Part shown: in pieces, positions 1 to 29,893 of the stretch
Numbering within the stretch: position 1 is the stretch's first letter
Layout: every line of letters starts with the position of its first letter
IMG/VR virus record: IMGVR_UViG_3300030450_000974
Span: 1 to 29,893 of that record
Length of the DNA: 29,893 nt
From: a virus
Direction: 5' to 3' (one strand)
The notes under the pieces: generated by a model
Seen by the model: the letters and a program-made list of their open reading frames with translations, nothing else
What the model was told of the DNA's origin: nothing
Database searches by the model: none
Position numbers and translations under genes: made by a program

Positions 1-61
1 GATAAGTTTCTATTGTTATGTCAGACCACCTATCGGGTATCGTTAATTTAACTTCCTTCAT
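1..61 (-). CDS. Tail assembly chaperone, N-terminal fragment cut by the window edge
   Basis: The ATG is at 61-59, and the 20 visible codons (MKEVKLTIPDRW...) match the start of the complete gene at 27353-27934. The reading frame runs off the left edge of the window. It is the left-strain copy of the chaperone gene. Here it lies 36 bases downstream of the terminase stop, with no methyltransferase between them. The TTTATATTTATTA leader (65-77 on the plus strand, complemented) precedes the ATG as in the other copy. Confidence 0.8.
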   Translation of the reverse strand, partial: MKEVKLTIPDRWSDITIETY

Positions 62-97
62 TACTAATAAATATAAAAATTGATTATTTGTTTTTTA

Positions 98-1255
98 CTA
101 CAATATATAGTATTTGCCACTATGATTAATAGCTAGTTTATTTAAACATAAATATCTAACCGCATCAACTAAATGGTCATTAACTTTTACAGGTGTATTT
201 AATACATCACCATTTTTATCTGTAGCCCATTTATAACCTCTAAATTCTTTTATTGCATTTAAACTATCTTTTGTTATATGCAATTTATATCTTCTCATTA
301 TATCAATTCCTAAATGTATTCCTGCGCCTTTTTTAGCAGGTTTTATATTGAAACCTTGTCTATATATTTCTTCGATTGTTTTAGGTTCTGCTGAATCACC
401 TATTATTTCGGACTGTCTATCTATTCTAAATTCTCTTAGCTTATTTGCCAGGTCTGTGTTGGTTAATCTCTTTTCATAAAGCATTTCCTTAATATATAAA
501 TTATCATCAGATTGGTATACTGCAACTAAAGCAGATGGTGAATTAGTAAAACCAAAGTCTAATCCATAACCAATTAATCTGCCTTGCACTTCATCTACCA
601 ATTCAAACTTTCTAAATATCATTGTTTGCACAGAACCAATTTCACCTAATCCATACACTTGCCAATAGTCAGGGTCTAAATCTCTTAATCTTTCAATCTC
701 AGCTACAGTATCTTCATCTAAAAAAGGGTTTGCTTTATATGTAGATTTAATAAAGGTACAATCATCACGAACTATTACCTTGTCATATATCCAGGAATAA
801 GGGTCTGAGGGGTTATAATCTAAATAGATTTTTTCTGTTGTTCTTAGTATAAGCTGTTGCCAATCTTCATAGGTAAATTCGTTAGCTTCGTTTAACCATA
901 GATAGTTACGCTTACGCCCTCTAATCTTTTGGCTTTGGTCTACAGAAATAAATTCTAATAAGTTTCCATTAAGTTGATATGATAGTTCTGATTTATTGTG
1001 GTTTTCTTCAGTATATAAATCTAGTTCTTTTAAGATTTGTAACATATCACGATATGCTGTAGCTTTTAATGCAGGTAATGTTTTACGGCAGATAGTATAT
1101 GTTTTGCCTGTATCTTCTAAACATTTAACTATAAATAATTGCGCTAAGGAATAGCTTTTACTAGAACGAGTACCACCTTGTAAACAGGTTATTCTAGTTT
1201 CTGAATTGTATGCCTTGTGAAAGACATTAGTTGTTTTAATCTTTGCCTGTGTCAA
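98..1255 (-). CDS. terL: Terminase large subunit (left-strain allele)
   Basis: DNA-packaging motor: an ATPase that pumps the genome into the prohead and a nuclease that cuts it. The N-terminal ATPase half shows a Walker A-type loop GGTRSSKS (residues 27-34) and Walker B YLWLNEANE (118-126). The C-terminal RNase H-like nuclease shows the expected acidic residues in GLDFG (D233), IIGDSAEP (D288) and HLVDAVRY (D364). At 385 residues it is short for a TerL but both halves are complete. The start is a TTG lying 20 bases inside the terS gene; there is no in-frame ATG before residue 71, so translational coupling to terS is likely. A second allele, about 85% identical by hand count, lies at 28688-29845. 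Confidence 0.95.
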   Translation of the reverse strand: MTQAKIKTTNVFHKAYNSETRITCLQGGTRSSKSYSLAQLFIVKCLEDTGKTYTICRKTLPALKATAYRDMLQILKELDLYTEENHNKSELSYQLNGNLLEFISVDQSQKIRGRKRNYLWLNEANEFTYEDWQQLILRTTEKIYLDYNPSDPYSWIYDKVIVRDDCTFIKSTYKANPFLDEDTVAEIERLRDLDPDYWQVYGLGEIGSVQTMIFRKFELVDEVQGRLIGYGLDFGFTNSPSALVAVYQSDDNLYIKEMLYEKRLTNTDLANKLREFRIDRQSEIIGDSAEPKTIEEIYRQGFNIKPAKKGAGIHLGIDIMRRYKLHITKDSLNAIKEFRGYKWATDKNGDVLNTPVKVNDHLVDAVRYLCLNKLAINHSGKYYIL

Positions 1256-1583
1256 TCACTTCTATTTTAAGTTCTGTTAATGGTTTATCACCACTTGTAA
1301 TATCTAATTTTTCTGCATAACCTCTATCTCTTGCTTTAGATTTTAAATAAAAGATGATACTTGTTTCTTTACCTTTAGATATATTTTTTATCAATTCACC
1401 CTCTACATAATCTATCTGTGCCTGTTGAATATCTTCTACTGCTTTAGCAAATTCAGGGTCGTCTTTCATATACCTATAGTATGTGCTTCTACTTATATTA
1501 CCTGCCTTTTTACAAGCGTGATATATTAGACCTTGTGTTTCTTCTAATGCTTTTAATAATTTATCTTTTTTATTGTGTGCCAT
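1236..1583 (-). CDS. terS: Terminase small subunit
   Basis: A 115-residue protein that should bind the packaging start site and recruit TerL. Residues about 15-50 form a helix-turn-helix (ACKKAGNISRSTYYRYMK). They are followed by a helical segment and the stretch IIFYLKSKARDRGY, which is typical of phage TerS proteins of this class. The gene starts just after the ParB-like gene and overlaps terL by 20 bases. The C-terminal third is repeated at 29826-29893. Assignment rests on motif pattern plus position immediately upstream of terL. Confidence 0.85.
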   Translation of the reverse strand: MAHNKKDKLLKALEETQGLIYHACKKAGNISRSTYYRYMKDDPEFAKAVEDIQQAQIDYVEGELIKNISKGKETSIIFYLKSKARDRGYAEKLDITSGDKPLTELKIEVIDTGKD

Positions 1584-1588
1584 TTGTA

Positions 1589-2080
1589 CTATTTTATCTT
1601 AACATTATAACCTTTATCTTTTAGTTCGTTGTACAGTTGTTTTGCTTTAATTAAATCATCTTCTTTTATAGTTATTGTAGCTACATCTTCTTTATCTTCT
1701 TTTATCTTGTCTATATTTAAATCTAAATCAATATGCTTAAAACCCCAATCAATTAAATTATCTATATCAAATTCATTAGCCAATATATCCATATCAAATT
1801 CGCCTGTGTTTTTATTTAACCTTACATTTAATTCTCTTTCTTTTTCTTTACTTAAATTTAAAACTACACAACCAACTTCTTTATATTTTAATTCTTTACA
1901 TATTTTTAAACGCTGATGCCCACCAATCACTACAAAACCATTTTCATTGATTATAATTGGATCAACTAAACCAAATTTTTCAATAGACTGTTTTAGGTCT
2001 TTATACTGCTTTGTGCTTATTTGTCTTGGATTATATGTAGCAGGTTTTAATTTATGTGTTTTTATTTTCTCTATTTTCAT
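1589..2080 (-). CDS. ParB/Srx-fold protein
   Basis: Residues 1-90 match the ParB N-terminal fold: a conserved YNPR box (residues 16-19), the DLKQSIEKFG helix, PIIINENG, and the signature VIGGHQRLK (51-59), which corresponds to the ParB phosphate/CTP-binding GG-H-R box. The last 60 residues are Lys/Asp/Glu-rich and have no recognised domain. Phage proteins of this kind often sit beside terminase or methyltransferase genes; some are nucleases, others DNA-binding. Here it lies between the HNH gene (ATGA overlap) and terS, so a role in genome processing is plausible but inferred. Confidence 0.85.
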   Translation of the reverse strand: MKIEKIKTHKLKPATYNPRQISTKQYKDLKQSIEKFGLVDPIIINENGFVVIGGHQRLKICKELKYKEVGCVVLNLSKEKERELNVRLNKNTGEFDMDILANEFDIDNLIDWGFKHIDLDLNIDKIKEDKEDVATITIKEDDLIKAKQLYNELKDKGYNVKIK

Positions 2081-2373
2081 TTCTTAAATTTTTTCTCGTA
2101 TTCTATTCTTGCATATACTTGGTGACATACATTCTCCAGGTGTTTTATCCTGCAGAACATATTAAATGCAGAATCGGACTCTGCCTTATTGTGGCATTCT
2201 CTACACAAGCCCATTAAATTTTCGATATAATCTTTATTTTTACTACCACCCATTCCCCTTGCGTTTAAATGGTGAATGTCTACTGCTCGGTCTTGTTGAC
2301 AGAATTCGCAAATTACAAAATCTTGTTCTCCATAATCGAAGAACTGCATATATATTTTAGTATGCTTCTTCAA
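2077..2373 (-). CDS. HNH endonuclease
   Basis: A 98-residue nuclease with a zinc-knuckle HNH fold: CEFC (C22, C25), the catalytic-type DIHH (H34/H35), an Asn in ENLMGLC (N52), then CRECH (C57, C60, H61). The first HNH histidine is doubled, as is usual. In many phages an HNH enzyme beside terS/terL is needed for specific genome cutting during packaging, and the position here (two genes upstream of terS) agrees. It overlaps the upstream small Cys-rich gene by 17 bases and the ParB-like gene by 4. Confidence 0.9.
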   Translation of the reverse strand: MKKHTKIYMQFFDYGEQDFVICEFCQQDRAVDIHHLNARGMGGSKNKDYIENLMGLCRECHNKAESDSAFNMFCRIKHLENVCHQVYARIEYEKKFKK

Positions 2374-2518
2374 GTTTCTTTCTTGGCATTAATTTTAAAT
2401 CATCCTTGTGTGATGTTACTAAAAATTTTCCTTTACAAAAATTACAACAACTATTTTTCACTAAGGTCATCCTTACACAACGCAAACAAAATCTAAACAT
2501 TTGGCTTTCTTTATTCAT
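2357..2518 (-). CDS. Small Cys-rich protein, zinc-ribbon-like (53 aa)
   Basis: A 53-residue frame with ATG at 2518-2516. That ATG overlaps the stop of the upstream tiny gene (ATGA). Two cysteine pairs, CLRC (11-14) and CNFC (25-28, preceded by another Cys), are 10 residues apart and have the spacing of a treble-clef or zinc-ribbon knuckle. The C-terminal half is basic and charged. It overlaps the HNH gene start by 17 bases. The tight coupling on both sides supports a real gene. It may bind nucleic acid; function unknown. Confidence 0.65.
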   Translation of the reverse strand: MNKESQMFRFCLRCVRMTLVKNSCCNFCKGKFLVTSHKDDLKLMPRKKLEEAY

Positions 2519-2625
2519 CTCCCTTGTCCTCTATATTTTTTAATCGGTTTATTATTTTTACTATGTATACCTTTACGCTTTTTGCGTTTTTTTATTCTAT
2601 GGTCATATACTATTCTCTTAGCCAT
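2515..2625 (-). CDS. Tiny highly basic protein (36 aa)
   Basis: Thirty-six residues with a Lys/Arg cluster (RIKKRKKRKGIHSKNN) and the C-terminal box KKYRGQGR. From memory, short basic proteins ending in a similar box recur in Bacteroidota phages, but I cannot verify that here. It overlaps the 119-residue gene upstream by 8 bases and the 53-residue gene downstream through ATGA, which fits a packed operon. The charge suggests DNA or RNA binding; nothing more can be said. Confidence 0.6.
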   Translation of the reverse strand: MAKRIVYDHRIKKRKKRKGIHSKNNKPIKKYRGQGR

Positions 2626-2977
2626 TTGTTTTACAACTATTTTGATATACTTTTTTTAATTTGGATAATGTTTGTTGAACACAGCTACTACAACCACTTG
2701 GTTTTTTATTGGCTTTAAAAACCTTATTATATAGCTTTACCATAATAGCCTGGTCATCTCTTGTTATTGTTCCTTTATCCAATCTAGGTAATACCGATTC
2801 ATATATAGATATTTCATCATCTGTAAATGGTCTACTATAAGGAAACATTTGGTTTAGTTTTTTCTTGCGTTCTTCACACCCACAATCTTCACCAAGTATT
2901 TTTTTTGCAACTTTATCTATTCCCGTTGCCTTTAATACCTTTTCTACTGAATCACCCAATCCTTTACTTTTTACCAT
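2618..2977 (-). CDS. Conserved phage protein with paired cysteines, function unknown
   Basis: A 119-residue protein. The N-terminal part reads KSKGLGDSVEKVLKATGIDK, then EDCGCEERKKKLNQMFPY. A central helical segment follows, and the C-terminus has CSSC (95-98) and a further Cys. The CGC and CxxC pairs could chelate one metal. The N-terminal wording is familiar from hypothetical proteins of flavobacterial phages, with no known role. Its ATG overlaps the stop of the 30-residue membrane peptide gene, so the two are translationally linked. Confidence 0.8.
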   Translation of the reverse strand: MVKSKGLGDSVEKVLKATGIDKVAKKILGEDCGCEERKKKLNQMFPYSRPFTDDEISIYESVLPRLDKGTITRDDQAIMVKLYNKVFKANKKPSGCSSCVQQTLSKLKKVYQNSCKTNG

Positions 2978-3063
2978 AGTGCTATTAAAAATAAAGTTAT
3001 TAATGCTATAATTGTGACTCCAACTAAAACATTAGCTATAAAATCTTCTTCGTTTTGTAACAT
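2971..3063 (-). CDS. Single-pass membrane micropeptide (30 aa)
   Basis: ATG at 3063-3061, stop at 2973-2971. Eight polar residues (MLQNEEDF) are followed by an uninterrupted hydrophobic helix of about 20 residues ending in ALW, enough for one membrane span. It begins right after the sigma-like gene stop and overlaps the next gene by 7 bases, filling what would otherwise be a gap. No family is recognised. Similar peptides in phages regulate membrane enzymes or block superinfection, but nothing here shows which. Confidence 0.55.
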   Translation of the reverse strand: MLQNEEDFIANVLVGVTIIALITLFLIALW

Positions 3064-3064
3064 A

Positions 3065-3571
3065 TTATTTTTCATTTATTAAATAGGTTTTTACATTTGT
3101 TATTGCTTTGTGAAGAGTGTTGCGGTTTATTTTAGTTTCTCTTTGCATCTGATTTAAACTAAATCCCTCTCGGTAATATATGCGAAAAACCTCCGCATCG
3201 AACCAATATAAATCTTTTAATTTGTCATCTATCCAATTTAATCTTTCTTCTATTAATTCCTTTTCTTCTATTATAAAATCAACTTCATCTTCGGTAATTT
3301 GTTCCACTATTTGCGAAACGTGATATTCATAATACTTTTTGTATTTATAGTAGTACCTGCTTGTTTTACTAAAGAATTGATTAACCATTACACGAGCCAC
3401 ATAAAATGTCATTTGCTTCTTATCTATAATTTCTTTTATTCTATCTTGGTCACATTTATATAGTTCTTCAATTACAAAACTTAATAAATCATCTGACCCC
3501 CTGCCACTACTTATATTATAAACCATATCCTTTAGTTTATCATAGTTTGCCACAAGGTATTCGTTTAACAT
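3065..3571 (-). CDS. Sigma-factor-like DNA-binding protein
   Basis: A 168-residue helical protein with the two-domain plan of a small sigma-70/ECF factor. Residues about 8-80 resemble region 2 (GRGSDDLLSFVIEELYK, then FYVARVMVNQFF). A charged linker follows. The C-terminal helix-turn-helix (residues about 130-163, AEVFRIYYREGFSLNQMQRE then INRNTLHKAI) resembles region 4. It lies late in the early region, just before packaging and structural genes, so it could redirect host polymerase to late promoters. The alternative is a plain HTH regulator; the sequence is divergent. Confidence 0.65.
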   Translation of the reverse strand: MLNEYLVANYDKLKDMVYNISSGRGSDDLLSFVIEELYKCDQDRIKEIIDKKQMTFYVARVMVNQFFSKTSRYYYKYKKYYEYHVSQIVEQITEDEVDFIIEEKELIEERLNWIDDKLKDLYWFDAEVFRIYYREGFSLNQMQRETKINRNTLHKAITNVKTYLINEK

Positions 3572-3846
3572 ATTTTTATTATAGAGGGTATATTTAGTTG
3601 CTTCATTAAATTATATTCTACACTTGAGATTTTAGAAATATCTACCTCTGCTATGTTTCCAAATCTTTTATGTAACCTTTTATAAATATAATTCTTTATA
3701 GAATTGTTTTTTTTCAAATCTCGTAAAACAAAACATAACTCTGCACCACTCTCAAATAAAATTGTAAACAGGTAACTGTTAGTATCTATATAATCCCAAT
3801 GCAATCGGTCTTTTCTTGTGTTGAAAAATGTGGGTTTAACTTTCAT
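3565..3846 (-). CDS. Hypothetical protein (93 aa)
   Basis: I do not recognise this protein. I chose the ATG at 3846 over a GTG four codons upstream (3858), because the ATG overlaps the end of the C5 methyltransferase gene in the compact way seen elsewhere here. Features: an N-terminal KPTFFNTRKDRLHWDY, a hydrophobic middle (SYLFTILFESGAELCFVL), and a basic helical part (YIYKRLHKRFG). The stop overlaps the sigma-like gene by 7 bases. It looks soluble and globular; function unknown. Confidence 0.75.
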   Translation of the reverse strand: MKVKPTFFNTRKDRLHWDYIDTNSYLFTILFESGAELCFVLRDLKKNNSIKNYIYKRLHKRFGNIAEVDISKISSVEYNLMKQLNIPSIIKIC

Positions 3847-4471
3847 CAAATAATCCACCCTGAACAGGTGTTGGTTTTATTGAAAACAAATAACAGTCAA
3901 AAATATGCAAACCCAAATCAGGGTCTACCATATTTCTCAATACCTTTTTTTTGTTTTTTATATTAGTGTTTTTTATATCAAAACCATAAACGATACTACT
4001 TCCTGTTATATTATTATGGATTCTTTTTGTTTTAACTTCAAAATTACTAATTCTAAAGTTCGACCAATAAGCGTGTCTATGTAATTTGTAAGAGGGTTGT
4101 ATTAAATAATCATAATATGGAATAACATTTTCTACAATCCATTTTGTTTCTATTTTAGCAAAATGTTTTAACAGTATTATTTCTTGGTATAAATCCATTG
4201 CAGGGTATAATGCTTTATATTGTCCGGAGTGAACCCCACAACGCCTTATCTCACTATGAGAAGGACAAGGTGGACTACTCCAAATAAAATCATATTCTTT
4301 ATAGTGGTCTAATAAATATTGGTGTGCATCTGTAACAATAACTTTGTCATTAGGAAATAAATTTTGATAAACAGCAGCAATATCTTCATCATATTCAATA
4401 GCAGTTACATTACAATTTGTCCATAATTTTCTGTTACCACCAATACCTGAATATAAATTTAAAACCCTCAT
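3836..4471 (-). CDS. DNA (cytosine-5) methyltransferase, compact
   Basis: Transfers methyl from S-adenosylmethionine to C5 of cytosine. Motif I is LNLYSGIGG (4-12), the acidic motif II region is TAIEYDED (23-30), motif IV with the catalytic cysteine is SSPPCPSHS (65-73, C69), and motif VI is IVENV (112-116). At 211 residues it is shorter than typical bacterial m5C enzymes (300-400). The target-recognition region is reduced, and I see no clear motif IX/X. No restriction partner is adjacent, so it is probably an orphan anti-restriction enzyme protecting phage DNA. Confidence 0.85.
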   Translation of the reverse strand: MRVLNLYSGIGGNRKLWTNCNVTAIEYDEDIAAVYQNLFPNDKVIVTDAHQYLLDHYKEYDFIWSSPPCPSHSEIRRCGVHSGQYKALYPAMDLYQEIILLKHFAKIETKWIVENVIPYYDYLIQPSYKLHRHAYWSNFRISNFEVKTKRIHNNITGSSIVYGFDIKNTNIKNKKKVLRNMVDPDLGLHIFDCYLFSIKPTPVQGGLFDES

Positions 4472-4475
4472 TTTA

Positions 4476-4811
4476 TTATAATTTTAAATAATTTATTATT
4501 GTATCTAATGCTTCATCTATTCCTTTACAAACACAAGATTTATAATTTCTTTTATTTAACTCTTTTTGCCAATATAATTGTTCCTTAGTTGGCTTGTTAT
4601 AACCAACCTTTAATTCTATTGCCAATCCATAATAATCACCTCTTGGTTCATATATAAATAAATCAGGAAAACCTTTTTTGTAGCCAGACTTTTTAGCTTT
4701 TATACGCTGACTAAAATGAACTTGATATTGCCCACCCATACTACCACAATATAAAACATTGTTAAGATCTAAATATTTACAAACTGCTTTTTGTAATTGA
4801 TATTCTTTCAT
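4476..4811 (-). CDS. VRR-NUC family nuclease
   Basis: A PD-(D/E)XK-fold nuclease of the VRR-NUC type, a family that acts on branched or flapped DNA. The N-terminal helix is KEYQLQKAVCKYL. The core shows GFPDLFIY (catalytic Asp), AIELKVG (ExK) and the KPTKEQLYWQKEL helix with its conserved Gln. I chose the ATG at 4811; reading back to an upstream GTG (4847) would run through the inverted repeat at 4832-4895. It lies between the initiator and the methyltransferase, so a replication or recombination role is likely. Confidence 0.85.
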   Translation of the reverse strand: MKEYQLQKAVCKYLDLNNVLYCGSMGGQYQVHFSQRIKAKKSGYKKGFPDLFIYEPRGDYYGLAIELKVGYNKPTKEQLYWQKELNKRNYKSCVCKGIDEALDTIINYLKL

Positions 4812-4831
4812 AGTGGTTCGAGTCAAAGAGG

Positions 4832-4895
4832 GGGGTGTATAGAACACTTTTAAAGCTGTGTGATGACCAAATCTTAAAACAGCTTTTTACACCCC
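4832..4895. other. Nested inverted repeats in the gap before the VRR-NUC gene
   Basis: Two inverted pairs are nested: GGGGTGTA at 4832-4839 with TACACCCC at 4888-4895, and AAAGCTGT at 4852-4859 with ACAGCTTT at 4879-4886. A third pair, TATAGAACA (4838-4846) with TGTTCTATA (4912-4920), overlaps the set. The stop of the 56-residue gene abuts one arm. There is no U-tract, so it is more likely a processing, protein-binding or translation-control structure than a terminator. Confidence 0.55.
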
Positions 4896-5066
4896 TTACC
4901 CCCTATAATATTGTTCTATAATTTCTAATTTATCTTTTATACTTAATTTATTTAAAAATTCTGACAATAATAAATTGTGCTCCCAAGATTTCATAATTCT
5001 AAAAGTTTCTCGGTGAATTTCATTTTCGCTATAATATGCTTTTCGTGAATAATTAAATTTCTTCAT
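4896..5066 (-). CDS. Small hypothetical protein (56 aa)
   Basis: ATG at 5066-5064, five bases after the initiator stop; TAA at 4898-4896. The product is 56 residues, rich in Lys, Tyr and Glu and apparently all-helical (YSRKAYYSENEIHRETFRIM, then FLNKLSIKDKLEIIEQYY). I do not recognise it. It fills a gap exactly between the initiator gene and the structured 84-base spacer, and its codon use resembles its neighbours, which supports a real gene. A helper of the initiator is possible but unproven. Confidence 0.6.
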   Translation of the reverse strand: MKKFNYSRKAYYSENEIHRETFRIMKSWEHNLLLSEFLNKLSIKDKLEIIEQYYRG

Positions 5067-5071
5067 AACAA

Positions 5072-5839
5072 TTACTTTTTAATCCATTTTCCGCCACTAT
5101 TAGGATTATATATATATTCATATCCAAGTGACTTTAATTTTTCTTCATATTTTTTTCTACCCTCACCATCCATTTTTTTATATAAAAATTCATCAAAATA
5201 ATCAGGCATTTTATTTTTTTCTTTATTAAACCCATTGTTTACCCATCTCTTTAATCTTAGATTTAAATTCCAGGTGCGCTCAAGTTCCCACCTCATTTTA
5301 CTACTTGATTTATTTAACTCAGACCAATAGGCATAAAAATTTTCTAAATCTTCTTTATCAAAATCTTTGTGGGTAAATACCGATTTTTTAAAATCGTGTA
5401 TTCTATTATCTATTTTATTTTTACTAATACTTTTACTACTACTAATACTATTACTAATACTAATACTAGCATTGCCGTTGGAATGCGGTCGCATTGCAGT
5501 CGCATTTTTCCACCTTTTATTAGCGTTCTCTTTGGCTTTGTTGCTTTTAGCATTAATATCTTCTAGATGATTATTTAAACGCTTAGAATAAAAACAACCA
5601 TCTTCTACTACAAACAAATCAAAATCTTCTATCACTTGTTTTAATTTGCTAGAATCACATTGTAAGCTGAACGCTAAGGCATCGTAATCATCTATACATA
5701 GTTTGTTCTCCTCATTAAATAAAAGTTCTAAGATCGCCCAAAATATGCCGTATGATTCTATTCCTAATTTGCTTCTCATTTTAATTACCTTGTAATCATT
5801 AAAGCTAGTGGATTCGTGTAAAAAGTAAGTTTTCTTCAT
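5072..5839 (-). CDS. DUF4373 (Lin1244/Lin1753-like) replication initiator
   Basis: A 255-residue protein. Residues 1-100 match the Lin1244/Lin1753-like N-terminal domain of phage replication proteins (YFLHESTSFND, MRSKLGIESYGIFWAILEL, CFYSKRLNNHLEDI). A low-complexity Ser/Ile/Asn linker (about 120-145) follows. The C-terminal helical part (FYAYWSELNKSSSKMRWELE) is the kind of DnaD-like or helicase-loading tail seen in such proteins. The known role of the family is inferred: origin recognition and helicase loading. The linker DNA carries repeats that may be the origin. An intrinsic terminator lies directly upstream. Confidence 0.8.
   Translation of the reverse strand: MKKTYFLHESTSFNDYKVIKMRSKLGIESYGIFWAILELLFNEENKLCIDDYDALAFSLQCDSSKLKQVIEDFDLFVVEDGCFYSKRLNNHLEDINAKSNKAKENANKRWKNATAMRPHSNGNASISISNSISSSKSISKNKIDNRIHDFKKSVFTHKDFDKEDLENFYAYWSELNKSSSKMRWELERTWNLNLRLKRWVNNGFNKEKNKMPDYFDEFLYKKMDGEGRKKYEEKLKSLGYEYIYNPNSGGKWIKK
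5423..5506. other. Candidate replication origin inside the initiator gene
   Basis: The linker-coding part of the initiator gene combines two kinds of repeat. Short GC-rich repeats are GTCGCATT at 5488-5495 and again at 5499-5506, the first being part of the near-palindrome AATGCG-GT-CGCATT (5482-5495). Beside them is an AT-rich run with ACTAATAC at 5423, 5441 and 5453 and CTAATAC at 5460. On the minus strand this reads as iteron-like sites followed by TAG/TATTAG triplets, as in other origins embedded in initiator genes. Function is inferred. Confidence 0.4.
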
Positions 5840-5852
5840 AATCGTTAAATAT

Positions 5853-5884
5853 AAAAAAAATGCCCATATTAAAAAATACAGGCA
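5853..5884 (-). terminator. Intrinsic terminator upstream of the replication initiator
   Basis: On the minus strand a 10-base stem (TGCCTGTATT with AATATGGGCA, two G-U pairs) encloses a TTTT loop and is followed at once by eight Ts. This is textbook form for Rho-independent termination. It lies between the SSB-like gene (stop at 5891) and the initiator start (5839), leaving only about 13 bases after the T-tract. Confidence 0.85.
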
Positions 5885-5890
5885 CTATAA

Positions 5891-6208
5891 TTAAAATGGT
5901 GTTTCATTGGATTCTTCTACAAAAGTGTTTTCTATTCTCAACTCTTTAACCATTAGAGTATTATAAAATTTTCCCTTAAAATCATTACTTTTTATATAAA
6001 AATCTATATTAACTATTATACCCTCTTTTAATTTATGATTAGTTTCTATTACATTTATTCTCTCTTGTCCAAAAATTTCAAACTGCTGAACGTGATTAAA
6101 CCCCGTATCTAATTCTTCTATTGTAATTAGTTTTTTAACGAAATCACCTTTTTGAGTGTTAATGTTTAATGTTTCTATACTTTTAATTTTTCCTCTTATT
6201 TTATACAT
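5891..6208 (-). CDS. SSB-like OB-fold protein (DUF3127)
   Basis: A 105-residue protein resembling the DUF3127 family of Bacteroidota and their phages, thought to be single-stranded-DNA-binding OB folds. An N-terminal strand set (YKIRGKIKSIETLN) is followed by KLITIEELDTGFNHVQQFEIFG, then VNIDFYIKSND and the last strand. The C-terminus is acidic and ends in ESNETPF, like the SSB tip (DDIPF type) that recruits partner proteins. It precedes the initiator and follows a recombination-associated gene, so it probably coats phage single strands during replication. Confidence 0.8.
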   Translation of the reverse strand: MYKIRGKIKSIETLNINTQKGDFVKKLITIEELDTGFNHVQQFEIFGQERINVIETNHKLKEGIIVNIDFYIKSNDFKGKFYNTLMVKELRIENTFVEESNETPF

Positions 6209-6220
6209 CTTATTTATTTA

Positions 6221-6610
6221 TTAATTATTACTCCTTTTAAATGCATCTGCTTCATCTTCACCAAATACATTGTTCTCATAAAAACCCGCTAATTTTAAAC
6301 AGGCTCGGCTCATTGCTCTTTTCTCTGCCATAGCTACACCATAAGAATTTTGATTATTCTGCGGTGAACATTCGCCAAAAGTTTCAATTACTTTATCACC
6401 CATTTTAGCTGTTGCTTTTATTATAACAAATTTCAAATCAGATGAATTATATATTAAATCATAATTTATATCTATGTTATTAGAAGCCTGGATTTTATCT
6501 ATTCCGCTTCTTGTTATTATAGTGTAAAATTTATGTTTAAAATAATCTTCATCTGTTAAATTATTTTCTACAAATAATCTGTTTAATATTTCTTGTTTAG
6601 TTTCCTGCAT
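6221..6610 (-). CDS. Probable recombination-associated protein
   Basis: A 129-residue protein. The core (FVIIKATAKMGDKVIETFGE, then SPQNNQNSYGVAMAEKRAMS) ends in an AEKRAxxRxxLKLxG helix. That pattern resembles the conserved helix of phage single-strand annealing or Rad52/Erf-like proteins, but I cannot make a firm family assignment. Its place just upstream of the SSB-like gene and the initiator, where annealing proteins usually sit, supports the idea. The tail is acidic (FGEDEADAF). Low certainty on the biochemical role. Confidence 0.6.
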   Translation of the reverse strand: MQETKQEILNRLFVENNLTDEDYFKHKFYTIITRSGIDKIQASNNIDINYDLIYNSSDLKFVIIKATAKMGDKVIETFGECSPQNNQNSYGVAMAEKRAMSRACLKLAGFYENNVFGEDEADAFKRSNN

Positions 6611-6612
6611 CT

Positions 6613-6825
6613 TTAATTATTTAAGGTTAAAAACTCGTTTAAATTTATATTCAGATAACTACAAAGATTGTCAGCTTCTTTTAACTTTAAATCTCCTGTC
6701 TGTTTTAATTTACTAAGCATTGTTGGATAGGACATCCCAAGTGCTTTAGATAGTTGTAATTTTGTAATCTTGTTTTTATACATTGCAAAACTAATAATAT
6801 CCTGTCTTCTTCTATTTAAATCCAT
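6613..6825 (-). CDS. Cro/CI-like helix-turn-helix regulator (70 aa)
   Basis: A small XRE-type repressor with a single helix-turn-helix (KLQLSKALGMSYPTMLSKLK) and a second helical half (LKEADNLCSYLNINLNEFL) of the usual XRE shape. I chose the ATG at 6825 (MDLNRRRQDI); reading farther upstream would need a TTG at 6861 and gives a non-family N-terminus. No lysogeny genes (integrase, excisionase) are seen, so it may time early transcription rather than hold lysogeny. A palindrome at 6870-6889 upstream could be its operator. Confidence 0.8.
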   Translation of the reverse strand: MDLNRRRQDIISFAMYKNKITKLQLSKALGMSYPTMLSKLKQTGDLKLKEADNLCSYLNINLNEFLTLNN

Positions 6826-6869
6826 ATTAACTATTTTTAATTTAAACACTAATTTAATCAAATTATTTT

Positions 6870-6889
6870 AATAAACTAATAAGTTTATT
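6870..6889. promoter_or_regulatory. Perfect 8-base inverted repeat, possible operator
   Basis: AATAAACT (6870-6877) and AGTTTATT (6882-6889) are a perfect inverted pair with a 4-base spacer. The pair spans the stop codon of the winged-helix gene and lies about 45 bases upstream of the Cro-like gene start. Size and symmetry suit an XRE dimer site. In AT-rich DNA such palindromes also occur by chance. Confidence 0.35.
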
Positions 6890-7346
6890 TAATTCTATCT
6901 AACCAACTTTGTACTGTACTAACCATACCATTATCTTTATTTAAATAGGAACAATTACCACTATGACTATGTTGATGTTTTCTTTCTATTTCTTTAGCTA
7001 TATCTTCAGGAAACGGATTTTCACCCTCCCATTGTTCCCATTCGGCTTGTTCTTCTGCTGTTCTAAAGGTAGATGTATGTGTATTACATTCAAATACACT
7101 TTCTAATTTATATTCCCTTACATAAGCATATTTAGGTGAACCATCTTTTTTAGTGTATCGGGTATGTACTTTAATATCTCTAGTGTCTATTGGCACACCT
7201 GCTTCTTTTAAGTTTCTTATACAACCTTGCAAATCACCTATACCCAAATCTAACATAGCTTTTTTAGTTGTAATTGATTTTCCTGTTAGTAGGTAATCAT
7301 AAAGAACTTGTTTCTGAGTACCCTCTTTAAAATTAAAATTCCTCAT
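6885..7346 (-). CDS. Winged helix-turn-helix protein (HTH_55-like)
   Basis: A 153-residue protein. Residues about 8-60 match the phage winged-HTH pattern: GTQKQVLYDYLLTGKSITTK, AMLDLGIGDLQGCIRNLKEA and GVPIDTRDI. This family is common in phage early regions and binds DNA. The C-terminal half is charged, with a Trp/Glu segment (EEQAEWEQWEGENPFPEDIA) and a His-rich stretch, and has no known domain. It shares a TAATG junction with the preceding gene, so both are read from the promoter at 7946-7975. Confidence 0.75.
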   Translation of the reverse strand: MRNFNFKEGTQKQVLYDYLLTGKSITTKKAMLDLGIGDLQGCIRNLKEAGVPIDTRDIKVHTRYTKKDGSPKYAYVREYKLESVFECNTHTSTFRTAEEQAEWEQWEGENPFPEDIAKEIERKHQHSHSGNCSYLNKDNGMVSTVQSWLDRIK

Positions 7347-7600
7347 TATAAAGTATGTTTAGTGATGAATTGATTGTTTGACATTTGACTAATTAAATCC
7401 TTAAATCCTGTGATTTTTTCTTTACTAGATTTAATATGGTTTTGAAATTGTCTTACTTCCTTAGTAGAAGAACTACCATTTAATTTGTCAGTAAAAAATT
7501 CAATGTCTTTTTTTTCATTATTAATAAATTTCTCAAATACCATTATACTTGTTGATATTTGCTCTACATCCATTTGGATATTCTTATATATTTTAGTCAT
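7346..7600 (-). CDS. Hypothetical coiled-coil protein (84 aa)
   Basis: I do not recognise this 84-residue protein. It is Lys/Glu/Ser-rich and predicted from sequence to be mostly helical, with heptad-like spacing (FEKFINNEKKDIEFFTDKL, then VRQFQNHIKSSKEKITGFKD). It is the second gene after the early promoter, behind the G6/C6 hairpin, and its stop overlaps the start of the winged-helix gene (TAATG). Early expression suggests a host-takeover or regulatory role, but there is no direct evidence. Confidence 0.7.
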   Translation of the reverse strand: MTKIYKNIQMDVEQISTSIMVFEKFINNEKKDIEFFTDKLNGSSSTKEVRQFQNHIKSSKEKITGFKDLISQMSNNQFITKHTL

Positions 7601-7617
7601 CTTTTTTAATTTTAATT

Positions 7618-7636
7618 GGGGGGATTCTCACCCCCC
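7618..7636. other. G6/C6 hairpin between the first two early genes
   Basis: A run GGGGGG (7618-7623) pairs perfectly with CCCCCC (7631-7636) across a 7-base loop. This is the strongest local GC pairing in an AT-rich genome. It lies 6 bases after the stop of the first early gene. On the minus strand the following bases are A-rich, so it is not a classic terminator. It may stabilise the 3' end of the upstream message or modulate readthrough. Confidence 0.6.
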
Positions 7637-7641
7637 TGTTA

Positions 7642-7923
7642 TTATTTATCTTGTGGATTATATTCTATCCAATTTTCTATATATTGTTTTGCTGATTTTA
7701 CTGTCTTGAATGTTCCAAAATATTTACCTTGATTATTCCAAACTTCCCAACCACCCCAATTAGGATTAAAAGACGTTCCCTCACAGAAATTATCTTCATC
7801 TCTACCCTCTCTTGTAATTCTCCAAGTTTTACTATCTGAGATATATGTAGTTCCCGCACATAATATATCATACTCTCCTCCGTTGATTTCGTTTAGTGTG
7901 GTTTTTGTATATTTTGTTTTCAT
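7642..7923 (-). CDS. First early gene, hypothetical (93 aa)
   Basis: A 93-residue protein with no recognised family. It is rich in Trp, Gly and Tyr in the middle (FNPNWGGWEVWNNQGKYFGTFKTV), suggesting a small beta-rich fold, and ends in a helix (VKSAKQYIENWIEYN). Its ATG is 23 bases from the consensus Bacteroidota promoter, making it the first and probably most strongly expressed early gene. Short first-early genes of phages often inhibit host functions, so it is a good candidate for a takeover or counter-defence protein; that is inference. Confidence 0.75.
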   Translation of the reverse strand: MKTKYTKTTLNEINGGEYDILCAGTTYISDSKTWRITREGRDEDNFCEGTSFNPNWGGWEVWNNQGKYFGTFKTVKSAKQYIENWIEYNPQDK

Positions 7924-7945
7924 ATCGTTTTTGCTATCGTTTAAA

Positions 7946-7975
7946 CAAATTTATAAAATAAATTTAATATAACAA
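7946..7975 (-). promoter_or_regulatory. Bacteroidota-type promoter of the early region
   Basis: On the minus strand TTG (7975-7973) is followed after exactly 19 bases by TAAATTTG (7953-7946). This matches the primary-sigma consensus of Flavobacterium/Bacteroides (-33 TTG, -7 TAnnTTTG). It lies in the largest non-coding gap of the window, 23 bases before the first early gene. It is the only intergenic match to the full consensus that I found. Confidence 0.8.
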
Positions 7976-8007
7976 CTATAAAAAGAAAAAAAATTTAATA
8001 ATAAAGT

Positions 8008-8037
8008 AAAAATTATTGTTTTGACAGAGTTGTCAAA
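8008..8037 (-). terminator. Terminator-like hairpin at the end of the long late operon
   Basis: On the minus strand TTTGACA-ACTC-TGTCAAA forms a 7-base stem with a 4-base loop (8037-8020). It spans the last codons of the phosphoesterase gene and is followed, after about 7 bases, by TTTTT and then a further T-rich run. The delay before the Ts makes it weaker than the others in this window, but it sits between the last gene of one operon and the promoter of the next. Confidence 0.5.
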
Positions 8038-8759
8038 GGTAGAACAATAGGTTGTGTGCCATTATTTAAAACGACTCCACAAGCTATTTTATAAGTTTTA
8101 GGGAAGAATCGTGAGTAAGCCATACTGTATGCCTGTCTATTTACACCACACCCTACCTGCATACCCCAATGCTCACCAACAGTAATAACGGATGCTTCCG
8201 TATGTATGTGACCTTGTACGGTTGGTTGTCCGAATTGTAATGCTTTATTAGCAGCAGCGTTTCTGCCACTTGTTCCTGTTCCGTGTGTATATATTACACC
8301 ATCTATTTTATGAACCTCTTTAAAGTCCCAATTAGGCGTTCTAAGGACTTCATTATAATCTCTAACCCATTTCTTACTAACCCCCACCTCGAAACTCTTA
8401 CGCCTTACAATAGCATCGTGATTTCCAATACAAACTTTAGCGTGTTTAAAATACTTATACCAGACCTGGATTTTATCTATTGCCCTATCCAATTCTTCAC
8501 CCGCTCCATAACCATCAGGGTCGGCAGTATGAAAAGAACTATAATGATTATCAATAATATCGCCAATAAATACTGTATCAGTACAATTAAATTTTTCATA
8601 AGTAGCTATACAATGCTCTAAATATCCATCAAGACAAAAGGGTTCGTGCAAATCACCCACCACCAATAAATTACGAAAATCGTTTTTTTCTCTACTTCTA
8701 TACTCTTCAATTAAATTCTTTTCGGTTTTGCTAAGTCTTAATCTATAGTCTTTTTTCAA
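8013..8759 (-). CDS. Calcineurin-like metallophosphoesterase
   Basis: A 248-residue protein with the full metal-binding set of the family. GDLH (35-38), GDIIDNH (66-72) and GNHD (112-115) are followed by THGTG and GHIH near the C-terminus, numbering from a TTG start at 8759. I prefer that TTG, which follows the holin stop by one base, because longer starts would overlap the holin by 124 bases out of frame and add a segment unlike the family. The substrate cannot be read from sequence: nucleic acid, nucleotide and protein phosphatases share this fold. It is the last gene before the early promoter. Confidence 0.85.
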   Translation of the reverse strand: MKKDYRLRLSKTEKNLIEEYRSREKNDFRNLLVVGDLHEPFCLDGYLEHCIATYEKFNCTDTVFIGDIIDNHYSSFHTADPDGYGAGEELDRAIDKIQVWYKYFKHAKVCIGNHDAIVRRKSFEVGVSKKWVRDYNEVLRTPNWDFKEVHKIDGVIYTHGTGTSGRNAAANKALQFGQPTVQGHIHTEASVITVGEHWGMQVGCGVNRQAYSMAYSRFFPKTYKIACGVVLNNGTQPIVLPLTTLSKQ

Positions 8760-8760
8760 A

Positions 8761-9144
8761 TTATTTTTTCTTAATTTTTTCGATGGAGCGTCCTGCAAAG
8801 TAGGCAGAATAGCAACAAAGTAGCAAAGTTTGATAAATTGGCAAATATGCTGATGATATTGAAAACCCACCCAAATTCCCATCAAATACTGATATTACTA
8901 CAAACACAAAGGTTAAAAATATCAAGGTTAATGGTCTTATATTTGCAGGTAGCCAACCTGCTTTAGCATCTGCTTCCCATCTTCTTGTAACTTGTTCTTG
9001 TGCTTGGCTTTCAGCTTTAGCTATTATTTCACGCAAGTTATTTTTTAATTGTTTACGCTCTGCATCCGTAGTTACAACATTATCCACAATTTTATTAACA
9101 CCATTTAAAAAATCACCGCCTAATAATTTGCCTATAAAGTTCAT
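8761..9144 (-). CDS. Holin of the 3TM/GTA type
   Basis: A 127-residue membrane protein. The amphipathic N-terminal half has a helix ending in the signature RRWEADAKAGWLPANIRPLT. Hydrophobic segments follow (LIFLTFVFVVISVF, then YQTLLLCCYSAYFAGRS) and a basic tail. This matches the phage holin family with the R-W-x-AD...GWL...NIRPLT pattern. It should form inner-membrane lesions that release the endolysin. It is read directly after the M15 endolysin with a 4-base overlap, a normal lysis-cassette layout. Confidence 0.85.
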   Translation of the reverse strand: MNFIGKLLGGDFLNGVNKIVDNVVTTDAERKQLKNNLREIIAKAESQAQEQVTRRWEADAKAGWLPANIRPLTLIFLTFVFVVISVFDGNLGGFSISSAYLPIYQTLLLCCYSAYFAGRSIEKIKKK

Positions 9145-9635
9145 ACCGAATGATAGTTTAGTTTATATCTATACTTGGTTTTATTGTTTTCATCTTTATA
9201 AGCCACAAGAATCTGTCTTCTATTGTCTGTCACCTTCCAGCTTATGTGAATCCAATCGGGTTTGCCGTCAATTGATTCTGTGCTTGTTCCAAATTCCAAA
9301 ATCATTTGGTCAAACTCTAATGCCGAATCTATAACAGCTTGAAATATCATTAGATTATCCATTTGCCCCCTTTTAAAATATTGTAGGTCAATGGCTTCTG
9401 CCTTTGCGTGTTGACTGCTTTTTTTACTGCCAATCGCTTCACATAATGCAGGAGACCGATAGCCACTCGTAACTCTTAATGGTCCTAAACGGTCACGCAG
9501 AACCTGTAAAAATTCGGTGGCTAATAGTCTTAATTTATATATATGTTCTTTAGAGGGGGTATTATCTATACCCATTCTAACTGCGGTATTGCTTCTTGTT
9601 AATTCCTCTAATGTAAAATTTTTAGAAAGTTTCAT
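9141..9635 (-). CDS. Endolysin, peptidase M15 family
   Basis: A zinc D-Ala-D-Ala or L-Ala-D-Glu type peptidase that cuts peptidoglycan cross-links. At 164 residues it has the standard single-domain length. Motifs in order: FTLEELTRS (7-15), VTSGYRSPAL (55-64), SSQHAKAEAIDL (73-84; zinc ligands H76 and D83) and WIHISW (129-134; H130). The usual SxHxxGxAxD has Ala in place of Gly. There is no signal peptide, so export depends on the adjacent holin. Confidence 0.92.
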   Translation of the reverse strand: MKLSKNFTLEELTRSNTAVRMGIDNTPSKEHIYKLRLLATEFLQVLRDRLGPLRVTSGYRSPALCEAIGSKKSSQHAKAEAIDLQYFKRGQMDNLMIFQAVIDSALEFDQMILEFGTSTESIDGKPDWIHISWKVTDNRRQILVAYKDENNKTKYRYKLNYHSV

Positions 9636-9958
9636 TCGAATTTAGCTAGATGAATTTTCTCGATTTCGTCTTGAATTTCTTCTTTTGTCGCTTCTAATTG
9701 CATCATTATATTTGCTTCAAATCTTGCAATTTCAATATCATTATCTAATATGATAACAGTAGGTACTGCAAATATATTATGCTTTTCCTGTAATTCAGGA
9801 CTATTGCAAATAACCACATCTGATTTTTCACAATCTTTTAGAATTGAAATATCATAATTATTATCTGCGTTCCATTCACTATTAAAATGAATTACAGATA
9901 CTTGCGAATAGCTTATAAAAAATAAACTACTTATTATTAATGTTATATAACCTTTCAT
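9632..9958 (-). CDS. Exported thioredoxin-fold protein without CxxC
   Basis: A 108-residue protein with a Sec signal peptide (LIISSLFFISYSQ, cleavage likely after residue 19). The mature part reads as a thioredoxin fold: strand VSVIHFNSEW, then a helical stretch, strand DVVICN, and the cis-proline loop AVPTVIIL (P66) with strand IARFEA. The CxxC that should follow W29 is replaced by NADN, so redox activity is unlikely; Cys43 and Cys51 remain. Similar inactive thioredoxin-like proteins are, to my memory, frequent in Bacteroidota phages near lysis genes. A periplasmic binding role is possible. Confidence 0.7.
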   Translation of the reverse strand: MKGYITLIISSLFFISYSQVSVIHFNSEWNADNNYDISILKDCEKSDVVICNSPELQEKHNIFAVPTVIILDNDIEIARFEANIMMQLEATKEEIQDEIEKIHLAKFE

Positions 9959-10223
9959 CTATTTTGTCAATTTTGGTCTCAATTTTATTTAAATGTTCTT
10001 GCTGTGTTTTTAATTGAGTTCCGTTATTAAGGATGGTCTGCCGAATTAATTTATCCTTTAATTCAAACTCTTTCTCACTAATAGGCATTTCAGGTAATGT
10101 TTTAGCCACTTCTATTTCCGCCTGTAATGTGAAATAAGTAGCGGATAATGATACTATACCACCGAGCAATAAAACGATAGTTTTAATATCTAAAGTTAGA
10201 TTTGTTGATTCTGATACTTTCAT
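9927..10223 (-). CDS. Membrane-anchored coiled-coil protein, spanin-like candidate
   Basis: A 98-residue protein. A short polar N-terminus is followed by one membrane segment (IVLLLGGIVSLSATYFTL, about 16-33), then a long charged helical domain with heptads (LNKIETKIDKIDERLYNI). That is the topology of an inner-membrane spanin or an accessory holin-type anchor. It overlaps its neighbours by 4 and 32 bases inside the lysis cluster. No lipoprotein partner (o-spanin) is evident, so the spanin assignment is a suggestion from topology and location. Confidence 0.65.
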   Translation of the reverse strand: MKVSESTNLTLDIKTIVLLLGGIVSLSATYFTLQAEIEVAKTLPEMPISEKEFELKDKLIRQTILNNGTQLKTQQEHLNKIETKIDKIDERLYNINNK

Positions 10224-10456
10224 TTTTTATTACAATTAGAACATTTATTACTAGATACTTTTTCTATTCCACTAATGCCAAAACACCCTAAAACAACCCA
10301 AACAAAAGAATCGTAAATAAATTCATTTACTATAAGTTCTTTTCCTACCCATCCTGTAAGTAAATCAGCTATCATTATTAAACACATTATTAAGAAAGCA
10401 ACAAATCCAATTATGGCTTTTTCATTCCAATCGTTATTATCTTTAAATATATCCAT
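10220..10456 (-). CDS. Small two-TM membrane protein, holin-like, with a CxxC tail
   Basis: A 78-residue protein with two hydrophobic segments (AIIGFVAFLIMCLIMIADLL and FVWVVLGCFGISGI) and a C-terminal knuckle KCSNCNKK. The turn LLTGWVGKELIVNEFIYDS between the membrane segments resembles class II-type phage holin or holin-like proteins of this phylum. With the 3TM holin nearby it could be an antiholin or second holin. The short CxxC tail may bind metal. Its start follows the CDGSH gene by 4 bases. Confidence 0.65.
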   Translation of the reverse strand: MDIFKDNNDWNEKAIIGFVAFLIMCLIMIADLLTGWVGKELIVNEFIYDSFVWVVLGCFGISGIEKVSSNKCSNCNKK

Positions 10457-10460
10457 ATTG

Positions 10461-10598
10461 TTATTGTTTTATTTCATCAGCAAAAGGAACATCTTCGTTT
10501 TGGTCTAAATCATCTTCACAAACATTACTGTGTGAACCATCACAATATCCATCAGAATTGTTTGTTTGTCCGCATATACATTTTTTCCTTGTTGCCAT
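10461..10598 (-). CDS. Miniature CDGSH iron-sulfur protein (45 aa)
   Basis: ATG at 10598-10596 shares one base with the upstream stop (TAATG); TAA is at 10463-10461. Residues 7-23 read CICGQTNNSDGYCDGSH, the CDGSH signature (CxC ... CDGxH) whose three Cys and one His hold a [2Fe-2S] cluster in the mitoNEET family. Between the second and third Cys there are 9 residues instead of the usual 8, and the usual Pro is absent. The remaining half is acidic. Family members are normally longer than 45 residues. Redox or cluster-transfer function is known for the family; its role in a phage is unknown. Confidence 0.75.
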   Translation of the reverse strand: MATRKKCICGQTNNSDGYCDGSHSNVCEDDLDQNEDVPFADEIKQ

Positions 10599-11044
10599 TA
10601 TTTTATATTATATTTTATTTGACCATTTTCTATATATACTCCTTGTGGTTTTGCAATAACATCACCATTAAGATTATATAAAAAACCCGTATTTTCTGAC
10701 TCTTTAATTAACTGTGGTAACCCAACATAACAAGGTAATCCTGTTTCACAATCAAGGTATTCCACTATGTAGATGGTGTCACAGATTGGTGGTGGTGGAG
10801 TACATTCTTCTATTAGTGTTGGAACCGCACCATTTTCATCTGTTGCATCTACACAATCTATCCACCCATCATTTATCCAAGAGTTTTGAACACAACCCTC
10901 TGGCGAATACTGTGTCCAATTAGCAGGGTCATCTCCACAATAAAAACCTTGAGACTCAGCACAAGCAATACACAATTCTTGAAAATCATAATCTTGTGAA
11001 AATGAAATTGAAAATATAAAGAATAAAAACATTAATTTTTTCAT
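10598..11044 (-). CDS. Secreted Cys-rich protein with LDLa-like motif and possible T9SS tail
   Basis: A 148-residue protein with a clear Sec signal peptide (KKLMFLFFIFSISFSQ, residues 2-17). The mature part has nine cysteines (25, 28, 36, 51, 64, 81, 88, 99, 105). Residues 51-70 (CVQNSWINDGWIDCVDATDE) resemble the calcium-binding end of an LDL-receptor class A repeat, with one Cys replaced by Asn. The last 30 residues (GFLYNLNGDVIAKP, then QGVYIENGQIKYNIK) resemble the type A sorting domain of the Bacteroidota type IX secretion system. If correct, it is sent to the host surface. Both similarities are by eye. Confidence 0.65.
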   Translation of the reverse strand: MKKLMFLFFIFSISFSQDYDFQELCIACAESQGFYCGDDPANWTQYSPEGCVQNSWINDGWIDCVDATDENGAVPTLIEECTPPPPICDTIYIVEYLDCETGLPCYVGLPQLIKESENTGFLYNLNGDVIAKPQGVYIENGQIKYNIK

Positions 11045-11045
11045 A

Positions 11046-12062
11046 TTAATATATTAAATAGTTAAACCCAAATTTACACTCGTATATATGTTTTCCCCAA
11101 TACTTCAAATGCACACCCTCAACGAACAATCCTAAATGTTTGTTAATCCTAACACCTAATATAGCCCCTGAGTCCCATTCTAAGCGTTCTAAGACACTTT
11201 CTCCATACTCATAAGAGAAACTATCTAAACCATAGTGTAAAGGCATTAGATTAGCCCAAATGTGAATCCAAAAATTAGGATTATATTTATAGTATTCTAA
11301 ACCCATCACTAAACTAAGTTCTTTTTGCATACCCAACGCCTCTAATTCTTGAGCATTAAAATCAGCTATTGCTTGTCCAAAATAGTGTTTGTAAAATTCA
11401 TCATTTGAGGTAGCTAATAATTCGCCATCTTTAAACCAATGCCACGAACCATTTACGAACTCACTAGAATAACCAAAATCTTCTGCTAATTGTGGAAACG
11501 ATTGTTCGCCAGGAATCCAAAAATCACGAATAGGAACTATACCATAAGGATTGTGTATGCGAAAAACACCACCAAGACTAAAATCAAAATCACCTTTAGT
11601 TATTCTTAATCGGGTATCAAATGAATTATATTTTAAATCAACTCTCTGATTATCGGTGTATTGTATTTTGGTAACACATTTATTTCCTAAATATCTTAAC
11701 CAAAAATTTTGTTCTGTAAATTTATCACCCCTAGTTCTTATAAAAGAATAGTTAAAAAGATATTCCCAACCTAAAGCATTGCCTATTGTAGATTTATCAG
11801 AAAATGCTTTCTCATTTCCATAATACCAAGTTTTAACTTTATACTCATAATCAAATCGTGCAATTTTTCTAATTCCGATAGTTAAATTATAATCATAAGG
11901 ATTAATTTGAGTTACATTTTCATAACCTTTAGAAATAGAAATATAATCTTCATCTTCAACCATACTTGTGTTTATACTCATTGAGGTATATATAGTGGAA
12001 TATTTGAAAAAATCTATTTGACTAAATGATAATAGCGGTAATAATAATAGTAAATACTTCAT
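11046..12062 (-). CDS. Predicted outer-membrane beta-barrel protein
   Basis: A 338-residue protein from the ATG at 12062, which shares one base with the preceding stop (TAATG). A Sec signal peptide (MKYLLLLLPLLSFSQ) is followed by alternating aromatic/polar strands throughout (WEYLFNYSFIRTRG, FWLRYLG, FDFSLGGVFRIHN, FWIHIWANLMPLHYG, HLGLFVEGVHLKYWG) ending in an aromatic-rich strand, as outer-membrane barrels do. A longer reading (354 residues) would hide the signal peptide and is rejected. I recall close relatives as hypothetical proteins in flavobacterial phages. Possible roles: receptor masking or envelope modification. Confidence 0.75.
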   Translation of the reverse strand: MKYLLLLLPLLSFSQIDFFKYSTIYTSMSINTSMVEDEDYISISKGYENVTQINPYDYNLTIGIRKIARFDYEYKVKTWYYGNEKAFSDKSTIGNALGWEYLFNYSFIRTRGDKFTEQNFWLRYLGNKCVTKIQYTDNQRVDLKYNSFDTRLRITKGDFDFSLGGVFRIHNPYGIVPIRDFWIPGEQSFPQLAEDFGYSSEFVNGSWHWFKDGELLATSNDEFYKHYFGQAIADFNAQELEALGMQKELSLVMGLEYYKYNPNFWIHIWANLMPLHYGLDSFSYEYGESVLERLEWDSGAILGVRINKHLGLFVEGVHLKYWGKHIYECKFGFNYLIY

Positions 12063-12595
12063 TATGATAATTTTATTATTTGGTATGTGACATAAGCCAA
12101 ACCTGTCCAATCAACGCTGCCATGGAAATTGTCGTCTGCATATAGTTGTAAAGCCACATTATCAATGCCCCCGTTAGCAGTCGATGTTATACCACCGATA
12201 GTAGGAATATAGGTTACATCCGTTGAAATTCCTCGCATAAAATCCGATATGTAACCCCAAGCATAACCATCTGCGGGGTTGTGAGTTACTGCTACTGTAA
12301 TTCTGGCGGAGGTTCCTGTTGTGCCATAATCTATGTAGATTTGACAACTCAAGGGAACAATCGCATATCCCGCCCCAGGTGCTGCCACTAAGGTATGAGG
12401 TGTAGAATTGAGAGCGTGAAAAACTGAATCCGCTAGAGAAATTTTATCTGTTTGAATTACATACTTAGAATCTAATTTCTTAGATGTTCCTGCCGAACTC
12501 CCTGTGGTGTCGCTGACATCCACAATCATATATAAATCACCCGTACCTGTGTGATTAGCTAGTGCTGACTTGTCGGTTAACTTTTGTCCTGCCAT
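12062..12595 (-). CDS. Virion surface or fibre-like structural protein
   Basis: A 177-residue protein. Its N-terminus (MAGQKLTDKSALANHTGTGD, then MIVDVSDTTGSSAGTSKKL) is typical of short phage tail or capsid-surface proteins of this phylum, where an anchor segment of this sort precedes a variable domain. The rest is Gly/Thr/Asn-rich beta structure (GYAIVPLSCQIYIDYGTTG, TVAVTHNPADGYAWGYISDF). It has no signal peptide. It lies between connector genes and the envelope cluster, where receptor-binding or decoration proteins are plausible. Confidence 0.6.
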   Translation of the reverse strand: MAGQKLTDKSALANHTGTGDLYMIVDVSDTTGSSAGTSKKLDSKYVIQTDKISLADSVFHALNSTPHTLVAAPGAGYAIVPLSCQIYIDYGTTGTSARITVAVTHNPADGYAWGYISDFMRGISTDVTYIPTIGGITSTANGGIDNVALQLYADDNFHGSVDWTGLAYVTYQIIKLS

Positions 12596-12677
12596 TTTTA
12601 TTTAATTTTTTAATATATCTTTTTAATTTCTTAAAATTCTCCACACTCTGCGGATATTTTCTTCTCTTAACAGCCAT
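12555..12677 (-). CDS. Tiny basic protein (40 aa)
   Basis: ATG at 12677-12675, overlapping the connector gene stop by 11 bases; it runs 41 bases into the fibre-like gene in another frame. The product is 40 residues and strongly basic (AVKRRKYPQSVENFKKLKRY, then IKKLNKNGRTK). It is the only frame covering the 71-base gap 12596-12666. The overlap into the next gene is larger than usual here, which lowers certainty. No family is recognised. Confidence 0.45.
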   Translation of the reverse strand: MAVKRRKYPQSVENFKKLKRYIKKLNKNGRTKVNRQVSTS

Positions 12678-13248
12678 AAATAGTAATATCTGCGCCCTGT
12701 AAAAAACTCTTTAATCTATTACTTCTAGGGACATTAGAATCTAAATTTATTCCTGCATAATAATTTCTTGTGGTAGGGTCTAGGTCAGAACCTGTATTAC
12801 TTGAATACTCAGGAAAGGAACTTGTATTATCTCTTAAATAATCTATACACCTTTGTCTGTAAAATTCAGCTGCATCTGTAGCGGTGTCCATTAATGGTTT
12901 TATGTCATCATAGGTAGCACTTGAAGATTGTTCTGTTGCCCCCATAACCACCACGCTATTATTACTGAAGCGCAATCTAAGATATGGTGCAAGTGTTGAA
13001 AATGCAAACTGAACTAATGCAGGTTGGATATAAGTTTCTACTAATGTTTTATAAACACCCGATAATGTGTCGGCTTGAATCTCTGTTTTTAATTTAGCAT
13101 CTAAATCAGTTCCTAGAATTGGTAATATATTCATATCCTGTGCTAATAAGATATAAGGCATAATTAGGTTATCATCTACAGAACCGCCTAATGCAGTATC
13201 TTTTTTTAATCGTGTTGCTGATATATATAGTGTATGTTGTATCGCCAT
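12667..13248 (-). CDS. Head-tail connector-like protein (DUF6712-like)
   Basis: A 193-residue protein directly after the portal. The opening reads HTLYISATRLKKDTALGG, followed by NLIMPYILLAQDMNILPILG. The central part (VETYIQPALVQFAFSTLAPYL) and the helix EFYRQRCIDYLRDN match the plan of connector/adaptor proteins that dock under the portal, and I recall the same pattern in DUF6712-type phage proteins. The C-terminal part (PRSNRLKSFLQ) probably contacts a partner. Role inferred from pattern and position. Confidence 0.7.
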   Translation of the reverse strand: MAIQHTLYISATRLKKDTALGGSVDDNLIMPYILLAQDMNILPILGTDLDAKLKTEIQADTLSGVYKTLVETYIQPALVQFAFSTLAPYLRLRFSNNSVVVMGATEQSSSATYDDIKPLMDTATDAAEFYRQRCIDYLRDNTSSFPEYSSNTGSDLDPTTRNYYAGINLDSNVPRSNRLKSFLQGADITIYGC

Positions 13249-13255
13249 ATTTTAA

Positions 13256-15064
13256 TTATTTTACTCCTGGATAATGCCCTCTATTTGGCATATTTTCAGG
13301 TGCTATTACTGCATCTTTAATTCCTCTTGGTTTTGGTGTGTAGCTTTTAGGGATACTATCTGTTTTTTTATAGTCATCCATACTTTCAGCATCTTTTAAT
13401 TCAGTTCCCTCTTTTAATCTATATAAAATAATTTTCCAAGCGTGTCGACAATAAACCCCGCCTTTGAAGCGAAATAAATCGTATGCTCTACCCTTGTGTC
13501 CTAATTGTTTATTAACACCCTCACGACTTGCTTTATCTATATCTTCTAACCTATATACAAACCCCGCTCTAGCTAGTCGCATCATATTCTTGCAGAAAGT
13601 CCTTGTTGATTTACTTGGTTTTCTACTCTTTTTAATATATTTAAATCTTACTCGATAATAGGATTTATCTAATTGACTTGGTAAATCTTCCTTGCTCCTT
13701 ATTTCATCTGCAAATTTCTTTTTATTTTCTTTAATTAAACTTTTAGCCCACTCTTCATAATCATCAATTTCGCCTTCATCCTTTTCATCTACTATTTCCC
13801 ATTCTTCCTCATTTATTTGCTCACCTTGTAATTCTTCAAAAATTAAGTTTAAATCATCATCAGACATTTCAACTAAATCTTCACTATCTATATCTTCTTT
13901 TGTGACACCCTCTTTCTCTTGGTCTTCTTCTGATTGTGTTTTAGTAACTTCTAAATCAATGAAATCAGCAGGTTTAAGCGATTTAAAGTATAAATCAAGG
14001 TTTATATCATTAACTTTAAATATCTTCTCTAAACCCTTTAAAAGCGTGTTTTGGAATGGTACTATTACAGTATTTGAAAAAAGTGAAAAAGCATCTCTAA
14101 GTTCATCTGCATTATTTCCAAGTCCACCACCTTCTGCTCTTATTCCAAATAATATAGGACTTGTAACTCTATGCCCTGCCAGAATCTGATTTACTGCTTG
14201 TTTACTTATACCTTCCCAAGCAGACTGTGCATCATTCATTTGGATAGGTTCTATTGAAGGTGCAGAATCACCCCCCTCAGAAAATGATAATAATATTTTG
14301 CCTGCATTATTTGAACCTGCAAATTTAGAATTAATTTGCCTTTCTATAGTTCTTCTTTCTTCTTCTGTAGGTACTCCGTTTTTAAAAGAAACGTGCATAC
14401 TTGGTGTCATTCCTGATGTTATATTAGACAAATGAAATTGCGATATCTCTAACTCGCATTGAATCCAATTCGTAGCTGCTATGTAATCTGGGCAAAAACC
14501 ATAAAACAAAGCAGGGTTTTTATCTCGAATCATTAAGATTTGACTTGCCTGGCTTCTATCTTCTGTGCTAAATGCTCTATATGGTCTTGGTCTATATTCA
14601 CCTTTTTTAGCTTTTGACCAATCTGCACTATAATAATAAGTATCTATTTCGCCATCTACCATTTTACCACTACGAATGTACTGAGCGGGTATATGAATCA
14701 TTTTAGCGATTTTACTCCTATCTCTTGACCATATTACATTTACATAGCAACCACCAAACAATTTTAAATCCATTGCCAGGTCTTTTAAAACATCATCATC
14801 AGAATTGTGTAATAATTCCGTTAGTCGCAAATAAGATTCTTTGGTATCAGTAGATTCATCAACATTAGTTGCTGCTAAACCCTCACCATAAATCATTGCT
14901 CCTATTGACTTAATTAATGCACCATTAATGGCACTTCCTAAGAATAGTTCTAGCAAATAATTAGGGTAAAGGTTATCCTCACCAAATGAAATCCAATCTT
15001 GCTGTGGGTTTTCTACTAAATGAGGAATGTTATAATGTGATAGTTTTATTAAATCTAAATTCAT
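13256..15064 (-). CDS. Portal protein with a C-terminal extension
   Basis: A 602-residue protein forming the ring through which DNA enters the head. Residues about 1-380 carry the portal fold: WISFGEDNLYPNYLLELF near the start, the GGCYVNVIW strand, the NWIQCELEISQFHLSNI helix, and VTSPILFGIRAEGGGLGNNA before the tunnel-helix region. An acidic linker (about 390-440, Asp/Glu-rich) leads to an unusual extension (about 445-602). That part includes TFCKNMMRLARAGFVYRLED and RFKGGVYCRHAWK, a Cys/His pattern I also recall at the ends of other phage head proteins of this phylum. The portal lies downstream of the capsid gene, not upstream. Confidence 0.85.
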   Translation of the reverse strand: MNLDLIKLSHYNIPHLVENPQQDWISFGEDNLYPNYLLELFLGSAINGALIKSIGAMIYGEGLAATNVDESTDTKESYLRLTELLHNSDDDVLKDLAMDLKLFGGCYVNVIWSRDRSKIAKMIHIPAQYIRSGKMVDGEIDTYYYSADWSKAKKGEYRPRPYRAFSTEDRSQASQILMIRDKNPALFYGFCPDYIAATNWIQCELEISQFHLSNITSGMTPSMHVSFKNGVPTEEERRTIERQINSKFAGSNNAGKILLSFSEGGDSAPSIEPIQMNDAQSAWEGISKQAVNQILAGHRVTSPILFGIRAEGGGLGNNADELRDAFSLFSNTVIVPFQNTLLKGLEKIFKVNDINLDLYFKSLKPADFIDLEVTKTQSEEDQEKEGVTKEDIDSEDLVEMSDDDLNLIFEELQGEQINEEEWEIVDEKDEGEIDDYEEWAKSLIKENKKKFADEIRSKEDLPSQLDKSYYRVRFKYIKKSRKPSKSTRTFCKNMMRLARAGFVYRLEDIDKASREGVNKQLGHKGRAYDLFRFKGGVYCRHAWKIILYRLKEGTELKDAESMDDYKKTDSIPKSYTPKPRGIKDAVIAPENMPNRGHYPGVK

Positions 15065-15065
15065 A

Positions 15066-15590
15066 TTAATTAGTTAAATAAACGGCTTCTGTGTCAGAAT
15101 CGTTGTTTGTATATTCACTATATTGACTTTCCTCAAAATTAGAAGCGCCGATAGCGGTTACAGGGTGCATATTTACTACTCCATTATATAAAACAGATTT
15201 TGCATTATCAGGATTTAATTCCCCATTGGTGTCTGTTTCATATATTGTGACATTATAAAAACCTAAAGGAAAATCTTTATCACCCACCTTGATTTTTCCT
15301 GCAGATAAATCTTCTACAGCATCGGGGTTTGTTTGATAATACCAAGAGGCATAAACCCATCTATCAATAGAATTAACATTAATACCACAAGCAGGATTAA
15401 AGCTTGTCCTAGTAAATATTTTAGTTTTTTTTGTGAATTGGCTTTCTAGCTTAAATAAAAGGTAGGGATATGTCATAGCATAATAAACAGTTCCTAATGA
15501 TTCTGTTGAGGTGGTAGTCGGGGTTTCCACCATTTTATCTCTTAAATTAATACGACCCCCCATAGTATAACTCCAAGAGGTAGCTGCCAT
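15066..15590 (-). CDS. Structural protein of the head-tail region, function unknown
   Basis: About 174 residues from the ATG at 15590 (MAATSWSYTMGGRINLRDKM). This start sits in the AAAATGG context common in this genome and just clears the upstream stop; an alternative ATG at 15614 adds eight residues. The protein is beta-rich with many Tyr/Thr (YYAMTYPYLLFKLESQF, GFYNVTIYETDTNGEL). It lies between tail tube and portal, so a head-completion, tail-completion or decoration role is likely. I do not recognise the family. Confidence 0.7.
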   Translation of the reverse strand: MAATSWSYTMGGRINLRDKMVETPTTTSTESLGTVYYAMTYPYLLFKLESQFTKKTKIFTRTSFNPACGINVNSIDRWVYASWYYQTNPDAVEDLSAGKIKVGDKDFPLGFYNVTIYETDTNGELNPDNAKSVLYNGVVNMHPVTAIGASNFEESQYSEYTNNDSDTEAVYLTN

Positions 15591-15591
15591 T

Positions 15592-15717
15592 TTATTTACT
15601 AACGCCTGTATCATAATATGTTATTTTTGCTTTTTCAAGAGTATTAGTTTCTGTATTATATCCTATAACAACCCACTTATATTTTAACTCCTTTTTTTTA
15701 TTTTCCGAATCCCCCAT
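15592..15717 (-). CDS. Small hypothetical protein (41 aa)
   Basis: ATG at 15717-15715, TAA at 15594-15592. The 41 residues begin with a charged segment (MGDSENKKKELKYK) and continue as two beta strands (WVVIGYNTETNTLEKAKITY). It fills most of the 138-base gap between its neighbours and its stop abuts the next start, arguing for a real gene. No family is recognised. A 20-codon frame between it and the acidic gene is too short to call. Confidence 0.5.
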   Translation of the reverse strand: MGDSENKKKELKYKWVVIGYNTETNTLEKAKITYYDTGVSK

Positions 15718-15752
15718 CTTTCTTTATCTTTTTAGGTTTTTGTTCAGTAAAT

Positions 15753-15926
15753 TTAATCATCCAAATCATCATCACTATTATCTTCTACTTCACTATTTTC
15801 AGTAAAAAATTCGTTTCTAACATTTTCAATTAATGCAAGTATTTCCTCTTGCGACAATTCATCTAAAGGTTTATATATTCCCGTCGCGTTTGAGTTTTTA
15901 TGTTCTTCTTTTAATATCCAAGCCAT
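15753..15926 (-). CDS. Small acidic protein (57 aa)
   Basis: I chose the ATG at 15926 (MAWILKEEHKNSNATGIYKP). A longer reading would start at a TTG inside the terminator stem at 15976-16005 and is rejected. The product is a 57-residue protein with a central helix (LSQEEILALIENVRNEFF) and a very acidic tail (EVEDNSDDDLDD). It lies between tail tube and portal. Acidic tails are common in small phage chaperones and assembly factors, but no family is recognised. Confidence 0.65.
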   Translation of the reverse strand: MAWILKEEHKNSNATGIYKPLDELSQEEILALIENVRNEFFTENSEVEDNSDDDLDD

Positions 15927-15975
15927 ACTATCTTTACTATAAATATAAAAATTAAATAATTGTTTTTTAATGTAC

Positions 15976-16005
15976 AAAAAAAGGGGTACAAATAACCCCC
16001 TTTTT
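15976..16005 (-). terminator. Intrinsic terminator after the tail-tube gene
   Basis: On the minus strand AAAAAGGGG (16005-15997) pairs with CCCCTTTTT (15986-15978) across a 10-base loop, and the T run extends to seven. The stem mixes G-C pairs with the A/T tracts as in a strong Rho-independent terminator. It is about 20 bases from the tail-tube stop and 50 bases before the next ATG (15926). Confidence 0.85.
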
Positions 16006-16024
16006 CTATTAAAGTAAATTGTTA

Positions 16025-16630
16025 TTATGTTCCTGCAACAAACGCTATCTCTGCGTGGTCATCTAAATTATCAAAAGGGTAATCGTCTGTATTTGGTCCT
16101 GCAGTTGGTTCTATTTGTATCGGTGGTAATTTTTCATCAGCAGTAAACTCTAATGTATAACCACTTAAATCACCTTTTGCCGATCCTGAAACCATAGTTC
16201 CACCCGTAATGTTTACCCCTGTGTTCATACCCAATAAAAATATATTATCATTTGCATCCCGAACAAAAATTTGACTTCTATTGTAAGCCGCTAATAATAA
16301 TTGATTTGTGCTATCGTGATTTATTTTTTGTAATGTCACAGACAATGTTTGATTGAAAAAAGTTGTTCCCGTAGCGGGGTCACTATTAAAATTAACAGTC
16401 AACGAACTTAATTGTGGTCGAAGGTTATATTTTAAAAGTGTTTGTTTTGAAGATGTAGGATCACCGTAGGTACTCCAAGCTGTAAAACCCGCGTTAGTCA
16501 TTTCACAATTAGCTATAGTTGCAGAACTTTCTATATTACCGCAATAATCAGGCATTATATATAAGGTTCTTAAACCACCTATGCTATCTTTACAATCTAC
16601 TTTTCTTCCTAGTGTTAATTGACAAGCCAT
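16025..16630 (-). CDS. Major tail tube protein
   Basis: A 201-residue protein. The N-terminus (CQLTLGRKVDCKDSIGGLRT) is a pattern I associate with tail-tube proteins of Bacteroidota siphoviruses. The body is beta-rich with paired strands (LTVNFNSDPATGTTFFNQTL, FLLGMNTGVNITGGTMVSG, GYTLEFTADEKLPPIQIE), consistent with the tube fold. It follows the capsid gene and is bracketed by terminators at 16656-16681 and 15976-16005, as expected for a protein needed in many copies. Assignment is by pattern and context. Confidence 0.75.
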   Translation of the reverse strand: MACQLTLGRKVDCKDSIGGLRTLYIMPDYCGNIESSATIANCEMTNAGFTAWSTYGDPTSSKQTLLKYNLRPQLSSLTVNFNSDPATGTTFFNQTLSVTLQKINHDSTNQLLLAAYNRSQIFVRDANDNIFLLGMNTGVNITGGTMVSGSAKGDLSGYTLEFTADEKLPPIQIEPTAGPNTDDYPFDNLDDHAEIAFVAGT

Positions 16631-16655
16631 TTATTTTTATTTATTAAAAGTTAAT

Positions 16656-16681
16656 AAAAGGGGAGTATATTTCAACTCCCC
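16656..16681 (-). terminator. Intrinsic terminator after the major capsid gene
   Basis: On the minus strand GGGGAGT (16681-16675) pairs perfectly with ACTCCCC (16666-16660) across an 8-base loop, followed by TTTTATT. It starts 15 bases after the capsid stop and ends about 25 bases before the tail-tube ATG, so there is no room for a full promoter between them. Confidence 0.8.
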
Positions 16682-16695
16682 ATTTAAGGTATTAT

Positions 16696-17682
16696 TTATG
16701 CGTGTACTGATGTAGCATAAACACCATCTGTACCTACTGCAGTTTGTACACCCATTGCAAAGTTCATTACAACTCTTACATTGTCTGAACCATCAAATTG
16801 GTATGTTGGTATAACTCTTGCTTCTGTCCAATCGGTTGCAAGGTTAGTACCTACTACAAGGTTTTCAGGATATGTAGCAACAATAGTGTCGTTAAACATT
16901 CCAGGACAAACATAGATTGGGAAGCCCATATAAGTTAATCCACTAAATTGACCTGCTGAACCTAATGCTTGAAATGTAGTTTCTGCTGCTAATTTTTGAG
17001 CATATAAAGAATAAGTTTTGTGATTCATATAAAACCCAAATCCAGGTTTAGATAAAATACCTTGTACTGAAGCTACTACTTTATCGTAAACTGCTCCTAA
17101 ATCAGTTAAAATATCTGTTGTAGATATAGCACCATCTAAAGTAACTTCGTGAAAATCTTTCATAGCTGATGCCTCAACACCTGTATCATCTAAAGAACCA
17201 TCATTTGATTGAAAACCAACTAATGCAGGATCACCTGAACCTTTCCAAATCATATTCTCAATATGCGCTCCTGCTTTTGCAGCAACAGTTGCTAATAAGA
17301 AATCTTCAAAAGTTCCTGGCAAATTACCATTTCTATCCATATTTTCACCAATCCAAGTAGGAAAGACAGTTCCTCTACAAACTTCCTGATTTACTTTCAT
17401 ATCAGTTAAAGTAAGTACTTGTTCAGTCAATGCTAAATTTGCAGGTGCATCAGTTTCAGAAAAACCACAACCTGCTGCTTGAATAGGATCAGATATTCCT
17501 AAATTAGATATTACTGCTTTACTATTTAAACCATCTATTTGTCTTACATATCCTTTAGCAATCGTGTCTGGTGACTTAACTGCAGCAGTTACATAAGGCA
17601 AACTTAATTTACCTGCATAGGTGTTATCAGTTACGGTTATATTAAACTGATAATCTTTACTTAAATTATAATTCTTTGCCAT
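16696..17682 (-). CDS. Major capsid protein (HK97-like)
   Basis: A 328-residue protein forming the icosahedral shell. Features of the HK97 fold: an N-terminal strand-rich arm, a spine-helix region (GTFEDFLLATVAAKAGAHIE), the P-domain/A-domain sequence with FGFYMNHKTYSLYAQKLAAE, GLTYMGFPIYVCPGM (typical loop before the last strands) and NLVVGTNLATDWTEARVI near the end. There is no cleaved delta domain, which agrees with a separate scaffold gene 5 bases upstream. The start context AAAATGG and a 3' terminator suit strong expression. Confidence 0.9.
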   Translation of the reverse strand: MAKNYNLSKDYQFNITVTDNTYAGKLSLPYVTAAVKSPDTIAKGYVRQIDGLNSKAVISNLGISDPIQAAGCGFSETDAPANLALTEQVLTLTDMKVNQEVCRGTVFPTWIGENMDRNGNLPGTFEDFLLATVAAKAGAHIENMIWKGSGDPALVGFQSNDGSLDDTGVEASAMKDFHEVTLDGAISTTDILTDLGAVYDKVVASVQGILSKPGFGFYMNHKTYSLYAQKLAAETTFQALGSAGQFSGLTYMGFPIYVCPGMFNDTIVATYPENLVVGTNLATDWTEARVIPTYQFDGSDNVRVVMNFAMGVQTAVGTDGVYATSVHA

Positions 17683-17687
17683 TTTAT

Positions 17688-18377
17688 TTAATATTTATTG
17701 TTAATGTAATACGCTGCCCTTTCTTTTGTAGACAGTTTCTTTAAATCAATAGTAGCATTAAAATGCTCACCTTCAGGATTGTATTTAATACCTTCCGTAG
17801 CAGGTTCATCACTTAATTTTACTATCTTACTTTTAAGTTCTTCAACTTGTGACATAAGTTCACCAATTATTTCTGAACTCATTTCAGTTTTTTCTTCTTC
17901 AGAATCTTCTTCAGTTTCTTCAGACAATTCAGCAGATGCTTCTACTTTATCTGCTTTTAAATCAGCTACGGCATCTTCTAAATTTTTAATTCTTTTTTCC
18001 ATTCCTGCCCAATCATCAACTGCCGCTTCATCATCTTCTGCTAATTCTTCTTCTTTAGATTCTACTTCTTCAGAAAGTTCTTCTTCAGATGCTTCAACAT
18101 CTTCAGCTTCTTTTTCTTCACCTAAGTCAAGAATTTCAGATGAATCTCCGATAGTCATTTTGTTACCATTTTCCATTGTATAGCTACCCGCCGACAATAC
18201 TTCCGCTTCGCCATCATCACCAACGGCAAATACTTTAGACCCAATCATAAATTGCTCATCTTCTGTAGCAATAGTACGACCATCATCTAATTTCATTTCA
18301 GCGTAGAACTTTACGCTATAAGATTTAGGTTCATTTTTCATTTTTAAGATATTTAAAATTTTTTCTAGAGTTCCCAT
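17688..18377 (-). CDS. Acidic scaffolding protein
   Basis: A 229-residue protein placed between protease and capsid genes, the normal scaffold position. The N-terminal part is beta-like (SYSVKFYAEMKLDDGRTIAT, FMIGSKVFAVGDDGEAEVLS). Residues about 85-170 are highly acidic and helical (Glu/Asp/Ser/Ala) with a coiled-coil segment (GMEKRIKNLEDAVADLKADK). The C-terminal basic part (TIDLKKLSTKERAAYYINN) could bind the capsid subunit, as scaffold tails do. The TTTATATTTATTA leader precedes its ATG. Confidence 0.8.
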   Translation of the reverse strand: MGTLEKILNILKMKNEPKSYSVKFYAEMKLDDGRTIATEDEQFMIGSKVFAVGDDGEAEVLSAGSYTMENGNKMTIGDSSEILDLGEEKEAEDVEASEEELSEEVESKEEELAEDDEAAVDDWAGMEKRIKNLEDAVADLKADKVEASAELSEETEEDSEEEKTEMSSEIIGELMSQVEELKSKIVKLSDEPATEGIKYNPEGEHFNATIDLKKLSTKERAAYYINNKY

Positions 18378-18382
18378 AACAT

Positions 18383-18395
18383 TAATAAATATAAA
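18383..18395 (-). promoter_or_regulatory. Repeated leader TTTATATTTATTA before the scaffold gene
   Basis: This 13-base minus-strand sequence lies 5 bases before the scaffold ATG. Identical copies precede the protease gene (19420-19432) and the tail chaperone gene (27938-27950, and its left copy 65-77). A shortened form (TTTATATTTA) precedes the initiator (5846-5855). It could be a promoter element or a translation-initiation enhancer. Confidence 0.5.
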
Positions 18396-18418
18396 GGTGT
18401 TTAAATTGTTTATTTCTT

Positions 18419-19414
18419 TTAGCGTTTTACTGTCTTGTTTTTGATAGCGGCACAGACTTTAGCTGCCGTTTCTTTGTTACCATATTCTTTCATTTGGTCT
18501 CTCATACAATCATCCCAACTATATTTTAACATAGCTTTTCTTTTAGCATATGCAACATATTCTAACATTTTGTATTGTTTCTTTCTTTTTTTTCTGCCTG
18601 TTTCGGCGTGTTCTTCTCGCATTGTAGCTGTAGAATGGTCATCACAAGGCATAAATAGTTTAACACCATCTACATTGTGTGAATGTGCACCTGAGCAACC
18701 CTTAAACATTTCAGCATATAACATAGCTTCTTCTTTTGTTCTAAATAATGGCTCACCATCTAATGCGCCTACAGGTCTTAATTCATTTTGTAGAATAACA
18801 TCTTTAATTTTACCCATCATAAATTCATCAGGACAATCTTCACACACTTCATCTAAAATATCTTTTTGTTTAGATGCTTCAATTAATTTGTCTGTAAAAT
18901 ACCCTTCAATACTAAAACCACGAACTTCTTTGTTTTTTATAGCGTCCCAAATTTCAGGATTGTTTTCTGCACTTACTTGTACAAACCAACTACCCACAGG
19001 CAAATTATTAAAGCCATACATATTTGACTTGTCATATTTCTTATCTTCTTTAATCCACGATTCTACGACAGTTAAACCCTGTATTGGCTCTTTATGTTCA
19101 AGGGTGTGATTATTGTTGTTTAGATTAGACATAAATAGCTTCTGCGCCTGTTTAATGGTATCTTTAGTAAAGAATACATCGTATTCCTCATTGGTGTCTT
19201 TATCTAGTCTTGGAATCTTTTTATCAGGAATTAGAATTGCACCAATTAATTGTTTCTTTTCTTCATCTACTTTTGCTAATGATAAAAAGTCATTATTGAA
19301 GAATACAAAATTTTCCTCGATAGCAGGAAATTTAACAACACTAATAGCATCAACTCCAAAGTAATCTGCAGTTTCATCTATTATTAATTCTATAAGTTTT
19401 CTTTTTTTTGCCAT
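18419..19414 (-). CDS. Prohead protease, XkdF-like
   Basis: A 331-residue protein. Residues about 45-175 match the XkdF-type putative serine protease domain: QLIGAILIPDKKIPR (55-69), VFFTKDTIKQAQKLFM, the histidine motif NHTLEHKE (H103, H107), GSWFVQVSAENNPEIWDAIK and the serine motif VRGFSIEGYF (S168). It should cleave the scaffold during head maturation. The C-terminal part (about 185-331) contains several Cys and a basic stretch (GRKKRKKQYKML), then a helical domain (DDCMRDQMKEYGNKETAAKV), and is longer than the core family. Confidence 0.85.
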   Translation of the reverse strand: MAKKRKLIELIIDETADYFGVDAISVVKFPAIEENFVFFNNDFLSLAKVDEEKKQLIGAILIPDKKIPRLDKDTNEEYDVFFTKDTIKQAQKLFMSNLNNNNHTLEHKEPIQGLTVVESWIKEDKKYDKSNMYGFNNLPVGSWFVQVSAENNPEIWDAIKNKEVRGFSIEGYFTDKLIEASKQKDILDEVCEDCPDEFMMGKIKDVILQNELRPVGALDGEPLFRTKEEAMLYAEMFKGCSGAHSHNVDGVKLFMPCDDHSTATMREEHAETGRKKRKKQYKMLEYVAYAKRKAMLKYSWDDCMRDQMKEYGNKETAAKVCAAIKNKTVKR

Positions 19415-19419
19415 AACAC

Positions 19420-19432
19420 TAATAAATATAAA
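19420..19432 (-). promoter_or_regulatory. Repeated leader TTTATATTTATTA before the protease gene
   Basis: Copy of the shared 13-base element, 5 bases upstream of the protease ATG and continuing GTGTT before it (the scaffold copy continues ATGTT). It occupies a 32-base spacer after the tape-measure stop. The TATATTTA core is one base from the Bacteroidota -7 element, but no TTG lies at the expected -33 distance. Confidence 0.5.
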
Positions 19433-19446
19433 TTTTGTTTTTTTGT

Positions 19447-20970
19447 TTATAATGTGGATTGAATATCTAGTTCTTCTTGCAATGCTTGAGCATTTGAAAT
19501 ATCATTTTCTACTACATATGCTTGTACAGGTGCAGCACCACCAAATGTGTTTACATCTATTCCCTGTACATTGGGTATTAAGTCACCTAATCCTTGTCTT
19601 TGTCCAGGAACTGATGGTTGTGGACCCGAATCTAATCCACCATCATTACCATATGGTAATTTGGTTGCTCTAATTTTAGCGACATTTGCTAACCCTGAAG
19701 CAATCGCGCCTGCCGCAACAGGAATCCCCCAAATTGGACCTGCGCCCCCACTAGCAACGGGTGCTAAAGCATTTGCTGCCGCACTATAGGTATTAATAAG
19801 AGTAGATGATATTGCTAAGGCTTTACCTGCCTTAGATTCTTCACCCGCTAATTCGCCAAATTGCATTAATGAGTTGGCAATTATATCTCTTTTTGATTGG
19901 GCAGTTAATTTTTCTGTTTCAATTTCAAAATCGGATGTATCTTTAGCGATTTCTTTTCGCCTTTTCATTATCTTCTCGAAATTGTCTAAGTCCTTTTGTT
20001 GAGTGCCTCTCCTTTCTAGAGATATAACCTTTTCTTGTTCACCTCGTTTTTTCCTATCTTCTGCTATTTCTTTTTCTAAAGCAGCTTGATTGGTTAAGAA
20101 CTCAGATTCTTGACCACTAATTCTTTCTCTTAAATCTGCTAATTCAGCTAAAGCATTTTTTACATTTACCTTAAATTGAACATTTTCTTCATCCGTACTT
20201 TGTTCAAGTAATGCTAACTCTAACCTTTTATCTGCAACTTTTTGTTCTTCTGCCAATTGCTCCTGTAAAATTTCTCCCAACCTTTCATTGGCTTTTAACC
20301 TTTCTTCAGGTGTTTTCCGAATATCATCCCTAATTTGTCGCTGTATCTCTGCCTCTCTTTGGTAGGTTAGTTGCAAAATCCTTTGGTCAGCTTCTGCTAA
20401 TAAAACTTCGTTTCTTAATTCTACAATTTGGTCTGCTAAAGCTTTGGCTTCACCTAGTCTACGAGTAAAACCTGTTGCCTGACCAACCAATTCCAACGCT
20501 TTAATAAAAAACCCAAGTTTACCTGTTGCTCTAATAACAGCATTAGTCATTTCTTTTATAGGGATTGTATTATTAAAACTTTCAAAAAAATCTTTTACAA
20601 CACCCGTAGTGCTAACTCTAACAATGTCATTAATTAAACCCTTCATAAAAATATTAAGAGTTTCAAATGCTGTATTAGTGGCATCTAAAATGAGTTGATT
20701 ATTTCTAAGGATATTAAAAAAAGTGTCAAATGCTCCGTACACAGAGCGTATCACTAATGCTTTTAATGATACAGCAACTATTGAAAGTTGACCTACTAAA
20801 TTTTGCATCCCTGTGGCTGTTAGGTTCGTTGCCTCGCCTAATTTACTCATTTCTCCTGTTCCGTCCTCTACGCCTTTTTTAACGCCCTGTAATTCCTTTT
20901 CTATCCTGTCTAATTTTTTTAAGACATCTTTAGCATCTAAATCTAATTTTATTGTTCTTTTTTGTGACAT
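19447..20970 (-). CDS. Tail tape measure protein (short)
   Basis: A 507-residue, largely helical protein setting tail length. The N-terminal coiled coil (DVLKKLDRIEKELQGVKKGV) leads to hydrophobic helices (residues about 60-160). A long charged coiled coil rich in Glu/Arg/Gln follows (about 180-340), and then a Gly/Ala-rich segment (TLINTYSAAANALAPVASGG, VAAGAIASGLANVAKI) typical of tape-measure C-terminal ends. With the usual relation of about 0.15 nm per residue the tail would be near 75 nm. The gene lies before the protease, an unusual position. Confidence 0.8.
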   Translation of the reverse strand: MSQKRTIKLDLDAKDVLKKLDRIEKELQGVKKGVEDGTGEMSKLGEATNLTATGMQNLVGQLSIVAVSLKALVIRSVYGAFDTFFNILRNNQLILDATNTAFETLNIFMKGLINDIVRVSTTGVVKDFFESFNNTIPIKEMTNAVIRATGKLGFFIKALELVGQATGFTRRLGEAKALADQIVELRNEVLLAEADQRILQLTYQREAEIQRQIRDDIRKTPEERLKANERLGEILQEQLAEEQKVADKRLELALLEQSTDEENVQFKVNVKNALAELADLRERISGQESEFLTNQAALEKEIAEDRKKRGEQEKVISLERRGTQQKDLDNFEKIMKRRKEIAKDTSDFEIETEKLTAQSKRDIIANSLMQFGELAGEESKAGKALAISSTLINTYSAAANALAPVASGGAGPIWGIPVAAGAIASGLANVAKIRATKLPYGNDGGLDSGPQPSVPGQRQGLGDLIPNVQGIDVNTFGGAAPVQAYVVENDISNAQALQEELDIQSTL

Positions 20971-20971
20971 A

Positions 20972-21145
20972 TTATCTAAATAATTTTCTTATAAATTGTT
21001 TATAAATTTCTTTAAAATTTGTATGGTATTCTTCCATACCATAAGCAAAATCTAATTCCCTACCTTTATATTCCACTAATTGTAAATGGTCAATAGTAGG
21101 TATAATTATTTTGCTTGTTGCTTCTATATATTTCTTTAATTCCAT
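20972..21145 (-). CDS. Small hypothetical protein before the tape measure (57 aa)
   Basis: The ATG at 21145-21143 lies inside the last codons of the 1170-residue tail gene; the TAA (20974-20972) is next to the tape-measure ATG. The product is 57 residues, mixed charge, apparently helical (ELKKYIEATSKIIIPTIDHL, ELDFAYGMEEYHTNFKEIYK) with a basic end. The fit between neighbouring stop and start strongly suggests a real gene. I do not recognise it; a small tail-assembly factor is likely from its position. Confidence 0.65.
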   Translation of the reverse strand: MELKKYIEATSKIIIPTIDHLQLVEYKGRELDFAYGMEEYHTNFKEIYKQFIRKLFR

Positions 21146-24100
21146 ATTAAATAATCTCCATTTTCCAATTCTATAATTCTAAAATTTTGGAACAACGCCC
21201 AATTCTCACCATAAGGTAAATATAAATTCTCTATTAAATTTATATCTAAATCTACTGTCAAAGACCACAAACGCTTCGTATCTGTGCGGCTATCATCTAA
21301 ACCAAATCTTAAAACACCCTCTGTGGTTGTGTCTATGTGTAGTGTGGATGTTGTTGTATGGGGGTGTAAAGAGAATTCACTCACACCACCTGCAGTACCT
21401 AATTGTGTTATAGTTCCATCTAAATTACTAAAAGCCGTATAGTAAGAAAATGCTTCTGTTGAACCTACAGTTTCTACAGTACTTGTACCGCCAATTACTG
21501 TTGCCGTTCCTTTCACCCTAATTATAGTGTTAGAATTAGTAGGTAATACTATAGGTTTCAAAGTTTCGTTCCCCTCAAAATAAGCATAACCCCGAGTAGT
21601 ACCATCTGTATTACCTGATAAAACAAACCGGTGACTTTCACCCCTTAAAATAGGAACGCCAAATCTTGATGTTTTATGTTTTATAACTATATCATTACTT
21701 TGTGTAGGCAATATAGAATGGCTGTATTTATTATAATCATTGCCAATTACAATTGGTTTATTTCCACCAATTTTGTTGTATAATAATGCTTTTAACCCAC
21801 CCTTTTCAAATATATTAATAGAAGAATATATATTTTTGATATACATTGGTAAACTACTTGCATTAGCTTGACAAGGGTATAAACCATTTGCTGCTTGTGA
21901 TGTGTCCTGCCATTGCACAATTCCACCATTACCAATACAACATTCGGGTTCTGCATATATGCCCAACATATCACCTGTGATTGATGGTGTACATCCTGGC
22001 GTTCCTTCAGGACACCAAAGGTATTGATTGCCACCATAAAGATTAGAACCATTTAAAAATCCTAAAACATAATTACAATTTAGGTTGTTAGATAATGTAT
22101 TTAAACTTTTTATTAATACAACTTTGGTTGATGTATTTCCTAAAACTTGATAGTTTTCTATTTTCAGAATACGCCAATAAGTGTCTTTTATAAAAACTTC
22201 ATCATTAAATTTGAATTGGAAAATATCAACTTGACTTAGATTTAAATAACATTCCATTATTCGAGCGTTATCGTTGTAAATATCATTTAAATAAGGTCGC
22301 CAATATAAACCATACAAGGTGTTACTAAACCAACTACCAATCTGTTCACTATAATTAAACATACTTAAATTACCGACTAAAGGCGGTGTGGAGTTCCAAT
22401 ATAAAGACTTATTATCTGTATCTAAATTTGTAATTCCATCTGTAGAGGGAGTTATATCAAAAGGTGAACAATTGGGTAATTTATCAAAAGCTATAGCCAC
22501 TAATGAGGGAACACCAACCGATACAGACACATAGTGCATATTTACAGTTATATCTGCGCCCTCAGAATTTCTTAAATCCGACGGAGTACCTCCATAGTAA
22601 TATAATTTAGGTTTAGTGGCTTTAATAGGGTTAGTAATTATCCCTTCCCTTTCTTCATAGGAAAACTCATATTGTACAGTTAAATTTGGAATAAAAGTTC
22701 CGCCTTGTGTGTCAGAAGAAGCGTAAACCTGCGAATTTATAAAAGGTGAAAATATAGATTCATTTTTTAATTCACCTGTGGCAAAATCGTTACCCGTTTC
22801 TGTTATATTTACTTTTCCAAATACATTTAAAGTTGGCTCTTGTTCTTTTATTTCTTTATTTAATATATCTACATCTTCTTGGTCTGAGAATAATATGGTC
22901 TTTTTTTGTATGTCACTCGTATCTTTTACAATTACTTCTTTAGATGTATCTAATTTATCACTCCAATATTTTATCTCCCCCCCCTCTATATAATCTTTAT
23001 ATGGCTCTATAATTAAATTAGTTTCATCATCAGGATTGGTAAGAATAACCAAATTAAATCTTTGTACTAAATCTTTTAAAAATGCTTTTTGAGTAATTGC
23101 GGGGTCTATACAAGATGGAACATCAACCTCTTTGTTGAATAATCCTGTGCCTGAACCATACCAATTAATAGAAATTTTACTATATAAATCTAAATCCAGG
23201 TTACCACTTACAGGGTCATATTCATCGGTCGTACCTAAAAAAAACCCTGCAGGTAATTTTCCAAATGTAAATGTTTGACCTGTAGCTGTTGCTTTTACAT
23301 TAGTAACCCTTGCTATTACTTGAAAGTGTCCATCTTCAGGTACATCATCTAAGTCTAAAGTGTGGTTTACTATCGCCTGAAAATCATAACCCAAAGCACT
23401 TCCTATTCCATAATTTCCTGATTGTATAGAATATGGAGACCCATAACTTGCGCCTGAATTTATATCATAAGGGACAACCATTGTTGATATTGTAGCACCC
23501 GCATTTGTTAATGTACCTTGTACATATTCTGAACCTGTAGCTATAAAACTCACATCTAAACTTGACATCGAATTACTTTTTTTAGTAAAGTATTGACCCG
23601 AGGAGGTAAATACAGAATCATTGTCTTGGGGTATTGTAAAAGAACCTATAGGGGATGTAGTATCAACATAAACAACTCTATCAAAAGTCATATTTTCATT
23701 GATGGTGTTAAAAGAAACATTACCCCAAGTTACAGCACTTGCTACATACATAAAACCTGTTGGCGCTTCATCACTATTTAAAGAAGGTACTTCATCAGAT
23801 TCTAAATGCCCACCTGTGGTTGTAAATATTCTTCCGAAATATGAACTATCTATAAAATTGGATGTATACGAAAACCCTGCCTTTGCAATTATAAGTTTCA
23901 ATAATGTTCTTAGTTGGACGGCGGGTCTAAATTGAGTTACAGAAACACTAACCTGTTCAGCTTCATCATAACTCATAGAACTAATAGCAGAACTATCTAA
24001 TCTCAAGAACCTTTTTTGTGCAGCTCCTTCACCATTAAAATCTGTTGAATCATAATAAAAATTAGGTTGTGTCAAACTCATTGGGTACATTACCTTTTGT

Positions 24101-24648
24101 ACACCCGCAGAGGCATCTCTTAATGAATCACCCGCTATATTTGTAAAAGATGATGTGCTACCATCAAAGGAGTTTTTTACATTAGACTCAGAATAAAGGT
24201 GGTTTAATTCAGCACTATAACCACCATCACTTTCTTTAAATACATCTTTTAACCTTTTTTCACCAATTAAACTAAATAATGTAGCACTATTAGACATTAA
24301 TACTATCTCATAATATTGTGCCTTTTTATATACTGCTTTTAATTGTAAATTACCCTCAAATTGGCTCACACTACCCGCATATAATATTGCCTGGAATTTT
24401 GTTTTAGTATTAAAGACTAATGTTTCTAAATTTACTTCATACCAATTTTGGAAAAATTCATTATTGTTTTCTGTAAATGGTAATTTAAAGGTTTGAGAAT
24501 AACTACCCTTTCTTGTTTCAGGTTCTTTAATATCGCTAAACTGAAAATTTAAAGATATATTAGGTTCTTCTTGTAAATCTAATTCATAGGTAGATTCTAC
24601 AGTTGCCGAACTTGTTGCCTTTCTATATGCTACTAATCGTGCGTTCAT
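21136..24648 (-). CDS. Large tail/baseplate hub protein
   Basis: A 1170-residue protein, the largest in the genome. The N-terminus (YELDLQEEPNISLNFQFSDI, then YSQTFKLPFTENNNEFFQNW) follows a pattern I know from baseplate or tail-tip proteins of Bacteroidota phages. A long mixed beta region follows. A Cys-containing segment lies around residues 880-920 (CNYVLGF, CPEGTPGC, CCIGNGG), and the last 200 residues are beta-rich like a surface-exposed domain. It overlaps the 506-residue tail gene by one base. Precise role (hub, distal tail or adhesin carrier) is uncertain. Confidence 0.75.
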   Translation of the reverse strand: MNARLVAYRKATSSATVESTYELDLQEEPNISLNFQFSDIKEPETRKGSYSQTFKLPFTENNNEFFQNWYEVNLETLVFNTKTKFQAILYAGSVSQFEGNLQLKAVYKKAQYYEIVLMSNSATLFSLIGEKRLKDVFKESDGGYSAELNHLYSESNVKNSFDGSTSSFTNIAGDSLRDASAGVQKVMYPMSLTQPNFYYDSTDFNGEGAAQKRFLRLDSSAISSMSYDEAEQVSVSVTQFRPAVQLRTLLKLIIAKAGFSYTSNFIDSSYFGRIFTTTGGHLESDEVPSLNSDEAPTGFMYVASAVTWGNVSFNTINENMTFDRVVYVDTTSPIGSFTIPQDNDSVFTSSGQYFTKKSNSMSSLDVSFIATGSEYVQGTLTNAGATISTMVVPYDINSGASYGSPYSIQSGNYGIGSALGYDFQAIVNHTLDLDDVPEDGHFQVIARVTNVKATATGQTFTFGKLPAGFFLGTTDEYDPVSGNLDLDLYSKISINWYGSGTGLFNKEVDVPSCIDPAITQKAFLKDLVQRFNLVILTNPDDETNLIIEPYKDYIEGGEIKYWSDKLDTSKEVIVKDTSDIQKKTILFSDQEDVDILNKEIKEQEPTLNVFGKVNITETGNDFATGELKNESIFSPFINSQVYASSDTQGGTFIPNLTVQYEFSYEEREGIITNPIKATKPKLYYYGGTPSDLRNSEGADITVNMHYVSVSVGVPSLVAIAFDKLPNCSPFDITPSTDGITNLDTDNKSLYWNSTPPLVGNLSMFNYSEQIGSWFSNTLYGLYWRPYLNDIYNDNARIMECYLNLSQVDIFQFKFNDEVFIKDTYWRILKIENYQVLGNTSTKVVLIKSLNTLSNNLNCNYVLGFLNGSNLYGGNQYLWCPEGTPGCTPSITGDMLGIYAEPECCIGNGGIVQWQDTSQAANGLYPCQANASSLPMYIKNIYSSINIFEKGGLKALLYNKIGGNKPIVIGNDYNKYSHSILPTQSNDIVIKHKTSRFGVPILRGESHRFVLSGNTDGTTRGYAYFEGNETLKPIVLPTNSNTIIRVKGTATVIGGTSTVETVGSTEAFSYYTAFSNLDGTITQLGTAGGVSEFSLHPHTTTSTLHIDTTTEGVLRFGLDDSRTDTKRLWSLTVDLDINLIENLYLPYGENWALFQNFRIIELENGDYLIWN

Positions 24649-26168
24649 TAAGTGTTGGTGTTTCTAGGGTTAGCATATTCTATATTAATTGTGTATTGAA
24701 TTAGGTTATCATTCGCAACTGTTTTTTTAACAAAACTTGTATCTGTTACTATTACAGATTCTGTGTAGGTGGTATCTGCATTAGCAACTATATCAACCCT
24801 ATTTGATGTTATTAAACTTTCTAATAATTGTGCTTCGCTTTCAACTATGAAATCCGTCTGTAATGTTTCTTTTAATATCGCAGTAACTCCCCTTGTTGTT
24901 TTACCTCTACCCGTATTATTATAGGAATAATATTCCCCACTAAAATTACCCAAAATGGTTTGATAATTATCTCTAGTAACTTCTAAGGTTTGAGTGGACT
25001 TCATTTTGAAATTATAATAGTCATAACCCCCTTTACTATTAAACCAAGCTAAGCGCCTAATTTTAAAACCTTTACAACTACCTTTTGGGTCTTTTATAAA
25101 GTAATAAGTTGTTGTTTGATAAGATATAGTCCCTGTATTATTACTGCTTCCACGAATTGTGTAATACTTCCAATCTGCATTTCCAGAGTCGGATGGCTTT
25201 GCATCAGCTTCAATTGATTGTGCTTCTAAATTACCAGGTCCACATCCAAAATAAATTAAAGCATTATATTTAGTAACTGTACCTGTAGGAACAAAACCAC
25301 CTTTACCGTCCACATTGTCAATATATGAGGTTTGTAATAATGAGTTGGAGGAGTCATAATAAGATATCTGTATATATTTGACATCAGAATAAAAAACGGC
25401 TTTGTTATTTAAAAAAGCTACTGTATGGTAATCTCCTGTGCTTGTGGTAGCATCCCATTGGACATAATTCACAGGAACTGCAGAACTTGTACCAATACTA
25501 ACCCCTCTATTATTATTCATTTTTGCTTCTATCACATCACTTAAAAAATAATTATTAGGGTAAGAGGCACGATATTTTGAAAAAGCATCCCCCTGTATAA
25601 ATTGAGGGTCTGCACCTGACACCGCCTCTCGTTCTGTCGCTAATGGTAATGAAGCATATAAATACCACAATGTATCATTAACTGCTCCCGTTGTTACATC
25701 AGCAGGTGATGTGTTTTCCGCTTCACTATAATTTTGGTAACCTTTTGCATAAATTTTAACTAATTGTCCTTTTGCTTTTAAGGTGTCACCACTTTTACTA
25801 AAAGGGTGTGTAGCTTTATTTTTACCTACCAAATGTATTGTACTATATGGTGGGTCTGTTAGGTTTTGGTCATATACCGTTGGCACTACTTTAGATTTTA
25901 TTATTTGTTTTATATCAAAAAACGCCCTTGCTGTATTAGCGGTTATGTCATCCGCAAAACCATTCCTCCTTTGTCTTATTACACCAAGTAAAGTGCCTGT
26001 AGCGTCATCTTCTCTAATTTCTAATACCAACTTATAATAATAAAAAGATGCTATACTTGCATCCTGTTCTAACATATAACCTATAGCGGGAGTCCAATTA
26101 ATAATAACGGGAGTCATTGTTTCACCATAGGTTGCATCTAATGGTTCTTGTGTAAAGCTGAGTGCCAT
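24648..26168 (-). CDS. Tail structural protein (distal tail or baseplate)
   Basis: A 506-residue protein, Tyr/Ser/Thr/Asn-rich and beta-structured, starting SFTQEPLDATYGETMTPVII. Central segments such as TVTKYNALIYFGCGPGNLEA and YTIRGSSNNTGTISYQTTTY look like repeated beta strands. KGFKIRRLAWFNSKGGYDYY precedes the last third, and the end (NLIQYTINIEYANPRNTNT) resembles termini of distal-tail proteins. It lies between tail-completion proteins and the hub. No catalytic motif is visible. Function inferred from place and composition. Confidence 0.65.
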   Translation of the reverse strand: MALSFTQEPLDATYGETMTPVIINWTPAIGYMLEQDASIASFYYYKLVLEIREDDATGTLLGVIRQRRNGFADDITANTARAFFDIKQIIKSKVVPTVYDQNLTDPPYSTIHLVGKNKATHPFSKSGDTLKAKGQLVKIYAKGYQNYSEAENTSPADVTTGAVNDTLWYLYASLPLATEREAVSGADPQFIQGDAFSKYRASYPNNYFLSDVIEAKMNNNRGVSIGTSSAVPVNYVQWDATTSTGDYHTVAFLNNKAVFYSDVKYIQISYYDSSNSLLQTSYIDNVDGKGGFVPTGTVTKYNALIYFGCGPGNLEAQSIEADAKPSDSGNADWKYYTIRGSSNNTGTISYQTTTYYFIKDPKGSCKGFKIRRLAWFNSKGGYDYYNFKMKSTQTLEVTRDNYQTILGNFSGEYYSYNNTGRGKTTRGVTAILKETLQTDFIVESEAQLLESLITSNRVDIVANADTTYTESVIVTDTSFVKKTVANDNLIQYTINIEYANPRNTNT

Positions 26169-26171
26169 AAT

Positions 26172-26711
26172 TTAATCTTTTAATGTTTTTTCTAATAATA
26201 CTTCTAAATCATCCGCAAATGCTTGTACTATTTTTTTTTCTTGTTTTTTTAATTGTGTTGTAAATGGTCTTGTAAAGAACTGTGTCCTTTCTAACCCTCT
26301 TTGATATATTGCTCTTTGTATAAGAAAACCAAAACTTTCATTTGAAATGAAACGCCCTTTTTTATCTCTACCTTTTAATGGTTTGTTTTTAATCCAATTT
26401 ATTAATGGTTGTCGTGGTGGCATTTTGCTACCAAATTTAAAAGGACTTCCTTGCCCTCTCATTCTACCACTACCTTTATATCCACCTACACCTTTTACAC
26501 CTTCATCTACAAATGCCCAATAATCATCTGCTCTACCAAATTCAAATTCTAAGGTTACAGTATCTTTTGTATTAGTAACTAAATAGTCAAAATCATTATA
26601 CAATGTATTGGCTTTGGTTTGTTTCTTCTTCTTTTTAAGAATAACCCGACCCTCTTTAATTACGCTACCGCCTAATTTTTGTAATGATTGTATGGTCTTG
26701 GTAAATTGCAT
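26172..26711 (-). CDS. HK97 gp10-like tail-completion protein
   Basis: A 179-residue basic protein. The central segment (DYWAFVDEGVKGVGGYKGSG, then GSPFKFGSKMPPRQPLINWI) and the following FGFLIQRAIYQRGLERTQFF match the plan of gp10-like head-tail joining proteins, in which an E-G-K-rich loop is followed by a long helix. The start shares one base with the preceding stop (TAATG). Position after the terminator-like gene is usual for this pair. Confidence 0.7.
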   Translation of the reverse strand: MQFTKTIQSLQKLGGSVIKEGRVILKKKKKQTKANTLYNDFDYLVTNTKDTVTLEFEFGRADDYWAFVDEGVKGVGGYKGSGRMRGQGSPFKFGSKMPPRQPLINWIKNKPLKGRDKKGRFISNESFGFLIQRAIYQRGLERTQFFTRPFTTQLKKQEKKIVQAFADDLEVLLEKTLKD

Positions 26712-27202
26712 TATGAATTAGCTTCTATTGGTGATATACAAAGGTTATTAGGGTTGTTTACTTGCATACTAAGGGTTGCACTCCATCCTGTTAAAAGATT
26801 GTTAAATCGTGCTGTAAATGGTTCTGCTGTTATTGGTAAATCTAATACCACATAATTATCTACCCAACTTGTACTATATAAGCTGTGGTGAAATTCATTT
26901 ATAACATCTTGCAATATGCTCAGATTTTCGCTTAATGTATCTATTCTACCTAATCGCTCTTTATTAGGAGCATCACCCAAATCTTCATTAATCATATCTA
27001 AAACATACAATGTGAAATTATAGGTTAATACACCTTTATCTACAACCGCCTGTCCTGGCTCTGCATATAATATAATATAATCTTTGGCACCAAGTTTATT
27101 TATATCCACTTCATCCATAAAGCCACTATGAAACGATTTAATTTCATAATGCTTATCTGCTATTGTTTCTAAAAACCCTACTACATTTCTAAAACTTATC
27201 AT
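26711..27202 (-). CDS. Tail terminator-like protein
   Basis: A 163-residue protein of the size of tail terminator proteins. It shows an N-terminal helix (FRNVVGFLETIADKHYEIKS), a beta pair including KDYIILYAEPGQAV and LTYNFTLYVLDMI, a long helix (RIDTLSENLSILQDVINEFH), and terminal strands (WSATLSMQVN). That is the alpha/beta order seen in proteins that close the tail top. It overlaps the frameshift extension of the chaperone by 14 bases. Assignment is by fold-like pattern and gene order. Confidence 0.6.
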   Translation of the reverse strand: MISFRNVVGFLETIADKHYEIKSFHSGFMDEVDINKLGAKDYIILYAEPGQAVVDKGVLTYNFTLYVLDMINEDLGDAPNKERLGRIDTLSENLSILQDVINEFHHSLYSTSWVDNYVVLDLPITAEPFTARFNNLLTGWSATLSMQVNNPNNLCISPIEANS

Positions 27203-27934
27203 AATTATTGTTTTGTTTTGCGTTATAATCTTGAGTATATGCTAAATAAGTTAATACTTCAAGTATTTTCAATTTTGTTATTTTATTTATGTCTAATATA
27301 CTATTAGATAAACTATAGAGAATGTTATACCATCCCCATTTGCTCTGCATTGTTACACCTTTTGTGGTTTCGTTTCCTGTGCTTTCAAATAATTGAGCGA
27401 AGTCCTCGCTAATTTGCTTCCTAAAGTCAAAAAAAAACCTAGCGAATTTAATGCTATATCCATTGGACAATCTTTAAATAACTCTTCTTTAAATTGGTCA
27501 GGGTTATAACTTTCTATTGCATACCTTTCACCTCTTTTAAATGAAATCCGTCTATATAAAATACTCATTATAATATGTAAATTTTCAACAGGTTCTTTAC
27601 AATATGTTTCTAAATCTATGTACTCACCTGTAGTAATTTGAGATAAATTAGGACAAAAACCATAATCTTCATTTTTAAATTTAAATATCTTTTTAAATTC
27701 TTCTTTATGAGGTTCTGTATCAATTAGCTTTTTAATTATACCCATTATCTCTAATAAGTCCTTGTAAGCCATTTTCTTTATTACCACAAGCTGAGTGCCA
27801 CATAACAAGGCTAAACTCTTTAAAACCTTTGTTTTCTCACTTCCTTTACCCTCTTGAATCTTTACATACTTTTGATAGGTTTCTATTGTTATGTCAGACC
27901 ACCTATCGGGTATTGTTAATTTAACTTCCTTCAT
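27189..27934 (-). CDS. Tail assembly chaperone, predicted -1 frameshift fusion
   Basis: Predicted 248-residue product joining the first part of the chaperone to an 80-residue extension. The zero frame reads GGT TTT TTT TTG at the slippery site; a slip of -1 continues as GAC TTT AGG (...FFDFRKQISEDFAQLFEST), stopping at 27189. A separate gene starting at the ATG at 27470 would begin inside the chaperone and lack a domain of its own, so the fusion is preferred. In siphoviruses the two forms are made in a fixed ratio for tail assembly. The extension ends with YDKF. Confidence 0.75.
27353..27934 (-). CDS. Tail assembly chaperone, zero-frame product
   Basis: A 193-residue protein beginning MKEVKLTIPDRWSDITIETY. 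The N-terminal pattern (strand, then a DITIETYQKYVKIQ helix) and the helical body (VENLHIIMSILYRRISF) suit the tail assembly chaperones that bind the tape measure and tail tube. The gene ends shortly after a T9 slippery run at 27429-27437, and a second, longer reading continues in the -1 frame to 27189, as in lambda gpG/gpGT. The TTTATATTTATTA leader precedes the ATG. In the right-hand strain the methyltransferase stop lies 20 bases upstream of this ATG. Confidence 0.8.
   Translation of the reverse strand: MKEVKLTIPDRWSDITIETYQKYVKIQEGKGSEKTKVLKSLALLCGTQLVVIKKMAYKDLLEIMGIIKKLIDTEPHKEEFKKIFKFKNEDYGFCPNLSQITTGEYIDLETYCKEPVENLHIIMSILYRRISFKRGERYAIESYNPDQFKEELFKDCPMDIALNSLGFFLTLGSKLARTSLNYLKAQETKPQKV
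27429..27437 (-). promoter_or_regulatory. Slippery T9 run for -1 frameshifting
   Basis: Nine consecutive Ts on the minus strand (GG-T9-GAC) contain the T_TTT_TTT form of a -1 slippery heptamer in the zero frame. Downstream the zero frame stays open for about 25 codons, while the -1 frame is open for 80. No strong pseudoknot was evident by eye. Confidence 0.75.
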
Positions 27935-27937
27935 TAC

Positions 27938-27950
27938 TAATAAATATAAA
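27938..27950 (-). promoter_or_regulatory. Repeated leader TTTATATTTATTA before the chaperone gene
   Basis: Same 13-base sequence as before the protease and scaffold genes, here 3 bases from the chaperone ATG (followed by GTA). It is conserved in both terminal copies although flanking bases differ, which argues for function. Confidence 0.5.
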
Positions 27951-27953
27951 ATG

Positions 27954-28691
27954 TTATAATTCGTTTTTTATTCTTTGTTCTGCTATTTTAAAATAGTCTT
28001 TGTCTAATTCAATTCCTATAAAATCTCTGTTAGTATTGCAACAAGCAACGCCTGTTGATCCACTTCCCATTGTAAAATCTAATACTGTTTCCTGTTCTTT
28101 TGTATAAGTTTTAATAAGATATTCCATTAATGCAACAGGTTTTTGTGTAGGGTGTACTCTATTTTGTCCGTTACATTCTTTTTTATCTTTATTGTAACTT
28201 AATATTGAAGTGGGAAATCTATCTTTGTACACTCTCCCTGGTTTTTTTTTACTATCAAAATTACCATTTTCACTATGAATATTTTTAAATTTCCATTTAC
28301 TACTGTCTAAAATTTTTTTTCTTGGTGTTTTTATTGGATAGTAATTATGTCTTTCATTAGCAAAAACAGAAATAATTTCGTGTTGCTTCATTGGTCTATA
28401 CCTTACTGTACTTGCACCAACCCCTCTTTCTTTGTCCCAAATCCAATCATATTTATAATTTTTTAAATTACTCATTCTTAAAGCACTGCTAAACGGCTCT
28501 GATCCAAACAAAACAATTGCACCATTTTTTTTAATAATTCTGTTTAACTGTTCCCACATTAAATCAAATGGAATAACATTATCCCATTTACAAGCAGTAG
28601 TTCCATAAGGTATATCAGTTATAATAGCATCAATACTTTTGTCAGGTATTGACTTCATTACTTCTAAACAATCTCCGTTATATAGTTTCAT
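27954..28691 (-). CDS. DNA N6-adenine/N4-cytosine methyltransferase, beta class, strain-specific
   Basis: A 245-residue methyltransferase with catalytic motif IV as DIPY (26-29; DPPY-type with Ile). The target-recognition part is in the middle (about 90-170), HPTQKP is at 180-185, and the AdoMet-binding motif I DFTMGSGSTG (205-214) is near the C-terminus. The order IV to I defines the beta class. The ATG overlaps the terminase stop (ATGA). It is absent between the same genes in the left copy, so it is an accessory cassette. It may protect against host restriction; target sequence unknown. Confidence 0.9.
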   Translation of the reverse strand: MKLYNGDCLEVMKSIPDKSIDAIITDIPYGTTACKWDNVIPFDLMWEQLNRIIKKNGAIVLFGSEPFSSALRMSNLKNYKYDWIWDKERGVGASTVRYRPMKQHEIISVFANERHNYYPIKTPRKKILDSSKWKFKNIHSENGNFDSKKKPGRVYKDRFPTSILSYNKDKKECNGQNRVHPTQKPVALMEYLIKTYTKEQETVLDFTMGSGSTGVACCNTNRDFIGIELDKDYFKIAEQRIKNEL

Positions 28692-29845
28692 AATATATAG
28701 TATTTACCACTATGATTTATAGATAGCTTATTTAAGCACAGATAACGCACCGCATCTACCAAGTGGTCATTAACTTTTACAGGTACATTTAAAACATCGC
28801 CATTTTTATCTGTCGCCCATTTGTAGCTACGAAATTCTTTAATAGCATTAAGACTATCCTTTGTAATGTTTAGCTTATATCTTCGCATTATATCAATTCC
28901 TAAATGTATTCCTGCACCCTTTTTAGCAGGTTTTATATTAAACCCTTGCCTATATATTTCTTCAATAGATTTAGGTTCTGCTGAATCGCCTATAATTTCT
29001 GTAGTCCTATCTATGCCAAGTTCTTTCATTTTATTAGCAAGATCAGTATTAGTTAATCTTTTTTCATATAGTAGTTCTCTAATGTATAAGCTGTCATCTA
29101 ATTGCCTTACCTCTACTAATGCAGTAGGACTATTAGTAAATCCAAAGTCTAAACCATAGCCAATCAATCTACCTTGCACATCATCTACTAAATTAAACTG
29201 CCTAAATATCTGTGTACTAACACTACCAATTTCACCCATACCATAAACACGCCAATACTCAGGATCAAGGTCTTTTAATCTTTCTATCTCTGCTATTGTG
29301 TCTTTGTCTAAAAATGGATTAGCTAAATATGTTGACTTTAAAAATGTGCAATCATCTCTAGTAATTACCTTTTCATATATCCAGGAATAAGGATCAGATG
29401 GATTATAGTCAAGATATATTTTTCCTGAACATCTTAAAGTAAGCTGCACCCAAGATTCAAAATCAAATTCATTTGCTTCGTTAAGCCATAAATAATCACG
29501 TTTACGCCCTCTAATCTTCTGCGGTTGATCCACACTAATAAACTCTAATAAATTGCCATTAAGCATATAAGATAGTTCAGACTTATTATGATTGGCTTCA
29601 TTATATAATTCTAACTCTTTAAGAATAGAAATTACATCACGATATGCAGTACCCTTTAATGCAGGTAATGTTTTTCTACATATTGTAAATACTTTGCCTG
29701 TTTCTTCTAAACACTTTACAATAAATAACTGACAAAGCGAGTAGGTCTTAGAACTTCGTGTACCCCCTTGTAAACAGGTTATTCTAGTTTCTGAATTGTA
29801 TGCCTTGTGAAAGACATTAGTTGTTTTAATCTTTGCCTGTGTCAA
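28688..29845 (-). CDS. terL: Terminase large subunit (right-strain allele)
   Basis: A 385-residue allele of the terminase at 98-1255, complete and with all motifs: GGTRSSKT (27-34), YLWLNEANE (118-126), GLDFG (D233), GDSAEP (D288), HLVDAVRY (D364). About 56 substitutions separate the two proteins. They are scattered through residues 34-375, while the first 33 residues and the last 9 are identical. The start is the same TTG inside terS. The gene ends in TGA (overlapping the methyltransferase) instead of the TAG of the left allele. Confidence 0.95.
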   Translation of the reverse strand: MTQAKIKTTNVFHKAYNSETRITCLQGGTRSSKTYSLCQLFIVKCLEETGKVFTICRKTLPALKGTAYRDVISILKELELYNEANHNKSELSYMLNGNLLEFISVDQPQKIRGRKRDYLWLNEANEFDFESWVQLTLRCSGKIYLDYNPSDPYSWIYEKVITRDDCTFLKSTYLANPFLDKDTIAEIERLKDLDPEYWRVYGMGEIGSVSTQIFRQFNLVDDVQGRLIGYGLDFGFTNSPTALVEVRQLDDSLYIRELLYEKRLTNTDLANKMKELGIDRTTEIIGDSAEPKSIEEIYRQGFNIKPAKKGAGIHLGIDIMRRYKLNITKDSLNAIKEFRSYKWATDKNGDVLNVPVKVNDHLVDAVRYLCLNKLSINHSGKYYIL

Positions 29846-29893
29846 TCACTTCTATTTTAAGTTCTGTTAATGGTTTATCGCCACTTGTAATAT
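29826..29893 (-). CDS. terS: Terminase small subunit, C-terminal fragment cut by the window edge
   Basis: The last 22 codons and stop of terS (ending KIEVIDTGKD), matching 1236-1303 except one base. The frame is open to the right edge. It overlaps the terL TTG start by 20 bases, as in the complete copy at 1236-1583. Confidence 0.9.
   Translation of the reverse strand, partial: ITSGDKPLTELKIEVIDTGKD

Follow-up and report, generated by a model that had tools for sequence, protein, structure and literature searches.

In F. johnsoniae, the cargo/shuttle pairs SprB-SprF and Fjoh_3952-Fjoh_3951 of the type IX secretion system (T9SS) each combine a type B C-terminal sorting domain (CTD) with a PorP/SprF-like barrel, which is needed for secretion of the cargo and is thought to anchor it (PMC12618676, PMC9143113). 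For type A CTDs, the known shuttle is the general one, PorV, rather than a barrel dedicated to the cargo (PMC12618676). Short CTDs have been described in P. intermedia; they measure 40-51 aa between cleavage site and C-terminus, contain motifs B, D and E, and are still cleaved and anchored (PMC11969387). In these, motif B consists of a Tyr, an invariant Gly and a basic residue, motif D is GxY followed by Ile, motif E is basic, motifs B and D are 1-6 aa apart, and three strands are predicted (PMC11969387). For HBP35, the targeting signal was located within the last 22 residues (PMC11285876). T9SS cargo encoded by a phage is already known from one report in the literature searched: Cryophage, a cryoconite phage, carries an endoglucanase, a GH39 and a PA14 protein with T9SS type A sorting domains, which that report terms a unique occurrence (Bellas 2020, PMC7468147).

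The locus described here resembles SprB-SprF in that a secreted protein with a C-terminal sorting domain, here a candidate one, is encoded directly beside a predicted outer-membrane barrel. Unlike that pair, it is phage-encoded, the cargo ends in a type A CTD (large phages) or a short type A-like tail (small phages) and not in a type B CTD, and the barrel has 12 predicted strands against 14, with no detectable sequence relation to PorP/SprF or PorV. Cryophage likewise has genes ending in T9SS type A sorting domains; however, the available part of the Cryophage report mentions no paired barrel, short tail or LDLa head. The window, i.e. the whole stretch of DNA that was analysed, is a 29.9-kb IMG/VR viral contig with its main genes on the minus strand, in the order terminase and head/tail genes, a small cluster, endolysin/holin, and replication genes. 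Flavobacteriia are the most likely hosts; annotated capsid relatives were found only in the Nonlabens phages P12024L and P12024S (24% identity), and the best annotated terminase matches, among the matches listed, are mostly from Parabacteroides phages. Two large-terminase genes lie at opposite contig ends (98-1255 and 28688-29845; 85% identical in protein, about 80% in DNA), and bases 1-97 match 27873-27969 (93%), so that the methyltransferase next to the right copy has no counterpart after the left one. This looks like either a circular or redundant genome assembled over two strain variants or a tandem terminase duplication.

The gene under study (10598..11044, minus strand; ATG start, TAA stop) encodes a 148-aa secreted protein with an LDLa-like head and a short, T9SS CTD-like tail. 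One scan of IMG/VR returned 27 relatives and a profile scan found at least 221 stretches; since the gene is conserved and co-oriented in all of these, the reading frame is more than a chance one. Full-length members share a common plan, consisting of a signal peptide, a head with conserved cysteines, a stalk, a YxDCxTGxPC signature and a 42-aa tail. Directly upstream lies the gene of the barrel ('bbar'; 11046..12062, minus strand), whose stop codon precedes the LDLa start by 1 nt. The reading that we favour, with moderate confidence, is that the LDLa protein is displayed via the host T9SS with the barrel as its partner.

A Sec signal peptide was recognised at the hydrophobic N-terminus (residues 1-16, 10997..11044, minus strand; MKKLMFLFFIFSISFS, followed by Q). 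Cleavage is expected before Gln17, which is invariant in 56 aligned relatives, and a Gln right after the cleavage site is the Bacteroidetes Q-rule (PMC5837995). The mature protein contains nine cysteines (25, 28, 36, 51, 64, 81, 88, 99 and 105), all of them invariant save C88, which is kept in >90% of the members. The first-pass annotation had proposed a signal peptide, nine cysteines and a segment resembling the calcium-binding end of LDLa repeats from the window alone, and all three were borne out by the family. These features bear on the idea that the product is a virion component, namely a minor tail or capsid decoration protein in which the LDLa likeness is a coincidence of fold. Such a role would suit a gene at the end of the structural block, but signal peptides are found in both the cargo and the barrel families, the cleavage-site Gln of the cargo is invariant, and the cytoplasm is not a compartment in which a disulfide-rich head would be expected to fold. 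We regard this idea as highly improbable and the protein as a candidate for display at the cell surface.

The cysteine-rich head (residues 25-81, 10802..10972, minus strand) contains the LDLa-like segment NDGWIDCVDATDE; D59, D63, D69 and E70, the predicted Ca2+ ligands, which lie around the fifth LDLa cysteine, are invariant over 56 sequences. PF00057 matched 23 of 26 members (best E 0.0014), and the family profile retrieved from the PDB almost exclusively LDLa-type chains (LDLR, LRP1/2, VLDLR, CD320 and glucosidase II beta; best E 0.007). AlphaFold2 (AF2) modelled the head with a pLDDT of about 85-91, and the Foldseek hits of the LDLa model, weak as they were (all E>0.8), were mostly LDLa domains. 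The window copy itself scored below the 24.1-bit curated cut-off of PF00057 (11 bits, E 0.51), and NCBIfam, Pfam and PHROGs gave nothing significant for the window protein; a GST_N_3 match (E 0.17) was weak and attributed to chance. Like LDLa (PF00057), the viral module has the spacing of the last cysteines and the acidic D-x3-D-C...D-E calcium motif. It differs in its additional surrounding cysteine pairs and in the canonical fourth cysteine, located before DG, which is an Asn in nearly all viral members (NDG, not CDG); therefore, the canonical set of six cysteines (1-3, 2-5 and 4-6 disulfides) is incomplete in nearly all of them.

Two bacterial proteins carry related modules. In a Neomarinimicrobiota MAG (L030), a GFYCGDDxSNW module keeps the fourth cysteine and is followed by ordinary LDLa-like repeats, which links the viral module to true LDLa. 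This surface-like protein, with its several LDLa-like repeats, is also a possible bacterial source of the module. In a Flavobacteriales MAG (L029), the LDLa-like module of the viral family occurs in an 802-aa frame that ends in a T9SS type A-like tail. Behind the head of the viral protein, comparison of the family members delimits a stalk (residues 88-105, C88-DTIYIVEYLDCETGLPC; 10730..10783, minus strand), the length of which varies from about 10 to >150 aa across relatives, with units of the DTV/VIEYV/ETEY type.

The C-terminal tail (residues 107-148, 10601..10726, minus strand) has the family consensus SGIxEILxKSKxxxLxYNLxGQxIxxPEGxYIENGKIKYKL (42 aa), with G127, Y137, I138 and G141 invariant. 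Its end had been likened to T9SS sorting domains in the first-pass annotation, which had chosen a search with Por_Secre_tail and TIGR04183 as the refuting test beforehand. That search went against it, in that TIGR04183 and PF18962 matched 0 of 26 members, and the curated T9SS profiles were thus silent. The segment that had been singled out, LYNLNGDVIAKPQGVYIENGQIKYNIK, is present. By the definitions of PMC11969387, the window tail contains motif B (YNLNGDVIAK), motif D (GVYI) and motif E (NGQIKYNIK). Among 44 phage tails, motif B has its Tyr in 42 and its Gly in 44, motif D has Tyr in 43 and Ile in 44, and motif E is mostly Lys. AF2 predicted a helix and three strands (122-124, 135-139 and 142-146; mean pLDDT 81-89 in the last blocks). 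The phage tails are comparable to the P. intermedia short CTDs in length, in the layout of motifs B, D and E, in the short B-D spacing and in the predicted three-stranded fold (PMC11969387), though not in every motif residue: the latter, which are from Bacteroidales, have an absolute Gly in motif D, which is present in 34/44 phage tails.

Profile comparisons of the tail gave signals of graded strength. Against the PDB, the best hit fell on the C-terminal residues 654-679 of 692 in the arabinanase 4kca (E 0.018), and a further one on residues 814-840 of 847, likewise C-terminal, in the beta-helix protein 7jvi (E 0.22); those ranked between them were to yeast HSH49, and the best bacterial matches were thus C-termini of secreted proteins. 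An HMM of cellular CTDs, built solely from one Flavobacteriales MAG, was run on 8,584 ORFs of viral loci. At E<=0.001 it detected 71 big cargos; the next hits, up to E 1, were 30 LDLa proteins and 5 others, although LDLa proteins make up 158 of the 8,584 ORFs; these scores are borderline and come from related, not independent, sequences, and the window protein had E 5.8. When the short tail was compared with long CTDs by hhalign, motif B alone was aligned (13-27% probability), because the B-D spacing differs between the two. When 99 genomes of the phylum were searched with the tail profile, all hits were weak, though 9 of the top 30 lay in motif B of a CTD-like tail, at 30-50 aa from the C-terminal end. 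Querying for Bacteroidales short CTDs with the 4kca and 7jvi tails returned mainly long CTDs.

The same tail also occurs on secreted proteins that have no LDLa head (L195, L198, L206, L216 and L220), and on sequence grounds it behaves as a transferable C-terminal module. One of these proteins (L216:10835-11437) has, besides the short tail, a signal of the lipoprotein type (LLAGCG); it is unusual for lipidation and a T9SS-like tail to be combined. In addition, two secreted proteins near barrels without a long CTD (L231:19-465 and L246:10721-13414) end in short-CTD-like tails (YIDMFGIQYTIPPKGLSIMNKEKYYRL and IGVTDLLGRSVNKIDNQLLFFIYDDGTVDKKIMKK, respectively), which are possible further variants.

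The upstream protein (338 aa) has a signal peptide and is predicted to be a phage-specific outer-membrane barrel. Its AF2 model (pTM 0.72) shows 12 long strands, and the best Foldseek hits were outer-membrane barrels such as NanC (E 6e-5), FapF and porins; a viral homologue was also found by Foldseek (A0A516LKJ4, TM 0.75). A search of the PDB with the barrel profile gave no convincing hit. Assignment of the barrel to known shuttle families was rejected: PF11751 (PorP/SprF) matched 0/53 members, with an hhalign probability of 12% covering the N-terminal part only, and PF19572 (PorV) matched 0/53 members, with 2.8%, while the PorP versus PorV control reached 97%. For this reason, we propose that the barrel works like SprF in the SprB-SprF pair and not that it is a member of that family. 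The first-pass annotation was supported in part, and it had missed this invariant upstream partner.

The distribution of the barrel bears on its origin. Of 296 genomes of the host order, a single one was found to have it, on a contig (L168) that is also in IMG/VR as a virus, which argues that the pair is viral. When both proteins were searched by tblastn at a permissive E against 50,697 phage records, neither the LDLa protein nor the barrel found a match. A different origin would be that of a host-derived moron, i.e. a captured flavobacterial surface protein serving adhesion or nutrient use of the host or virocell, with no role in superinfection or lysis. The combination of an LDLa-like module and a T9SS tail in the Flavobacteriales MAG protein speaks for such an origin, as does the published phage T9SS cargo with enzymatic domains (PMC7468147). 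However, the near absence of the barrel from host-order genomes, and the viral nature of the one contig that has it, are at odds with capture, and its fixed place over very different phages points to a function for the phage more than to cargo gained now and then. We consider this explanation quite unlikely and that of a phage display cassette the better one.

We next asked how consistently the two genes occur together. Of 100 loci recruited with the LDLa protein, 98 have a barrel homologue, about 1 kb upstream. The loci recruited with the barrel fall into the A4 type, paired with a short-tailed ORF, and the L168 type of large phages. In every A4-type locus with complete context, a short-tailed ORF is adjacent to the barrel; 147 loci were classed as adjacent, and the remainder are truncated contigs or, in one case, have a broken barrel frame. 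Because recruitment by the LDLa protein and by the barrel agree, recruitment bias is not the explanation of the pairing. The pair also persists in phage contigs of 40-70 kb in which the capsid genes are not matched. Barrel type and tail type segregate, in that none of the A4-type loci has a separate long-CTD cargo adjoining its barrel.

The L168 type provides the closest comparison. In L168 (43 kb), the barrel is 33% identical to the window barrel and its neighbours are as in the window, with homologues of the genes at 10220 and 9927 and of the thioredoxin-like gene, followed by a different lysin. Next to this barrel is the gene of a secreted protein of 994 aa, which contains GCTDP.NYDPNANxDDGSC repeats and ends in a full type A CTD (TIGR04183 E 1.7e-14). 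In 80 loci recruited with the L168 barrel (1.03 Mb), 71 T9SS-CTD ORFs were counted at E<=0.001; all 71 share the strand of the barrel, with 49 lying no more than 30 nt and 70 no more than 1.5 kb away from it. Several of the loci without a CTD ORF are cut by the contig end, and at least one (L228) has a truncated cargo. PF18962 scored above its cut-off in 8/8 large-phage cargos tested, and hhalign of large-phage against cellular CTDs gave 98.9%. In a jumbo phage contig (L245/L247, IMGVR_UViG_3300030098_004828, 245.6 kb), there are two barrels, and each is paired with a type A CTD cargo of its own. The neighbour of the barrel thus scores as T9SS cargo in all cases where its tail has the length that the profiles require, and the short-tailed protein of the window occupies the equivalent position.

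These comparisons also bear on the possibility that the phage barrel is the only target of the tail, which would serve it as a plug, docking peptide or similar ligand; the tail would then be unrelated to the T9SS, and the protein would be periplasmic or otherwise routed, for example through the barrel. The missing hits to curated T9SS profiles, the weak hhalign scores and the co-segregation of barrel type with tail type would all fit. Nevertheless, the equivalent large-phage gene, by a homologous barrel, has an unmistakable type A CTD, and the short tail fits the CTD motifs B, D and E as well as the C-termini of Bacteroidota secreted proteins, which makes the possibility an improbable one in our estimate. 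A T9SS tail is still favoured because of the short-CTD pattern, the AF2 strands, the borderline HMM hits and the unrelated heads that carry it, and above all because the homologous large-phage cassette has a full canonical CTD beside the barrel.

The genes that follow the cassette are all on the minus strand. A 45-aa mini-protein (10461..10598), the ATG of which overlaps the LDLa stop by 1 nt, has a CDGSH-type iron-sulfur motif (CICGQTNNSDGYCDGSH) and is near the cassette in a minority of loci; among the large-phage loci, 15 of 80 have a related CDGSH tail close to the barrel, as do 4 of the small-phage set. It is followed by a small membrane protein with, by eye, two hydrophobic segments (10220..10456; 55/100 loci, homologue in L168), for which a TssN match (E 0.0028) was far under the cut-off and put down to chance. 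Next come a protein of i-spanin-like topology, with an N-terminal hydrophobic segment and a predicted coiled coil by eye (9927..10223; 86/100 loci, also in L168), and an exported thioredoxin-fold-like protein (9632..9958; 93/100 loci). The latter is probably not a redox thioredoxin, since a CxxC active site was found in 0 of 207 homologues. The lysis genes adjoining the cassette encode an M15 peptidase endolysin (9141..9635) and a holin (8761..9144).

This neighbourhood, in which the cassette stands between late structural genes and holin/endolysin and the exported thioredoxin-like and i-spanin-like genes are conserved alongside, could be taken to mean that barrel and cargo are lysis accessories. 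They would then weaken or open the outer membrane and replace or assist spanins, with the LDLa head being structural or regulatory. Yet many unrelated genes part barrel and cargo from the holin in L195, L206 and L216, big repetitive cargos with sorting-type CTDs are unlike membrane disruptors, and the position may reflect just a shared late timing. A lysis function thus appears improbable as well, and surface display via the T9SS remains our preferred reading.

Under this reading, the LDLa gene would be the cargo half of a phage two-gene surface-display cassette. Cargo and barrel would both reach the periplasm via Sec, where the barrel would insert into the outer membrane. The host T9SS would export the LDLa-headed protein across the outer membrane, recognising the 42-aa tail as a short type A CTD, and the phage barrel would bind the tail and retain the cargo at the surface, as SprF does SprB. 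The calcium-dependent head would accordingly be displayed on the infected cell late in infection, a timing suggested by gene position only. More specifically, the dedicated 12-strand barrel, unrelated in sequence to PorV and PorP, may be a cognate shuttle and anchor for phage T9SS cargo that exists in two matched versions, one clade with the short tail and the other with a full type A CTD. We put this forward tentatively, at somewhat less than even chance; because type A CTDs use PorV, a dedicated barrel partner would be new.

As for the head, its likeliest use would be to mask or occupy surface receptors, thereby reducing superinfection and the loss of progeny to envelope debris; taken on its own, this role is possible though rather unlikely. 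Llp, an envelope lipoprotein made by phage T5, is among the proteins for which receptor masking that spares progeny has been proposed. Llp differs from the present protein in being a small lipoprotein with no known relation in sequence or fold, and for the present protein such a role is putative. In phage-exposed F. columnare, most isolates had mutations in gld/spr genes (gliding, T9SS) and were resistant to the ancestral phage (PMC9233685). We prefer masking as the role because these mutations tie the machinery to phage entry.

Neither a barrel partner nor phage cargo with a short CTD was found in the open-access literature searched. Hundreds of uncultured viral contigs carry the pair; a search of the annotated phage collection yielded no record with it. 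Because the barrel lies outside the known shuttle families and comes already paired with its cargo, recognition between CTD type and shuttle becomes directly testable. Overall, these results indicate that many uncultured viruses of marine flavobacteria probably decorate the infected cell with a calcium-binding protein of their own. If this is true, phages of these abundant bacteria would routinely use the T9SS, the main adhesin route of their hosts, to repaint the infected cell, which would have a bearing on superinfection exclusion and phage competition.
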